Below, one piece after another: positions 1 to 64,000 of a stretch of 64,000 bases of DNA (positions are counted from its first letter, which is position 1; the number at the start of each line of letters is the position of its first letter). Below the pieces are notes generated by a model. That model was not told the DNA's origin, did not search any database, and saw only the letters and a program-made list of their open reading frames with translations. A program made the position numbers and the translations under genes. The DNA is from Sphingobium sp. (GTDB taxonomy: Bacteria; Pseudomonadota; Alphaproteobacteria; Sphingomonadales; Sphingomonadaceae): the NCBI GenBank assembly GCA_020446425.1, contig JAGRES010000005.1, positions 1 through 64,000 of the forward strand, written 5' to 3'.

Positions 1-42
1 CACGCCGAACTGCTGGCAAACCTGAAACAGGAACTGCAATAA
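1..42 (+). CDS. atpF: ATP synthase F0 subunit b, C-terminal 13 residues only
   Basis: The first 42 bases encode [13 protein letters not shown] and a TAA stop. This looks like the end of a beta/gammaproteobacterial AtpF, whose tails are similar amphipathic Leu/Lys/Glu helices. The assignment rests mostly on the next gene, which starts three bases later and is clearly AtpH-like; atpF-atpH adjacency is the beta/gammaproteobacterial order. In alphaproteobacteria atpF normally lies in a separate atpIBEF cluster. The fragment therefore appears foreign to the rest of the window. Too short to be certain on its own. Confidence 0.6.
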
Positions 43-45
43 GTC

Positions 46-123
46 ATGGCCGAGAACGTCACCATCGCGCGCCCCTACGCCGAAGCCGCTTTCAAGCTGG
101 CAGAAGGGGCTGGTGCGCTGGGG
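46..123 (+). pseudogene. atpH: ATP synthase F1 subunit delta, N-terminal fragment cut by junction
   Basis: Starts ATG three bases after the atpF stop. The first residues, [19 protein letters not shown], match the N-terminus of beta/gammaproteobacterial delta subunit, the F1 stalk protein linking F1 to F0 at the membrane. From about residue 20-26 the family pattern stops. The frame stays open to 852, but there it is antisense to metY, rlmE and ppx and shows no AtpH sequence. So only the first ~25 codons are real. The break lies where sense AtpH sequence and antisense MetY sequence meet, with a short stretch readable as either. Confidence 0.75.
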
Positions 124-130
124 GTTCGCT
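97..130. other. Chimeric junction between atp operon fragment and metY-like gene
   Basis: Left of this interval, plus-strand codons read as AtpH; right of it, minus-strand codons read as MetY. The bases at about 106-123 can be read in either gene, suggesting microhomology at the breakpoint. No transposon end, target duplication or integrase is visible. Two truncated core genes of different taxonomic flavour meeting head-on within a few bases, at the very edge of the sequence, is most simply a chimeric read or a contig misjoin. Confidence 0.65.
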
Positions 131-816
131 TCCCAGTCGAAATTGCCGCCATCGACGATCAGGCCACCGATAGTCGTGCCGTGGCCGCCAATATATTTGG
201 TCGCCGAATACACAATGATCGCCGCGCCATGATCAAACGGGCGAGCAATGAGCGGCGCGGCGGTATTATCGACGATCAGCGGGATGCCCATCGGCCGTCC
301 CGCTGCCGCGATATCCGCCATCGGGCACACGGCCAGCTTCGGATTGGGCAGGGTTTCGACATACCAGGCGCGCGTTCGCTCATCACTGGCGTTCACAAAG
401 GCCTGCGGGTCAGCAGGGTCCACAAAGCGTGTCTCTATCCCCATGCTTTTCAGCGTGTTGGCGAAGAGATTAAAGGTGCCACCATAAAGGTCCGTGCCCG
501 AGACGATATTGTCACCACTGCTCGCCAGATTCTGGATCGCGAAGGCCGATGCCGCCTGCCCGGACCCAACGGCCAGCGCCGCCGCGCCGCCATCCAGTGC
601 GGCGATACGCTGTTCCAATATGTCGCAGGTCGGATTGCCGATCCGCGTGTAAATATTGCCCAATTCTTCGAGCGCGAAGAGGCGCGCGGCATGGCCGGTA
701 TCCTGAAACTGGTAGGATGTGGTCTGGTGGATCGGCGGGGCGACCGAACCCGTTGTCGGATCGGCGCGCCAACCGGCGTGCAGCGCCAAAGTTTCAGCCT
801 TATACCCCTGCGTCAT
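106..816 (-). pseudogene. O-acetylhomoserine (thiol)-lyase-like PLP enzyme, 3' part missing
   Basis: N-terminal ~237 residues of a Cys/Met-metabolism PLP enzyme closest in pattern to MetY (O-acetylhomoserine sulfhydrylase, ~430 aa). Seen: [13 protein letters not shown] near the start, IYTRIGNPT at 55-63, LYGGTFNLF at 110-118, IVDNT at 181-185 and the PLP-lysine segment [11 protein letters not shown] with Lys207. AGGAGG lies six bases before ATG 816. The start overlaps the end of rlmE by 17 bp, so it was the last gene of the ppx-rlmE run. The C-terminal ~190 residues are absent because the reading is lost at the junction near 106-123. The exact substrate (O-acetyl- or O-succinylhomoserine) cannot be told from this part. 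Confidence 0.8.
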
Positions 817-1501
817 CCTCATCCTCCTGTTTACTGCCGGAACGCCCTTTAAAACCCTGCGCTACCACATACCATTCGCTGCTGCCTTTGCGGCTGGCAG
901 GAGGCTTTGCATGCTTCACTGTTTTGAAATTCTGCTTGAGCATTACCAAAAGGTCTTTGTCCGTTCCACCGGCGAAAACCTTCGAGACAAAAGCGCCTCC
1001 GGGTTTCAGATGCTCGACCGCAAACCAGGCTGCGGCCTCAACCAGCCCCATGGTGCGCAAATGGTCGGTCTGGGCATGGCCGACCGTGTTGGCCGCCATG
1101 TCGGACAGCACAAGGTCCGGCGCATCGCCCAGCGCCTCTCGCAGCTTGCCTTCCGCCGCATCGTCCATGAAATCCATCTGGAGCAGCGTCACACCCTCAA
1201 TCGCGTCAACGGGCAGCAGGTCGATACCGACGACCGCTGCCTTGGGCGCGCGCTTGCGCACCACCTGCGCCCAACCGCCCGGCGCCACGCCCAGATCCAC
1301 GACTGCGCGCACGCCCTTCAGCAGCCCATATTTGTCGTCCAGCTCCATGATCTTGAATGCTGCGCGGCTGCGAAAACCTTGTGCTTTTGCCTGCCGCACA
1401 TAGGGGTCGTTGAGCTGACGCTGCAACCAGCGCGTCGATTGTTCGCTGCGCCGCTTGGCGGTCTTTACACGCACCTTGCCACCACCTGTACCTCGGGTCA
1501 T
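800..1501 (-). CDS. rlmE: 23S rRNA 2'-O-ribose U2552 methyltransferase RlmE
   Basis: 233 aa FtsJ/RrmJ-type methyltransferase that 2'-O-methylates U2552 of 23S rRNA on the late 50S particle using SAM. Visible: Lys50 in the SRAAFK helix, SAM-binding [12 protein letters not shown] (69-80), the DLVLSDMA segment carrying the catalytic Asp, FVSKVF with the second Lys and SSEWYVVA with the final Glu, i.e. the family's K-D-K-E tetrad. The start at 1501 is chosen because its ATG overlaps the ppx stop (ATGA), and because the region upstream belongs to ppx. The C-terminus is acidic (EDEDD). Co-transcribed with ppx by overlap. Confidence 0.93.
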
Positions 1502-2568
1502 ACGCGCTGCTCCATCAGGCAGCGCAATATGCCCTCGCGAATGCCGCGGTCGGCGATGCCCAGACGTTCCGCCGGCCAGATATCGAGAATGCCCTCCAAT
1601 ATTGCGCATCCGGCCACCACGAGGTCCGCACGCTCCGCGCCAATGCTGGGCATGTTCCGGCGCTCATCCAGCGTCATCAGCGAAAGCCGCTGGGCAATAC
1701 CGCGCATCGAATCCGTCGGCACGATCAGGCCGTCGATCATCTGCCGGTCATATTTGGGCAGGTCGAGGTGCACGCTCGCAAGGGTCGTCACCGTGCCAGA
1801 CGTGCCAAGCAGCCGCTTCACACCGCTGCCGCCGGGCAGACGGTCCGCAAAGGCGGCGAATGTTTCTGCTACCCGCGCCCGCATCTTGGCATAGGCGGCG
1901 ATACGCTGCACCGGGTCATTCTGATCATGAGGCTCGCTCTCCGTCAGCGAGACCACGCCCCATGGCGCGCTGAGCCAGTCGATGATCTTTGGCGCGGCGC
2001 CACGGCTGTCAACCAGCACCAGCTCGGTCGAACCGCCGCCAATGTCAAAGATCAGCGCGGGCCCGTCTCCCGGTTCCAGCAGCGCATGACAGCCCAGCAC
2101 GGCGAGCCGGGCCTCTTCCTGCGCGGAGATGATATCGAGAGCGATGCCGGTTTCCCGTTTGACACGCGCAATGAACTCCGCGCCATTGGACGCGCGGCGG
2201 CATGCTTCGGTCGCCACCGATCGTGCGAGCGTGACCTGCCGCTTGCGGATCTTGTCAGCGCAGACGGCAAGCGCCGATACCGCGCGTTCTATCGCCTGTT
2301 CGCTCAGCGCGCCGGACGTCGCCAGCCCTTCGCCCAGCCGGACGATGCGCGAAAATGCGTCGATGACGACAAATCCATCGGCGGACGGTTTGGCGATGAG
2401 GAGGCGGCAATTGTTGGTGCCCAGGTCGATGGCGGCATAGCTGTTCCGGCTGGGCCAGCGGGGCGTTCCCGCCCTAATGGTGTTTTTCTCGTTCGCTGCG
2501 GCTGCCTTCATCCGCTTGGGTGCGGGCTCCCGGACTTTGCGCGGCGACGGGCGGCTTTGCTGCGCCAT
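1498..2568 (-). CDS. ppx: Ppx/GppA family exopolyphosphatase / pppGpp phosphohydrolase
   Basis: 356 aa ASKHA-fold phosphatase of the Ppx/GppA family. The actin-like motifs are present: YAAIDLGTNNCRLLIA near residue 45, VATEACRRASNG, and IFDIGGGSTELVLV for phosphate binding. The length matches the short form found in many alphaproteobacteria, without the C-terminal HD-like region of E. coli Ppx. Residues 1-40 are Arg/Lys-rich and probably disordered. The family hydrolyses polyphosphate and/or pppGpp; which one is preferred cannot be read from sequence. First gene of the ppx-rlmE-metY overlap run. Confidence 0.88.
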   Translation of the reverse strand: MAQQSRPSPRKVREPAPKRMKAAAANEKNTIRAGTPRWPSRNSYAAIDLGTNNCRLLIAKPSADGFVVIDAFSRIVRLGEGLATSGALSEQAIERAVSALAVCADKIRKRQVTLARSVATEACRRASNGAEFIARVKRETGIALDIISAQEEARLAVLGCHALLEPGDGPALIFDIGGGSTELVLVDSRGAAPKIIDWLSAPWGVVSLTESEPHDQNDPVQRIAAYAKMRARVAETFAAFADRLPGGSGVKRLLGTSGTVTTLASVHLDLPKYDRQMIDGLIVPTDSMRGIAQRLSLMTLDERRNMPSIGAERADLVVAGCAILEGILDIWPAERLGIADRGIREGILRCLMEQRV

Positions 2569-2679
2569 TGCCTTCTACTCACTCTTATGTTCTCCGGCCC
2601 ATGCCGGTACTTGAGAGCGAGATTAAGCGGAGTTTAAGCAATAGGCAAGCATATGGAATTATAGAGGCCCGCATCGCCC

Positions 2680-2708
2680 TTGACAGCCTCTCCCACCGGG
2701 CCTAGAGC
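2680..2708 (+). promoter_or_regulatory. Candidate sigma70-type promoter of tRNA-Gln
   Basis: TTGACA at 2680-2685, a 17-base spacer and TAGAGC at 2703-2708, ending 11 bases before the tRNA 5' end. The perfect -35, the consensus spacing and the placement support it; the -10 is poor. Confidence 0.55.
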
Positions 2709-2719
2709 GACCCGCCTGT

Positions 2720-2793
2720 TGCCCCGTCGTCTAATGGTAAGACTACGGACTCTGACTCCGTCAATTGAGGTTCGAATCCTCACGGGGCATCCA
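2720..2793 (+). tRNA. tRNA-Gln (anticodon CTG)
   Basis: Cloverleaf: acceptor arm TGCCCCG (2720-2726) pairs with CGGGGCA (2783-2789). The D arm is GTC...GAC around TAATGGTAA. The anticodon arm is ACGGA-CTCTGAC-TCCGT with anticodon CTG, reading CAG. The T arm contains GGTTCGAATCC. CCA is encoded at 2791-2793 after a T discriminator. No variable-arm extension. It lies between ppx and the MarR-type gene on the opposite strand. Confidence 0.95.
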
Positions 2794-2799
2794 CTACCT

Positions 2800-3216
2800 T
2801 CACTCATCCACCCCCGCGTTGATCGCTTCCAGATAGGCGGTCATGCACTCGATCGCGTCCGCGCTCAGCTCGGCGAATACGCGGCGGCCATCGCTGGGGT
2901 CCGGGTGCCTCTCCAGATAGCCATATTCCATTAGCGTGCGGATCCAGCGCAGGGCCGTCGTCGCGGGCACGCGCGATGCGATGCACAGGCTGCTAACCGA
3001 CACCGGGTTGGATGTATGACGGTGGATATAGAGGTCCAGCATCATCAGCCAAGGCGGATCGACGATCACGTCTTCCTCGAAGAAGCGGGCACGATAATTA
3101 TATTCCCGCAGCAGCCTCTCGGCCGTGACATGGGTTTCCGATCTCAGGTCCAATGCCGATACATCCGTTTTGTTGACTAGTGTAATCACGATTTTATCCG
3201 CCCAATTATCAAGCAT
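2800..3216 (-). CDS. MarR-type winged-helix transcriptional regulator
   Basis: 138 aa. The central part looks like a MarR winged helix: helices around LMMLDLYIHRHT, a recognition region SVSSLCIASRVPATTALRWIRTL, and the wing LERHPDPSDGRRVFAELS, whose D-x-R-R is the classic MarR wing motif. The first ~40 residues are not conserved in an obvious way. It lies 9 bp downstream of a small membrane-protein gene on the same strand, so the two are likely one transcript. No target or ligand can be named. Its stop is only 7 bp from the encoded CCA of the convergent tRNA-Gln. Confidence 0.75.
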   Translation of the reverse strand: MLDNWADKIVITLVNKTDVSALDLRSETHVTAERLLREYNYRARFFEEDVIVDPPWLMMLDLYIHRHTSNPVSVSSLCIASRVPATTALRWIRTLMEYGYLERHPDPSDGRRVFAELSADAIECMTAYLEAINAGVDE

Positions 3217-3225
3217 TCCCCGTCA

Positions 3226-3687
3226 TCACGGGAAATGCGGGCGGCGGGAAAAATGACCCTGCGCATCGGCAAGGCCGTATGTGCGCTGTGTCCAGCTATT
3301 ATCCCGCCACACCCCCATGGCTATCACCACCAAAGTCGGCACAGCCCAAATAGTCGCCAGAATATAGTAGAACTTGTTGCTGTGGCTCACCGACACAAAG
3401 ATCGCCAAATCCGCAAGCACCGTGTTCAACTGGAAAGCCGCCACCCATATCGGCCAGGTTTTCTTGCTGTTGAGGGCAATGATGACCTGAGTTGCCAATA
3501 TCAAACTGTCGACTATGAGCATCTGCCCGGGGAGATGCTTCTCCGCTGTCATCATATAGACGATCTGCGAAGCTACCGATCCCACCAACAGGGCCGCCAT
3601 ACTGGCCCTACCTGCATTTCCGCCCTTCCAGCACACATATCCAGCCACGCCCACCAGGGAACAGGCATAAGCGACAAATACCGACAC
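3226..3687 (-). CDS. Small integral membrane protein of unknown function
   Basis: 153 aa, very hydrophobic, with about five predicted membrane helices (roughly residues 3-20, 29-48, 55-72, 77-98, 105-127). The C-terminal tail is polar and basic. It starts with GTG at 3687, preceded by GAGG at a normal distance; no closer ATG fits. It is followed nine bases later by a MarR-type regulator, so the two may work together as membrane protein plus regulator. I do not recognise a family with a known role. Confidence 0.7.
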   Translation of the reverse strand: MSVFVAYACSLVGVAGYVCWKGGNAGRASMAALLVGSVASQIVYMMTAEKHLPGQMLIVDSLILATQVIIALNSKKTWPIWVAAFQLNTVLADLAIFVSVSHSNKFYYILATIWAVPTLVVIAMGVWRDNSWTQRTYGLADAQGHFSRRPHFP

Positions 3688-3736
3688 GGCTTGACCTCTT
3701 CTATATACCCATCAAAGCCAAGCCGCGCCGATGCTT

Positions 3737-4117
3737 TCATGCTACCGACTTGAGTTCGGGCCTGGCCGGTGCATCGCCATCGGAAATGCCCCAACATCCC
3801 GTACCACGTTCGGCCTGATTGGTTTTCATGCGGATACCGGTTGCGCGCGTGTGCGCCGTAACCATCTTCTGCCGCGACACCATCATCGTGTCGATACAGT
3901 CGCTGAAATCCGTGAACAGCTTCTGCCCGGTTTCGGGTTCCAGGCCGATACGCTGCGCAGTATCAATCATGTCAGCGTTCAAGCGCATAGTCTGGGAAAG
4001 AGCACCGTCCAGCTTGGCATATGCTTCCTTCAGCTGCCCGGTCAGGGAAAAGAAAGTCGCGTCATCGAGATTTAGTTTGCTTTGCGCCGCACGGGCCATA
4101 CGCATTTCCTTGGACAT
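3737..4117 (-). CDS. Hypothetical helical protein, 126 aa
   Basis: ATG 4117 follows a strong AAGGAGG with four bases between, which decides the start over the longer frame from 4159. The protein is polar, almost entirely helix-forming up to about residue 105, and ends in a disordered tail. No signal peptide, membrane helix or catalytic motif is visible. The pattern of Asp/Asn/Gln/Met-rich helices somewhat resembles phasin-like or histidine-phosphotransfer-like bundles, but nothing specific is diagnostic. It lies just downstream (65 bp) of a LuxR-type membrane-anchored regulator on the same strand. Confidence 0.6.
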   Translation of the reverse strand: MSKEMRMARAAQSKLNLDDATFFSLTGQLKEAYAKLDGALSQTMRLNADMIDTAQRIGLEPETGQKLFTDFSDCIDTMMVSRQKMVTAHTRATGIRMKTNQAERGTGCWGISDGDAPARPELKSVA

Positions 4118-4181
4118 AAATCCTCCTTTTCGCAAGTTGCCTAGCGAAGCACTTCCCAATCCAAATTTTTGAAATCGCTTA

Positions 4182-4643
4182 CTAAACCAGCAGGCGGTTC
4201 AACCAGAAATATACCGCCACCATAGCCGCGACTGCACCTGTGGTTATCAGGGACAGCCTTAGTATGGCAAAAATGATCTCGCTCTGGGTCAGGTCATGCC
4301 GTTTGCCTCCAATGGCAGGAACAAGATTTCGCAATCTGCTCCAGATACCGCCCTCCTCGTCATCGAGGCGGACAACCATGTGATCCCCGCTCAGGTCATC
4401 GGTGGCAAGCGCTGCCGTTTTATATTCAGATTTTCTATATTCGTCTTCCTGCTCCGCAAATATGCGGGCGGCCTCGCGCCTGTTGGAGCAGCCCAGCGTT
4501 GCTGCGGCGCGCGCGAGATATTGGTCTACGGTATTGGGAGAAAGGCCGAGCTCAATCGCAATCTCTTTCGAGCTTTTATTTTGCGCGACAAGCCTAAGGC
4601 ACTGCCTTTGAGAATCGCTTAGACTGTCGAGTACGCTCTCCAC
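4182..4643 (-). CDS. LuxR-type HTH protein with C-terminal membrane anchor
   Basis: 153 aa. Residues 1-62 form a GerE/LuxR helix-turn-helix: LSDSQRQCLRLVAQNKSSKEIA followed by LGLSPNTVDQYLARAAATLG. No receiver or ligand domain precedes it. Residues ~65-125 are acidic and linker-like. Residues ~126-150 form one strongly hydrophobic segment ending NRLLV. The expected topology is an N-terminal DNA-binding domain in the cytoplasm tethered to the inner membrane, an arrangement seen in sphingomonad orphan regulators. The signal sensed is unknown. Confidence 0.78.
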   Translation of the reverse strand: MESVLDSLSDSQRQCLRLVAQNKSSKEIAIELGLSPNTVDQYLARAAATLGCSNRREAARIFAEQEDEYRKSEYKTAALATDDLSGDHMVVRLDDEEGGIWSRLRNLVPAIGGKRHDLTQSEIIFAILRLSLITTGAVAAMVAVYFWLNRLLV

Positions 4644-4781
4644 GGACCCGGATTAACAAATCCATTTCGCTACGTCGATGCAATCGAAGCGATGAAACGC
4701 CATTATCTAGCGACAAAATTGCCCTTCCAGGGCAAAAATCCGCTGCCGATTCCGATAGATGACGCGCATCGCATGCGCGAA

Positions 4782-6179
4782 TCAGCTCGGTTCGATCACC
4801 ACAATGCCGGCGCCAGACATGGAAACGTCAATATCGCCATTGGATTTGCGCGTGGCTGTAGTCGGTCCGGTTCCCCCGGTCGCATTCGCAGTGCTGATCT
4901 TATAACTGCCCGAGGACAGACCGCGCACGGTTGCCGACCCCGCGCCGTTCGCATAAAGGGCGGCGACAATCTTGTTATCGGGGCGCAGGAAGGCCAGCGC
5001 CTCGAACGTGGCGTTTTGCGATGTCGCGCCGATCCGCGTCGCGCCAGGGCGCACCGCACGATAGAGCAGGCTGTTCTGGCGGACGTCGTCATTCAACACC
5101 AGCGCCGAAACAGAGGCCGGGCCGTTTTCGAAATTGCCGGAGATCACGCGCCCCTGAAAAGCCACCGCGCCCGCGCCCAAATCATCGAACAGCACATCGG
5201 GCGTCGCATTGCCGAACCACCATTCCAGCATAGAGGAACCAATATTATTGTCGCGCGCACGCGTGGCAATATTATTGAGCGCACTGGCCGTGCGGCCGGA
5301 ATAGCGGTGATAGGACAGCTCCGCCACATGCGGCAAAGCGCCTGACACGGTAAGCATCTGGTCGAAATAGGTCGATGCCGCTCCCATATTGGTAGTCGAC
5401 GGCGCAATGAACTTCATATTGCCGAAGCCATTGGCCTGAAACTTCTGCCGCGTGGCGACGATCGCCTGCCCGATACGCTGGCCCGACCAGTTCTTGGCGA
5501 CATCGGGCTCCAATATTACTTCCCATGTGTCGGGCTGCAAACCCTTGTCCTTCAAATGCAGCATCGTCGCGAGCGCGAATTCGGCATATTCATCCGGGTC
5601 GTCATGCACGCTTGCCGCACCGTTCAGGAAAGCGACGTAGCAGATATTGAGGAACAGCTTCTCGCCTCGCGCCTCCAGCATCTGCTTCATGGGTTTGACG
5701 ATATAGTCGATATTATGGTCGATCTCGGCAAAGTCGAAGCCGGCCATATTGATTACATTTGGGTCGTTATTGTCATTGATCACCGGGTAGCGTTTGCTCC
5801 GCCATGTGCTTTCGGACCCGCCGTTAGAATATTCCGTATAAGCGCCGATCTGGCCTTCAACACCGCTGCGGATTTCCAGGCGCAACCGGGTGATGCCTGC
5901 CTTCTCGACCGATGCCTGCACATAGTTGCGCGCTTGCTGCAATGTCACTTCGCCCGCGCGATCATCGACATTGGCGGTTGCTTCCCAGCCGGTGATGGTC
6001 TGATAGCGCACGCCACTGTCCACCGTGACGAGCGAACCGCCCGCACCGCCACTGGAGCTGCCTCCGCTGCTGGAGCTTGTCGAACTGCCGCTCGTGCTGC
6101 CGCCGGAACCGCTATCCGATCCACCACCACCGCATGCAGCCAGCAAACCAGCCACCATCAATACCAAAAGCGTACGCAT
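4782..6179 (-). CDS. Secreted lipoprotein, glycoside hydrolase (clan GH-A / GH30-like)
   Basis: 465 aa. The signal peptide ends in a lipobox LLAAC (Cys16), followed by a Gly/Ser linker to about residue 49. Then comes a (beta/alpha)8-type region. The probable acid/base Glu224 is in VILEPDV, at the end of strand 4; LSYHRYSG (288-295) fits strand 6; the probable nucleophile Glu319 is in SSMLEWWFG at strand 7. The last ~120 residues look like the beta-sandwich found in GH30-type enzymes. The family hydrolyses beta-linked glycans; the substrate is not readable. Stands alone between two unrelated genes. Confidence 0.7.
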   Translation of the reverse strand: MRTLLVLMVAGLLAACGGGGSDSGSGGSTSGSSTSSSSGGSSSGGAGGSLVTVDSGVRYQTITGWEATANVDDRAGEVTLQQARNYVQASVEKAGITRLRLEIRSGVEGQIGAYTEYSNGGSESTWRSKRYPVINDNNDPNVINMAGFDFAEIDHNIDYIVKPMKQMLEARGEKLFLNICYVAFLNGAASVHDDPDEYAEFALATMLHLKDKGLQPDTWEVILEPDVAKNWSGQRIGQAIVATRQKFQANGFGNMKFIAPSTTNMGAASTYFDQMLTVSGALPHVAELSYHRYSGRTASALNNIATRARDNNIGSSMLEWWFGNATPDVLFDDLGAGAVAFQGRVISGNFENGPASVSALVLNDDVRQNSLLYRAVRPGATRIGATSQNATFEALAFLRPDNKIVAALYANGAGSATVRGLSSGSYKISTANATGGTGPTTATRKSNGDIDVSMSGAGIVVIEPS

Positions 6180-6268
6180 CCGCTATCTATTCCCCCAAAT
6201 AACTGGTTACAGGCCATATCGCGTGTTTATGGTTAATAAAATATGACCAGCGCCAATATGCGCAGATT

Positions 6269-8089
<1,821 letters not shown>

Positions 8090-8270
8090 TGCGCGCCGAT
8101 AGCAGGGGCTTTCGCGCCTGTCACCTATGCGCGTGCGTGACGCCGCACACCGTCGCAAAGTTGGTGAACACGGTTGAGATTATAGGGTCATATGATAGAG
8201 ATATGCTCCGCAAAGGGTTCGCACGAATAAAGATAAGACATTCGATTTTTTCTTTAATGCGTAGGGGAAC

Positions 8271-9041
8271 ATGATGGGTAAGGCAAAAGCGCTTCTGGGC
8301 GCGCTCTCAATCCTGGCACTGACGGCCAGTCCGGCCATGGCGAAAAGTGAATCGTCGGGCCGCAAGGAACAGAATAAGGGCATGCAGGAAATTCCGCGCT
8401 GCTACAAGAATCTAGGCACCGTGGCGATTGTCGAGCCCGACACCAAATGGTGGCGGGAATTCAACCTCGGCAGCCCCGAAGCAATCATCAAGCTATTCGT
8501 ACAGCGTTCCGGCTGCTTCAGCCTCGTCAATCGCGGCCGCGCGATGCAGAGCCGTGCGATGGAACGCGCCCTGGCCGATCAAGGTGAGCTGCAGCACGGT
8601 TCCAACCTTGGCAAGCGTCAGGTTAAAGCCGCAGACTACTTTCTTCAGCCGGATATCGTCACCGCCAATGCCAAGAGCGGCGGCAACAGCGTCGGCGGTA
8701 TGCTGGGCGGTTTCCTGGGCGGACGCACCTTTGGCGCACTGGCCGGCGGCATCAAGATCAACAAGAAAGAAGCCAATGTCCTGCTCTCAATCGTGAACGC
8801 ACGCACGACCGTTGAGGAAGCCATGACCGAGGGCTATTTCCGCAAATCCGACCTTAGCTTCGGCGCTGGTGGTGGCGCGGGCTGGTGGGGCGGCCTCGCG
8901 GCAGTTGGCGGCGGCGGCTACCAGGATACCGCTATCGGCCAGGTGATCGTGCTCGCCTATCTCGACGCGTACACCAAGCTGGTCGATCAGCTCGGCGGAC
9001 TGCCCGACGATGCGGCGGCGGCGGCTCCGCAGGCAGAATAA
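8271..9041 (+). CDS. CsgG-family (curli secretion channel-like) exported protein
   Basis: 256 aa. The signal peptide cleaves after about Ala24 (SPAMA). The central region resembles the CsgG family: VAIVEP near residue 51, then LVNRGRAMQSRAMERALADQGEL, which corresponds to the helix following the first strand of CsgG-like domains. A Gly-rich stretch (GGMLGGFLGG) and a C-terminal segment with TAIGQVIVLAYLDAYTKLVDQL complete it. There is no lipobox Cys, unlike E. coli CsgG. No curli subunit genes are nearby, so a curli role is not supported; a general envelope role is more likely. A convergent terminator follows. Confidence 0.68.
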   Translation: MMGKAKALLGALSILALTASPAMAKSESSGRKEQNKGMQEIPRCYKNLGTVAIVEPDTKWWREFNLGSPEAIIKLFVQRSGCFSLVNRGRAMQSRAMERALADQGELQHGSNLGKRQVKAADYFLQPDIVTANAKSGGNSVGGMLGGFLGGRTFGALAGGIKINKKEANVLLSIVNARTTVEEAMTEGYFRKSDLSFGAGGGAGWWGGLAAVGGGGYQDTAIGQVIVLAYLDAYTKLVDQLGGLPDDAAAAAPQAE

Positions 9042-9062
9042 TCCAGCGACACATCCAATGCG

Positions 9063-9092
9063 AAACGTCCGGTCCATGCGGCCGGGCGTTTT
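9063..9092 (+). terminator. Rho-independent terminator after CsgG-like gene
   Basis: AAACGTCCGG (9063-9072) pairs with CCGGGCGTTT (9082-9091), with one G-U pair, followed by TT. The A-rich 5' side may let it also serve the convergent maoC. Confidence 0.65.
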
Positions 9093-9100
9093 CATATACG

Positions 9101-9562
9101 TTAGCCGGCTTTCGGGCGTCGTAACAATATCCCGGTGGTAATCACGGTCATGACAGGTTCGCCATTCTGGTTGAATGTGGTCCAGCGGCTTTTAAGAAAA
9201 CCCCTGTCCGGCTTGCTACGCGAAGGCTTAATTTCCAGCACTTCCGTCTCGCAACTGAGCACATCGCCCGGATAGACAGGACGCGTCCAGCGGATCTCAT
9301 CCATTCCCGCCCCGCCAAGGCTGGCCTTGTCCAGCCCGGTTTCCTTCCAATGCTCGACCTGCATGCGCATCGTCATGCCCGCCGTATGCCAACCGCTTGC
9401 CGCGATCTTGCCGAACAGACCCTTGGCCGCCGCCTCGTCATCAAGATGAAAATCCTGCGGGTCATATTTGGAGGCGAACTCAATGACCTCCTCGCGCGTC
9501 ACTTCGTAACGCCCGAACTGGGCCTTGTCGCCAACCGTTAAATCATCGAGATATATAGCCAT
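9101..9562 (-). CDS. MaoC-family hot-dog hydratase
   Basis: 153 aa single hot-dog domain of the MaoC/(R)-enoyl-CoA hydratase type. The hydratase-2 motif appears as KYDPQDFHLD (Asp and His positioned as in the family), followed by GLFGKIAASGWHTAGM and a C-terminal strand VMTVITTGILL. The family hydrates trans-2-enoyl-CoA or related acyl thioesters; the specific substrate is unknown. It starts six bases after the end of the outer-membrane-type gene on the same strand, so it may share its transcript, although the functions look unrelated. Confidence 0.85.
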   Translation of the reverse strand: MAIYLDDLTVGDKAQFGRYEVTREEVIEFASKYDPQDFHLDDEAAAKGLFGKIAASGWHTAGMTMRMQVEHWKETGLDKASLGGAGMDEIRWTRPVYPGDVLSCETEVLEIKPSRSKPDRGFLKSRWTTFNQNGEPVMTVITTGILLRRPKAG

Positions 9563-9568
9563 ACGCCC

Positions 9569-10909
9569 CTAATGCCCCAATGAGAGCCGGGTGAAAAGCG
9601 TATATCCCCATGGATTATTACCATAGGCTGCATCCAGCGCGTCGGGCTTGATATAGGCCGACATGCTGCCACCAACTGACAGTGCAAACGGGCTGTCTCC
9701 CAGCGGTGTGGTCCAGGCATAGCCGCCCTGCAACTTGGTCACGCGAAAGGCACGATCATGCAGCGGGTCGGCATGATCGTGGAACAGCTCGTCATTCTTC
9801 ACATTTTCAATGCGCGCGAAGAGCTTGTGATGATCGGTGAGGTCATAATTCGCCTCCGCCAGCCAAGCGGTCAGCGTGTCGCCCGGATCACGGTTCTTGG
9901 CGGAAAAGGCGCCCATCGCCTTGAGACGGCGGTTCGCATAATGGATGCTGACCGTGGTGCGATGCTCATTCTCTCCTGCATGCGTCGCCTCGGGCTCCTT
10001 GATGAAGCCATGGCTCACTTGCGCAGCCCAATTGGGCGTCGGGTTCCATGTCACGCGCGCCGACCATGAGTCCAGCTTGGGCGTCTCGATATCCCAACGC
10101 GCCTCATCCGGCTCGGCGCCGCGAAAGGCCGACGCCTCGACCTGCCAGCGCGAAGAAGCAACGCCAGCCGTCACCACGCCATAGGTGATGTGCGTGCTGT
10201 CAAACCAGTGGTGGGTGATCGGCGGCTCGGGGTTGTAGCCTGCGCTGCCGCGATGCATGAAGGCGCTGGGGCCGAGCGCGGGTTCGCCGACGGGCCCGCC
10301 ATAGAGAAAGAGTGACGTACCGGGCGCGACATCGACATCGAGCCGCGCGGCCAGCTCCATGAACAAATCGTGCGGGTGCTGGCGGTCGACCAGCGGCTCG
10401 CCGCCTGCTGTTTCTCCGGTGGCGAAGAGATTGGGGTAGCCTTGCGGCTCCATCGCGGGTTCGAGGCTGAGCATAGAGCGCAGCTCCAGCTTCGCTCCCC
10501 CGAAATCCTTCTGCGCGGTCAGCATCGCCATACTGGTAGCGTAGAATTTGTCATCCCCGCGCGGGCCTCTGTGATCGGTATAGTTCGCCTGAACCCAGCC
10601 ATGCGCCATCAGCATCCAGTCGTCACCCGGCATGATGTGGATGCCGCCGGAACTATGGTGAGATGCTTCACCAATACACTCGCCGCCGGGTGTACCTTCC
10701 CAACCCGGCAGCCTCGATGTTCCTGAACCTGTCGCCCATGAAGCTATACGAAGATCGGCTGTGCAGATTTGCTCTTCCTGCCTGGGCGAATTTGAATTGT
10801 GATCCATGTCCATCTGCCCATGGTCATGCCCCATATGTTCCTGCGCTCCTGCAGGAACGGCAAGCAGCGCCGCGACCATCGCCGCAAGCGAAATTGAAAT
10901 TGTCTTCAT
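9569..10909 (-). CDS. Exported His/Met-rich beta-barrel-type protein, probably copper-associated
   Basis: 446 aa. The start at ATG 10909 is chosen because it opens a clear signal peptide (residues 1-23, ending AGA); the frame from 11104 has only junk upstream. Residues 24-50 are rich in His and Met (HMGHDHGQMDMDH), a soft-metal-binding pattern. The rest has alternating aromatic/polar strands typical of outer-membrane barrels and ends in a strand finishing FTRLSLGH rather than a terminal Phe. It follows a small Cys/His protein by 38 bp. Similar pairs in sphingomonads sit with copper-resistance genes, but none other is visible here, so the metal role is inferred. Confidence 0.62.
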   Translation of the reverse strand: MKTISISLAAMVAALLAVPAGAQEHMGHDHGQMDMDHNSNSPRQEEQICTADLRIASWATGSGTSRLPGWEGTPGGECIGEASHHSSGGIHIMPGDDWMLMAHGWVQANYTDHRGPRGDDKFYATSMAMLTAQKDFGGAKLELRSMLSLEPAMEPQGYPNLFATGETAGGEPLVDRQHPHDLFMELAARLDVDVAPGTSLFLYGGPVGEPALGPSAFMHRGSAGYNPEPPITHHWFDSTHITYGVVTAGVASSRWQVEASAFRGAEPDEARWDIETPKLDSWSARVTWNPTPNWAAQVSHGFIKEPEATHAGENEHRTTVSIHYANRRLKAMGAFSAKNRDPGDTLTAWLAEANYDLTDHHKLFARIENVKNDELFHDHADPLHDRAFRVTKLQGGYAWTTPLGDSPFALSVGGSMSAYIKPDALDAAYGNNPWGYTLFTRLSLGH

Positions 10910-10947
10910 CTGTGAAAATCCTGTTCTGAAACCAAAAATAAAAGGGT

Positions 10948-11286
10948 TCAGACAATATCCTTGGGCGGCGGGGGTTCGGGCGCATTTGGCCGCGCTATCA
11001 ACTCTGGCCCGATCAGCATCGGACCAAAGTTGACCAAATAGAAGTCCGGATCGGAAACCGGGCGGAACATCACAATCGCCAATGGCGCTATACAACCAAT
11101 GCACTCTTCATGACGGGGCTGGTGCGGTTCCCGGTCATGCGCTGGCGATGGACCCCCTCCGCCTTCATGGCAACTCGCCATCGCGGCGGGTTCTTGCGCC
11201 ATTGCCTGTGAATTACCGATGCACGCCAGCAATGGCGGCAGGGCAAAGCCCAGCAACAGCAGCATAAGGAATAAGCGACGCACCAT
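10948..11286 (-). CDS. Small exported Cys/His-rich protein (DUF2946-like)
   Basis: 112 aa. A hydrophobic signal segment at residues 4-29 is followed by a region rich in Cys, His and Pro: SCHEG, HDREPHQPRHEECIGCIAP. The spacing resembles DUF2946-type proteins found next to copper or iron uptake genes. The C-terminus is Pro-rich. It begins 20 bp after ychF and precedes the His/Met-rich barrel-type gene, so the three may be co-transcribed. A metal-handling role is an inference from composition and neighbour only. Confidence 0.6.
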   Translation of the reverse strand: MVRRLFLMLLLLGFALPPLLACIGNSQAMAQEPAAMASCHEGGGGPSPAHDREPHQPRHEECIGCIAPLAIVMFRPVSDPDFYLVNFGPMLIGPELIARPNAPEPPPPKDIV

Positions 11287-11306
11287 AGGCGGCTTATGCC
11301 ACAGGT

Positions 11307-12404
11307 TCAGCTATGCAGGAAGTGCATCACGTCGCCGTCCTGCACCTCATACCCCTTGCCCTCGGCGCGCAGCTTGCCCGCCTCGCGCGCCTTGGCTTCG
11401 CCGCCCAGCATGACATAATCGTCATAGGCAATGGTTTCGGCGCGGATGAAGCCCTTTTCGAAATCGGTATGGATCTCGCCGGCGGCCTGCGGCGCGTGGG
11501 CGCCCTTATGGACGGTCCAGGCCCGCGCCTCCTTCGGCCCCACGGTGAAGAAGGTCAGCAGATGCAGCAGCTCATAGCCTGCACGAATGACGCGGGCGAG
11601 ACCGGTTTCATGCAGGCCCAGCTCCTCAAGATATTCGATGCGCTCGGCCATATCCATGCCGACCAGCTCGGCCTCGATCGCTGCCGATACCACCACCGCC
11701 TGCGCGCCTTCCGCCTCGGCCTTTTCAAACACCTTGGCTGAGAACGCATTGCCGGTCGCCGCGCTCTCTTCCTCGACATTGCAGACATAGAGCACGGGCT
11801 TGGAGGTCAGCAGTTGCGCTTGCCGCAGCACGCGCGCCTCTTCCTCGTCATTGGGCTGAGCCAGCCGCGCGGGCTTGCCGTCGCGCAGCAGGTCAAGCGC
11901 CTGCCCCAGCACGCTCGCCATCAGCTTGCTTTCCTTGTCGCCCTGCGCCGCCTTTTTCTGCGCAGCGGGGACGCGTTTCTCGAGGCTCTCCAGATCGGCC
12001 AGCATCAGCTCGGTCTCGACCGTTTCGGCATCGGCAATCGGATCGACCCGGTTATCGACATGCTGGATGTCGTCATTCTCGAAGCAACGCAGCACATGAA
12101 CAATGGCGTCGACCTCGCGGATATTACCGAGAAACTGGTTGCCCAGCCCCTCGCCCTTGGACGCGCCGCGCACGAGGCCCGCAATATCGACGAAGGCAAG
12201 CTGGGTCGGGATGATCTTCGCGCTGCCCGCGATCTCCGCCAGCTTGTCGAGCCGTGCATCCGGCACGGCGACGTTGCCGACATTCGGCTCAATCGTACAA
12301 AAGGGGTAATTGGCTGCCTGCGCCGCCTGCGTTTCCGTCAGCGCATTGAAAAGCGTCGATTTGCCGACATTGGGCAGACCGACGATACCACATTTGAAAC
12401 CCAT
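11307..12404 (-). CDS. ychF: Redox-regulated ATPase YchF (Obg-type)
   Basis: 365 aa, the usual length. The start is ATG 12404, [19 protein letters not shown]; upstream codons to 12578 do not resemble the family. Motifs: GLPNVGKST Walker [21 protein letters not shown] switch region, and the C-terminal TGS domain with [26 protein letters not shown]. YchF is an Obg-family protein that prefers ATP over GTP, since the NKxD motif is altered (here CNVEEES). It binds the 50S subunit and modulates oxidative-stress responses. Divergent from the glutaredoxin-MauE gene. Confidence 0.96.
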
Positions 12405-12488
12405 AAAATCCTCAAGAATTTCGGAAACATCCGGCCCGATACATGTTTCCTTACAAGAAGGCCAGAATTCTTGGCGGAGGCGTGACGC

Positions 12489-13274
12489 ATGAAACATACA
12501 TCGGTCAACCCCGGAACGCCGGGACTGAAACCACCCAAACGGATTGCGCATCTCTATCGGATGGCGACGGCAGATCATTTATGCCCGTTCGGTCTCAAGT
12601 CGCTGCATCTGCTGCGCATAAAAGGCTATCATGTCGATGATAAGCAGTTGACCAGCCGCGCAGAGACCGACGCCTTCAAGCAGGAGCATGGTGTATCCTC
12701 CACGCCGCAGACCTTCATCGAGGGGGGGCGTGTCGGAGGATATGACGACCTGAGGCGCTTTTTCGGACAACATGTACCGGAAGAGGGAGAGACCAGTTAC
12801 CGGCCCGTCATCGCGCTTTTCTCGGTGACAGCGCTGATGGCGATGGCGATGAGCATTTTCTTGCTGGGGTCGCCCATTACTCTGAGCGCGCTACTATGGT
12901 TCGTCGCTTTCTCCATGTGTGTACTGGCCATATTGAAGTTGCAGAATGTCGAGCAATTCTCGACCATGTTCCTTAATTACGACCTGCTGGCGCGGCGCTG
13001 GGTACCCTATGCCTACCTCTATCCCTTTGGTGAAGCGTTGGCCGGCATCCTGATGATCGCAGGCGTGTTGAAATGGGTAGCCGTTCCAGTGGCGCTGTTC
13101 ATAGGTACGGTAGGCGCAGTGTCCGTGTTCAAGGCCGTCTATATCGACAAGCGCGAGCTCAAATGCGCCTGCGTGGGTGGCGGCAGTAACGTGCCGCTCG
13201 GGTTCATATCCTTGACGGAAAACCTGATGATGATCGCGATGGCGATATGGATTGCGTTCGCTAGCCCAGCCTGA
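12489..13274 (+). CDS. Glutaredoxin-like domain fused to MauE/DoxX-type membrane domain
   Basis: 261 aa. GGAGG lies eight bases before the ATG. Residues 18-92 form a thioredoxin-fold glutaredoxin domain with a monothiol-type site LCPFG (Cys32) and cis-Pro STP (71-73). Residues ~104-260 hold four membrane helices of the MauE/DoxX kind. The pair Cys226-Cys228 (KCACVGG) sits in the loop before the last helix, as in MauE proteins. The layout suggests passing electrons or thiol equivalents across or along the inner membrane. The stop overlaps the convergent pth by 14 bp. MauE itself matures methylamine dehydrogenase, but no such enzyme is here. Confidence 0.78.
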   Translation: MKHTSVNPGTPGLKPPKRIAHLYRMATADHLCPFGLKSLHLLRIKGYHVDDKQLTSRAETDAFKQEHGVSSTPQTFIEGGRVGGYDDLRRFFGQHVPEEGETSYRPVIALFSVTALMAMAMSIFLLGSPITLSALLWFVAFSMCVLAILKLQNVEQFSTMFLNYDLLARRWVPYAYLYPFGEALAGILMIAGVLKWVAVPVALFIGTVGAVSVFKAVYIDKRELKCACVGGGSNVPLGFISLTENLMMIAMAIWIAFASPA

Positions 13275-13827
13275 GCGCGACATCATTCATAAAGCGAACG
13301 TCATCGCCTTCCGCCAACCAGTGCGCTTCCGCGCCAATGGCGCCAAGCATATCTGTCAACGCATCGGTTTCGCTCTTGTGATAGTTTGACAGCACATAGC
13401 CATGCACCCGATCCTTGTGCCCCGGATGACCGATGCCGATGCGCACGCGACGAAACTCCGGCCCGATATGCTTGTCGGTCGAGCGCAGGCCATTATGCCC
13501 CGCCGTGCCACCGCCGCGCTTCACCTTCACCTTCATCGGCGCGAGATCCAGCTCGTCATGAAACACGGTGACGTCCTCGGGCGTGAGCTTGTAGAAATCC
13601 ATCGCGGCGCGGATCGCCCGACCGCTCTCGTTCATGAAGGTCGCGGGTTTCAGCAGCAGAATCTTTTCAGGGCCGAAACGCCCTTCGGCGCTCCAGCCCT
13701 GGAACTGCTTCTTCCATGCGAAAAAGCCATGCATGTCGGCGATGACGTCCAGCGCCATGAAGCCGACATTGTGGCGGTGAAGCGCATATTCCGGACCAGG
13801 ATTGCCGAGGCCAACCCAGATCTGCAT
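13261..13827 (-). CDS. pth: Peptidyl-tRNA hydrolase
   Basis: 188 aa. Releases tRNA from stalled peptidyl-tRNA in the cytosol. Family signatures: WVGLGNPGPEY at the start, the catalytic His in HRHNVGF (residue ~20), FMNESGRA, FHDELDL and RGGGTAGHNGLRS. GGGGAGG six bases upstream marks the start at 13827. It lies 41 bp downstream of rplY on the same strand; rplY-pth is a widely conserved pair. Tail-to-tail overlap with the glutaredoxin-MauE gene. Confidence 0.96.
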   Translation of the reverse strand: MQIWVGLGNPGPEYALHRHNVGFMALDVIADMHGFFAWKKQFQGWSAEGRFGPEKILLLKPATFMNESGRAIRAAMDFYKLTPEDVTVFHDELDLAPMKVKVKRGGGTAGHNGLRSTDKHIGPEFRRVRIGIGHPGHKDRVHGYVLSNYHKSETDALTDMLGAIGAEAHWLAEGDDVRFMNDVALRLG

Positions 13828-13868
13828 ATACGCCTCCCCTCATTACCCCTGATGGGACAGGCGGAGGA

Positions 13869-14510
13869 TTATTCCTCGCCGCCCTCAGCTTCTTCGCCTT
13901 CTTCACCCTCTTCCTTGCTGGTGTCGCCTTCCTGGCTCTTGAGCGAGGACGGAGCAACCACGGTGGCGATGGTGAAGTCACGATCGGTGATCGCGCTTTC
14001 CGAGCCCTTGGGCAGCACGACATGGCTGATATGAACAGCCTCGCCGACGTCGAAACCGGTCATGTCGATTACGATCTGATCCGGGATTTCCGCCGCGTCA
14101 CACACCAGCTCCAGCTCGTGGCGAACGACGTTGAGCACGCCGCCGCGCTTCAGGCCCGGCGATTTCTCTTCGTTGATGAAGGAAACCGGAACGTTCACGT
14201 TGACCTTCGCATGTTCGGACACGCGCAGGAAATCGGCGTGCAGCGGGCGATCGGTAACCGGGTGAAACTCGACGTCCTTGGGAAGTGTGCGGACTTTCTT
14301 GCCGCCAACCTCGACCATGACCACCGAGTTGAAGAAATGACCGGTGCCCAGCATCTTGTTGAGGAGTTTTTCCTCGACGTGAACCATGGCCGGTTCTTCT
14401 TTATTGCCATAAATGACGGCGGGTACGCGGCCTTCGCGGCGCAGAGCGCGGGAGGCTCCCTTGCCAGCCCGTTCGCGTACCTCGGCCGACAGCGTAAGCT
14501 GATCGCTCAT
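13869..14510 (-). CDS. rplY: 50S ribosomal protein L25/general stress protein Ctc
   Basis: 213 aa, the long Ctc form: an N-terminal L25 domain (residues 1-95, [20 protein letters not shown]) that binds 5S rRNA, then a TL5/Ctc C-terminal beta domain ([19 protein letters not shown] and [16 protein letters not shown]). It ends in a highly acidic tail ([15 protein letters not shown]). ATG 14510 is chosen because the family starts there. Upstream of pth in the usual order. Confidence 0.95.
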
Positions 14511-14638
14511 TGCATGTCTCCAAGTATTCATTGAAAGTACCAACCCGCCACGCCTCCAGGGATGACCATGACGGAAGGCGCGCGTTTAGCAGAAACGCCG
14601 CCAAAAGCAAGGGCTCAAATGCGTGTCGTGATTGGAGG

Positions 14639-17266
14639 TCAGCTCGCCATCTTCACCGGAGCCGCCGACTGTACCATGCGCACGTCGATGGGCTGCGTGA
14701 ACTGGACGCCCATCCGGTCATCGACGGACCAGCGGGTCACGGCTTCCACCGTCATGCCGTCAGCCAGTTCGATGCTGAATTCCGTTTCGCCAGGAACATT
14801 CCATAGACCTTCGATCATCGCGCCGCCGCTCGATATGTTACGGATACGGCCGACATAGCGGTCCCCGCCATGGAATATGGCGACCGAGCGCAACATGGAC
14901 ATGCGCGCGGGGCGGCTGGACTTGAACCCGTTGGCCTTCGCCTCGCGCCCCTGTTCCTCGAACTGCTTCTCCACTTCCTCGGCGCTGACCCCGCGTCCAT
15001 AGATGAAGCCCTGAATTTGCGAGCAACCCAATGAGCGCACCAGCGCCAGCTCGTCATGGGTTTCCACGCCCTCCGCCGTCGTATCCATACCGAGCGCTTC
15101 GGCAAGACTGACGATAGAGGTGATGATGGCCGCATTACGGCTTCCCGGCACCACGGCTCCGCGCACGAAGCTCTGGTCGATCTTGATCTTGTCGAACGGC
15201 GCCTTCTTGAGATAGCCGAGCGAGGAATAGCCGGTACCGAAATCGTCGAGCGCCAGACGCACGCCTATGGCCTTGAGCTGCGCGAACATCTGGTCGGTCG
15301 CGTCGCCTTCGTTGAGGAAGGCGCTTTCGGTGATTTCCAGCTCCAGCTGCTCCGGTTTAATACCCGATGCGGCCAGAGCGTTCATCACAATCCCGGGCAA
15401 GGCCGGATTGGCGAACTGTATCGGCGATACATTGACGGCGACACGCGTGTCCTGCGGCCATTGCGCCGCCGCGTGACATGCGGTGCGCAGCACCCACTCG
15501 CCCAACGGCGCTATCAGGCCTGAATCTTCGGCAATCGGAATGAATACCGCCGGGGAAATGGCTCCACGTTTCGGATGATTCCAGCGCAGCAGGGTTTCAA
15601 ACCCGGTGATGCGCTCATTCTTGGCGCTGACGATGGGCTGGTACACCAGATCCAGCGTACCTTCCTTGAGCGCCTGCCTCAGATCATCCTCCAGCTGACG
15701 ACGGTCTTCAGCCTCGGCCAGCATTTCCGAGGAATAGAAGCGATGAACGCCGCGTCCGTCCCCCTTGGCCGCATACAGCGCCAGATCGGCGTTGCGGATC
15801 AAAGAATCGGCGGTAGAGCCGTGATCGGGGCAAATGGCGATACCGACAGATGCGCCGATTACAACTTGCGTCCCCTCAATAATATAGGGCTGCGACAACG
15901 ACGCGATGATGGCGTCGGCAAGCACGCCGAGCTTGGGCCGGTCTATCAGGCCGGGCAGGACGACCTTGAACTCGTCACCGCCCAGACGGCCAACCATGCC
16001 GCGATCACCGACGACCCGTTGCAGGCGCTGGCTGACTTCGCGCAGCAGCGCGTCTCCAGCGGGATGCCCCATAGTGTCGTTGACGGATTTGAAGCGATCA
16101 AGGTCGAGCAGGAACAACGCGCAGTCTCCCACGCGACCATGCGGCCCGGATACGCTCTGTTCCAGTGTCCGCTGCATCTGGATGCGGTTGGCGAGACTGG
16201 TGAGCGAGTCATATTGCGCCAGGCGCGCTACTTCCGCCTGGCTGCGTTTCATCTCGGTCAGGTCGGATCCGCTGCCGCGGAATCCATGAAACTGCCCATA
16301 TTCATTTATGATCGGACGGCCCGATATCGCCCACCAGCGTTCATCCTCCGTAATCGCGACGCGCACGGGGACATCCACAAAAGCACTGCGGGCCGAAAGG
16401 TGGAAACCAAGCGTGCGGTCCTTGTCGTTGGTACCGGAATTGCCCGCTACAACGAGTTCGGTGAGCTGAAGCCCGATCAGTTTGTCGCAAGGGACACCCA
16501 GCGAGCGTGCGAGCGCATCGGATATGTAGCTGATCGCGCCGCGCCGGTCCGTTTCCCAGAACCATCCGCGCCCCGACTCCTCATATTCCGTGAGCAGCCT
16601 GTTCGCCCGGCGGCTCTTCATGTCCTCGGCCTGATTGGCGAGCAACCGCTTTCTGTCGAAACGCGCTTGCGTGAACATGGATACGGCGATGGTCATCGCT
16701 ATGACGCCCAGAACGAGCGTATTGCCGCTGGCCGGCACAATGAAGGAATGAAAACTCGTCCCTAGGCAATAAGCGAGGCCCAGGACTCTCTGATTCCCGA
16801 ATATACACACCGCCATGATGATCAAGGCGCCCTGCGCAATTTCAGGCGAGGGATATTGGCTCAGCAATGGCGCATGCAGATCATGAATCCACAGGTTCGT
16901 GAAGAGGGCGGACAGCATCACCAGCGCCATGATAGTCCATGTCTGGACGTGCGGCAGGATTTTCGACGCCAAAATATGGCGCGGAAGCAGCCAGACGGCC
17001 ATGTCGGCGACGATGGCGGCGGCCAGCCACCAGATATGGCTGTGCGCTCCGCGGTCATTGACCAGTTCGGAGACATTCACAACCGAAACCAGGACACAAA
17101 GCTTGGCCAGCATGAAAAGCGGCCACAGAAGCGAGGTCGTCCGCACGGATTGCGCGGCCCACATCGGCGACACGTCATGACTTGGCGCAGTCAGCCCTAG
17201 GGCATCCAGCATACGCGGAGCATCGTGCGGCATTTCATTTTCTGTTTTGGGTCTCGGTAAAGACAT
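14639..17266 (-). CDS. Membrane-bound GGDEF-EAL-PilZ c-di-GMP signalling protein with PAS domain
   Basis: 875 aa. The N-terminal ~200 residues hold about five to six membrane helices (a MASE-like sensor). A PAS domain follows at ~225-340 (GWFWETDRRGAISYISDA), then GGDEF at ~345-510 with intact GGDEF (RLGGDEFKVVL), then EAL at ~520-775 in which the signature reads ETL (FETLLRW), keeping the metal-binding Glu, with DDFGTGYSSLGYL intact. A C-terminal PilZ domain (~785-870) has RNISSGGAMIEG. It could both make and degrade c-di-GMP and also bind it. The start could be 17296, 17266 or 17233. Divergent from fprA. Confidence 0.92.
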   Translation of the reverse strand: MSLPRPKTENEMPHDAPRMLDALGLTAPSHDVSPMWAAQSVRTTSLLWPLFMLAKLCVLVSVVNVSELVNDRGAHSHIWWLAAAIVADMAVWLLPRHILASKILPHVQTWTIMALVMLSALFTNLWIHDLHAPLLSQYPSPEIAQGALIIMAVCIFGNQRVLGLAYCLGTSFHSFIVPASGNTLVLGVIAMTIAVSMFTQARFDRKRLLANQAEDMKSRRANRLLTEYEESGRGWFWETDRRGAISYISDALARSLGVPCDKLIGLQLTELVVAGNSGTNDKDRTLGFHLSARSAFVDVPVRVAITEDERWWAISGRPIINEYGQFHGFRGSGSDLTEMKRSQAEVARLAQYDSLTSLANRIQMQRTLEQSVSGPHGRVGDCALFLLDLDRFKSVNDTMGHPAGDALLREVSQRLQRVVGDRGMVGRLGGDEFKVVLPGLIDRPKLGVLADAIIASLSQPYIIEGTQVVIGASVGIAICPDHGSTADSLIRNADLALYAAKGDGRGVHRFYSSEMLAEAEDRRQLEDDLRQALKEGTLDLVYQPIVSAKNERITGFETLLRWNHPKRGAISPAVFIPIAEDSGLIAPLGEWVLRTACHAAAQWPQDTRVAVNVSPIQFANPALPGIVMNALAASGIKPEQLELEITESAFLNEGDATDQMFAQLKAIGVRLALDDFGTGYSSLGYLKKAPFDKIKIDQSFVRGAVVPGSRNAAIITSIVSLAEALGMDTTAEGVETHDELALVRSLGCSQIQGFIYGRGVSAEEVEKQFEEQGREAKANGFKSSRPARMSMLRSVAIFHGGDRYVGRIRNISSGGAMIEGLWNVPGETEFSIELADGMTVEAVTRWSVDDRMGVQFTQPIDVRMVQSAAPVKMAS

Positions 17267-17424
17267 GCACCTCCCATGCCCGAAAAAATTTACCAACTGG
17301 TTATCAATATGCTCAAAAACTGAGCTTTTCCGGGTGTTACAGGCGTAAATAATTTATGAACATTATCGCTTGCGGTTCGATATTTGCAGGATAGCATGTT
17401 GAAAACACATAGCTGGGGGACCGG

Positions 17425-18726
17425 ATGCGCCACATCGCAATCATAGGATCGGGACCGGCCGGATATTATACGGCGGAAGCCTGCCGTAATATTTTCGGTG
17501 ACGATGCGCGGATCGACATCATAGACCGGCTTCCCGTGCCTTTTGGTCTGATTCGCACCGGGGTCGCCCCGGATCACCAGTCCATCAAGGCGGTTTCCCG
17601 CCGGTATGAGGCGGTGGCCCTGACCGATACAGTGCGCTTTGTCGGCAATGTTTCCATCGGCAAGGATGTGAGCATTGCGGAACTGCAATCGCTCTATGAC
17701 GCGGTGGTGCTGGCGACCGGAGCGCCACATGACCGCAAGCTGGATATTCCGGGCGCGGACCTGCCCGGCGTGATCGGCAGCGCGGCATTTGTCGGCTGGT
17801 ATAATGGTCATCCCGACTATGCCCGGCTCAATCCGTCACTGCACGGCACCCATGCCGTGGTTATCGGCAACGGCAACGTCGCGCTCGACGTGTCGCGCAT
17901 CCTCGCCAAGACGTCTGACGAATTTGCCGGCAGCGATATCGTCGCCCATGCGCGAGAGGCACTGGCGCAATCGCATATACGGCATGTCTCCCTGTTGGGC
18001 CGGCGCGGCCCGCACCAGATCGCGATGACACCCAAGGAGCTGGCGGAACTGGGCAAGCTGGAACGCGCCGCGCCGCGTGTCGACCCAGCCGACCTGCCCG
18101 ATGAAGGCGCCGATGCGCTGCTGGAGCCCGGTGTTCGCAAATCGGTGACGTTACTGCGGGAATACGCGGCCAATCCAGTCGCCAAGCCGGTTACCGTCGA
18201 GTTCGACTTCTTCGCCATGCCAGTCGCGATTGAAGGCGACGGCCATGTGCAGCGCGTCATTGTCGAGCGCACGGAACTTGACGACATGTGCCGCAGCCAT
18301 GGCACCGGCGAACGTTACACAATCGAAGCGTCGCTGGTCATAAGCTGCATCGGATACCAGACGCCGGTTATCGAGGGCGTGCCCTATGAACATGGCCGGG
18401 GCCGCTTCGCCAGCGATGAGGGCCGTATCATGCCAGGTCTATATTGCGTGGGCTGGGCGCGACGCGGGCCGACGGGCACCATCGGCACCAACAAGCCAGA
18501 TGGCATCATGATCGCCGACAAAATCGCTGAAGACATTGGCCAGGGAGCCGACAAAGCCGGGCGTTCCGGCCTCGACGCTTTATTGAACGAACGCAATGTC
18601 GATGTCGTCACCTTCCGCGACTGGCAGAATATAGACGCGGAGGAAATCGCCCGCGCCATGCCCGGCAACCCGCGGGAAAAGTTTGTGGATGTCAACGACA
18701 TGGTCAAAGCGGCGACGAAGAGCTGA
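17425..18726 (+). CDS. FAD-dependent ferredoxin/adrenodoxin-type NADP+ reductase (FprA-like)
   Basis: 433 aa, GR2-type reductase like mycobacterial FprA and mitochondrial adrenodoxin reductase. FAD site GSGPAGYYTAEA at residues 8-19; conserved PVPFGLIRTGVAPDHQ; NADP site VVIGNGNVALDVSRIL (~149-164); C-terminal YCVGWARRGPTGTIGTNK, which is strongly conserved. Transfers electrons between NADPH and a ferredoxin. RBS GGGGACCGG precedes the ATG. The partner ferredoxin is not in the window. Confidence 0.93.
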   Translation: MRHIAIIGSGPAGYYTAEACRNIFGDDARIDIIDRLPVPFGLIRTGVAPDHQSIKAVSRRYEAVALTDTVRFVGNVSIGKDVSIAELQSLYDAVVLATGAPHDRKLDIPGADLPGVIGSAAFVGWYNGHPDYARLNPSLHGTHAVVIGNGNVALDVSRILAKTSDEFAGSDIVAHAREALAQSHIRHVSLLGRRGPHQIAMTPKELAELGKLERAAPRVDPADLPDEGADALLEPGVRKSVTLLREYAANPVAKPVTVEFDFFAMPVAIEGDGHVQRVIVERTELDDMCRSHGTGERYTIEASLVISCIGYQTPVIEGVPYEHGRGRFASDEGRIMPGLYCVGWARRGPTGTIGTNKPDGIMIADKIAEDIGQGADKAGRSGLDALLNERNVDVVTFRDWQNIDAEEIARAMPGNPREKFVDVNDMVKAATKS

Positions 18727-18791
18727 GGGTCGAAACTCCAAAGCTGATCTTCGTCAAACAATTTTCCACATATGCTGTATAAAGGTGCAGC

Positions 18792-19931
18792 ATGGAAATG
18801 GTTGCCGCCACAGCCGAATACGTATCGCCGACGCCCGCATCCGGTGCGTTGCCGCGCCGTGCCGCATGGGATGCGCTGGCTGATACGGCTTCGGACGCCA
18901 ACCCCTTCTATCACCCTGCGCTGTTGCAACCGGCGCTCGATCATCTGAAACGCGACGGGCTGCATGTGCTGGAAGCCCATGACGATGGCCAGTTGATCGG
19001 CCTGATGCCCGTTATCGCGCTGGCCCGCCATTCGCGGTACCCGGTCCGCAACAGCGGAAACTGGATGCATGAGCAGTGCTTCTATGGCGCGCCGTTGCTG
19101 CGCACGGGATATGAGGTAGCGGCATGGGGCTCTTTTCTGAGCCAGCTCGACGCTAGTCATTGGGCGGGCAATTTCCTTCACATGGATGGGCTAGACCGCA
19201 ACGGCCCCGCCGCAGCGGCGCTGCTCGCCTGCTGCGCGACGGAGCGGCGCGCTATCCGCTGTATCGCCAGCCATAAACGCGCGCTGCTGCAATCGAACCT
19301 GTCGGCAGACGACTATTGGCAGAGCAATGTCCGCTCCAAAAAGCGCAAGGAAATCCGGCGCCTGATCAAGCGGCTGGAGGAAATGGGCACAGTCACACAC
19401 GCACGGCTGCGCGACGGCGGCGACATAGCGGTGTGGACCGAGGATTTTCTCGCGCTCGAGGGTGCGGGCTGGAAAGGTGCTGAAGGCACCGCTCTTGCCG
19501 GACAGGATAACAGCCGGGCTTATTTCCGCGAAGCACTGTCGCACATGCATGCGACCGGAATGCTCGATATGTTGCGGATCGACCTGAATGGCGCGCCGGT
19601 GGCGATGCTGGTCAATTTCTATATGGGGCGCGGCGCGTTCAGCTATAAAATCGCCTATGATGAGCGGCTTGCCCGTTTTTCTCCCGGCGTGCTGATCGAA
19701 ATCGACAATCTTCACGCCGCCTTGTCCGACCTCGGTCTGGATTGGATGGACAGTTGCGCTGCGCCTAATCACCCGATGATAGATGGCATCTGGGCGGAAC
19801 GGCGCACAATGGCGCAATATCGTGTCGCGCTGAGAGGAACGGGCTTCAAAGCCCTGAAGCGCAATTTGGCTTTCACTGCGATAGGACTGGCGGAGACGAC
19901 CGCGCGGAAGTTCAAAAGGAAACAAGCATGA
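18792..19931 (+). CDS. GNAT-type acyltransferase, BioF2/CelD-like
   Basis: 379 aa protein of the BioF2-like (Acetyltransf_6 / CelD) GNAT group, a double-GNAT fold used by FemXAB-like and exopolysaccharide-linked acyltransferases. Seen: an N-terminal half with FYHPALLQPALDHL, a central KRKEIRRLIKRLEEMG (compare RKEIRR in this group) and a C-terminal core MLRIDLNGAPVAMLVNFYMG with AYDERLARFSPGVLIEIDNL. Overlaps the following cupin gene by ATGA, so the two are translationally coupled. Substrate unknown. A second, unequal member of the same group lies convergently at 20.8-21.9 kb. Confidence 0.8.
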   Translation: MEMVAATAEYVSPTPASGALPRRAAWDALADTASDANPFYHPALLQPALDHLKRDGLHVLEAHDDGQLIGLMPVIALARHSRYPVRNSGNWMHEQCFYGAPLLRTGYEVAAWGSFLSQLDASHWAGNFLHMDGLDRNGPAAAALLACCATERRAIRCIASHKRALLQSNLSADDYWQSNVRSKKRKEIRRLIKRLEEMGTVTHARLRDGGDIAVWTEDFLALEGAGWKGAEGTALAGQDNSRAYFREALSHMHATGMLDMLRIDLNGAPVAMLVNFYMGRGAFSYKIAYDERLARFSPGVLIEIDNLHAALSDLGLDWMDSCAAPNHPMIDGIWAERRTMAQYRVALRGTGFKALKRNLAFTAIGLAETTARKFKRKQA

Positions 19932-20797
19932 GCGTGCATCACTCCATTGCGCCATCGGTCGCGTTCGACGAAGCGGCACGCGATAATTTTGCGTCGGCCT
20001 ACCCCGACAAGCCGGTGCACCTGACGCATTTGCTGGTCGATCACCCACTGCTCGCCTTGTCCGCAATAGCCGAGCTGGCCGAACGCATGCCCGCAGACAG
20101 CGTCGAATATAATCGCGGCGACCTGCCGCTGGGCGTCAAACCGGAGGATACGCCGGACAATGGCCTCAGTCTGGGCGAGACCATCCGCACTATCGAAACC
20201 AACGGTAGCTGGGCAGTGCTCAAAAATGTCGAGCGCGACCCCGCCTATAGCGAGTTGCTGGATGCTGCGCTGGATGATCTGCGTCCGATCGTCGGCGCCA
20301 GTACCGGCGAGATGCTCCATATGGAGGCGTTCATCTTCATCACGTCTCCGGGCAGCGTCACGCCGTTTCATATGGACCCAGAACATAATATCCTGCTTCA
20401 GATCCGCAGCGACAAAACAATGACCGTCTTTCCCACCCATGATACAGAGACCGTCCCTGCGGAGAAAAGCGAGTCCTTCGCGCGTGGCGGGCACCGTAAC
20501 CTGATCTGGGAGGACCGCTTCATCGAACGCGGCCTGCCCGTGCACCTGAAGCCCGGAGAAGCCGTGCATGTGCCGGTGAAAGCGCCGCATTTCGTCAGGA
20601 ACGGCGAAGGCGTATCGGTCAGTTTCTCGATCACCTGGCGCTCACGCCGCAGCGTGGCGGAGGGCGAACTGCACAGCCTCAATGCGCGGTTGCGCGCCAA
20701 AGGATTGCCGCTGGTGAAGATCAGCCGCACGCCGGAAAAACAGTGGCTCGCGCGTGGCCTGTTCCGCCTCGTCAACCGGTTGGGCTGGGACGCTTAA
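19928..20797 (+). CDS. Cupin/JmjC-like domain protein, possible Fe(II)-dependent oxygenase
   Basis: 289 aa. A JmjC-like cupin: HMD metal motif in TPFHMDPEHNILLQI (His148, Asp150), with a distal His at 214 or 221 (AVHVPVKAPHFV) closing a 2-His-1-carboxylate site. The family contains Fe(II)/2-oxoglutarate hydroxylases and some members annotated only as regulators. The start overlaps the GNAT gene stop by four bases; the stop overlaps the convergent second GNAT gene by four bases. The tight pairing suggests that oxidation and acylation act on the same product. Substrate unknown. Confidence 0.75.
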   Translation: MSVHHSIAPSVAFDEAARDNFASAYPDKPVHLTHLLVDHPLLALSAIAELAERMPADSVEYNRGDLPLGVKPEDTPDNGLSLGETIRTIETNGSWAVLKNVERDPAYSELLDAALDDLRPIVGASTGEMLHMEAFIFITSPGSVTPFHMDPEHNILLQIRSDKTMTVFPTHDTETVPAEKSESFARGGHRNLIWEDRFIERGLPVHLKPGEAVHVPVKAPHFVRNGEGVSVSFSITWRSRRSVAEGELHSLNARLRAKGLPLVKISRTPEKQWLARGLFRLVNRLGWDA

Positions 20798-21873
20798 CGC
20801 GCAAACAGCCTCCGCGCCGCAGCCTCGATCTCCAGACGCCAATCAAAGCGTTCCAGCGCCCACCAGTTCAGCTCCTCCGCACCGGTCGACAGGCTGTGCT
20901 TGTACCGGTCCTTGCCCGCCAGCAGGGAATAACGGCTTAGCCCCGCGTCCGCATACCGCGTGACCGCCGCCGCATGGCACATCAGCCCCGGTTTTGACTT
21001 GGCGGTGCGCGGGGAGGCAAAGGCCGACTGGTAATTCATCGCCCGCCCGGCCCAGACAAAATTGACGAGATAGCCGACAGGTTCCTCATCTCCGCTGGCA
21101 ACGCGCAACAGCTCCACCGTGCCATCGGCCAGTCCGGCATGAGTGATGCGTTTCACGAAATCGCGGAAAAATCCATTGTCCCACGCATTATCGACATGCC
21201 GCCCCTGATTGAGCCGCGCCATATCGCCGAGCCAATGGTCGATGCTGGCTTCATCCTCCGCGCGCTCAAGCGTCAAATTCCCGGGTTCATCCTTGAGTGA
21301 TCGCTTGATCTGGCTCCGCGTATTGGCGCTGAGCAATGAAAGATAATCGCCGCCAGCCTCATAAACCTTATTCAGATCCACATAATAGGATGGCGAGGCA
21401 TCGCGCAGTTTTTTGCGGCGGATACCGGGAAGGTCCGGCAGGCGTGTACCGAATTCCAGGCCCGACAGATGGAACACCCGCCAGTCCTGCCGCCGCCCCA
21501 TCGCCTCACCAAAAGCGTGCACAGCTGCCGGTTTGTCGGCTTTCGCACACAGCAATCCATTATATTCAATAAAGGGCCGGTTGCCATCGGCACTGCCCGA
21601 TTCATTGAGCCATGTTGCGGGAACGGAACCAAGCCTGCGCCTTGCCCTCCCCTCGCCGATCAATGCCAGCGCGCGATCCTGCCCATCCTGTGACATGGCC
21701 AGAAGCTGCGGTAACGCAATCCCGGCATTCTCAAGCGCGGCCAGCCAGCTGCCCATCCACGTCCAGCGCAGGAAAAAGGAGGCATCTTCACCCGCTTGCG
21801 CCTCCACCGCCCGCCAGCGCGGCTCGAGCGCGGCGGCGCTCTCCACATGCTCAAATCGGGCGTCGAAATGCAT
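20794..21873 (-). CDS. GNAT-type acyltransferase, BioF2/CelD-like (second copy)
   Basis: 359 aa, same group as the protein at 18.8 kb but clearly diverged. Seen: [16 protein letters not shown] (~35-50), the group-typical [15 protein letters not shown], and a C-terminal core [24 protein letters not shown] followed by [33 protein letters not shown], the segment that in CelD-like proteins forms the acyl-CoA/acceptor site. It lies tail-to-tail with the cupin gene and head-to-head with ung. Not an operon with the first GNAT gene but probably of related function. Acceptor unknown. Confidence 0.8.
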
Positions 21874-21950
21874 GCCGTCTTGTGCGGGGCTTCGGCCAAT
21901 GGGTCAAGCATGGCATTGCATACCCGGCGCGCATCCGTAAAACCGGAGTC

Positions 21951-22667
21951 ATGACGACTGCCGAACCCGCTACACGCCCGCAACCCAAGCTGGACCCGAG
22001 CTGGGCCGAACCCTTGTCCGGCATGTTTGCCTCACCTGTGATGGGCAATTTGCGGCAGTTCCTGCTGGAGGAAAAAGCGGCGGGCAAGCGCATCTTCCCG
22101 AAAGGCAGCGAATATTTCCGCGCACTCGACCTGACGCCGCTCGACAAGGTACGCGTCGTGATATTGGGACAGGACCCCTATCATGGCGAGGGGCAGGCGC
22201 ATGGCCTGTGTTTTTCGGTGCAGCGCGGCGTGCGCCCGCCGCCAAGCCTGGTGAATATATACAAGGAAATGAAATCCGATCTGGGTATCGACCCGCCGCG
22301 CCACGGCAACCTGACCCACTGGGCCGAGCAAGGCGTGCTGTTGCTCAACAGCGTACTGACCGTCGAGATGGGCCGGGCCGCCTCACACCAGAAACGCGGC
22401 TGGGAGCAGTTCACGGATGAGATCATCGCGCTGGTGGCGCGGCAGGAACGGCCGATCGTGTTCATCCTGTGGGGCAGTTACGCCCAGAAGAAAGCGGCCT
22501 TCGTGCAGGATGTCAGCCAGGGCGGGCGGCACTTGGTCATCAAGTCCGCGCATCCCTCACCGCTGTCGGCGCATAACGGCTTTCTCGGCAGCCGCCCGTT
22601 CAGCCGCACCAACGAATTCCTCAAGGCGCATGGCGAAACGCAGATAGACTGGCGCTTGCCGGAGTAA
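21951..22667 (+). CDS. ung: Uracil-DNA glycosylase (family 1)
   Basis: 238 aa, normal length. Removes uracil from DNA to start base excision repair. Catalytic GQDPYHG with Asp75, the family [29 protein letters not shown], and the His loop [11 protein letters not shown] are intact. ATG 21951 is chosen; the open frame upstream to 21612 runs antisense through the acyltransferase gene. Divergent from that gene. Confidence 0.96.
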
Positions 22668-22678
22668 AATTGCGGCAG

Positions 22679-23170
22679 CTACAAATGCTTTGTGATCGCG
22701 TCCAGCGGTACGCTCAATACATCAAACAGCAGAGACGCCAGGAATAGCGCGGCGGCAACGACGCCGCCGATCAGGAACAGGCGCTGCATCAGCTGCGACT
22801 TCTGGCGGCTGCGCTCGGCCACTTCTTCCGGCGAAAGGACGCGCGCGGTGGCGCGACGCTCAACGACCTGATGCCCGGCCTTGCGGGCCTGATTTTCTTT
22901 CGCCTCTTTCGACGTCATGAAGGCGACGTCGATCTTGTCCTGCGACCGGATGCCGCAACGGTCCGGCCCGGACCAGCGCACCTGCCCGACAATCACGATA
23001 TTGGTGCCACGGCGGATTTCGATGAAGCTGCCTTTGACGGGCGGGTCCTTCATCACCAGCATCAACCCGCGCGAGGACACATTGCGGATCTGCGCATTAT
23101 GCCAGCCACTGTCCATGCGAATACGCACGGGTAATACAACAGGTTTGCGAGCTTCCCTTTGTCTCAGCAC
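22679..23170 (-). CDS. PilZ-domain protein with C-terminal membrane helix
   Basis: 163 aa. Residues 1-90 form a PilZ-like domain with an Arg-rich start (RQREARKPVVLPVRIR) and IRNVSSRGLMLV, matching the N-x-S-x-x-G half of the c-di-GMP motif. The R-x-x-x-R half is only approximate. Residues ~128-150 form one membrane helix (FLIGGVVAAALFLASLLF). It probably binds c-di-GMP or is a PilZ variant sitting at the inner membrane. The stop faces the ung stop. Confidence 0.8.
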   Translation of the reverse strand: MLRQREARKPVVLPVRIRMDSGWHNAQIRNVSSRGLMLVMKDPPVKGSFIEIRRGTNIVIVGQVRWSGPDRCGIRSQDKIDVAFMTSKEAKENQARKAGHQVVERRATARVLSPEEVAERSRQKSQLMQRLFLIGGVVAAALFLASLLFDVLSVPLDAITKHL

Positions 23171-23352
23171 TTATTCTCTCCGGCGGAGAGAGCAATAGCA
23201 GGCAATATATTGAATATTATATAAGAATGGGCTGAGCTGTTTTTCTGCATGATGCGACCATATTATGTGATTTGCGGGCAATCATAGGATCACCCGCCCA
23301 TCTGGCAACATCAGAAGTAAATCCGATCCGGATGTATCGGAGTCGTGTCAGC

Positions 23353-23766
23353 TTAGTTTGCTACTGCACGGCCAAACTGGCCGTCACCCTCCGGCGCGGC
23401 AAGTATGTCGCGCGTGGTCGCGCCCTTGTCGACCATGTTGGTCTGCGGATCGCCGACGGACGAGCGGATACCGGGCAGCGCATTATCGCGGCCTGCCTCA
23501 CCCAGCACGGCATTTTCACTGGCCGAGCGCGCGGCGGGACCGCCGAACATTGCCTCCATAGCCTGACGATTGGCGTCAGCCGTCACCGTCGGCGCAGCGC
23601 CCGGAGCCGGCGGGACCAGCGCGAAATCGGGTGGGATCACCAGCGGCGCCTGACGCGACACCGCCATTTCATCGGGCCGGTCGCGGTTGAAGATGCCGCG
23701 CGATCCGCAGGCCGAAAGGCTGGCCATCATGGCGACTAGGCTGGTGGCGATCAAAACTTTACGCAT
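23353..23766 (-). CDS. bamF: DUF3035 lipoprotein, BamF-type outer-membrane assembly factor
   Basis: 137 aa. The signal peptide ends in LSAC (Cys20), so it is a lipoprotein. The body is low in secondary structure, with RPDEMAVSRQAPLVIPPDFALVPPAPG, the characteristic DUF3035 segment. In Caulobacter this family is BamF, a part of the BAM complex at the outer membrane. The start at 23766 overlaps the lspA end by 8 bp, so lspA, which processes lipoproteins, and this lipoprotein are translated from one message. The gene symbol follows the Caulobacter name. Confidence 0.8.
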   Translation of the reverse strand: MRKVLIATSLVAMMASLSACGSRGIFNRDRPDEMAVSRQAPLVIPPDFALVPPAPGAAPTVTADANRQAMEAMFGGPAARSASENAVLGEAGRDNALPGIRSSVGDPQTNMVDKGATTRDILAAPEGDGQFGRAVAN

Positions 23767-24289
23767 TTTTGTGACTCTCCGTCTTTTGTCCCTTTTCGCC
23801 CAGCAGCAGCGCGCGTGCAAGCAGGATCAACACCCCGATAGTAATAGCGGCATCGGCCAGGTTGAAAACCAGAAAAGGCCGCCATTCGCCGAAATGCAGG
23901 TCGGCATAGTCGACGACAAAGCCCAGACGCACGCGATCGACGATATTGCCCAGCGCACCGCCAAGCACCAGGCCCAGCGCCAGAACGTCCTGCCGCGCCT
24001 TTTCCCGCCACATCCAGATGGCGACGAACAGCGAGATGGCGACAGTCATACCGACCAGCACCCAGCGCGCGGTTTCGGTATCGGCATGGAAAAAGCCCAT
24101 GGAAACGCCACGATTTTCCAGCCAGCGCAGCTTGAAGATCGGCAGGATTTCCAGCCCCTCGTCCCCGCGCGATTCGAGCTGAAGCGGTACGGTGACGATA
24201 TATTTGATGAGCTGGTCGAAGATCAGCACGATCAGCGCGACCGACAGGCCCATTTTGCGGTGGCTGGACGATACAGCGAAGGATGTCAC
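23759..24289 (-). CDS. lspA: Lipoprotein signal peptidase II
   Basis: 176 aa with about four membrane helices. The catalytic aspartates lie in GNIVDRVRLGFVVDY and FNLADAAI, both conserved in LspA. Cleaves prolipoproteins before the lipidated Cys. A GTG start at 24289 overlaps the ileS stop as GTGA and gives the family N-terminus; an ATG at 24316 is possible but would overlap ileS by 31 bp. The ileS-lspA pair is a widely conserved order, here followed by bamF. Confidence 0.94.
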   Translation of the reverse strand: MTSFAVSSSHRKMGLSVALIVLIFDQLIKYIVTVPLQLESRGDEGLEILPIFKLRWLENRGVSMGFFHADTETARWVLVGMTVAISLFVAIWMWREKARQDVLALGLVLGGALGNIVDRVRLGFVVDYADLHFGEWRPFLVFNLADAAITIGVLILLARALLLGEKGQKTESHKNA

Positions 24290-27231
24290 GCGAGTATGTC
24301 CTCGCAACGGTCGCATAATGCGCCATCTTCGCTCACGTCAGGCAAGTGCCGCCAGCAGCGTCCGCATTTGTGATGCGACGTTGGTTTGACGGCAATGGCA
24401 TCACCCTCGGTGATTTCGGCCACAATACATAGCTCCGCCATATCGACGCCTTCCGCCTCAGCAAGCACAGGCATGACGACCTCCGCCTGAAGGCTGGATC
24501 GAACGATCTTTTCCCGTCGCAGCGGCTCGATAGCCTCGTTCACCTGATCGCGCGCTGAGCGCAGGGCAGTCCATTTCTGCCCGAGCGCTGCATCCTTCCA
24601 CCCCGCATCCACGTCCGGCCATTCGAGCATATGGACGCTGCCCGCATCGGGAAAACGGCTCTTCCACACTTCTTCCGCCGTGAACGGAATGATCGGCGCG
24701 GCATAACGCACCAGCGCGTGGAACAGCGTGTCCAGCACCGTGCGATAGGCTTGGCGTTCCTTCGTCTGCTTGCCCGTCTCCGGGTTCACATCGCAATAGA
24801 GCCGGTCCTTGCGGATATCGAAGAAGAAGGACGACAGGTCGAGATTGGCGAAGTCGTTGAGCGCGCGGGTGTAGCGGCTGAATTCCAGCCAGCTGTCGCT
24901 CGTGCGACCTTCGACCACTTCGCGCAACGTCGCATCCAGCTCCGCCAGCCGGTGCAGCATATAGCGTTCCAGCTCCGGCATTTCGGAGACGGGTACGCGC
25001 TCTTCCTCGCTGAAGTCGGCGAGGCCGCCGAGCATATAGCGGAAGGTGTTGCGCAGCTTGCGATAGGCGTCAGACGAACCGGCCAGTACTTCCTTGCCGA
25101 TGCGCACATCGTCGAAATAATCGGTCGAGGCCACCCACATGCGCAATATGTCCGCGCCGCTCTCGCTCATGATCTTCAATGGATCGACAACATTGCCGAG
25201 CGATTTCGACATCTTGCGGCCCTGCCCGTCGAGCGCGAAACCATGGGTCAGCACGCTCTTATAGGGTGCACGCCCGCGCGTGCCGCAGCTTTCGAGCAGC
25301 GACGACTGGAACCAGCCGCGATGCTGGTCCGAGCCTTCGAGATAGAGATCGGCGCGGTCGTCAGCGTCGGTGCCGAATTCCGGCTCCATCACGAAGCTGT
25401 GGGTCGAACCGCTGTCGAACCACACGTCGAGAATGTCATTCACCACCTCATAATCGTCGAGGGCATGATCGTTGCCGAGCAACGCCTGATGGTCCGCGCC
25501 GAACCAGGCATCCGCACCGCCCTGCTTGAACGCCTCGACGATGCGGGCGTTGACGGCGGGGTCGTTGAGATATTCGCCCGTCTTGCGGTCGACATAGAGT
25601 GCAATGGGCACGCCCCAGGCGCGCTGGCGCGAGATCACCCAGTCCGGGCGGCCTTCAACCATCGTGCGGATGCGATTGGTCGAGCGGCGCGGCACCCAGC
25701 GCGTGTCCTCAATCGCTTGCAGTGCGGTTTCGCGCAGCGTCGCGCCATGGCCGGAAACGGTCGCAGCGATCGCACCGCCGACACCGCCGAGCGGCGCGGC
25801 GTCGAATTCGATCTGCCCGCCGGGCTTGTCCATCGGGATGAACCATTGCGGCGTGCAGCGATAGATGATCCGCGCTTTCGAGCGCCAGCTATGCGGATAG
25901 CTGTGCTTGAACTCTCCTGCGGAAAGTAGTGCGCCCGCTTCGCGCAAATCGGTGCAGATCGGACCTTCCGGGCCGTTGAACTTGGTATTGATGACGCTGC
26001 CCTGACCGCCGAGCCACGCCCAGTCATCGCGGTAGAAGCCGCCGTCCGTGACCGCAAACACCGGGTCGATGCCGACTTTCTTGCACGCGAAGAAATCCTC
26101 CTCGCCATGATCCGGGGCCATATGCACAAGGCCCGTACCGGCATCGGTAGTGACATGCTCTGCGGGGAGAAACGGGCGAGGTTTCGCGAAGAAGGCGCTG
26201 TCCCCGAACCAATCCGCCATCGGATGCATTGCTTTTGCGTCTTTCAGTTCAGACGCTTTGAACGTACCGACCACAGAAGCATCGACATCTGTATCGTTGG
26301 CATCATGAACGGTCGGAGCTGCACGTACCCTCGCTACAAATGCATCTACGAGATCGGACGCGACAATGTAACAGCTCCCGATAGTGCTCGGCTTCCAGAT
26401 CAGGTTGACAATGGAATATTCAATGTCCTCTCCATAAGCGATGCCCTGATTGGTTGGGATCGTCCACGGAGTTGTGGTCCAGATGACGGCCTCAACTTTT
26501 GAGCACCATTCCCGCACCTTGGCGATGCTGGGGCTGTTCGGCGCTTCCGTGATCTCAAACGCCACGTCGATCTGCGTCGACGTCACATCCTCATATTCGA
26601 CCTCGGCCTCGGCGAGAGCCGTCTTTTCCACCGGCGACCACATCACCGGCTTCGCGCCGCGATAGAGCTGTCCGCTCTCCGCGAACTTCAACAGTTCGCC
26701 GACGATGGCGGCCTCCGCCTCATATTTCATTGTGAGGTAGGGATTGTCCCAGTCACCCATGATACCGAGGCGCTTGAACTGGTCCTTCTGCACGCCGACC
26801 CACTTGTCCGCATATTCGCGGCACTGGGCGCGGAATTCCTGCGCCGGAACCTCGTCCTTGTTGAGTTTCTTCTTGCGATATTGCTCCTCGATCTTCCATT
26901 CGATCGGCAGGCCATGGCAATCCCAGCCGGGCACATAGGGCGCATCCTTGCCGGTGAGGCTCTGCGCCCGCACTATGATGTCTTTCAGCACCTTGTTGAG
27001 CGCATGGCCCATATGGATGTCGCCATTGGCATAGGGCGGGCCGTCATGCAGCACGAAACGCTCGCGCCCCTTACGCGCGGCGCGCAACTTGCCATAGAGA
27101 TCCTCGGCCTCCCATTGCGCGGCCATCGCCGGTTCCTTCTGCGCCAGCCCGGCTTTCATCGGAAAGTCGGTCTTGGGCAGGAAAACGGTGTTCTTGTAGT
27201 CTTTGGCGTCTTGGCTGGGTGCGTCGGTCAT
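24286..27231 (-). CDS. ileS: Isoleucyl-tRNA synthetase
   Basis: 981 aa class I synthetase charging tRNA-Ile. HIGH-type motif HMGH in PYANGDIHMGHALNK, KMSKS loop in GRKMSKSLGN, an editing domain in the middle, and a C-terminal zinc finger with CGRCWRHLPD and CDRCEDILA. An insert of about 60 residues in the editing region (around residues 270-330) is common in alphaproteobacterial IleS. Head of the ileS-lspA-bamF operon. A palindromic element lies just upstream. Confidence 0.97.
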   Translation of the reverse strand: MTDAPSQDAKDYKNTVFLPKTDFPMKAGLAQKEPAMAAQWEAEDLYGKLRAARKGRERFVLHDGPPYANGDIHMGHALNKVLKDIIVRAQSLTGKDAPYVPGWDCHGLPIEWKIEEQYRKKKLNKDEVPAQEFRAQCREYADKWVGVQKDQFKRLGIMGDWDNPYLTMKYEAEAAIVGELLKFAESGQLYRGAKPVMWSPVEKTALAEAEVEYEDVTSTQIDVAFEITEAPNSPSIAKVREWCSKVEAVIWTTTPWTIPTNQGIAYGEDIEYSIVNLIWKPSTIGSCYIVASDLVDAFVARVRAAPTVHDANDTDVDASVVGTFKASELKDAKAMHPMADWFGDSAFFAKPRPFLPAEHVTTDAGTGLVHMAPDHGEEDFFACKKVGIDPVFAVTDGGFYRDDWAWLGGQGSVINTKFNGPEGPICTDLREAGALLSAGEFKHSYPHSWRSKARIIYRCTPQWFIPMDKPGGQIEFDAAPLGGVGGAIAATVSGHGATLRETALQAIEDTRWVPRRSTNRIRTMVEGRPDWVISRQRAWGVPIALYVDRKTGEYLNDPAVNARIVEAFKQGGADAWFGADHQALLGNDHALDDYEVVNDILDVWFDSGSTHSFVMEPEFGTDADDRADLYLEGSDQHRGWFQSSLLESCGTRGRAPYKSVLTHGFALDGQGRKMSKSLGNVVDPLKIMSESGADILRMWVASTDYFDDVRIGKEVLAGSSDAYRKLRNTFRYMLGGLADFSEEERVPVSEMPELERYMLHRLAELDATLREVVEGRTSDSWLEFSRYTRALNDFANLDLSSFFFDIRKDRLYCDVNPETGKQTKERQAYRTVLDTLFHALVRYAAPIIPFTAEEVWKSRFPDAGSVHMLEWPDVDAGWKDAALGQKWTALRSARDQVNEAIEPLRREKIVRSSLQAEVVMPVLAEAEGVDMAELCIVAEITEGDAIAVKPTSHHKCGRCWRHLPDVSEDGALCDRCEDILA

Positions 27232-27250
27232 ATAATGGCATCTGTTTCAT

Positions 27251-27294
27251 CCGTTCGGTTCGAGCAGCATCGAGCGTACGCTCGAAACGGACGG
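27251..27294. repeat. Intergenic palindromic element upstream of ileS
   Basis: Arms 27251-27265 and 27280-27294 pair in 12 of 15 positions, and inside lies the perfect palindrome CGAGCGTACGCTCG (27271-27284). Arms of this TTCGAGC type recur between genes in sphingomonads. It sits between ribF and ileS. Confidence 0.55.
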
Positions 27295-27319
27295 AGGGTG
27301 GAATGAGCAAAGCTGCGCT

Positions 27320-28276
27320 CTAGGGCAGTGGCGGCGTCTCCGCAAGGATTTGCCGCGCGGCGTCGCAATCCTTTGCGATCTGGGCCTTGAGCGCATCCAG
27401 TCCGTCGAGTTTCATCTCCGGGCGGATATAGCCGATGAGCTGCACCTCTATGGCCTGGTCATACAGGTCGCCGGAGAAATCGAAGAGATAGCTTTCCAGC
27501 AATTCCCTGGGCGGATCGAACATCGGGCGAATGCCGATATTGGCGACGCCATCGACCACTTTGCCGTCGGGCAGGCATCCGCGCACCGCATAGACGCCAT
27601 AGGCAGGGCGCTGATAATTGCCCAGCTCCATATTAGCGGTCGGGAAATCCAGCGTGCGGCCCAGCTTGTCGCCATGCAGCACCTTGCCCTCAATCGTGAA
27701 AGGACGCGTGAGCAGCCGGGCAGCGGCGGCGCAATCGCCCCTTTTCAGTGCATCGCGTATGGCGCTGGACGAGATCACCGTGCCATTATCATTTTTCACA
27801 GGCGCTACCGCCTCGCTGCGAAGCCCGGCACCTGCACCCAGCGTTTTTAGGCTCTCGATATTACCGCTGCGGCCCTTGCCGAAGGTAAAGTCCTCACCCG
27901 TCACGACGCCGACCGCGCCGATATCCTTGACAAGAAGATCGACAAACCCCTCCGCCGTCTTGCCCGCCAGCGCCTGGTCGAAATGGAAAACCAGCATCGC
28001 ATCCGCGCCAGCTGCGGCGAACAGCCGCTCCCTCTGATCAAGCGTGGTCAGGCGGAAAGGCGGCGTATCGGGCTTGAACAGGCGCATTGGGTGGGGATCG
28101 AAGGTCGCCACGATAGCGGGCCGTCCTTCGGCCCGCGCCCATTCCATCGCGCGGCCCACCACCGCCTGGTGCCCGGCATGAAAACCGTCGAAATTGCCCA
28201 TGGCGATAATCGCCCCGCGCAAATTTGCGAGAACGGGCTGACGATTGTCGAGCCTGATTATAGGCGCCCCGGCCAT
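27320..28276 (-). CDS. ribF: Bifunctional riboflavin kinase / FAD synthetase
   Basis: 318 aa. The N-terminal FAD synthetase domain has a nucleotidyltransferase motif GNFDGFHAGH (27-36). The C-terminal riboflavin kinase domain carries LHGDKLGRTLDFPTANM and GVYAVRG. Makes FMN and FAD from riboflavin and ATP. It lies four bases downstream of folA on the same strand and upstream of ileS; ribF-ileS adjacency is common in bacteria. Confidence 0.96.
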   Translation of the reverse strand: MAGAPIIRLDNRQPVLANLRGAIIAMGNFDGFHAGHQAVVGRAMEWARAEGRPAIVATFDPHPMRLFKPDTPPFRLTTLDQRERLFAAAGADAMLVFHFDQALAGKTAEGFVDLLVKDIGAVGVVTGEDFTFGKGRSGNIESLKTLGAGAGLRSEAVAPVKNDNGTVISSSAIRDALKRGDCAAAARLLTRPFTIEGKVLHGDKLGRTLDFPTANMELGNYQRPAYGVYAVRGCLPDGKVVDGVANIGIRPMFDPPRELLESYLFDFSGDLYDQAIEVQLIGYIRPEMKLDGLDALKAQIAKDCDAARQILAETPPLP

Positions 28277-28280
28277 GCGC

Positions 28281-28778
28281 TCAGCCTTCGCTCCGCCGTT
28301 TCAGTGTGACAAAGCTATATGCGGGGCGGCTTCCTTCTGCCGCATGATCCGTTCGCTTCGTTTCCTGCCACGCCTGCGGGTCGAACGCGTCCATGTACGT
28401 GTCGCCGTCTGCATCGACATGTATTTCGGTCAGCTCGATCCGGTCGGCATGCGGCAGAAACTGGCGATAGATTTCGGCCCCGCCGATAATCGAGACATGC
28501 GGCGCATTGGCCATATGCAGCGCCTGCTCAACCGTGCGCACCACATCGACGCCATCTTCCTGCCAGTCGGGATCGCGGGTCAGAACGATATGCCGCCTCC
28601 CATCGAGCAGCGAAGGCAGGCTGTCGAACGTCTTGCGCCCCATGATCATTGGGGTACCCTGCGTCAGTGCCTTGAAATGGCGCAAATCGGCGGGAAGATG
28701 CCAGGGCAGCTTGCCATTGCGGCCAATGACGCCGTTGTCGGCACGGGCCAGAATGAGGACAATTTCAGGATGGTTCAT
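28281..28778 (-). CDS. folA: Dihydrofolate reductase
   Basis: 165 aa, type I DHFR. Reduces dihydrofolate with NADPH. Seen: ILARADNGVIGRNGKLPWHLPADL, with catalytic Asp in PADLRHFKALT, MIMGRKTFDSLP for NADPH, and IIGGAEIYRQFL. Start ATG 28778; upstream codons to 28910 overlap purK antisense of family pattern. It lies 22 bp after purK and 4 bp before ribF, so purE-purK-folA-ribF form a likely transcript. Confidence 0.96.
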   Translation of the reverse strand: MNHPEIVLILARADNGVIGRNGKLPWHLPADLRHFKALTQGTPMIMGRKTFDSLPSLLDGRRHIVLTRDPDWQEDGVDVVRTVEQALHMANAPHVSIIGGAEIYRQFLPHADRIELTEIHVDADGDTYMDAFDPQAWQETKRTDHAAEGSRPAYSFVTLKRRSEG

Positions 28779-28800
28779 GATGATGTCCTCAATGCGCTCT

Positions 28801-29871
28801 TCACAGTTCCAGCCTCGTGACATGACCCATTTTGCGCCCGGCGCGCGCTTCATGTTTGCCATAGAGATGCAGATGATTGGCCGGATCGGCAAGTATCGCC
28901 GCCCATTCATGTGCGTCCGCGCCGATCAGGTTGCGCATGTGCACGCCTTGCGCGGCAAGTGCCGTATCACCGAGCGGCAAACCGCATATCGCGCGGATGT
29001 GATTTTCAAACTGGCTGGTAAGCGCGCCTTCGATTGTCCAGTGCCCGCTATTGTGCACGCGCGGTGCCATCTCGTTGAAGATCGGCCTATCGGCACTCGC
29101 AAAGAATTCCATGGTCAGCACTCCGACATAATCAAGGCTGTCGGCGACCTTGCGCGCAAGGGCGCGCGCTTCTTCAACTTGGGCAACGATGGTTGCGCTG
29201 GCCGGTACGGTCGAGGTTGAGAGAATGCCATCGACATGCACATTGGCCGGGCTGTCCCAGAACCGGATATCGCCATCGAGACCGCGTACCAGAATAACCG
29301 AGAATTCCTCGTCAAACCTGACGAACCCTTCGAGGATCGAAGGCGTATGACCGATTGCATCCCATGCCGCCGCCGCGTTCGCGCCCTCGCCCAGACGCAC
29401 CTGGCCTTTGCCATCATAACCGAAACGGTTTGTTTTCAATATTGATGGCGTACCGATTTGGCTCAGAGCCGCTTCAAGGTCCTCAGGGCTATCGACCGGT
29501 GCGAAAGGCGCCGTCGCCCCTCCTTGCTGAACGACATAATGCTTTTCTTTCAGCCGGTCCTGCGCGATGCGCAGCGCCTCAACCGAAGGGCGCACGAGGC
29601 CATGGCCGCTCAATGTCTCTATCGCGGTGGTATCGACATTCTCAAACTCATAGGTGACGACATCGACGGTATCGGCAAAATCGCCAAGACGCGCTGCATC
29701 GTCATAAGCGCCCTGCGTCCATAGCGCGCACGTATCCGCCGCAGGCCCGCTTTCTTCCGGGGCATAGATATGCGCGCGATATCCAAGCTGCGCGGCGGCC
29801 ACACCCAGCATACGGCCAAGCTGGCCTCCGCCCAATATTCCAATTGTCGAACCCGGAGGCAGCAGCTTCAT
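28801..29871 (-). CDS. purK: N5-carboxyaminoimidazole ribonucleotide synthase
   Basis: 356 aa ATP-grasp enzyme; converts AIR, bicarbonate and ATP to N5-CAIR in purine synthesis. N-terminal [16 protein letters not shown], middle [12 protein letters not shown], and catalytic [15 protein letters not shown] are intact. The start is ATG 29871, which overlaps the purE stop as ATGA. Confidence 0.97.
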
Positions 29872-30395
29872 TCCGGATCCTGTGCAACATCGGCAGTCTG
29901 CTTCGCCCGCCATGCATCCAGCCGTTGCGCCAGCGCATCGTCGGATGTGGCCAGCATTGCGGCGGCCAGAAGCGCCGCGTTGACCGCGCCCGCGCGGCCA
30001 ATCGCCAATGTGCCGACCGGCACTCCAGCGGGCATCTGCACAATGGAAAGCAAGCTGTCCATGCCGGACAGCGCCTTGGATTCCACCGGAACGCCCAGCA
30101 CCGGCAGACGGGTCATACTCGCCGCCATGCCGGGCAGGTGCGCCGCGCCGCCTGCGCCAGCAATAATGACTTTCAGGCCGCGCGCGGCGGCGGCGGTCGC
30201 ATAATCATAGAGGCGCTGCGGCGTGCGATGGGCAGACACGACCTTGCATTCATGCGGCACGCCCAGCGCGTCTAGTGTCTCGCTGACATTGCGCATCGTC
30301 TCCCAATCGGAACGGCTCCCCATGATGACGCCAACGAGCGGTTCACCCGGCTGCCCGTCTACCATCTCCTGTTGCCCTGCCATCATCTTTCCCAT
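29868..30395 (-). CDS. purE: N5-carboxyaminoimidazole ribonucleotide mutase
   Basis: 175 aa class I PurE. Converts N5-CAIR to CAIR. Seen: [13 protein letters not shown] (phosphate/ribose site) and [13 protein letters not shown] with the catalytic His. The N-terminal ~18 residues vary, so starts at 30395, 30386 or 30365 are all possible; AGGA before 30395 favours the longest. Overlaps purK by four bases. Confidence 0.95.
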
Positions 30396-30518
30396 GTTTC
30401 CTGTTCATGTGAGGCCTTAACCAGCCCCGTGGCATCCGGCAATGCCCAAGCGACTCGAAATTGACCCGCGGGCATTCTTTTGGCCCCGTTACTCGCAGGA
30501 CGACGAAGCGGTTTTAAT

Positions 30519-31244
30519 ATGGGATCCGGGGATAGTGGCGCAACTGACTCTCGAGCCGATTTCTGCTATCAACTCGCCTGCGACTATATGGGTATGGGAC
30601 TGTGGGAAATGGCTGATAATAGCCGTGGTGATCGCGTAAGCGATTCCACCTCGACAAGCGAAATATGTGTCATCGAGGAACTGCGTTCCGAGGTCGTGGC
30701 TCTGCGCCGCGAGCTCCGGCTGCTGCGCATCGCCAATGCGGAGCTGGAGCGCGTCGCCGTTCGGGACACGCTGACACCTCTTCACAATCGCCGTTATTTC
30801 CTGACGGCCCTCAATGAACGCATTATTCGCGCCAAACGCTATGGCAGCAAAGCCGCCATCCTGTTTATCGACGTCAATCGCATGAAGTTCATCAACGACG
30901 CCTATGGACATAATGCGGGCGATTTCGCGCTGATGCATGTGGCGCAGCTGCTGCAGGCGAATATCCGCACAACCGACGTCGCGGCACGCATAGGCGGCGA
31001 TGAGTTCGCACTCATCTTGGAAGAAGTCGATCAGGACGAGGCCATCGCCAAGACCGAGGAACTGGAGCGATTGTTTCGCACCACTGCCTGCGATTTCGGC
31101 GAGGAAAAGTTCATGGTCACCGCGTCCATCGGGTTCACCATGCTGCTGCCAAGCGACAATGACGAATCGCTGATCGAACGAGCAGACGCCAATATGTATG
31201 CGCGCAAGCGGGAATGGCATCGCCGGACCAATCGCGCCGCATAA
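30519..31244 (+). CDS. GGDEF-domain diguanylate cyclase
   Basis: 241 aa from ATG 30519. A coiled-coil at ~52-80 (EELRSEVVALRRELRLL) leads into a GGDEF domain with FIDVNRMKFINDAYGHNAGD and an intact active-site GGDEF at 159-163. No I-site R-x-x-D is evident five residues before the motif, so product inhibition may be absent. Makes c-di-GMP from GTP. No membrane helix or sensor domain. Alternative starts are a TTG at 30480 and ATGs further in, because no strong Shine-Dalgarno decides it. Confidence 0.85.
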   Translation: MGSGDSGATDSRADFCYQLACDYMGMGLWEMADNSRGDRVSDSTSTSEICVIEELRSEVVALRRELRLLRIANAELERVAVRDTLTPLHNRRYFLTALNERIIRAKRYGSKAAILFIDVNRMKFINDAYGHNAGDFALMHVAQLLQANIRTTDVAARIGGDEFALILEEVDQDEAIAKTEELERLFRTTACDFGEEKFMVTASIGFTMLLPSDNDESLIERADANMYARKREWHRRTNRAA

Positions 31245-31296
31245 TCGAAGACAACGCCGCAGCCTGATAGCCGCACGCCATTGACGGATTATCGGA

Positions 31297-31313
31297 GCCG
31301 GATGCGCTCCGGC
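31297..31313. terminator. Hairpin between convergent GGDEF gene and gpmA
   Basis: GCCGGA-TGCGC-TCCGGC. It lies between two converging genes but lacks a T-run, so it is at best a weak terminator. Confidence 0.35.
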
Positions 31314-31318
31314 ATCAC

Positions 31319-32005
31319 TCAGCGCTCGGAGAGATAATAACGGTCCGTGGCATTGAGCGCGTCATCCAGCTCATAGACAATCGGCTGACCGGTCGGGATT
31401 TCGAGACCGGTGATTTCGTCGTCCGGAATATGCGACAGATGCTTGACCAGTGCGCGAAGCGAATTGCCATGTGCGGAAATGACGACGCGCTTGCCCGCCT
31501 TCAGCTCCGGCGCGATGCGCCCTTCCCAATAAGGCAGTACGCGCGCGATGGTGTCCTTCAGGCTTTCCGTCGCTGGAACCTTGATACCCGCATAACGGCG
31601 GTCGCTCGACAAGTCGAATTCGCTGCCCGCTTCCAGCGGCGGCGGCGGTATATCGAAGCTGCGGCGCCAGATATGTACCTGCTCGTCACCATGCTTGGCC
31701 GCTGTCTCCGCCTTGTTGAGGCCGGTCAGGCCGCCATAATGGCGTTCATTCAGGTGCCAGTCCTTTTCCACCGGCAGCCACAAACGGCCCATTTCCTCCA
31801 GCGCCAGATTGAGTGTCTTGATCGCGCGGGTCTGAACGCTGGTGAAGCAGCAATCGAAATCCAGCCCTTTTTCCTTCATCAGGCGTCCGGCAGCGCGCGC
31901 TTCTTCCACGCCCTTTTCCGTGACATCCACATCCCACCAGCCGGTGAACCGGTTTTCCAGATTCCATGTGGACTGGCCGTGGCGGATGAGAACGAGTGTG
32001 GGCAT
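31319..32005 (-). CDS. gpmA: 2,3-bisphosphoglycerate-dependent phosphoglycerate mutase
   Basis: 228 aa dPGM. Interconverts 3- and 2-phosphoglycerate. Phosphohistidine motif [10 protein letters not shown] near the start, [28 protein letters not shown], and [14 protein letters not shown] with the second catalytic His. The start at ATG 32005 gives the family [10 protein letters not shown]. The open frame upstream to 32269 has no family similarity. Confidence 0.97.
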
Positions 32006-32137
32006 GACGCTTCCTATATGTGGAGTGTTTGCTGAAACGCGGCTCTCATAACGCGATTTCGCCGCGATGCAACTTGCCCAGCCATGGCTAATGAGAGAAA
32101 GTAGACGTGAACAGCAGACATCAAGGAGATTTAAGCC

Positions 32138-32854
32138 ATGGCGATCCAGCAGCATATTCACCTGCATGAAGGCCCGGGCGGTCCATTCGAATCGGCGGCC
32201 ATTTATGACGATGCGGCAGGCCTGCAGCCCGGCCTGCTGCTGTTCCCCAATTTCATGGGCGTCAAGCAATGGGATTATGACAAGGCGGAGGAACTGGCGG
32301 CTCTGGGCTTCAAGGTTCTGGTCGTCGACTATTATGGCAAGGGCAAGCGTGCTACGGACATGGAGTCGGCCAGCGCTCTGATGGATGAACTGGTGGCGGA
32401 TCGCGCCAAAATGCGGGACCGGCTGCTCGATGCTCTGGCCGAGCTCAAAAAACTACCCGGAGTCGATGGCGATAAATGCGGCGCTGTCGGGTTCTGCCTG
32501 GGCGGAAAATGCGTGCTCGACCTTGCCCGTGGCGGCGGCGACATCAAGGCCGGCGTCAGCTTCCACGGGGTCTATGACGCGCCGCCCTTCCCTAATGCAA
32601 AGATAACGGCCAAGCTGCTGGTCTGTCATGGCTGGAACGATCCGCTTTGCCCGCCAGAAGCAACCGTGGGCCTCGCCAACGAATTGACCGCAAGCGGCGT
32701 CGACTGGCAACTCATCGCCTATGGCCACACGGGCCATGCCTTCACAGCGGATAATGTGCCGCTGGACGATGGCAAAACCTTCGGTTTCCAGCCCGACACC
32801 AATCGCCGCAGCTGGCAGGCGATGCAGAATTTCTTCGCGGAAACGTTCGGCTGA
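32138..32854 (+). CDS. Dienelactone hydrolase family protein
   Basis: 238 aa alpha/beta hydrolase. A triad can be read as Cys120 in GFCLGGK, Asp168 in HGWNDPL and His200 in HTGHAF, as in dienelactone hydrolases. AAGGAG is placed well before the ATG. Residues 1-40 begin with a short insertion typical of the DLH-like esterases found widely outside aromatic catabolic clusters. No chlorocatechol genes nearby, so the true substrate is unknown. Confidence 0.9.
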
Positions 32855-32967
32855 GTTCTGCCATCGCAACCAAATCCGTCACCTATGCATTATCCTATCA
32901 GCCGTTGCTTCTGGCGCAGCGGCGACAGGTTCTCGCGGAGAACCTTCGGGGGTGAGAGAACAGGATA

Positions 32968-34815
32968 TTGCAAAATGACCCGCTGATACTGGTCGCGGTA
33001 ATCGCGGTCGCCGGAATTGCCGGGCAATGGCTGGGCTGGCGTTTCAAGGTACCCGCCATCATCCCGCTGCTGCTCATCGGTATAGTGCTGGGGCCGCTGG
33101 CGGGCGCGGTCGACCCGCACCAGAGCTTTGGCCCCCTCATGGAAACCATGGTCGGTCTGGCGGTCGCAATCATTGTTTTCGAAGGCGGGCTAAACCTCAA
33201 CTTGCGCGAGCTGCGCTCGACCAGTGGCGGCGTGTTGCGGCTTGTCGCTCTGGCCATCCCACTCAATCTGCTGTTCAGCGCTCTGGCGGTCCATTATCTG
33301 GCAGGGCTGAACTGGACCATATCCGTTCTGATCGGGGCCATATTGGTCGTCACGGGACCGACCGTTATTCTGCCCTTGCTCCGACAGAGCAAGCTTGAAC
33401 GACGTTCGGCGACATTCCTGAAATGGGAAGCCATCGTCAATGATCCCATCGGCGCGACGCTCACCCTGCTCATTTTGAGCTATTTGCTGCTCTCGACCTC
33501 CATGTCCGGTGCCGACGCCATATGGACGCTGACCTGGCGCACATTCGTTGGCGCTCTTGTCGCCAGTGCGCTGGGTGCAGCGGTCCCCTTCGCCCTGCGG
33601 TGGATGTTCCGGCATAATCTGGTGCCTGAATATCTGAAAACACCAATGCTACTGTCCGGCGTGATAGCGGTGTACAGTGCAGGAAACGCATTTCAGCCGG
33701 AAACCGGACTGATCGGTGCAACATTGTTCGGCGTCGTACTCGCCAATATTGAGGTGACCGGGCTTCAGCAGCTGACGCGCTTCAAGGAATCGCTCGCGAT
33801 ATTCCTCGTCTCAGGCATTTTCATCACATTGACCGCCGACATCGACCGGGAGACCATCGCCAATATCAGCACGCCCCTGATCCTCACGACCCTGGCGATA
33901 TTGTTCGTGGCCCGTCCCATGGCGATATATCTCGCGACGATATCCACCAACATGAACTGGCGTGAGCAACTATTGGTCGGATGGATAGGGCCACGCGGCG
34001 TTGTCGCGGCGGCCATTGCGGGCATCGCGGCCGAGAGGCTTGGTGAGGCCGGATATCCCGATGCGGAGTTGATTCTGCCACTGGTATTCATGATCATCGC
34101 ATCGACCGTATTGCTTCATGGGTTTACGCTTTCGCCAATGGCGCGGTGGCTCAGGCTGGCATCGTCCAACACGGGCGGCCTGATCATCATAGGCGCCTCG
34201 CCCTGGTCGATAGGTTTAGCGCGGCTGCTGTGTCAGCTAGACGAAAATGTGCTCATCGTGGACCGCAGCATCGACGCTCTGCGGCCCGCCCGAGCAGAGG
34301 GCTTGCCCACGCTACGCCTCGACATCCTGTCCACCATTGGCGAAGAACTGGCCGACCTTCAGGATTGCGACTGCCTACTCGCCGTCACGGCCGACGATGC
34401 CTATAATTCGCTGGTCTGTACGCGGTTCGCGACCGAAATCGGGCAGGAACGCGTGTACCAGCTACCCCCTGAAGATGTGACGGCACGCAATCTTCCCGCG
34501 CGCGAGTGGCGCGGAAAGTTCATAGGTGAGGAAGGCGTGACATTGACGGAGTGGCTGGAGCGGACACAAGACAGCGCCGGTTTCACCGTCGCCACGCTGG
34601 ACGAGGACATGCCGCTGGAAGCTGAGGACGAACATGGCTGGCTTGTCGCGATTCTGAAATCCAATGGCATGCTCAAATTCTATTCGGCCGAGCATGGCAA
34701 TAACGGGTCGAAGGGCGACCGGATCATCCGCCTCTCAAAGCAGATGCGCGAAGTACCTCAGGCGAGTGCAAAATGGCGGTGGCCACTCGCTATACTCTCC
34801 GGCTTTTCGCGATAG
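32968..34815 (+). CDS. CPA1-type cation:proton antiporter with C-terminal nucleotide-binding domain
   Basis: 615 aa. Residues 1-395 hold about 12-13 membrane helices with VVTGPTVILPLLRQ and the paired acid/Asn segment EAIVNDPIGATL, plus the WIGPRGVVAAAIAG segment typical of NhaP/CPA1 antiporters. From ~400 a TrkA-N-like Rossmann fold begins (GGLIIIGASPWSIGLARLL, VDRS) and a C-terminal TrkA-C-like region follows. It starts with TTG at 32968, since no in-frame ATG fits. Predicted to exchange Na+ or K+ for H+, gated by the nucleotide domain. Confidence 0.88.
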   Translation: MQNDPLILVAVIAVAGIAGQWLGWRFKVPAIIPLLLIGIVLGPLAGAVDPHQSFGPLMETMVGLAVAIIVFEGGLNLNLRELRSTSGGVLRLVALAIPLNLLFSALAVHYLAGLNWTISVLIGAILVVTGPTVILPLLRQSKLERRSATFLKWEAIVNDPIGATLTLLILSYLLLSTSMSGADAIWTLTWRTFVGALVASALGAAVPFALRWMFRHNLVPEYLKTPMLLSGVIAVYSAGNAFQPETGLIGATLFGVVLANIEVTGLQQLTRFKESLAIFLVSGIFITLTADIDRETIANISTPLILTTLAILFVARPMAIYLATISTNMNWREQLLVGWIGPRGVVAAAIAGIAAERLGEAGYPDAELILPLVFMIIASTVLLHGFTLSPMARWLRLASSNTGGLIIIGASPWSIGLARLLCQLDENVLIVDRSIDALRPARAEGLPTLRLDILSTIGEELADLQDCDCLLAVTADDAYNSLVCTRFATEIGQERVYQLPPEDVTARNLPAREWRGKFIGEEGVTLTEWLERTQDSAGFTVATLDEDMPLEAEDEHGWLVAILKSNGMLKFYSAEHGNNGSKGDRIIRLSKQMREVPQASAKWRWPLAILSGFSR

Positions 34816-34818
34816 CGC

Positions 34819-35949
34819 CTAAATCTCGTCGATGATCTCCGCCAGGGTCGCGAGGCAATCGCGGCCCAACTGCATCGAACGCGCGGGCGACCATCCGCAA
34901 TCCGGATCGGGCAGGTCGTCATTATCCTTGAACGGCATTTCCAGCGTCATACTAACCGCGCCATAGCGCTCGGCCAGTTGCGCGGTCGACATGGAGAGGT
35001 TGCCCTTACCTGCGGGCGCGACGGGGTAGCCCTTCACGGTCTGGAAATCGGGTGTGCGCGCCGCCAGCAGATCGCGATATCTGTTGTAAAGCGCCACCTT
35101 TCCCGGTTTCAGCGATGGTATCCCCTCGAACCCGGCGATAAATACGGCGGGGATGGCTTCGTCGCCATGCACGTCCATCGCGAAATCGACGCCGGTGCGG
35201 TCCATCTCTTCACGCACGAGGAACACCTCCGGGCTGCGCTCCATCGACGGTTCATGCCATTCGCGGTTCAGGTTCACACCAATCGCATTGGTGCGCAGAT
35301 GGCCGCGCCGGCTGCCGTCCGGGTTCATATTGGGGACAATGTGGAACGTCGCCTTCTGGCGTAACAGGCGCGCTACACTGTCCTCAACATCACATAGCCG
35401 CTCGATCGCGCCCTCCATCCACCATTCCGCCATGGTTTCGCCGGGGTGCTGGCGCGCATAAAGCCAAACCTGCTTCGCCCCCTCGCCCAGCGTCAGCATG
35501 TCGAGCGGCTGCCCATCGAGCGTCAGGCCCAACTCCTTCTGCGCAACACCCGGCTGCATCGCGGCCCAGGCGATCAGGTCATGATGCCGCTCCATCGAGT
35601 AGGGCGCGAAATAGGCGACCCACAGATTGTTGCTTTCCGGCTCCACCCGGATCGTCAAGCGGCCATCGGCATATTCCGTTTCGGTCATATACCAGTTTTC
35701 ACGGTCCTCGCTGACGCGTGCGTTATAATGGGGCCAGCCGCCGGGATAGGCGGCTCCGGCGCAATTCGCGATCACGAGATCGACCTGCTGCGCCGCTGCA
35801 CCTGCAACGCGGAAATAGAACCACTGGTAAAAATCGCTGTCCTTGTCGGGCACGATTTCCAGCTCCGCCTTCCATACGGAGTCACTGCAGTCGGTCGAAA
35901 GAACGCGAATATTGCCTGCGTCGAAGGCGCTGCTGATCGAGAGTGTCAT
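34819..35949 (-). CDS. M14-family carboxypeptidase (cytosolic CCP-like)
   Basis: 376 aa. N-terminal ~120 residues form the beta-sandwich that precedes the catalytic domain in the M14D (CCP-like) group. Zinc ligands: RQHPGETMAEWWMEG (His, Glu) and the later His in MDVHGDEA; LNREWHEPS is the substrate site, and LEMPFKDN carries the catalytic Glu. No signal peptide, so cytoplasmic. The start overlaps the lipoprotein gene by ATGA. It ends three bases from the convergent antiporter stop. Confidence 0.92.
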   Translation of the reverse strand: MTLSISSAFDAGNIRVLSTDCSDSVWKAELEIVPDKDSDFYQWFYFRVAGAAAQQVDLVIANCAGAAYPGGWPHYNARVSEDRENWYMTETEYADGRLTIRVEPESNNLWVAYFAPYSMERHHDLIAWAAMQPGVAQKELGLTLDGQPLDMLTLGEGAKQVWLYARQHPGETMAEWWMEGAIERLCDVEDSVARLLRQKATFHIVPNMNPDGSRRGHLRTNAIGVNLNREWHEPSMERSPEVFLVREEMDRTGVDFAMDVHGDEAIPAVFIAGFEGIPSLKPGKVALYNRYRDLLAARTPDFQTVKGYPVAPAGKGNLSMSTAQLAERYGAVSMTLEMPFKDNDDLPDPDCGWSPARSMQLGRDCLATLAEIIDEI

Positions 35950-36569
35950 TTGACGGTGATAGTCTCTCCGGACTTGCCGGGATAGTCCCCGAACAGCGCG
36001 CGAGCGAGTTTTTCAGCGGCAAGGCCGGGTTGCGCGGCGGGCGTGCCGTCCTTCGCCTCGGTCATGGCGCGGCCTTCCCAAATGGACTGGTTATCCGCGC
36101 GGCGGCGTATCTGCACCGAAAGCTGGCTGAGGATCTGATCCTTAGGCTTACCCGACAGGTTGATGCCGATGCCCATACCTATGCCGCTGCCATAGCTGCC
36201 GGTCGAACCGCCGACGCCAACACTGACCGGGGAGCGGGCCGCGCCTGCCGGACGCGCGAAGCGGCTGAAATCGACGACCGCTACATATTCGCTGGCGGCA
36301 ACGGTCTGAAGGCCCGTCTCGTCGGTGAACCCGATACGCTGCAATTCCTGACGCACGGCGGAGGCATAGGTGCGAAACTCCATAGAGTCGGCATCCCGGC
36401 CGGATGCCGACTCCACCAGGATACCGCCGGATTGCGCCACCGGCCCTTCGCCATGAAAGCGGGTTACCTCGACCGGCGGAATAGACGCCGCGCACCCGCC
36501 CAGCATGGCAAACGCCAGTGCGACGGCGGCCATCGACGGCCATTTGCGGCTATTGAGCGAATGCACCAT
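35946..36569 (-). CDS. DUF4136-type lipoprotein
   Basis: 207 aa. ATG 36569 follows AGGAGA at a good distance. The signal peptide ends LGGC (Cys26). The body fits DUF4136: VEVTRFHG at the start, a variable Gly-rich loop (GSTGSYGSGIGMGIGINLSG), and a C-terminal strand-helix with QSIWEGRA. Such proteins are periplasmic or outer-membrane associated, with unknown role. Overlaps the carboxypeptidase gene by four bases, so the two are one transcript. Confidence 0.78.
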   Translation of the reverse strand: MVHSLNSRKWPSMAAVALAFAMLGGCAASIPPVEVTRFHGEGPVAQSGGILVESASGRDADSMEFRTYASAVRQELQRIGFTDETGLQTVAASEYVAVVDFSRFARPAGAARSPVSVGVGGSTGSYGSGIGMGIGINLSGKPKDQILSQLSVQIRRRADNQSIWEGRAMTEAKDGTPAAQPGLAAEKLARALFGDYPGKSGETITVK

Positions 36570-36695
36570 ATCTCTTCTCCTGTGACCGACAGCTTTGCTG
36601 CCTATCTCTAGCGCATATGTTGCCTGCACGCACGCTGAACACAATATGGCGGGGCAAGACTTTACATTCCTACGGCGAAAAACGGATGTGCAGCC

Positions 36696-36724
36696 TTGAC
36701 TTTGCACCGGGATCCCCATAGGGG
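36696..36724 (+). promoter_or_regulatory. Candidate sigma70-type promoter of rpmJ
   Basis: TTGACT (36696-36701), a 17-base spacer and TAGGGG (36719-36724), 49 bases before the rpmJ start. The -35 is good; the -10 is GC-rich. Confidence 0.4.
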
Positions 36725-36772
36725 CTGCGCTTCGTTTTTCCGAACCAACAGAATCATTTTGAAGGCTGCGTC

Positions 36773-36898
36773 ATGAAGATCCGCAACTCGCTGAAGTCAC
36801 TGAAAGGTCGCCACCGGGACAACCGCGTGATCCGTCGTCGCGGTCGTACCTATGTCATCAACAAGACGAATCGTCGCTTCAAGGCGCGTCAGGGCTGA
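36773..36898 (+). CDS. rpmJ: 50S ribosomal protein L36, zinc-free type
   Basis: 41 codons, [14 protein letters not shown] at the start and [13 protein letters not shown] at the end. This is the Cys-lacking L36 paralogue (YkgO-like) that is the only L36 in many alphaproteobacteria; no C-x-x-C is present, so it does not need zinc. Located in the large subunit. The gene stands alone with a likely promoter upstream and a terminator 20 bases after the stop. Confidence 0.95.
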
Positions 36899-36918
36899 CA
36901 GGCACATAATATACAACC

Positions 36919-36946
36919 GAAAAGCCCGGCTCCGGCCGGGCTTTTT
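36919..36946. terminator. Bidirectional terminator between rpmJ and pyk
   Basis: AAGCCCGGC pairs with GCCGGGCTT around a short TCCG loop, with T-run GCTTTTTGTTT on the plus side and GAAAAG on the other. It serves rpmJ (+) and the end of pyk (-). Confidence 0.85.
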
Positions 36947-36952
36947 GTTTGC

Positions 36953-38407
36953 CTATTCCTCGCGCCCTTTCAGCTCATCCCCGCGCAGATGCGCGACATG
37001 CAGCACATTGGTCGACCCAGGCGTGCCAAAGGGAACGCCCGCAAGCACGATGATCTTGTCGCCCGCTTCGGCCAGCTTGTGCCGCATTGCCATGCGCCGC
37101 GCCTTGCCGATCATTTCCTCAAAGCTGCCGATATCCTTGGTGCGAACGGCGTGCACGCCCCAGAGCAGCCCCATACGCCGCGCCGTGCCGGTACGCGGCG
37201 TCAGCGCCAATATCGGCGTTTGCGGACGTTCGCGGGAAATGCGGCGCACCGTGCTGCCCGATGAAGTGAAACACACGATGGCCTTGGCGGTCACTGTGCG
37301 GGTGATGCTGTTGCTCGCTTCGGCCAGAGCATCGGCAGTAGTCGGATCCGGCTTGGTTTCCGTGAAGTGCAGCCGGTCCAGATATTCACGGTCCTGCTCG
37401 ACGCTGCATGCGATACTGTCCATCATCGCCACCGCTTCCTTCGGCCAGTCACCCGCCGCCGTCTCCGCCGACAGCATGATCGCATCCGCGCCATCATAAA
37501 TGGCGTTGGCCACATCCGACACCTCGGCGCGGGTCGGCGTCGGCGCCTTGATCATGGACTCGAGCATCTGCGTCGCCACCACCACGGGTTTGCCCAGCCT
37601 GCGGGCAGACGCCACGATATGCTTTTGCAGTGGCGGCACATCCTGCGGCGGCAACTCGACACCCAGATCGCCGCGCGCGACCATCACGGCATCGGACAGC
37701 TCCAATATCTCATCAAGCCGCTGCAACGCCGCCGGTTTCTCGATTTTCGCCATCAATGCGCCATAGCCGCCCATCAACCGCCGCGCTTCGGCAAGGTCCT
37801 CCGGACGCTGGACGAACGAAAGCGCGACCCAGTCCGCCCCCTGCTCGACCGCGAAGGCCAGGTCGCGCCGGTCCTTCTCCGTCAGCGCCGCCATCGGCAC
37901 CACGACGTCGGGCACATTCACGCCCTTTCGGTTGGAGAGCGCACCGCCAACTTCGACAACCGTCTCGATTTTATCAGCTGTGACCTTCTTCACGCGCAGC
38001 ACTAGCTTGCCGTCATCCAGCAGCAGCCGCGCCTCCGGTTCCAGCGCCTCGTAAATCTCGCGATGCGGCAGGTTGACCCGCTTGTCTGTCCCCAGCGCCT
38101 CGTCATGATCCAGTACGAACCGTTGCCCGGTTTTGAGCATCACCATGTCGCCCGCAAAACTGCCGATACGCAGCTTGGGGCCCTGAAGATCGGCCAATAT
38201 CGTACTCGGTCGTCCAAACTCCTTTTCCAGAGCGCGAATATGGCCGATATTGGTGGCGTGATCCTCATGGCTTCCATGGCTCATATTGAGCCGGAAGGCA
38301 TCGGCGCCCGCCATATAGAGCGCGCGGATCATCTCGGCGGTATTACTGGCCGGACCCAATGTAGCGAGAATGCGGACCTTGCGTGCGCGGGGGGTAACAG
38401 ATTTCAA
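36953..38407 (-). CDS. pyk: Pyruvate kinase
   Basis: 484 aa. Converts PEP and ADP to pyruvate and ATP. Seen: RKVRILATLGPASN, FRLNMSHGSHEDH (nucleotide/metal binding), VMVARGDLGVELPPQDVP (PEP site), and KPVVVATQMLESM. The C-terminal domain carries the usual allosteric fold. Convergent with rpmJ and divergent from the DUF1244 gene. Confidence 0.96.
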   Translation of the reverse strand: MKSVTPRARKVRILATLGPASNTAEMIRALYMAGADAFRLNMSHGSHEDHATNIGHIRALEKEFGRPSTILADLQGPKLRIGSFAGDMVMLKTGQRFVLDHDEALGTDKRVNLPHREIYEALEPEARLLLDDGKLVLRVKKVTADKIETVVEVGGALSNRKGVNVPDVVVPMAALTEKDRRDLAFAVEQGADWVALSFVQRPEDLAEARRLMGGYGALMAKIEKPAALQRLDEILELSDAVMVARGDLGVELPPQDVPPLQKHIVASARRLGKPVVVATQMLESMIKAPTPTRAEVSDVANAIYDGADAIMLSAETAAGDWPKEAVAMMDSIACSVEQDREYLDRLHFTETKPDPTTADALAEASNSITRTVTAKAIVCFTSSGSTVRRISRERPQTPILALTPRTGTARRMGLLWGVHAVRTKDIGSFEEMIGKARRMAMRHKLAEAGDKIIVLAGVPFGTPGSTNVLHVAHLRGDELKGREE

Positions 38408-38513
38408 ATTCGCCTATCTCCTGCCGAACAAAGCTGCCCTCCCCTTTATCAGAACGGCAACTCACGCTACTCCCGCTGCACGACAGGAATAAGACTGTAA
38501 GGACGACACTATC

Positions 38514-38807
38514 ATGCCCGAATCGATAATCAATGACGCAGCAGCAGCAGCAGCCTTCAAAAGACTGGTCCGGCATCTGCAGCACCGCACCGACGCGCAG
38601 AATGTCGATCTGATGGGATTGGCAGGCTTTTGCCGCAACTGCCTGTCCGACTGGCTGGCCGAGGCCGACGGCACGCTGACAAAGGACGAAGCCCGCGAAG
38701 CGATATACGGCATGCCTTACGCTGAATGGAAAGCGAAATATCAGGGCAAAGCCAAGCCCGAGCAGCTCCAGCGCATGGAAGAAAGCGTCGCACGCAATAA
38801 AAAATGA
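38514..38807 (+). CDS. DUF1244-family protein
   Basis: 97 aa, all helical. Matches the DUF1244 pattern: LVRHLQHRTDAQNVDLMGLAGFCRNCLSDW, then the tail IYGMPYAEWKAKYQGKA. The family has conserved Cys (FCRNC) and is common in proteobacteria; no function is established. It is divergent from pyk. No operon partner; the asd leader begins 70 bases after the stop. Confidence 0.9.
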   Translation: MPESIINDAAAAAAFKRLVRHLQHRTDAQNVDLMGLAGFCRNCLSDWLAEADGTLTKDEAREAIYGMPYAEWKAKYQGKAKPEQLQRMEESVARNKK

Positions 38808-38876
38808 TGCCCAGTGCGCCGCACACGGCATCTGCGTTGTTTACATATTAAGGTATCGGCGCTAACAGCCCCCGCC

Positions 38877-38957
38877 ATGTCCAAGACGCTGATTAAAACG
38901 ATTAGCATTAAACCGACCCGCGCTGGCGGGGCGGTCCATGATGCTTGCGTGAAATAG
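38877..38957 (+). promoter_or_regulatory. Candidate leader peptide (26 codons) upstream of asd
   Basis: ATG 38877 to TAG 38955-38957. Residues 3-14 read KTLIKTISIKPT: three Lys, three Thr and three Ile, all made from aspartate through the enzyme encoded 100 bases downstream. The 3' part of the ORF contains GGCGGGGC (38925-38932) and GTCC (38934-38937), which can pair with GGAC (38969-38972) and GCCCCGC (38975-38981). No strong Shine-Dalgarno is visible, which is the main weakness. Read as a possible attenuation leader. Confidence 0.5.
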
Positions 38958-40103
<1,146 letters not shown>

Positions 40104-40192
40104 TCTGACGGCGGGCGGGCATCGGCACTGGACAGCCTGCCTGCCTCCCCGATATGGCCCGCTCAACTGATTCACCCAACGGAGACGGAAAC

Positions 40193-40435
40193 ATGAGCGA
40201 AGGCGCCATCGCAGCCGACCAGCTACGCCTTTTCATCGAGCGCATCGAGCGCCTGGAAGAAGAGAAAAAGGGTATCGCGGACGACATCAAGGATGTCTAT
40301 GCCGAAGCCAAGGCAACCGGTTACGACACCAAGACGATGCGCCAGATCGTGCGCCTGCGCAAAATGGAAAACCATGTGCGCGAAGAAGCCGAAGCGTTGC
40401 TGGAAACCTATAAGGCGGCATTGGGCCTCGCCTGA
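40193..40435 (+). CDS. gapR: GapR-family (DUF2312) DNA-binding protein
   Basis: 80 aa. The whole protein matches DUF2312/Gap[42 protein letters not shown]. In Caulobacter GapR is a small coiled-coil protein that binds overtwisted, AT-rich DNA ahead of replication forks and RNA polymerase and stimulates topoisomerases. ATG 40193 is chosen because the family starts at this point; the frame from 40154 adds no conserved residues. Confidence 0.9.
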
Positions 40436-40479
40436 TCTTCGCTTATATTGACGCCGGTTAGAGGCGAAGGAGCAAAGAT

Positions 40480-40845
40480 ATGGCGCAATCCCCCTGGGGT
40501 GGCACGAGCGGGTCGTCGGGCAGCGGCATGATCGTCACCACGACCAACAGCGTCGAGGGCCGTCCGGCGCAGAATTATCACGGCATCGTTACCGGCGAAG
40601 TCATCGTCGGCGCCAATATCTTCCGCGATCTGTTCGCCAGCATTACCGACATTGTCGGTGGCCGCTCCGGCAAATATGAGAATGTGCTCGCCCGTGCCCG
40701 CGAGGAAGCGCTTTCCGAAATGCGCATGCGCGCCGCCGAAATGGGCGCGAACGCCGTCGTCGGTGTCGATCTCGACTATGAAGTACTGGGCAGCAACGGC
40801 TCCATGCTGATGGTATCGGCCACGGGAACAGCTGTTACCGTCTGA
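40480..40845 (+). CDS. YbjQ-family (UPF0145) protein
   Basis: 121 aa. From residue 17, [11 protein letters not shown] and the rest follow the YbjQ fold: [30 protein letters not shown] and [18 protein letters not shown]. The first 16 residues ([10 protein letters not shown]) are an extra Gly/Ser tail; AAGGAG before 40480 supports translation from there. Members are annotated as heavy-metal-binding by homology only. Lies between gapR and yebC on the same strand. Confidence 0.88.
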
Positions 40846-40920
40846 TCGCCATGGTTGCGATGTTCGGGCGCGCCCGCTAGAGAGCGCGGCATATCGTCAT
40901 TTCCAGATAAGGAGCAGGCC

Positions 40921-41664
40921 GTGGCAGGCCATAGCAAATTCAAGAACATCATGCATCGCAAGGGCGCGCAGGACAAAAAGCGCTCCGCCATGTTTTCCAA
41001 GCTCAGCCGCGAAATCACCGTGGCGGCGAAAATGGGCATGCCCGACCCGGATATGAACCCGCGCCTACGCCTCGCGGTCAACGCGGCCAAGGCGCAGTCC
41101 ATGCCCAAGGACAATATCCAGCGCGCCATCGACAAGGCGACCGGCGGCGACGGCGATAATTATGAAGAAATGCGCTATGAGGGCTATGGCCCCGGCGGTG
41201 TTGCGATCATCGTTGAGGCGCTGACCGACAATCGCAACCGCACCGCCACCAATGTGCGCACGGCCTTCTCAAAAAATGGCGGTAATATGGGTACGGCAGG
41301 TGCTGTCTCGCACGGCTTCGACCGCATGGGCCTGATCGAATATCCCGCCACCGCGGGCGATGAGGAAAAGGTGCTCGAAGCCGCGATCGAAGCGGGCGCG
41401 GAGGATGTGGAATCGAGCGAGGATGGCCACACCATCTGGACCGCGATGGACAGCCTGCACGAAGTCGCCAAGGCGCTGGAAGAGACGCTGGGTGAGGCGG
41501 AAAGCGCGAAGCTGGCGTGGAAGCCGCAGGTGTCGGTCGAGGTCGATGAAGGCACGGCATCCACGCTGCTCAAGCTGATCGACACGCTGGACGACGACGA
41601 CGACGTGCAGACGGTATGGGGCAATTACGACATCTCCGACGAGGTGATGGAGAAGTTGGGCTGA
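40921..41664 (+). CDS. yebC: YebC/PmpR-family transcription/translation factor
   Basis: 247 aa. GTG start at 40921 after AAGGAG; the family N-terminus [18 protein letters not shown] begins here, so the earlier ATG at 40855 is not used. Other conserved parts: [49 protein letters not shown]. Described as a DNA-binding regulator, and more recently as helping ribosomes through proline stretches. The stop overlaps the ruvC start. Confidence 0.95.
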
Positions 41665-42155
41665 GCCAGCTTATCCTAGGTCTAGACCCTGGCCTTGGCA
41701 CGACCGGCTGGGGCCTGATCTCGGCCGACGGCAACCGCCTCTCCCACATCGCCAATGGTCAGATAAAAACGGACAGCAAGGCTCCGCTCGCCGAGCGCTT
41801 GCTCGCGCTGGATACTGCGCTCACCGATCTGATCCTAGCGCACAAGCCCGACAGCGCCGCCGTCGAGGAAGTGTTCGTCAACGCCAATCCGCAATCGACG
41901 CTCAAACTGGGGCAGGCGCGCGGCGTCGTATTACTGGGCGCGGCACGAGCGGGCGTGGAGGTCGGCGAATATGCCGCACGGCTCGTCAAGAAATCGGTGG
42001 TGGGCGTCGGTAACGCCAGCAAGGATCAGGTACACGCGATGATCGGACATCTGCTGCCGGGCGTAAAGATCACAGGCGCGGACGCTGCAGATGCGCTCGC
42101 TATCGCGATCACACACGCTCATCACAGCGCCAGTGCGAAAGCCTTACGTTTTTGA
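41661..42155 (+). CDS. ruvC: Holliday junction endodeoxyribonuclease RuvC, probable CTG start
   Basis: 164 aa. The catalytic acids are in [15 protein letters not shown] (Asp), AAVEEVFVN (Glu) and [14 protein letters not shown] (two Asp). Cuts Holliday junctions with RuvAB. The family N-terminus lies a few residues before LILGLDPG, and the only in-frame start there is CTG 41661, which overlaps the yebC stop as CTGA. The next in-frame ATG (41616) would add 15 unconserved residues inside yebC. Near the yebC stop, GGAG is at 41648-41652. Confidence 0.92.
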
Positions 42156-42193
42156 GTGGAAACGAAGGGTGAACATCGCTACACCCTTCCTTC

Positions 42194-42811
42194 ATGATCG
42201 CGCATCTTAAAGGGGTATTGGCGTCCGTGGGGCTGGACAGCGCCGTGATCGACGTCGGCGGCGTCGGCTATCTGTTCGGCGCGAGCACACGAACATTGAC
42301 GGCGCTAGGACCTGTGGGCGAGGTAGCGACAGTGCACACCGAAATGCTGGTGGCCGAGGATTTCATCCGGCTGGTGGGCTTTGCCTCCGAAAGCGAACGC
42401 GACTGGTTCCGGCTATTGACCAGCGTGCAAGGCGTCGGCGCGCGGGTTGCGTTGGCGATATTGTCAGCACTCGACGGCGCGGAACTGCATCGCGCCATTG
42501 CAAGCCAAGACAAGGCGATGGTCGCGCGTGCGAACGGCGTAGGTCCGAAACTAGCCGAACGCATCGTGCGCGAACTGAAGGACAAGACCGGCACGATCGC
42601 TACCAGCCCGCTGGCGATTGGCGGCGGGGATGGCGTGGCAGTGGTTGCGCCCGGCAGCTCCCACTCCGCCGACGCGGTCAGCGCCCTCACGGGCCTTGGC
42701 TTCAAACCCGCCGAGGCCAGCGCTGCTGTTGCGGCAGCCGAAGGCGAGCTAGGCGATGGCGCGAGCCTGGACGCACTGGTGCGCCTCGCACTCAAGAAGG
42801 CGGCGAAGTGA
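42194..42811 (+). CDS. ruvA: Holliday junction DNA helicase subunit RuvA
   Basis: 205 aa. Binds four-way junctions and loads RuvB. Seen: the N-terminal OB fold ([13 protein letters not shown]), helix-hairpin-helix pairs [12 protein letters not shown] and [17 protein letters not shown], and a C-terminal UBA-like domain ([21 protein letters not shown]) that touches RuvB. 38 bp after ruvC. Confidence 0.97.
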
Positions 42812-42847
42812 TGGACGAACGTAGTCAAAGTTCGATAGACAAAAAAC

Positions 42848-43873
42848 ATGACCGACGCTGAGCGCATCATAACCTCCGCCCGCCGCCCAGAAGATGTAGA
42901 CGCCGCGCTGCGTCCCAAATCGCTCGACGAATTTGTCGGGCAGAAGGCGGCGCGGGACAATTTGCGCATCTTCATTGAGGCCGCTCGCAACCGCTCCGAA
43001 GCGCTTGATCATGTGCTGTTCTTCGGTCCTCCTGGCCTTGGCAAAACTACCCTCGCGCAGATCATCGCCAAGGAAATGGGCGTGGGCTTTCGCGCGACAT
43101 CCGGCCCAGTCATCGCCAAATCGGGCGATCTCGCCGCGCTGCTCACCAATCTGGACGAGGGCGATGTGCTGTTCGTGGACGAAATCCACCGCCTGAATCC
43201 GGCGGTCGAGGAAATTCTCTACCCGGCGATGGAGGACCGTGCGCTCGACATCATGATCGGCGAGGGCCCCTCGGCGCGCTCCGTGCGCATCGACCTGCCC
43301 AAATTCACGCTGGTCGGCGCAACCACGCGGCAGGGCCTGCTGACCACGCCGCTGCGTGACCGCTTCGGCATCCCCGTGCGATTGAATTTCTATACTGTCG
43401 AGGAACTGGAGAAAGTCGTCACCCGCGCTGCGCGCCTGCTCGGCCTTGGCATCGCCCCCGATGGCGCGACCGAAGTTGCCCGCCGCTCACGCGGCACGCC
43501 CCGCATCGCCGGGCGGCTGCTGCGCCGCGTGCGCGATTTCGCCGATGTCGCGGGCGATGCGCAAGTCACCACCAAGATCGCCGACGCCGCCCTCACCCGG
43601 CTGGAGGTCGATGCGCTCGGCCTTGATGCGATGGACCGGCGCTATCTCCATATGATCGCGGACATATACAGAGGCGGCCCGGTGGGTGTGGAAACTCTTG
43701 CCGCAGGCCTGTCCGAACCGCGCGACACGATTGAGGAAGTGATCGAGCCTTATCTGATCCAGCTCGGCCTCATCGCCCGCACCGCGCGCGGCCGCTGCCT
43801 CAACGGGCCGGGATGGAAACATCTGGGTCTCAACCCGCCCGCTGGCGGACAGGACGAACTTTTCGGCAAATAA
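42848..43873 (+). CDS. ruvB: Holliday junction DNA helicase motor RuvB
   Basis: 341 aa AAA+ ATPase. Walker [13 protein letters not shown], Walker [13 protein letters not shown], sensor [19 protein letters not shown] and a C-terminal winged helix ([17 protein letters not shown]). Drives branch migration with RuvA. Last gene of yebC-ruvCAB. In many alphaproteobacteria ybgC-tol-pal follows directly; here a secreted three-gene module comes first. Confidence 0.98.
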
Positions 43874-43879
43874 ATCAGA

Positions 43880-43912
43880 TACGTATCCCCCCTTAAGAGA
43901 TACTACGTATCC
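43880..43912. promoter_or_regulatory. Direct repeat TACGTATCC upstream of the secreted module
   Basis: TACGTATCC occurs at 43880-43888 and again at 43904-43912, 24 bases start to start (close to two helical turns). Each contains the palindrome TACGTA. It lies about 80-105 bases before the first module gene, where an activator site would be expected. Confidence 0.4.
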
Positions 43913-43986
43913 AGCCTATACCCGCCGGTTAACCATAATCACATATTCCTGATAGCCGGACAAAAAGGTTTTCAGGAGGGGCATAT

Positions 43987-44460
43987 ATGGGATGTCCTCG
44001 TTTCAACGCATCCAAATGGGCTACCGGCCTTCTGGCCGCAGGCGGCCTGACGTCTTCAATGGCGCAGGCACAAACCATTACGATGACCGGAACGGTCGCC
44101 AATCTGTGCGTCCTGACTCTGACGACGCCCGGCGTCATCGCTGTCGACCCGACAGGTATGGAGCTCTCGACCACGCAAACCGGCGGCGTCGCGGCATCCA
44201 TGACCGTAGTGGCCACCGGCACCAACCCGACCATTACCTTCACCGCGCCCGGCCTCACCGGCCCGTCGGCTTCGGGGGCAACGGCGGAGATGGCCTTCAC
44301 ATCACCTGCCGGGGCAAGTAACCCCTATAGCAGCAGCGGCTATGTCTATGCGATGAGCCAGCTGCTCGACACCATCACGATCAACGGGCGGGCGACCAAG
44401 GCCACTGGCTTTCAGTCCGGCGTCTATAACCTGACGTCGACAGCGACGTGCGCGCAATGA
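43987..44460 (+). CDS. Secreted beta-rich protein, fimbrial/spore-coat-U-like, unknown function
   Basis: 157 aa. AGGAGG precedes the ATG. Signal peptide 1-28, cut after AQA. The mature part is rich in Thr, Ala, Gly and Ser with alternating hydrophobic strands, and has just two cysteines, one near the N-terminus (VANLCVLTL) and one at the C-terminus (STATCAQ). A Cys at each end with beta strands between is the layout of pilin-type Ig domains. No lipobox or membrane anchor. Overlaps the next gene by ATGA. The fimbrial link is an inference from layout and neighbour. Confidence 0.7.
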   Translation: MGCPRFNASKWATGLLAAGGLTSSMAQAQTITMTGTVANLCVLTLTTPGVIAVDPTGMELSTTQTGGVAASMTVVATGTNPTITFTAPGLTGPSASGATAEMAFTSPAGASNPYSSSGYVYAMSQLLDTITINGRATKATGFQSGVYNLTSTATCAQ

Positions 44461-44858
44461 ACAGGGCGCGCATATCGGCTGTGGCGGTGGCGGCTATGCT
44501 GGGCGCCGCAATGCCGGCAGGTGCCGTCGGCCTTGGCCCGCTATCCAAAGAAGGTCTGATCGACGGCCCGCGCAAGGGGTTCGAGCTGGTTCTCTACAAC
44601 CCTTATGATGATGCCGTGGATTTCATCGCTTACGCCGTTGGCATTGGTGATGAGACGCCGCAGCAGCGGGTAACCGTCATCCCGCAACAAACGAAGTTGG
44701 GCGGAGGCCAGTCACGCCGCCTGATCGTTATCGCCAGGGACCTCTCCCTCAATGAACATTATCAGTTCCGGGTGTGCGCCGAACGGCAGGCACCCCCTTC
44801 AGGAATCCGGATCAATGCACGTGTTTGCTCGAAATTATCTGTCACTCGTGTGCGCTAG
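44457..44858 (+). CDS. Secreted single-domain PapD-like chaperone protein
   Basis: 133 aa with a signal peptide (cut near AGA, residue ~23). The mature ~110 residues match the N-terminal domain of periplasmic pilus chaperones in order: FELVLYNPYDDAVDFIAYAV, then VTVIPQQTKLGGGQSRRLIVIARDLSLNEHYQFRVCAERQ (compare the N-P-x(n)-P-x-x-x-L-x-P-G-x-x-Q pattern and the following E-x-x-Y-R-V). The second chaperone domain is absent. ATG 44457 overlaps the preceding stop. It may fold or escort the upstream protein; no usher gene is visible in the window. Confidence 0.68.
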   Translation: MNRARISAVAVAAMLGAAMPAGAVGLGPLSKEGLIDGPRKGFELVLYNPYDDAVDFIAYAVGIGDETPQQRVTVIPQQTKLGGGQSRRLIVIARDLSLNEHYQFRVCAERQAPPSGIRINARVCSKLSVTRVR

Positions 44859-45219
44859 TCTCGCGCTTGCGGCACAGGCGCAAGCGTCCACGACCGGCGT
44901 TTACCTGCCTCCCGCCCCCACGGGATCGGGCGGCGAGGACTCGATAGAAACCAGCAGCGGTACACGGTGCCGCCAGAGCATCAATTCCAACGGCCCCTAT
45001 CTCGATGTCGGCGTCAGCGGCACGGCCTCTTCGCCCATCGACCCGGACGCCATGCGCTACAGCTTCAGCGACACGCGCGACAAGCAGGGAACCGTTTACG
45101 CGCGTGTCAGCATTCCTCTGGGCAAACGCCCGGAGAGGATCGACTGTTCACGCGTTTATGAGCTTGAGTTGCAAAAGCTCAAACGGGAAATCGAGTTACT
45201 CCGGCTCGGCATGGAGTGA
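44815..45219 (+). CDS. Secreted small Cys-containing protein, unknown function
   Basis: 134 aa. Starts inside the PapD-like gene (44-base overlap) in another frame; AGGA lies before the ATG. Signal peptide 1-24 (ALAAQAQA). The mature protein has a Pro/Gly/Ser-rich start, two cysteines (GTRCRQS and RIDCSRV), and a C-terminal helix with heptad-like Leu spacing (YELELQKLKREIELLRLG), likely a coiled coil for assembly. No known family recognised. Last gene of the module, followed by a strong terminator. Confidence 0.65.
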   Translation: MHVFARNYLSLVCASLALAAQAQASTTGVYLPPAPTGSGGEDSIETSSGTRCRQSINSNGPYLDVGVSGTASSPIDPDAMRYSFSDTRDKQGTVYARVSIPLGKRPERIDCSRVYELELQKLKREIELLRLGME

Positions 45220-45262
45220 ATGCAGCCCCACACTGTGTTCACCCCAACGGGCCGGAGAATAT

Positions 45263-45317
45263 GCGCCCTTCCTCACACTCGGTAAAGACATGAAAAAGTG
45301 AGGAAGGGCGCTTTTTT
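45263..45317 (+). terminator. Terminator of the secreted module
   Basis: GCGCCCTTCCTCAC (45263-45276) pairs with GTGAGGAAGGGCGC (45298-45311), 14 pairs, followed by TTTTTT. It separates the module from ybgC. Confidence 0.9.
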
Positions 45318-45407
45318 ACCGCGCCAGAGCTTCGGAACAACGCAAAGCGCTCGCCATCCGCAAATCGGCCTTTGCCAACGAGTCGCGGCTCGGTTAAACA
45401 GCGTGCG

Positions 45408-45887
45408 ATGTCCGCGCCGCCGCCTATTCCCGATTTGCCGCAGCCTCCATCCGGCCGCTTTGCCGGAGGCGTCCACTATTACCCCGTGCGCATCTATTTC
45501 GAGGATACCGACACCGGCGGCATCGTCTATCACGCCAATTATCTGCGGTTCATGGAGCGCGCCCGTTCCGACATGCTGCGCCTGATGAACATCGACCAGC
45601 GCGGCAGCATCGAAAGCGGCGAAGGGGTGTACACCGTCGCGCGCATCGCCATTGATTACCGCATGCCCGCTTATCTTGACGACGACCTGATCGTCATCAG
45701 CCATGTTCTGGAAGTGGGCGGCGCGACATGCCGCATGGACCAGCGCGTTATGCGCGGCAACGATATTCTCACCAATGGCGAGGTAACAGTCGCCTTCGTT
45801 TCATCTACGGGCCGCCCCAAACGACAACCCAAGCCCTGGGTGGCCCTGTTCAACCGTATCGCCCAAGGGGAAAGCATAGATTCATGA
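45408..45887 (+). CDS. ybgC: Tol-Pal-associated acyl-CoA thioesterase YbgC
   Basis: 159 aa hot-dog thioesterase. The catalytic motif is IYFEDTDTGGIVYHANYLRF with Asp35. ATG 45408 is chosen because the Pro-rich start MSAPPPIPDLPQPP leads into the conserved part; upstream codons are not conserved. First gene of ybgC-tolQRAB-pal. Its stop overlaps tolQ by ATGA. Confidence 0.93.
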   Translation: MSAPPPIPDLPQPPSGRFAGGVHYYPVRIYFEDTDTGGIVYHANYLRFMERARSDMLRLMNIDQRGSIESGEGVYTVARIAIDYRMPAYLDDDLIVISHVLEVGGATCRMDQRVMRGNDILTNGEVTVAFVSSTGRPKRQPKPWVALFNRIAQGESIDS

Positions 45888-46581
45888 CAGTGCCTTTTTC
45901 TGCCATCGCCTCGGAAGCATCGACGCTCTCTCCGCTCGCCCTGTTCCTGCAGGCCGATATCGTCGTCAAACTCGTGATGCTGGGCTTGCTCGCCGCCAGT
46001 GTCTGGACATGGGCGATCATTATCAGCTTCAGCAAGTCGATATCGGGGATCTCCCGCAAATGTCATAATTTCGACAAGGAATTCTGGCGCGCAGATGACA
46101 TCGACAAGTTTCACGACAAGCATCATAAAGACGATCTTCCCAGCGCGCGCGTGATGACGGCAGCCGTCGCCGAATGGCGACGCTCCACCAAGGCCAAGGC
46201 GGTGGACAAGGAAGGCACGCGGGACCGCTTGTCGACCGCCATGTCGAGCGCGGCGGCGAGCGAAATCGACCAATTGTCGGACCGTCTCAATATATTGGCG
46301 ACCGTCGGCTCTGTTGCGCCTTTCGTTGGCCTGTTCGGCACCGTGTGGGGCATCATGCGCGCCTTTACCGCCATCGCCGCACAGCAGAACAGCAGCCTTG
46401 CCGTCGTCGCACCCGGTATCGCCGAAGCATTGTTCGCCACTGCCATCGGCCTGTTCGCGGCCATCCCGGCGGTAATCGCGTATAACCGCTTCAGCCATGC
46501 CATCAACAAGGTCGAGGCACAGCTCAACCGCTTCTCCGACAGCTTTTATATGACCCTGAGCCGCGAGCTGGAACGCGGCTG

Positions 46582-46582
<1 letters not shown>
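45884..46582 (+). CDS. tolQ: Tol-Pal motor subunit TolQ
   Basis: 232 aa inner-membrane protein, MotA/TolQ/ExbB family, three membrane helices. Seen: LATVGSVAPFVGLFGTVWGIMRAF (second helix and loop) and GIAEALFATAIGLFAAIPAVIAYN (third). Forms the proton-driven motor with TolR. Start overlaps the ybgC stop; stop overlaps the tolR start by one base. Confidence 0.97.
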
Positions 46583-47017
<435 letters not shown>

Positions 47018-47040
<23 letters not shown>

Positions 47041-47863
47041 AATGCTAGATTTGCGCCAGATGGAACGCACCGACAAAATCAGCCTGGGCATCGCCAGCGC
47101 CGGGCATGTATTGCTTTTCGGCCTGCTTTCGACCAGCTGGCTCGCGCCCGATCCATTGAAGCTGGCCAACAATCCGATCGAAGTGTCCATCGCCGACGAT
47201 ATCGCGCTGCGGTCATCGGCACCCAGAATTTCCGAACTGCCGCCGCCGCCAGCACCTGGCGAGGTCGAGGGGCCGCCCGAACTGGCCAAGCCGGAACCGA
47301 CCGAGAGCGTCATGACGCCGGATGCCGCGCCGCCCAAGCCTGCGCCTGCGCCCGTTCCCGCTCCCAAGCCGGAGCCGCGCAAACCCGAAAAGGCGAAATC
47401 GGAACCGAAGAAAGCGCCCCCCACCCCGGCCAAAGCCACCCAATCGCGTGGATCGAAACTGAAGCTCGATACCAGCGACTGGGCCAAATCGAGCAATAGC
47501 AGCCAGAGCGATGTGGCGGAGGATGCCGCCATCGCCGCCGAAATCGGCCCGGCCCAGAAAAGTGCGCTGGACGCCGAAATCCGCCGCCAGCTCAAACCGC
47601 ACTGGAAAGCCCCGACCGGCGCGGATGTCGAGCAGCTACGCACGATCGTGACCGTGAAGCTGGCGCGAGACGGCTCCATCGTTGGTTCCCCACAAATCAT
47701 CGACACGCTGGGCGTCACCGCCAGCAACCGCACCCAGGTCAGGCTGCATCAGGAACAGGCCGTCAGGGCTATTCGCCTTGCCGCCCCTTTCAATCTGCCG
47801 CCGAAACTCTATTCTGGCTGGAACTACCTCCGCCTGACCTTCGACAAGAGGCTCTCCCAATGA
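47018..47863 (+). CDS. tolA: TolA-type energy transducer
   Basis: 281 aa. One N-terminal membrane helix (ISLGIASAGHVLLFGLLSTSW), a Pro/Ala/Lys/Glu-rich spacer (PPKPAPAPVPAPKPEPRK) and a C-terminal TonB/TolA-like domain (LDAEIRRQLKPHWKAPTGAD ... IVTVKLARDGSI). Position and layout identify it despite low sequence conservation. Start could instead be ATG 47042, one base after the tolR stop. Overlaps tolB by ATGA. Confidence 0.88.
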
Positions 47864-49182
47864 CTCGTTTTGCCCGGATCGCAGCGTTTTTTGCTCTTTT
47901 TCTGGCCTCGCCCGCGCTGGCGCAGCTTTCCGTCGATGTGACCGATGACAGCGGCTCGTCGAACCTGAAAATCGCCGTCCCCGCCCTGCCGACAAGCCAG
48001 CCCGTCATCACACCCGCCGGTTCCACCGATGAACTGGGCCAGAAAATTGCACAAGTCATCGCAGACGATCTGCGCGGATCGGGCCTGTTCTCACCATCCG
48101 GCCCCGTGGGGATGCGCGCCATCAGCATGAACGAGGTCACCGCGCCGCAATTTGCCGGCTGGAGCCGGTTCGAGGCGCTGGTGCACGGTTTTGTCCGCTC
48201 CGCAGGCGGCGCGAACGACATCACCGTGGGGTGCTATCTCTATGACGTTGCGCTGGAAACCGAGCTGACGCGGCAAGGCTATGTCGTCGCACCGCGCGAC
48301 TGGCGACGCGCCGCGCACAAATGCGCCGACGCCATCTATGCGCGTCTTTCCGGCGAAAGCCCCTTCTTCGACAGCCGCATCGCCTATATCGCCGAGAGCG
48401 GCCCCAAGGGTGCGCGCGTCAAGCGGCTGGCCATCATGGACAGCGACGGCGCCAACCACCGCTTCATCACCAATGGCCAGTCTATCGCACTGACCCCGCG
48501 CTTCTCCCCCGACTATGGCTCGATCCTGTATGTCAGCTACATCCAGAAGCGCGTGCGTATCTTCGTCTATAATATCGGCACCGGCAAACAGCGGCTTATC
48601 ACGGAAAGCTCCAACCCCACCTTCGCGCCGCGCTGGTCGCCCGATGGCCGCTACATCCTGTTCTCAATGGCGATTGCGGGCAATACGGACATCTATCGCG
48701 TGTCATCCAATGGCGGCACGCCGGTGCGCCTCACCAGCTCTCCGGGCATTGATGTCGGGGGCAGCTATTCCCCGGACGGCAGCAGGATCGTGTTTGAGAG
48801 CGACCGCTCGGGCAGCCAGCAAATCTATGTCATGAACGCCGACGGATCGAACCAGCGGCGCATCAGCCATGGCGGCGGGCGCTACGCCACGCCGGAATGG
48901 TCGCCGCGCGGCGACCTGATCGCCTTCACCAAGATCGTCGGCGAATTCAAGGTCGCAGTGATGACGCCTGGTGGCGAGAATGAGCGCATCCTGACCAATG
49001 GCTGGCAGGACGAGGCCCCGACATGGTCGCCCAATGGCCGCGTATTGCAGTTTTTCCGTACTTCCCCGGGCAGATCGGGCGCAAGCCAGGTATGGCAGGT
49101 CGACCTGACCGGTGTGAACGAACGCCGCATCCCTACCCCGTTAAGCGGCTCCGACCCCGCATGGGGTCCATTATTGCCCTGA
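47860..49182 (+). CDS. tolB: Tol-Pal periplasmic beta-propeller TolB
   Basis: 440 aa. Signal peptide 1-22 (PALA). N-terminal domain ~25-170, then a six-bladed propeller with repeated SPDG motifs (RWSPDGRYILFSM, SYSPDGSRIVFESDRSGSQQIYVM, TPEWSPRGDLIAFT). Binds Pal and TolA and helps outer-membrane invagination at division. Confidence 0.97.
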   Translation: MTRFARIAAFFALFLASPALAQLSVDVTDDSGSSNLKIAVPALPTSQPVITPAGSTDELGQKIAQVIADDLRGSGLFSPSGPVGMRAISMNEVTAPQFAGWSRFEALVHGFVRSAGGANDITVGCYLYDVALETELTRQGYVVAPRDWRRAAHKCADAIYARLSGESPFFDSRIAYIAESGPKGARVKRLAIMDSDGANHRFITNGQSIALTPRFSPDYGSILYVSYIQKRVRIFVYNIGTGKQRLITESSNPTFAPRWSPDGRYILFSMAIAGNTDIYRVSSNGGTPVRLTSSPGIDVGGSYSPDGSRIVFESDRSGSQQIYVMNADGSNQRRISHGGGRYATPEWSPRGDLIAFTKIVGEFKVAVMTPGGENERILTNGWQDEAPTWSPNGRVLQFFRTSPGRSGASQVWQVDLTGVNERRIPTPLSGSDPAWGPLLP

Positions 49183-49254
49183 TTTAACCAATTACCCCCA
49201 TTGACATGAGATGAATTTCGCAACAGCGTAAAGACCCGACCAGGAGAATATACA

Positions 49255-49761
49255 ATGGCATCAATTTCCCGTTCTTTGTTGATTGCCGGAGCGGTTATCG
49301 CTCTGTCCGCCTGCGCCAAGAAAGAGCCGGTTGCTCCCCCGCCGCCGCCGCCAGAAACCGCGCAACCCGTAACCGCGCCTGAACCGACCGGTCCGGTCAA
49401 GGGCAGCCAGGAAGATTTCCTCGCCAGCGTGTCATCCGATCGCGTGTTCTTCGACACCGACAAATATGACATCGACATGGAAGATCAGTCCGTGCTGCGC
49501 AGCCAGGCACAGTGGCTGGGCGCCAACCCGGGCGTTAGCGTGACCATCGAGGGTCACTGCGACGAACGCGGCACCCGCGACTACAACCTCGCGCTGGGCG
49601 AACGCCGCGCCAACGCAGCGAAGAACTATCTCGCTTCGCTCGGTGTCGATCCGTCCCGCATCACCACGATCAGCTATGGCAAGGAACGTCCTGCCGCCAT
49701 GGGATCGGATGAGCAGGCTTGGGCGCAAAACCGTCGCGCCGTGACCGTCACGGTTCAATAA
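49255..49761 (+). CDS. pal: Peptidoglycan-associated lipoprotein Pal
   Basis: 168 aa. Lipobox LSAC (Cys20), a Pro-rich linker ([11 protein letters not shown]), then an OmpA-like domain with [32 protein letters not shown] (peptidoglycan-binding Asp and Arg) and QNRRAVTV. Anchored in the outer membrane and bound to peptidoglycan; partner of TolB. Last gene of the operon. A TTGACA-type -35 lies 50 bases upstream without a clear -10. Confidence 0.97.
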
Positions 49762-49770
49762 ACCTGTTTT

Positions 49771-49808
49771 TGCCGGAGGGGGTGCGCGACCGCGTTTTCC
49801 CTCCGGCA
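49771..49808 (+). terminator. Terminator after pal
   Basis: TGCCGGAGGG (49771-49780) pairs with CCCTCCGGCA (49799-49808), followed by TCTTC. Strong stem, weak T-run. Confidence 0.65.
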
Positions 49809-49887
49809 TCTTCATAACCAGCCCTCAGCGCGTGTTGTGTCATTTCCGGCGCAGCGCGCTTTGTGTTTCAGCTGTCCTTCCGCTTTT

Positions 49888-49929
49888 TTGCCAAAAACCG
49901 GTTCCCACTTCTTGGCGCAATGCTCTAGA
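49888..49929. repeat. Dispersed alphaproteobacterial intergenic repeat fragment
   Basis: The stretch running from CCAAAAACCGGTTCCCACTT to ATGCTCTAG resembles an intergenic sequence I recall as scattered in rhizobial and some other alphaproteobacterial genomes. It lies directly before the FzlA-like gene, ending 10 bases before its start. Single copy here, so recognised by resemblance only. Confidence 0.4.
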
Positions 49930-49937
49930 GAAAGCGC

Positions 49938-50609
49938 ATGTGGCGTTTATATCAATTCCCCCTTTGTCCCTTTTCCCGCAAGGTCCGTCTGCTGATGGGC
50001 GAAAAGGGCATTGCCTATGATCTGGTGAACGAGGCCCCGTGGGAACGGCAAGACGCCTTTCTCGACATCAATCCGGCCGGAACGACGCCGGTTATTGTCG
50101 AGGACGAAAAGAATATCGTCCTGATCGACAGCCAGGCGATCTGCGAATATTTCGAGGAAACGGTAGAGAAAATGCCGCTGGTCAGTGGCAGCGCTGGCGG
50201 ACGGGCGGAAATCCGGCGCCTGGTGGCATGGATCGACCAGATTTTCTATCGCGATGTCGTTGCTCCCCTGATCGAGGAACGCATGAAAAAGCGCATCGTG
50301 CACCGCACACCGCCCGACGGTGGCAAGCTGCGCGAGGCCATGCGCAACGCCAATACCCATATGGATTATATGGATTATCTGCTGGACCACAGAAGTTGGC
50401 TGGCGGGTGGGACCATGAGCCTGGCCGACATTGCTGCGGCGGCGCATATATCCGTGGCAGATTATCTGGGCGGGATCGACTGGGCAGGCCATGAACCGGT
50501 GAAACGCTGGTACGCCGGGTTCAAATCACGCCCGTCTTTCCGCCCGCTGCTATCCGAACGCATGGGCGCTATCGTGCCGCCCCCCTATTATGAGAAGCCG
50601 GATTTTTAA
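49938..50609 (+). CDS. GST-fold protein, probable FzlA-like cell-division factor
   Basis: 223 aa. N-terminal thioredoxin-fold half starts LYQFPLCPFSRKVRLLMGEK, middle GTTPVIVEDEKN and IDSQAICEYFEE, C-terminal all-helix half with MSLADIAAAAHISVADYL. The pattern PLCPFSRKVRL and the tail ending PPPYYEKPDF resemble FzlA of Caulobacter, which binds FtsZ and lacks typical GST activity. A plain GST cannot be excluded. Stands alone after tol-pal. Confidence 0.8.
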   Translation: MWRLYQFPLCPFSRKVRLLMGEKGIAYDLVNEAPWERQDAFLDINPAGTTPVIVEDEKNIVLIDSQAICEYFEETVEKMPLVSGSAGGRAEIRRLVAWIDQIFYRDVVAPLIEERMKKRIVHRTPPDGGKLREAMRNANTHMDYMDYLLDHRSWLAGGTMSLADIAAAAHISVADYLGGIDWAGHEPVKRWYAGFKSRPSFRPLLSERMGAIVPPPYYEKPDF

Positions 50610-50672
50610 GAAGTAGAGCTGAAATCGGAAAACCGCCGGGAAAGCGCTATGCCTCCCCTGCCGGTACTGAGA

Positions 50673-51815
50673 TTATTCCGCCGGATCGTCCGAACCGGAC
50701 GCCATGTACACACGGTTACGGCCATGTTCCTTGGCGAGATAGAGCGCACGATCGGCGGCCTTGAGCGCCTCACGCGCGTCTTCATAGGCAAAGACATCCG
50801 CGACACCGCCGGAGAAGCTGACCTGATTCATCCGTTCGCCTGAATTGCGGTCCACCAGGTTACGCGATGCGAGGTCCGCACGGGTCTGATCAACAATCTC
50901 GCAGGCTTCGCTTGCGGTCTTGCCACGGAACACCATGACGAATTCCTCGCCGCCGTGACGGGCGACATGGCATTTCTCGTCGGAAATCTTGGCCAGCAGC
51001 GAACCGACAAATTTCAGGACGCGATCGCCGGTATCATGGCCATGCGAATCGTTGATTTTCTTGAAATGGTCGATGTCGCAGAAGGCGACGCTCATGGGTT
51101 CGCCATTTTCGGCGGCCTGCGCCACTTCTTCCTTGAGCCGCGCCTCAAATGCCCGGCGATTGGGCAGACCGGTCAGATGGTCCTGCTCGGCGGCCTTACG
51201 CGCCGTTTCCAGGCTCTGCTGGAGGGCATGCGTCTTTTTCTGGCTCTCGCGCATCTCGCCTTCAATCTGGCGCGATTTCTCGACCATGGAGCGCGTCAGG
51301 TTGATCAGCGTTGCGACCATATCCTTCGATGACTCTTTCCCCTCCATGTCCTTGAACTTGGCCTGAAGGGCGGCTCCATAATCCGAAGCCGATTCGCTGG
51401 ATTCGCTGGCCAGCGTGCTGAACCGGTCGAGATTTTCCTCAACGGTGTTCAACATGTTCGAAAGGCTTTCAGCCGTCATTTCCCCGGCATGCCGTTCGGC
51501 CACAATTTGTTCTGCAGCGCCATTGGTGAGCTGGCCTCGCTCCGACAAAATGGCGCGCACAGCTTTTTCAATCTCATGATCGTTGCCAGTGATGTAATCG
51601 AGAGCGAGCCCGAAGTTCACCACGGTCAGGTCGAGATCATGCGCAAAAAGGAATGAGCCGATCTCATTATAGAGATCCTGACGGCGCTCCACCTCACGTG
51701 TCGAGCCGTTACGTGTGGCCTCGCGCGAAGTCGCCTCTTCCACCGGGACCTCTGCGCCCTCGCTACCCGACAGCCATCGGGCGATCTTCGTTGTCAAACC
51801 TGTTTGCGCGTTCAT
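50673..51815 (-). CDS. Diguanylate cyclase with N-terminal helical domain
   Basis: 380 aa from ATG 51815. Residues ~30-200 form a helical, partly coiled region (ENLDRFSTLASESSESASDYGAAL) of no known family and no membrane helix. A coiled coil (MRESQKKTHALQQSLETARKAA) leads to a GGDEF domain with FCDIDHFKKINDSHGHDTGD and active GGEEF (ARHGGEEFVMVF). Makes c-di-GMP; cytoplasmic. The N-terminal region is probably the input or localisation module. Confidence 0.9.
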   Translation of the reverse strand: MNAQTGLTTKIARWLSGSEGAEVPVEEATSREATRNGSTREVERRQDLYNEIGSFLFAHDLDLTVVNFGLALDYITGNDHEIEKAVRAILSERGQLTNGAAEQIVAERHAGEMTAESLSNMLNTVEENLDRFSTLASESSESASDYGAALQAKFKDMEGKESSKDMVATLINLTRSMVEKSRQIEGEMRESQKKTHALQQSLETARKAAEQDHLTGLPNRRAFEARLKEEVAQAAENGEPMSVAFCDIDHFKKINDSHGHDTGDRVLKFVGSLLAKISDEKCHVARHGGEEFVMVFRGKTASEACEIVDQTRADLASRNLVDRNSGERMNQVSFSGGVADVFAYEDAREALKAADRALYLAKEHGRNRVYMASGSDDPAE

Positions 51816-51913
51816 GTGAATAGCCCACAAAATCTTGCTTTCGCGGACTATGGGCAGAAGAAGTAAAACTTTTGGTTAATTTCATCCAAATTGGATTAAT
51901 TTTCTCTCAGTTA

Positions 51914-52789
51914 TCATACGGTCTGCGCAACCAGCCAATCATGGAAAATACGCACTGCGCGATTCTGCAGTGCCTTGGGCCGGCAAACGAAATAATATTT
52001 ATAGGGGCTTTCCACTTTCACATCGAAAATGCGCAGAAGCCGGGGATCGTGCGAGTTGTTATAGTGGCTCGCCAGCATGATGGCGACGCCAAGCCCTTGA
52101 GCCGCGGCCTCCAATAGCAAGGGACCGGAGTCATATGTGTCGATTGCCTCGGGCGTAAAGCTGACACCGCCCATCCCCCGCTTCCAGTCCTCCACAATAT
52201 TGTTCATGTCGCGATGAATCAGCAGCGTATGTCTCGCCAGGTCCTCAGGCCTCTCGATCGGGTTACGGGACAGAAGCTCATAGCTCGCGAAAAGATAGAT
52301 ATATTCCTGCCCCAGGGAATGAACATGCAGCGCCGGATCAATGTCTTTCGCCAATATTATGGCGGCATCCAGCCCTTCGCCCAAGCGTGTGACGGCGTGG
52401 GGCGTCGTCTCGATATCGAGGTGAAGCAAAGGATATTCCTGGCGTAACTGGCCCAATAACGGCAACAAGCGCTGCGATGCAAAAAGCGGCATCACGGCCA
52501 GACGCAGGCGAAGCTGGTTACCGTCGCTCATCAGCTTTTCAATCGCCATCGACATGGAATCGAGCGCCGGCGCGATCTCATCCAGAAGGTGCGTGCCGTC
52601 CGCATTAATCTCGAGCGCCTGATGCTTACGCTCGAACAAAGGCCGGCCTATATACCGCTCCAACGCCTGAATTCTGCGGCTAAGTGCCGGAGTTGACAGG
52701 GCAAGTTCTTCCGCCGCAGCCTTCACGGACCCCAGCCGAGCGACTTGCACAAAGGCTTCCAGAGCCGTGAGGGGCGGTAATCGACGCAT
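51914..52789 (-). CDS. LysR-family regulator, GcvA-like group
   Basis: 291 aa. The N-terminal winged helix-turn-helix is LTALEAFVQVARLGSVKAAAEELALSTPALSRRIQALE, with the strand and wing RPLFERKHQALEINADG. The C-terminal effector domain matches the GcvA/AmpR-type group (LRLAVMPLFASQRLLPLLGQL). LysR proteins usually control the divergent gene: here that is the small ORF at 52851. Effector unknown. Confidence 0.9.
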   Translation of the reverse strand: MRRLPPLTALEAFVQVARLGSVKAAAEELALSTPALSRRIQALERYIGRPLFERKHQALEINADGTHLLDEIAPALDSMSMAIEKLMSDGNQLRLRLAVMPLFASQRLLPLLGQLRQEYPLLHLDIETTPHAVTRLGEGLDAAIILAKDIDPALHVHSLGQEYIYLFASYELLSRNPIERPEDLARHTLLIHRDMNNIVEDWKRGMGGVSFTPEAIDTYDSGPLLLEAAAQGLGVAIMLASHYNNSHDPRLLRIFDVKVESPYKYYFVCRPKALQNRAVRIFHDWLVAQTV

Positions 52790-52850
52790 TGATCCCTAAC
52801 TATAGTATTTCCGTTTTGGTGCCACGCACAAAATGCTCCGCGGGGTCATT

Positions 52851-52952
52851 ATGAAAATTATAGGCTGGTTTATGACATTCAATACGGTTGCATTCTTTGC
52901 AACTGTAATTTCTATTTCGCACTTGCACAAATTTATGCCGCGGCGCATATAG
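52851..52952 (+). CDS. Candidate small membrane protein, 33 aa
   Basis: ATG 52851 to TAG 52950-52952. The peptide starts MKIIGWFMTFNTVAFFATVI and ends in basic HKFMPRRI: one hydrophobic segment of ~20 residues with a positive C-terminus, as in small inner-membrane proteins. It lies divergent from the LysR gene and is followed 37 bases later by a strong terminator. A GGGG stretch lies six to ten bases before the ATG; there is no strong Shine-Dalgarno. It could instead mark a small RNA. The interval 52790-53109 is otherwise free of larger genes. Confidence 0.45.
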   Translation: MKIIGWFMTFNTVAFFATVISISHLHKFMPRRI

Positions 52953-52988
52953 AAAGTGCCTTTCAGGCATCCTCTCCTAAACTTATAC

Positions 52989-53017
52989 GGGTCAGCTCTT
53001 GCTGGCCCTTTTTTTTG
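52989..53017 (+). terminator. Strong Rho-independent terminator downstream of the small ORF
   Basis: GGGTCAGC-TCTT-GCTGGCCC (one G-U pair), followed by TTTTTTTT. The only plus-strand transcript it can end is that of the 52.85 kb region. Confidence 0.9.
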
Positions 53018-53109
53018 TTGCCTGAACGCTCTTCCGTTTGTGTCTCCGCACAGCTAAAGCCACGCGCTTCCGGTGCGCCCTCATTTGCGGCGTGCCACCA
53101 CGGGAGAAA

Positions 53110-53691
53110 ATGCGAACCGACATGCACAGCTTTTCGGAAAAACTGAAATTCTTCGGCGCGTTTATCCGGTCTCCGAAGACCATAGGCTCCGTCATTCCGA
53201 CGTCTTCCCGTGTCATAAGCCATATCCTCGATCAGATTGACTGGAAAGCCGCGCGCCTGATTGTTGAATATGGCCCGGGAATGGGCACAATCACCCAGCC
53301 TATATTGGAACGGTTGCACCCTGATGCGCGGCTGATTGCAATCGACATGAATGCCGGTTTCATAAATCATCTGAAGCTAAGCATCCCCGATCCGCGCCTT
53401 GTTGCTGTTCACGGATCGGCCGCCGATGTAGGACGTATCATCGCCAACCATATAGCCGGCGGCCGCGCGGATTATATTGTTTCCGGGCTCCCTTTCTCCA
53501 CGTTGCCCGAAGGGATAGACAATCATATCATGTCAGAGACGGCTCGGGCCCTGACGCCCGAAGGCGCTTTTCTGGTATATCAATATTCCCGCTATGTGGT
53601 GCCGCTGCTCCGCACGCACTTCACATCCGTCGATGAGGCGAAAATCTGGCGCAACATTCCACCCTGTTATATTTTCCGAGCCACGAAGTAA
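53110..53691 (+). CDS. SAM-dependent methyltransferase, probable phospholipid N-methyltransferase
   Basis: 193 aa. N-terminal KLKFFGAFIRSPKTIGSVIPTSS followed by the SAM site IVEYGPGMGTITQPIL, IAIDMNAGF, and YIVSGLPFSTLP (motif IV). This is the PmtA-like layout of alphaproteobacteria, where phosphatidylethanolamine is methylated to phosphatidylcholine. GGAG before ATG 53110 supports this start; 53122 is also possible. It lies tail-to-tail with a phospholipase D-type gene, which suggests lipid metabolism. Confidence 0.8.
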   Translation: MRTDMHSFSEKLKFFGAFIRSPKTIGSVIPTSSRVISHILDQIDWKAARLIVEYGPGMGTITQPILERLHPDARLIAIDMNAGFINHLKLSIPDPRLVAVHGSAADVGRIIANHIAGGRADYIVSGLPFSTLPEGIDNHIMSETARALTPEGAFLVYQYSRYVVPLLRTHFTSVDEAKIWRNIPPCYIFRATK

Positions 53692-53697
53692 GACGGC

Positions 53698-54918
53698 TCA
53701 CTCCCGGAAATTCAAGCGCCTGGTGATCGTATAATCGAGAACGCCGACCAGAAAATAGCTGATCCATCCCTTGATCAACCGAAACGGTGTCTTGCGTTCC
53801 TTATGCCGTTGCACCGTGATCTGCTCGCTATCCTCAATATGCTTGTCAACAAGGCCGCGTGCCATGTCGGCAAAGTCCGCACTCTCGATACGAAGCATGA
53901 TTTCCAGGTTGAGGAAAAGGCTGCGCGTATCGAAGTTGGCCGACCCGATATAGACCGCATCGTCGATGACAATCAGCTTCATGTGCAGCTTGCAGGGCTG
54001 ATATTCATAAATCTGCGCGCCCGCACGCAACAACGGGCCATATAACAGCCGGGCCGCAGCGATTGTCGCCGTGTTGTCGGACCGCGCCGCCAGAACGATC
54101 CGCGCCCTTCCCCGTCTGGCCAGCCTGCGCAGCCGCGCCAGCATGCTGTTGCCGGGTGTAAAATAGGCTGCGACCATATCGACCTGCTGCCCTTTTTCGA
54201 GATCGGACCGCACGGTACGCGCCCAGGCGCTGATCCTGGATGTCGGCCCGCCAATCAACCAGCGATATGTACCCCGTCCGTCATGCCAGCCCCTAACCAT
54301 GCGGCGCAGTGCCCGAAAGCTTTGCCGGGGCGATGACACCCAATCCCATAGCTGATCATACCATTGCAGCAGGGTTTTGACCTCGGGCCCGTCAATACGG
54401 ATACCCATGTCATGCCAGCAATCATCTTCCGGCATCCCGAAATAGCTGTCGGAAATATTGAAGCCGCCAACGATCGCACGCTTATCATCGGCGATCGCTA
54501 TTTTCTGGTGGTTGCGGATCAGGTAGCGGGTCGACCAGCTGGAGCCGAACCAGCCAATACGCCCTCCGGCTTTCTTAAAGCTGTCGAAAAATGACTCCGG
54601 TGTCTCGAGAGAGCCGAAGGAATCGACCATCAGCGTAACATCGACACCGCGCCGCAAGGCCCTAAGCAGTCTGGCCAGTATCAACCGGCCGCTCTCATCC
54701 TTGCCAAAGATGTAATAATAGAGTTTCAGGCTGGTTTCGGCTGTATCAATAAGCTCCACCAGCATGTTGCGCCGGTCTGGCCCATGGCAGCAAACATGCA
54801 GCCTGTGCCCATCCAGCTCATAATCGAGGCATAAGGGATGACCGCTTTTACGGTCATTGCATTCGGCATCCATACCGCATGATGCATCAGTATCCGTACG
54901 CACGCCATAGCTTTCCAT
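53698..54918 (-). CDS. Phospholipase D-family protein, cardiolipin synthase-like
   Basis: 406 aa with two HKD motifs: first HQKIAIADDKRAIVGGFNIS (near residue 138), second HMKLIVIDDAVYIGSANFD (near residue 313). Transfers phosphatidyl groups. There is no N-terminal membrane helix, which fits the ClsB-like group rather than ClsA. The tail contains one weakly hydrophobic segment (WISYFLVGVLDY). The start at 54918 carries a Cys-rich N-terminus. A GGAAC-N16-CTTT element shortly upstream loosely resembles a sigma EcfG promoter. Confidence 0.88.
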   Translation of the reverse strand: MESYGVRTDTDASCGMDAECNDRKSGHPLCLDYELDGHRLHVCCHGPDRRNMLVELIDTAETSLKLYYYIFGKDESGRLILARLLRALRRGVDVTLMVDSFGSLETPESFFDSFKKAGGRIGWFGSSWSTRYLIRNHQKIAIADDKRAIVGGFNISDSYFGMPEDDCWHDMGIRIDGPEVKTLLQWYDQLWDWVSSPRQSFRALRRMVRGWHDGRGTYRWLIGGPTSRISAWARTVRSDLEKGQQVDMVAAYFTPGNSMLARLRRLARRGRARIVLAARSDNTATIAAARLLYGPLLRAGAQIYEYQPCKLHMKLIVIDDAVYIGSANFDTRSLFLNLEIMLRIESADFADMARGLVDKHIEDSEQITVQRHKERKTPFRLIKGWISYFLVGVLDYTITRRLNFRE

Positions 54919-55031
54919 GAGAGTGAAAAGCCGATGGAGAGGCCCGGTTCCACAAATGAGGGAATTATTGACTCATACTTACAGTATTGCTACTGCGCGC
55001 CTTCACTTTTTCGTAATTGCCAGGAGGCCCA

Positions 55032-55376
55032 ATGGCCCGCGTTACTGTCGAAGATTGCGTCGACAAAGTCACAAACCGTTTCGATCTCGTCTTGCTTGCC
55101 GCGCAGCGCGCCCGTGAAATCTCCGGCGGCGCCGAGCTGACCATCGACCGTGACCGGGACAAGAACCCGGTGGTCGCTTTGCGCGAGATCGCCGAAGAAA
55201 CCATAGCACCGGAAGATTTGCAGGAAGCGCTTGTCGGCGACCTGCAGAAGGTCCGCATCGACGACGACGATATGCCCGACGAAATCGGCAATATCGCACA
55301 GTCGGCGGAAGCGCTGCGCCTCACGGCCGCTGCCCCGCCGCGCAACCAGAATATCGGCGCCGATTACGACGGATAA
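55032..55376 (+). CDS. rpoZ: RNA polymerase omega subunit
   Basis: 114 aa. [31 protein letters not shown] is the omega signature. AGGAGG lies seven bases before ATG 55032. Assembles the beta' subunit. The C-terminal tail beyond ~75 residues is acidic and variable. A TTGACT-N17-TACTGC element ends about 35 bases upstream. Followed by a terminator; no spoT downstream, unlike in E. coli. Confidence 0.97.
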
Positions 55377-55409
55377 CACTCCGGCGCTTAGAAATAACAG
55401 GAGGGGAGG

Positions 55410-55445
55410 AAAACCCGGTAGCTCGCACGAGCCGCCGGGTTTTTC
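55410..55445. terminator. Bidirectional terminator between rpoZ and purA
   Basis: AAAACCCGG and CCGGGTTTTT form the lower stem, GCTCG/CGAGC the upper stem. A-run and T-run on both sides suit the converging rpoZ and purA. Confidence 0.85.
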
Positions 55446-55466
55446 ATATCATGGGTCGATATATTC

Positions 55467-56756
55467 TCAATCCGCGAACGGGTCGGTCACCAGGATGGTG
55501 TCATCACGTTGCGGCGAGGTCGAAACCAGTGTCACCGGGCATTCGATCAATTCCTCGACGCGGCGGATATATTTGATCGCCTGCGCCGGGAGCTCGGCCC
55601 AGCTGCGCGCGCCGGCAGTCGTCTCGCTCCATCCCTGCATCGTCTCGTAGATCGGTTCCACCCGCGCCTGATCCTGCGGATGGGGCGGCAGATAGTCATA
55701 ATCCTTGCCATCCAGCCGGTAGCCCGTGCAGATTTTGATCTCATCGAAACCGTCGAGAATATCGAGCTTGGTGAGCGCTATCCCGGTAATGCCCGAAACG
55801 GCTGCCGATTGGCGCACCAGCACGGCGTCGAACCAGCCGCAGCGGCGCGAGCGCCCGGTATTGGTGCCGAATTCATGGCCGCGCGTACCCAGCGTATGAC
55901 CAATCTCGTTATCCTGCTCGGTCGGGAAAGGCCCACTGCCCACGCGTGTGGTATAGGCCTTGACGATACCCAGCACGAAACCCGCACCCTTGGGACCAAG
56001 GCCGGTGCCGGACGAAGCCGTGCCCGCCACGGTGTTCGAGCTGGTGACGAATGGATAGGTGCCGTGATCGACATCCAGCAGCACGCCCTGAGCGCCTTCA
56101 AACAGGATACGGTCGCCGCGTTTGCGCGCTTCATTGAGCGTCACCCACACCGGCTTGGCGTAGGGCAGTACGAATCCGGCGATGTCACGCAATTCCGCCA
56201 TCAGCGCATCGCGATCCACCGGCGGCTGTCCGAAACCGGCGCGCAGCGCATCGTGATGCGCACACAGCCGCTCGATCTGCGGCTCCAGATCGTCGAGATG
56301 CGCCAGATCGCAGATACGGATTGCACGGCGACCGACCTTGTCCTCATAGGCCGGGCCGATGCCACGACGGGTGGTGCCGATCTTGCCCGCACCGGAGGCA
56401 TCCTCGCGCATGCCGTCAAGATCACGGTGGATTGGCAGGATCAGCGGCGCGGTTTCGGCGACATGCAGCACGTCCGGTGTGATTTTAACGCCCTGCGCCT
56501 CGATCTTCGACACCTCGTCACGGAAATGCCAGGGATCGAACACCACGCCATTGCCGATGACCGACAATGTTCCGCGCACAACGCCACTGGGCAGCAGCGC
56601 CAGCTTGTATGTCTTGTCCCCGATAACCAGTGTATGGCCGGCATTATGCCCGCCCTGGAAGCGCACGACGCAGCTCGCCCGCTCCGCCAGCCAGTCGACA
56701 ATCTTGCCCTTGCCCTCATCGCCCCACTGGGCACCGATTACGGTAACGTTCGCCAC
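55467..56756 (-). CDS. purA: Adenylosuccinate synthetase
   Basis: 429 aa. GTP-dependent first step from IMP to AMP. Seen: [20 protein letters not shown] (P loop at the N-terminus), [41 protein letters not shown] and [11 protein letters not shown]. It lies 14 bp downstream of hisZ and shares its transcript. Confidence 0.98.
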
Positions 56757-56770
56757 TTACTATCCTTCGT

Positions 56771-57904
56771 TCAAAATTCTTGCGGGCCGGAGGCATCCAG
56801 CCAATGGGTGCAGCCCAGTGCCTTGCCGTCATCGGCATCGGACAAAGCGGCAATCGTGCGCCAGCCCTCGCCGCGCAGCGCTTGCGCCAACTCGGCATCA
56901 TGGCCGATCGGCAGGAAAATCCGCTTGCTGTCCTTGCGCCCGAAACCGGCGTCGATCAGCGGGTCGGGATAGAGCGAGAAACCGATGGCCGGCTCCGCGC
57001 TGCCGTCGCCGCGCTGTATGGCGTAGCTGCCGCCACGGCCAATCTCGCCGACGAAGCCGGAGGCGAAGATCGAGAAACCGAACCAGCTCTGATACTCGAA
57101 ACCGTGGCGCTCAGTCGGGTCGAGCGTAAGCGTGATGTCCCAGCCGATGGGCTTGGCAATGGCGCGAAGCGCGGCAATGCGGCTGGCAAGCGCCTCGCCC
57201 AGATCGAGTGCTTCCAGCTTTTCCATAGCGGCATGAAACGGCCCGGCGGCCTCAATCAACGGAAGATAGGCCGCCGCCTGATCGCCCAGCGCCACCAGTC
57301 CGCCCGCATCCTTGGCATCGAGCCGCTCGCGCACCGGCACCACCAGATCGGCAGGCAGCGGCAGAGGCCCGGCGGCAAGCTGGTCCACCAGATCCGGCAA
57401 TGTGAAATCTATGGTGATATCGGCGAGGCCCGCTTTTTGCAGTGCCTCGATGGCCACGGACACAATCTCCGTCGCCGCGCTCTCGCTGTCGGCTCCAATC
57501 AGTTCCGCACCGACCTGCATCTCCTCGCGCTCCGGGCGCAGCTGGTCCGCGCGCAATTTCAGCACCTGCCCCGCATAGGACAAACGCAAGGGCCGCGCCG
57601 CGCCTGCCATACGCGTGGCAGCGATGCGTCCAACCTGAGCCGTGATGTCGGGCCGCAGCGCCAATGTACGCTGCGACACCGGGTCGATGGCGCGCAGCAT
57701 GTCTTGCGCGCCAGCCGATTGCAGCCGTCCTACGAGCGTTTCCTCGAATTCCGCCATGGGCGGCATCACGCGCGCATAGCCATAGCTGGCGGCGGTATCG
57801 AGCACAGTGCGCACAAGGCGCGCGGAGGCCTCGGCCTGCGGCGGCAGGCGGTCAGAGAGCCCCTCGGGCAATAACCCTGTATTGATGGCGCTGTTCATGC
57901 TCAT
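56771..57904 (-). CDS. hisZ: ATP phosphoribosyltransferase regulatory subunit HisZ
   Basis: 377 aa, a HisRS paralogue that lacks aminoacylation. Class II synthetase-like pieces: LPPQAEASARLVRTVLDTAASYGYARVMPPMAEFEE, RTLALRPDITAQVGRIAATR, and GRGGSYAIQ. It forms the short-HisG complex of histidine synthesis. The start could be 57904 or 57898; the frame upstream to 58006 crosses the palindromic element. hisZ-purA adjacency is common in sphingomonads. Confidence 0.9.
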   Translation of the reverse strand: MSMNSAINTGLLPEGLSDRLPPQAEASARLVRTVLDTAASYGYARVMPPMAEFEETLVGRLQSAGAQDMLRAIDPVSQRTLALRPDITAQVGRIAATRMAGAARPLRLSYAGQVLKLRADQLRPEREEMQVGAELIGADSESAATEIVSVAIEALQKAGLADITIDFTLPDLVDQLAAGPLPLPADLVVPVRERLDAKDAGGLVALGDQAAAYLPLIEAAGPFHAAMEKLEALDLGEALASRIAALRAIAKPIGWDITLTLDPTERHGFEYQSWFGFSIFASGFVGEIGRGGSYAIQRGDGSAEPAIGFSLYPDPLIDAGFGRKDSKRIFLPIGHDAELAQALRGEGWRTIAALSDADDGKALGCTHWLDASGPQEF

Positions 57905-57970
57905 GCGCGCTTCTTTACTAAAAATAGCCCGGCAGTCCAGCAGAACCACCGGGCAGTTTATTTCGACCGC

Positions 57971-58068
57971 ACCGGCCCTCTCCCCCGCCCGGCATACCAT
58001 GAGCATATCCTGTTGGGCGGCCGGGTGGGGGAGAGGGCCGGTACCGAACCGTTTCAGCAGGCTGAAAC
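57971..58068. repeat. Composite palindromic element, copy A
   Basis: ACCGGCCCTCTCCCCC at 57971-57986 pairs with GGGGGAGAGGGCCGGT ending at 58042, with GCCCGGC and GCCGGGT inside. Then comes a second hairpin GTTTCAGC-AG-GCTGAAAC (58051-58068). A second copy of the same composite lies at 62746-62842. It sits between serA and hisZ. Confidence 0.85.
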
Positions 58069-58070
58069 GA

Positions 58071-59648
58071 TTAAAATTTAAGCGCCTTCACACGCTTGAC
58101 ACCCGGCAGCTTGCAGACTTCATCCAGCACATTATCCGGAATGGCGTTGTCGACGCTGAGCAGCAGCACCGCCTCGCCACCGGCATCACGGCGGCCCAGA
58201 TTGAACGTGCCGATGTTGATGCCCGCCGCACCCAGCGTGGTGCCGACGCGACCGATGAAGCCCGGCGTGTCCTCGTTTACGATGTAGAGCATATCGCCTT
58301 CCAGCTCGGCTTCGATGCCTATGCCGAACATCTCGACAAGGCGGGGAGCGGAATTGCCGAACAATGTGCCCGCAACCGAACGCGTGCCCTGACTGGTGTC
58401 AACGGTCACACGCACCAGCGTGTGGTAATCGCCTTCCCTCTCATGACGCACTTCGCGTACATCGAGGCCGCGTTCTTTCGCCAGATAGGGTGCGTTGACC
58501 ATGTTCACTGTGTCGGAATAGCGGCGCATGAAACCCGCAAGCACGGCGCCAGTGATCGGCTTGATGTTGAGTTCGGCAGCAGCGCCCTCAACCTCGACCG
58601 CGATATTATCGAGATCGTCCGCCGCGAGCTGACCCACCAGGCTGCCGAGATTTTCAGCAAGCGCCATATAGGGCTTGAGTTTGGGCGCTTCTTCCGCCGA
58701 CAGGCTCGGCATGTTGAGCGCGTTGGTGACACCGCCGGTCAGCAGATAATCGGAAAGCTGCTCGGCCACCTGCAGCGCAACGTTAACCTGCGCTTCGTTG
58801 GTCGATGCACCGAGATGCGGCGTGCAGATCAGGTTCGGCGTGCCGAACAGCGGATTTTCCTTAGCCGGCTCGACCGCAAAGACATCCAGCGCCGCACCCG
58901 CAACATGGCCGCTTTCCAGCGCTTCCTTAAGCGCCGCCTCGTCAATCAGACCACCGCGCGCGCAGTTGACGATGCGCACGCCCTTCTTGGTCTTGGCGAG
59001 GTTCTCCTTGCTAAGGATATTACGCGTCTGGTCGGTGAGCGGGGTGTGCAGCGTGATGAAATCGGCACGGCTCAGCAGGCCATCCAGGTCGACCTTCTCC
59101 ACACCCATTTCAATGGCGCGTTCCGGCGTCAGGAACGGGTCGAAGGCGACGACCTTCATCTTGAGGCCGAGCGCGCGGCTGGCGACGATGCTGCCGATAT
59201 TGCCCGCACCGATCAGGCCCAGCGTCTTGCCGGTTACCTCGACGCCCATGAAGCGGTTCTTCTCCCACTTGCCCGCCTGCGTGCTGGCGTCCGCTTCAGG
59301 GAGCTGACGCGCCAGTGCGAACATCAGTGCGATGGCATGTTCGGCCGTCGTGATCGAGTTGCCGAACGGCGTGTTCATCACGACAACGCCCTTGGAAGAG
59401 GCGGCGGGGATATCGACATTGTCGACGCCGATACCGGCGCGGCCGATGACCTTCAGGTTGGTGGCGGCTTCGAGAATCTCAGGCGTCACCTTGGTCGAGC
59501 TGCGGATCGCGAGGCCATCATACTCGCCGATGATCGCCTTCAACTCTTCCGGGGTCTTGCCGGTAATCTCGTCTACCTCAACACCGCGATCGCGGAAAAT
59601 CTGAGCGGCCTGCGGGTCCATTTTGTCGGAAATCAGTACTTTAGGCAT
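58071..59648 (-). CDS. serA: D-3-phosphoglycerate dehydrogenase
   Basis: 525 aa long-form (type 1) enzyme; first step of serine synthesis. NAD fold TLGLIGAGNIGSIVASRA, substrate region GRAGIGVDNVD, catalytic His in TPHLGASTNEAQ, an intervening domain (~320-450) and a C-terminal ACT domain (MLYIVNEDTPGFIGRVGTTLG). ATG 59648 matches MPKVLISD; codons upstream to 59717 read a REP element. Downstream of serC, 125 bp apart. Confidence 0.97.
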   Translation of the reverse strand: MPKVLISDKMDPQAAQIFRDRGVEVDEITGKTPEELKAIIGEYDGLAIRSSTKVTPEILEAATNLKVIGRAGIGVDNVDIPAASSKGVVVMNTPFGNSITTAEHAIALMFALARQLPEADASTQAGKWEKNRFMGVEVTGKTLGLIGAGNIGSIVASRALGLKMKVVAFDPFLTPERAIEMGVEKVDLDGLLSRADFITLHTPLTDQTRNILSKENLAKTKKGVRIVNCARGGLIDEAALKEALESGHVAGAALDVFAVEPAKENPLFGTPNLICTPHLGASTNEAQVNVALQVAEQLSDYLLTGGVTNALNMPSLSAEEAPKLKPYMALAENLGSLVGQLAADDLDNIAVEVEGAAAELNIKPITGAVLAGFMRRYSDTVNMVNAPYLAKERGLDVREVRHEREGDYHTLVRVTVDTSQGTRSVAGTLFGNSAPRLVEMFGIGIEAELEGDMLYIVNEDTPGFIGRVGTTLGAAGINIGTFNLGRRDAGGEAVLLLSVDNAIPDNVLDEVCKLPGVKRVKALKF

Positions 59649-59672
59649 GGAATTGATCCTTTTCCTTTCACC

Positions 59673-59761
59673 CGTCATTCCCGCGAAAGCGGGAATCCAT
59701 CTCCGGCGTTTCACCAAATTGCAAGGCCGGGAGATGGGCCCCCGCTTTCGCGGGGGTGACG
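59673..59761. repeat. Pair of inverted REP-type elements between serC and serA
   Basis: First unit around TTCCCGCGAAAGCGGGAA (59677-59694) followed by TCCATCTCCGGCG. Second unit, inverted, around CCCCCGCTTTCGCGGGGG (59740-59757), preceded by GGCCGGGAGATGG. The two mirror each other like a bacterial interspersed mosaic element. Confidence 0.85.
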
Positions 59762-59773
59762 ATAACTAAGAAT

Positions 59774-60913
<1,140 letters not shown>

Positions 60914-60929
60914 GTACGCTTCTCCTTGC

Positions 60930-60977
60930 AGAGAGCACGCGCGGCGTTGGGACCGCGTGGCCCGTCGGCGGCTCTAC
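60930..60977 (-). promoter_or_regulatory. Structured 5' leader of serC, candidate serC RNA motif
   Basis: On the minus strand AGAGC (60975-60971) pairs with GCTCT (60936-60932), enclosing CACGCGG pairing with CCGCGCGTG. This is a two-level hairpin placed ~20 bases before the serC start. A serC RNA motif has been reported upstream of serC in alphaproteobacteria; position and genus fit, but the consensus could not be checked here. Confidence 0.5.
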
Positions 60978-61096
60978 AGGCGCGAACATTAATGTCAAAT
61001 GAAAAGCAAGCGCTTCGGGCGAAACGGCATGCATACGCGGTGCATCGTTAACCAAAAATCTGGCCCGGCCGCCGCGTTATTGTATATGACAATGGC

Positions 61097-61774
61097 ATGA
61101 GCGGGTTATTGGGTGGAATGTTACGGCGCGGCGGCTGGGCTACGATGATATCGACGGCTCTGCTCTTGTCGGCCTGCGCGGGCGATATGGGTTCGGCCTC
61201 GAAGCGCTATCGCCCCAACACCCCGCCCCCCAATGGCGTCAACAGCGCGGCGTTCCGCGCGTGCGCTGGCAAGCTCGTCAGTCTGGGCGCACGCTATACA
61301 CCCCTGCCAGACAAGGATTATGGCGGCGGCTGCACTGCCTATGGCACGGTCCGGCTCGACCGGATCACCGTGCCCACAACCAATCTCGGCCCGATGACCT
61401 GCCCCCTTGCGCAGAATTTTACGGCCTGGGTACGCTATGGAGTGCAACCTGCAGCACGAGTGTACATGCGGAGCGAAGTCGTGCGCATCGACACATATGG
61501 CACCTATAACTGCCGTCGTATCGCGGGCAGCAGCCGCCTCTCTCAACATGCCAAAGCCGATGCGGTGGATGTTGCCGCCTTCCTGCTGGCCGATGGGCGG
61601 CGCATCTCGCTCCAGAATGGCTGGAACGGCGATGCAGCCAGCCGCGCCTTCCTGCGCCGCATTCGCGACAGTGCGTGCAAGCGCTTCAACACGGTGCTCA
61701 GCCCGGATTATAACGCCGCACATCACGACCACCTCCATTTCGATATGGGCGGGCGCGGGGGTTATTGCCGCTAA
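61097..61774 (+). CDS. Extensin-like family lipoprotein
   Basis: 225 aa. Signal peptide with lipobox LSAC (Cys27). C-terminal ~170 residues form the bacterial extensin-like domain: GCTAYGTVRLDRITV, MTCPLAQNFTAWVRYGVQPAARVY, SRLSQHAKADAVDVAAF and the tail HHDHLHFDMGGRGGYCR. His and Asp residues in SQHAKADAVD and HDHLHFD suggest a zinc peptidase-like site resembling M15 peptidases, so a peptidoglycan role is possible but not shown. Divergent from serC. Confidence 0.88.
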   Translation: MSGLLGGMLRRGGWATMISTALLLSACAGDMGSASKRYRPNTPPPNGVNSAAFRACAGKLVSLGARYTPLPDKDYGGGCTAYGTVRLDRITVPTTNLGPMTCPLAQNFTAWVRYGVQPAARVYMRSEVVRIDTYGTYNCRRIAGSSRLSQHAKADAVDVAAFLLADGRRISLQNGWNGDAASRAFLRRIRDSACKRFNTVLSPDYNAAHHDHLHFDMGGRGGYCR

Positions 61775-61836
61775 AGACCTGCCCTTTCATCCAAGCCCTC
61801 TTCCGATTGTCACCAAAAATCGCTAGGCCGCCCGCC

Positions 61837-62715
61837 ATGAGCAAGAAAAATCCCGGAGAGCGTATCTTCCGCCCCGCGCGGCAGGAAGCGCATGATGCCA
61901 CCGTCACCATCGATACACCGCAAACCCAAAGCGCAGCCTATCGCCTCGCTTTTCAGGATACGGAGTTCCTGCTGCGTGAAGACCTGCGCCCTGTCCGCTT
62001 TCAGCTTGAGCTGCTGAAACCGCACTTGCTGCTGGAAGAGGCAAAGATCGCCTCCACATTCGTATTTTACGGCTCGGCGCGCATCCCGTCGCCGGAAAAG
62101 GCACAGGCGCTGATCGACGCCGCCAAGACCGACCGGGACCAGCGCATCGCCCATAATCTGGCGGCCAAGGCGAAATATTATGACGAGGCGCGCAAGCTGG
62201 CGCGGATCGCAGCCGGCTATCCCGCCAATTCTGCTGGATGCCATCATTTTGTTGTATGCTCGGGCGGCGGCCCGTCGATCATGGAAGCCGCCAATCGCGG
62301 CGCGCACGATGTTGGTGCGCAGACGATCGGCCTCAATATCGTCCTGCCGCATGAGCAGGCACCCAATGAATATGTGACGCCGGACCTCAGCTTCCAGTTT
62401 CACTATTTTGCATTGAGGAAAATGCATTTCCTGATGCGCGCTCGGGCGCTCGCGGTCTTCCCCGGCGGCTTCGGCACGTTCGATGAGTTTTTCGAGCTGC
62501 TGACGCTGGTGCAGACCGGCAAGATCGACCCCATTCCGATCCTGCTGTTCGGGCGGGATTTCTGGAACCGCGTCGTCGATTTCGAGGCGCTGGTCGAGGA
62601 AGGCGTGATCGCGCCCTCAGACCTGCGGCTCATCAACTGGGTCGAAACCGCCGAAGAGGCGTGGGATGTCGTCGAAGCCTTCTACGAGAAAGAAGGCGAA
62701 CCCAGCTGCGACTAG
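61837..62715 (+). CDS. LOG-family protein (cytokinin riboside phosphoribohydrolase-like)
   Basis: 292 aa, longer than plain LOG proteins by an N-terminal ~80-residue extension. Rossmann-type core: FVFYGSARIPSP, VVCSGGGPSIMEAANRGA and the nucleotide motif PGGFGTFDEFFELLTLVQTGK. LOG-type proteins cleave nucleoside 5'-monophosphates to base and ribose phosphate. The real substrate here is not known. ATG 61837 (MSKKNPGE) is likelier than 61765. 62 bp after the extensin-like gene. Confidence 0.88.
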   Translation: MSKKNPGERIFRPARQEAHDATVTIDTPQTQSAAYRLAFQDTEFLLREDLRPVRFQLELLKPHLLLEEAKIASTFVFYGSARIPSPEKAQALIDAAKTDRDQRIAHNLAAKAKYYDEARKLARIAAGYPANSAGCHHFVVCSGGGPSIMEAANRGAHDVGAQTIGLNIVLPHEQAPNEYVTPDLSFQFHYFALRKMHFLMRARALAVFPGGFGTFDEFFELLTLVQTGKIDPIPILLFGRDFWNRVVDFEALVEEGVIAPSDLRLINWVETAEEAWDVVEAFYEKEGEPSCD

Positions 62716-62745
62716 AGTTTGTTCCACTTGCGTGGAAATGCGTTG

Positions 62746-62842
62746 CCGGCCCTCTCCCCCACCCGGCCTACCATAGAGTATAATGTTTGGGAGGTCGGGT
62801 GGGGGAGAGGGCCGGTGCGGAACGTTTCAGTGTAACTGAAAC
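62746..62842. repeat. Composite palindromic element, copy B
   Basis: CCGGCCCTCTCCCCC at 62746-62760 pairs with GGGGGAGAGGGCCGG (62801-62815); loop differs from copy A. A second hairpin GTTTCAG-TGTAA-CTGAAAC follows (62824-62842). Before it lies TTCCACTTGCGTGGAA (62722-62737), another small hairpin. Copy A is at 57971-58068. Confidence 0.85.
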
Positions 62843-62868
62843 AGACTCTATAAGTGCGCAACTCGACA

Positions 62869-62899
62869 AAAGAACGGCCCGCGAAACGGGCCGTTCTTT
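62869..62899. terminator. Bidirectional terminator between LOG gene and cytochrome c gene
   Basis: AAAGAACGGCCCG (62869-62881), loop CGAAA, CGGGCCGTTCTTT (62887-62899): 13 perfect pairs with A/T ends on both strands. Confidence 0.9.
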
Positions 62900-62921
62900 A
62901 ACAAAACCGATCTAGGCCAGC

Positions 62922-63533
62922 TTATTCAGCCGGTGCAGCCTCATCGACAGCAGCATTGTCCGCTGCCTCGGTCGCATTGGCGGCATCGTCACCCTCTGCA
63001 GCTTCCGGCGCATCGGCAGTCGGCAGCGGCAGGTTGGACCCTTGTGTATTGAGATATGCGATCAGGTTGGCGCGATCTTCCGGCTTACCCAGGCCGGCAA
63101 AGGTCATCTTGGTGCCCGGAGCATATTCACGCGGGCTCTTCAGCCAGGCGTCGAGCGCCTCGAACGTCCAGTTGCCCGGCACGCCCTTCAACGCGTCGGT
63201 GAACACGAAGCCGGCATGCGCACCATGAGGCTTGCCGACAACGCCATGCAGGTTGGGACCAATACCATTGGCGCCACCGTCGTTGATCGTGTGGCACGCC
63301 GCGCATTTGGCGAAAACCTTCTCGCCCTTGGCAACGTCCGCACTGGCGAGCAGCGTATTGAGCGACGGGCCGTTGGCTGCGCCTTCACCGCCTTCTTCAA
63401 CACCTTCGATAGCATAACCCATTTCTTCCGGGCGCTCCGTGTGGAACAGCTTGCTCGATACGATACCGCCGCCCAGCGCGATGATACCAGCGAACAGGGC
63501 CCAGCCCGCAAATGTGTTGAAACGATCGTCCAT
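62922..63533 (-). CDS. Membrane-anchored class I cytochrome c (CycM-like)
   Basis: 203 aa. One uncleaved N-terminal helix (residues 8-27) anchors it in the inner membrane. Heme site CAACH with Cys77, Cys80, His81; axial Met143 in GTKMTFAGLGKPEDRANLIAYL. The last ~30 residues are Ala/Asp/Glu-rich. Carries electrons in the periplasm, likely between the bc1 complex and a terminal oxidase. Divergent from pheA. Confidence 0.93.
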   Translation of the reverse strand: MDDRFNTFAGWALFAGIIALGGGIVSSKLFHTERPEEMGYAIEGVEEGGEGAANGPSLNTLLASADVAKGEKVFAKCAACHTINDGGANGIGPNLHGVVGKPHGAHAGFVFTDALKGVPGNWTFEALDAWLKSPREYAPGTKMTFAGLGKPEDRANLIAYLNTQGSNLPLPTADAPEAAEGDDAANATEAADNAAVDEAAPAE

Positions 63534-63689
63534 GCGCCCGCAATCCTTCTAAAACCTGACGAGATATATGCGCCGTTGCCGTCGCACTTTTCCCCCTGTG
63601 CGCGATCCCATAATGGCGGAATGCCAAAGGTGCAAGCGGTGCTTGCGTCGAATGTGATGAGCGCCTAAGCGCACGGGCGAGGATATTCC

Positions 63690-64000
63690 ATGGAAAGCTA
63701 CCCCCTTCCCGCACGAACGCTGGTCGAGCAATTGAGCGCCGCTGCTGCTGCTACCCCGGAGCGCGCCATCGCTTTTCAGGGCGCGCCCGGCGCGAATTCT
63801 CATCTGGCGGCGCTCGGCTATTGCCCGGATTGCCTGCCTCTTCCCTGCTTCTCGTTCGAGGACGCAATTGAAGCGGTGCGCGAAGGACGGGCCCACCGGG
63901 CCATCATTCCGATCGAGAATTCCCTCCACGGCCGCGTGGCGGACATGCACTTCCTGCTGCCCGAATCGGGTCTGTCGATCATCGACGAATATTTTCTGCC
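63690..64000 (+). CDS. pheA: Prephenate dehydratase, N-terminal part (runs off the window)
   Basis: First 103 codons. Seen: ERAIAFQGAPGANSHLAAL (compare F-Q-G-x-x-G-A-x-S) and RAIIPIENSLHGRVADM, both family signatures. Converts prephenate to phenylpyruvate in phenylalanine synthesis. The first ~25 residues are variable and Ala-rich. No chorismate mutase domain is fused at the N-terminus, so this is the monofunctional form. Cytochrome c next to pheA is a familiar sphingomonad neighbourhood. Confidence 0.93.
   Translation, partial: MESYPLPARTLVEQLSAAAAATPERAIAFQGAPGANSHLAALGYCPDCLPLPCFSFEDAIEAVREGRAHRAIIPIENSLHGRVADMHFLLPESGLSIIDEYFL

Follow-up and report, generated by a model that had tools for sequence, protein, structure and literature searches.

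Three intact plus-strand genes, here called A, B, and C, occupy the gap between ruvB and ybgC in the window, the 64,000-nucleotide stretch of Sphingobium sp. DNA analysed here. The coordinates (Table 1) bear out the proposal of an earlier note, made from the letters of this DNA, that three overlapping genes stand between ruvB and ybgC-tolQRAB-pal: A and B overlap by 4 nt, and B and C overlap by 44 nt. The start of C was set at 44815 rather than at the beginning of the longest frame (44752) because relatives start there. The GC content of the stretch holding the trio (0.59–0.64) is the same as that of its surroundings. Identities of 34–63% are kept for A, B, and C across 15 relatives, which argues that the genes are more than chance open reading frames. 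By eye, the N-termini of all three proteins resemble signal peptides, as the same note had read them.

Table 1. Positions of genes and sequence elements of the trio locus, numbered from the first nucleotide of the window.
Feature	Position	Strand	Basis
End of ruvB	43873		
Upstream palindromic/near-direct repeat (GATACGTATC ... TACGTATC)	43878..43911	+	sequence
AGGAGG, likely ribosome-binding site of A	43974..43979	+	sequence
Gene A, candidate secreted pilin-like protein, 157 aa	43987..44460	+	translation, alignment, model
A residues 29–39, N-terminal extension, candidate donor strand	44071..44103	+	model, alignment
Gene B, predicted secreted single PapD-like chaperone domain, 133 aa	44457..44858	+	alignment, model
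B Cys107, on the strand before the last	44775-44777	+	model
Gene C, 134 aa, best conserved of the trio	44815..45219	+	alignment; matches phrog_37374
B residues 122–131, last strand, bearing Cys124	44820..44849	+	model
Likely intrinsic operon terminator: GC-rich hairpin of 14 bp and a run of six T	45263..45317	+	folding, shuffles
Start of ybgC frame	~45408		

The trio appears to end in a strong terminator of its own, as had been suggested: the hairpin at 45263–45311 has a folding energy of −29.9 kcal/mol (z −5.1), none of 200 shuffled sequences was equally stable, and a run of six T follows. A simple scan for terminators and promoters overlooked this hairpin because its loop limit was 8, and it found no promoter-like site. 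The repeat said to mark the upstream region is present, as the palindrome GATACGTATC at 43878 and a 14-nt near-repeat at 43880/43904, but the palindrome is within chance (2 matches with at most one mismatch in the window versus 1.05 expected) and by eye no copy was seen 5′ of A in 14 relatives. Another motif, TTAACCAT, a putative CtrA half-site, was spotted after the fact shortly before A at 3 of 15 loci (43929–43936 in the window, L022, and L026). The earlier note called the order of ruvCAB and ybgC conserved in many alphaproteobacteria. Eight genomes of the same genus were examined. One of them (G076) has no trio at this place and only ~0.2 kb between its ruvB and ybgC matches, as in an empty site; the other seven have no ybgC within 1.5 kb of ruvB, and the order is thus not general even within the genus. 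No phage genes were recognised by eye beside the copy in the window.

Predicted folds of the three proteins

The model of protein B, built from 16 sequences, is one beta-sandwich with a mean pLDDT of 88.9. In a Foldseek search of the PDB, 49 of its best 50 matches were chaperones of chaperone-usher systems, as judged by description and chain length; the best E-value was 4e-7, and TM scores among these best 50 ranged from 0.56 to 0.69 by query length. These matches support a PapD-like fold, that of an N-terminal chaperone domain, for modelled B, and they agree with the earlier description of B as a single PapD-like domain. Having a single Ig-like domain, B falls outside the two-domain plan of periplasmic chaperones. 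Both of its cysteines are invariant in the alignment and lie on the last two strands. A disulfide between strands F1 and G1 occurs in chaperones such as Caf1M, and the last strand of B, whose Ser-Lys-Leu presumably resembles the G1 strand of PapD, would be the equivalent of the chaperone G1 strand.

The last strand reads Cys-Ala-Lys-(Leu/Val)-Arg-Leu-Tyr-Trp-Pro in four Vibrio phage B proteins, and a profile of these four found no chaperone among PDB sequences. When the B model was compared with predicted structures of viral proteins, the best match was a 109-residue protein (E 2.1e-5, TM 0.73 by target length), the same length as the putative B of phage 1.081.O; most of the other named viral matches were Ig-like or enzyme-linked domains of unrelated proteins. 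Sequence profiles of A and B reached no pilin or chaperone in the PDB or Pfam. The B profile did match titin (best E 3.5e-6), and 5 of 16 B members matched fn3 (best E 0.00062), matches that fit a generic Ig-like strand pattern; the outcome of the fold search was preferred to a titin or fn3 identity. A candidate second copy of B in the window's genome (L002, E 0.06) was attributed to chance, and it overlies a long open reading frame on the other strand.

Protein A was modelled with a mean pLDDT of 87.2. Chaperone-usher pilus subunits or adhesins made up 24 of its best 50 Foldseek matches in the PDB, with E-values of 0.025–0.16 that are individually not significant; as a set, the matches point, more weakly than those of B, to a candidate pilin-like fold. 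A cysteine stands towards each end of A, as had been noted (Cys41 and Cys155), and the protein carries a C-terminal Gly-x-Tyr strand. The 11 residues before the first strand form no strand in the monomer model. In 50 aligned rows of bacterial and phage A proteins, the positions −4, −6, and −8 from the first cysteine are non-polar in 49, 45, and 49 rows, whereas −5, −7, and −9 are non-polar in 9, 8, and 4. A thus has an alternating N-terminal extension of the donor type; this pattern supports a candidate donor strand, although the pattern alone is no proof of donor use. We take the overall layout of A to be similar to that of the Spore coat U and DUF4402 pilin-like families, but neither family was matched when 16 A proteins were searched against Pfam at E up to 1. 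Downstream of C, a Mesorhizobium plasmid and three genomes of genus g402 carry a second A-like gene (L171:8368-8850 and L188:6038-6670), as if the two encoded major and tip subunits.

Protein C, the most conserved of the three, has two invariant cysteines and, by pattern, a C-terminal heptad-like stretch, which fits its earlier description as a small Cys protein with a C-terminal coiled coil. It matches phrog_37374 (E 1.7e-8). No relative of known function was found for it in the libraries searched, and a search with PDB sequence profiles identified no known family. Weak C matches at L048–L050 were rejected; the genes there (L058–L060) include lipoproteins, with no A or B match better than E 0.05. 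Two lipoprotein-like genes among them (L058:5808-6221 and L059:5217-5900) contain a DGT-x-x-RQTIN-x-DGTY segment with a weak resemblance to the first half of C. The matches at L052/L061 (E 0.003) and L187 (E 0.005) were left out of the membership count.

Neither Pfam nor NCBIfam assigned A, B, or C to a known family, and none of the three proteins matched PADLOC at E up to 1. The accessible portions of the open-access literature yielded no description of the trio and none of a virus-encoded pilin-like protein with its own chaperone, in keeping with the earlier remark that this is not a described system. The closest comparison is with chaperone-usher pili (PapD, FimC, Caf1M, CsuC). The trio is like them in the predicted fold of B, that of an N-terminal chaperone domain, in the adjacency of the genes, and in an A protein that leans towards the pilin fold, with its alternating N-terminal extension and C-terminal Gly-x-Tyr strand. 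It differs in that its chaperone has a single domain rather than two, that no usher was detected in the window's genome, that a further conserved protein (C) belongs to it, and that tailed phages carry it. We judge the trio to be new because an usher was looked for and not found and because C has no relative of known function among those found; it could instead be a variant of chaperone-assisted subunit assembly.

Occurrence in bacteria, plasmids, and tailed phages

Strong C matches were found at 27 bacterial or plasmid loci (the window, L003, L004, L021–L033, L053, L054–L057, L171, L172, and L188–L191), and all 27 have A and B, 25 by tblastn or profile and two by a weak score together with inspection by eye. 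At the two weaker loci, L172 (Vibrio) and L191 (G1055), B scored E 0.014 and E 0.038, respectively, and the A-like genes were recognised by eye. The order is A-B-C in the window, L003, L004, L021–L033, and L053–L057; it is B-C-A in L191 and in phage 1.081.O (A by eye). The two named relatives are both Sphingobium: in L004 the trio also lies between ruvB and ybgC, and in L003 it lies before ybgC. Near the trio in L021–L033 (16–18 kb each) there was no match to Ruv, YbgC, TolQ, TolR, or TolB. The three genes thus recur as a unit at unrelated loci, and the trio is a real gene unit. Linkage in relatives, on which the reading in the earlier note depended, has one exception: L034–L036, in three genomes, have a B-like gene of weak similarity with no A or C found, which argues against strict linkage of B. 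These lone genes (L034:7962-8321, L035:8315-8689, and L036:8384-8743), all from one genus, encode a secreted single-domain protein and by eye stand beside a gene for a GNAT-type acetyltransferase.

The low numbers of matches in genome samples of increasing breadth indicate that the trio is sporadic. Among 397 family genomes, a search with B gave 14 strong matches (E 2.3e-20 or better) and three weak ones, 17 in all. With the C profile, 14 of 396 genomes sampled from the order matched, 11 of them strongly; in the class sample the count was 3 of 385, namely the window's genome, one strong match (G845, 10% contamination), and one weak match. A broader profile gave matches in 6 of the 229 genomes sampled from the phylum, namely the window's genome, four other strong matches, and one weak match. 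Fourteen listed genomes of the same genus in the order sample are without the trio. A search of 229 family genomes with A gave five strong matches, all in known trio genomes, and four weak ones (L087–L090, E 0.001–0.005). On a Vibrio nigripulchritudo plasmid, an EAL-domain gene (L172:8323-9045) overlaps the end of C, and the 16 kb surrounding the Mesorhizobium copy contain EAL, GGDEF, and PilZ genes; these plasmid neighbours hint at a link with surface attachment.

Tailed phages and plasmids carry the trio too, a finding that goes beyond the earlier note. The C profile matched 215 stretches of viral contigs, of which 80 were analysed. A and B are present in 74 of these 80, and the other six have only 12 to 910 nt upstream of the C match. 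In a test for A and B genes with two cysteines upstream of C, 73 of 80 viral loci passed. In other parts of these loci, a single pass was seen among 220 open reading frame pairs, or among 101 strand-loci. L091 has the trio although it falls outside this two-cysteine filter. Near-copies are many, and 78 loci, including four Vibrio phages, collapse into 34 groups for A, 48 for B, and 39 for C.

Two comparisons relate the phage and bacterial forms. First, hhalign of bacterial against phage profiles of the mature proteins gave E-values of 2e-8 for A with A, 6e-5 for B with B, and 4e-30 for C with C, and all six mismatched pairs had E-values of 0.12 or worse; the homology between bacterial and phage B is moderate (probability 65%). 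Second, phage profiles run against open reading frames of the bacterial loci picked out A and C where they were expected, with weaker hits to B. By these profile comparisons, the phage and bacterial forms of the trio are homologous. In a tree of C, 17 chromosomal rows form one group (97/95) beside phages L091 and L095. This tree, from which L188–L191 were left out, is midpoint-rooted and its long branches meet, so that it gives no direction of transfer.

Window C matches 59 phage records, all named Vibrio phages. In pVp-1 (T5-like, Demerecviridae), the trio corresponds to gp077–gp079, which follow an 861-aa protein and stand shortly before holin and endolysin. These three proteins are phrog_25895, 25455, and 37374, each labelled 'unknown function' in PHROGs; the window trio shares their A, B, C order and the C match, but window A and B had no match to phrog 25895 and 25455 at E up to 1. 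In vB_VhaS-tm and K251 g3, the trio is preceded by a 770-aa protein; the large neighbour is phrog_10818, as tested for K251 and pVp-1. When 20 proteins from 15 viral loci were compared with PHROGs, 15 matched. Among the families matched were portal and major head in L091, portal in L150, head morphogenesis in L153, tail or tail fibre in L168 and L169, endolysin in L137, helicase in L094, and DNA polymerase in L095.

The position of the trio varies among phages, and this bears on two explanations centred on the virus. One is that the trio aids lysis and release by weakening or remodelling the outer membrane, with bacteria having domesticated it. The setting in pVp-1, shortly before the lysis genes, and that in L137, where the trio comes soon after endolysin, would suit such a role. 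Against it, the trio of L091 lies between the portal and major head genes, that of K251 g3 lies before a head-tail adaptor gene soon downstream, L137 by eye appears to have a spanin-like pair of its own, and bacterial copies have no phage genes recognised by eye alongside; we regard this explanation as improbable. The other is virion decoration: once lysis has taken place, the exported proteins would bind to the particles set free into the medium. Trios do lie inside structural gene clusters in some phages (in L150 before the portal gene, in L168 after a tail-fibre-like gene), but the signal-peptide-like N-termini and the presence of the same trio in bacteria without recognised phage genes alongside make virion decoration highly improbable in our judgement. 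The accessible part of a paper on another vibriophage (PMC7012835) contained no virion proteomics or exclusion data that we could find. In L094, L095, L109, and L121, the neighbour named by PHROGs is a gene of DNA or nucleotide metabolism, which argues against a uniform late-gene setting; the late reading developed below rests on some phages. All genes around the trio of 1.081.O are hypothetical. In three marine phage contigs (L108:2658-4044, L137:2733-4098, and L107:2675-4097), two more exported genes stand directly before A, and the first of these has relatives in Pelagibacter and Roseobacter phages, one annotated as OmpA family.

Usher genes and a possible assembly route

No usher was detected in the window's genome, a 36-contig draft with an estimated completeness of 99.92%, by PF00577 or by two further profiles, A4 and A5 (E 0.01 for both), in accord with the earlier observation that none was visible. 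The two profiles were built from 19 of 20 ushers of the family because PF00577 is blunt for this family. Ushers of the family fall into two deep groups (L062–L081), the second often below the cut-off of the Pfam model, and a family-specific profile finds more ushers than that model does. Across the family at large, PF00577 matched in 28 of 149 genomes and A4 in 53 of 149, the latter at a loose cut-off that includes weak matches.

The survey covered the 19 trio genomes known before the last four were found. A full-length usher (E 1e-100 or better) is encoded elsewhere in nine, and none was found in ten. The ten include G053, which is a single contig, and G304 and G393, with two contigs each; they also include G310, which is 84% complete, G845, which is 10% contaminated, and two with partial weak matches, G593 (one contig, E 6.4e-6 with one profile) and G028 (E 0.005 with the other). 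Among the nine, G374 has in addition a fragmentary usher match with an internal stop (E 4.4e-5) ~7 kb from its trio. These counts bear directly on the idea of a reduced chaperone-usher system in which the trio would borrow an usher from another locus. Nine genomes could supply one, but in all nine, by the coordinates, the full-length usher and the trio are on different contigs or separated by 0.35 Mb or more. Ten genomes have no full-length usher that the profiles could find, and Pfam shows no usher among the large proteins beside the trio in pVp-1 and K251 g3. Borrowing thus strikes us as very improbable, and the usher survey suggests that the trio does not depend on an usher.

We tentatively favour, with somewhat less than even confidence, the view that the trio works in the Gram-negative envelope as a chaperone-subunit module independent of an usher, one that bacteria, plasmids, and tailed phages have in common. 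All three proteins would be exported by Sec. In the periplasm, B, which the fold and the linkage suggest serves A, would place its last strand in the open groove of A. A itself would be pilin-like, with an incomplete Ig-like fold that a Cys41–Cys155 disulfide closes. A would then exchange B for the N-terminal extension of the next A, polymerising into a short fibre that may leave the cell, or for the N-terminus of C. C would be an oligomeric base at the outer membrane, assembled via its C-terminal coiled coil. The envelope would in this way be loaded with pilin-like A and with C without an usher. If such an usherless chaperone-pilin pair works, the envelope has a second way of dealing with subunits of this kind, and in C it would have a partner of a new type.

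A competing explanation does without a fibre: A, B, and C would form a stable complex at the inner face of the outer membrane that jams or shields a receptor, with B a structural partner rather than a chaperone. The missing second chaperone domain of B, the presence of one or two A-like genes at each locus inspected, and the lack of a detected usher in the window's genome are all compatible with such a complex, as is the precedent of T5 Llp, which acts from the periplasm according to the accessible part of its description (PMC9586334). The alternating N-terminal extension of A, however, is a trait of a polymerising pilin, and the paired A-like genes of the Mesorhizobium plasmid and the three g402 genomes suit a fibre with a tip. 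We consider the stable complex unlikely, though a serious contender.

For the usher-independent module, the phage setting suggests a use. The trio stands beside structural or lysis genes in several phages, which makes a change to the surface of the dying host probable: the product would alter that surface so that progeny or rivals fail to adsorb, and in bacteria the same product would serve adhesion or protection against phages. The accessible part of PMC9586334 describes T5 Llp as an exported superinfection exclusion lipoprotein, encoded beside the receptor-binding gene, that blocks re-infection and adsorption to debris. The phage trio, like Llp, would be an exported product; Llp is one small lipoprotein, whereas the trio has three proteins. 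A role like that of Llp would explain the retention of the trio in unrelated phages. This type of exclusion is described as early (PMC9586334), so a late position of the trio would be a different use; by analogy, the trio may block receptors late in infection. The fullest form of this proposal is that unrelated tailed phages encode a pilin-like subunit, a one-domain chaperone, and a base protein that coat or plug the host late and without an usher, so that progeny are spared spent cells, and that bacteria captured the set as armour or as an adhesin. We think it rather doubtful in this complete form. The trio also offers a way into the exported proteins to which no role is assigned in marine and Vibrio phages, and through its occurrence in Sphingobium-type bacteria it is accessible in harmless strains. 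In Vibrio phages, a very small gene that by eye encodes a putative lipoprotein lies directly after or near the trio (L173:5290-5448, L176:6097-6273, and L177:5275-5418), and its product might itself act in superinfection exclusion.
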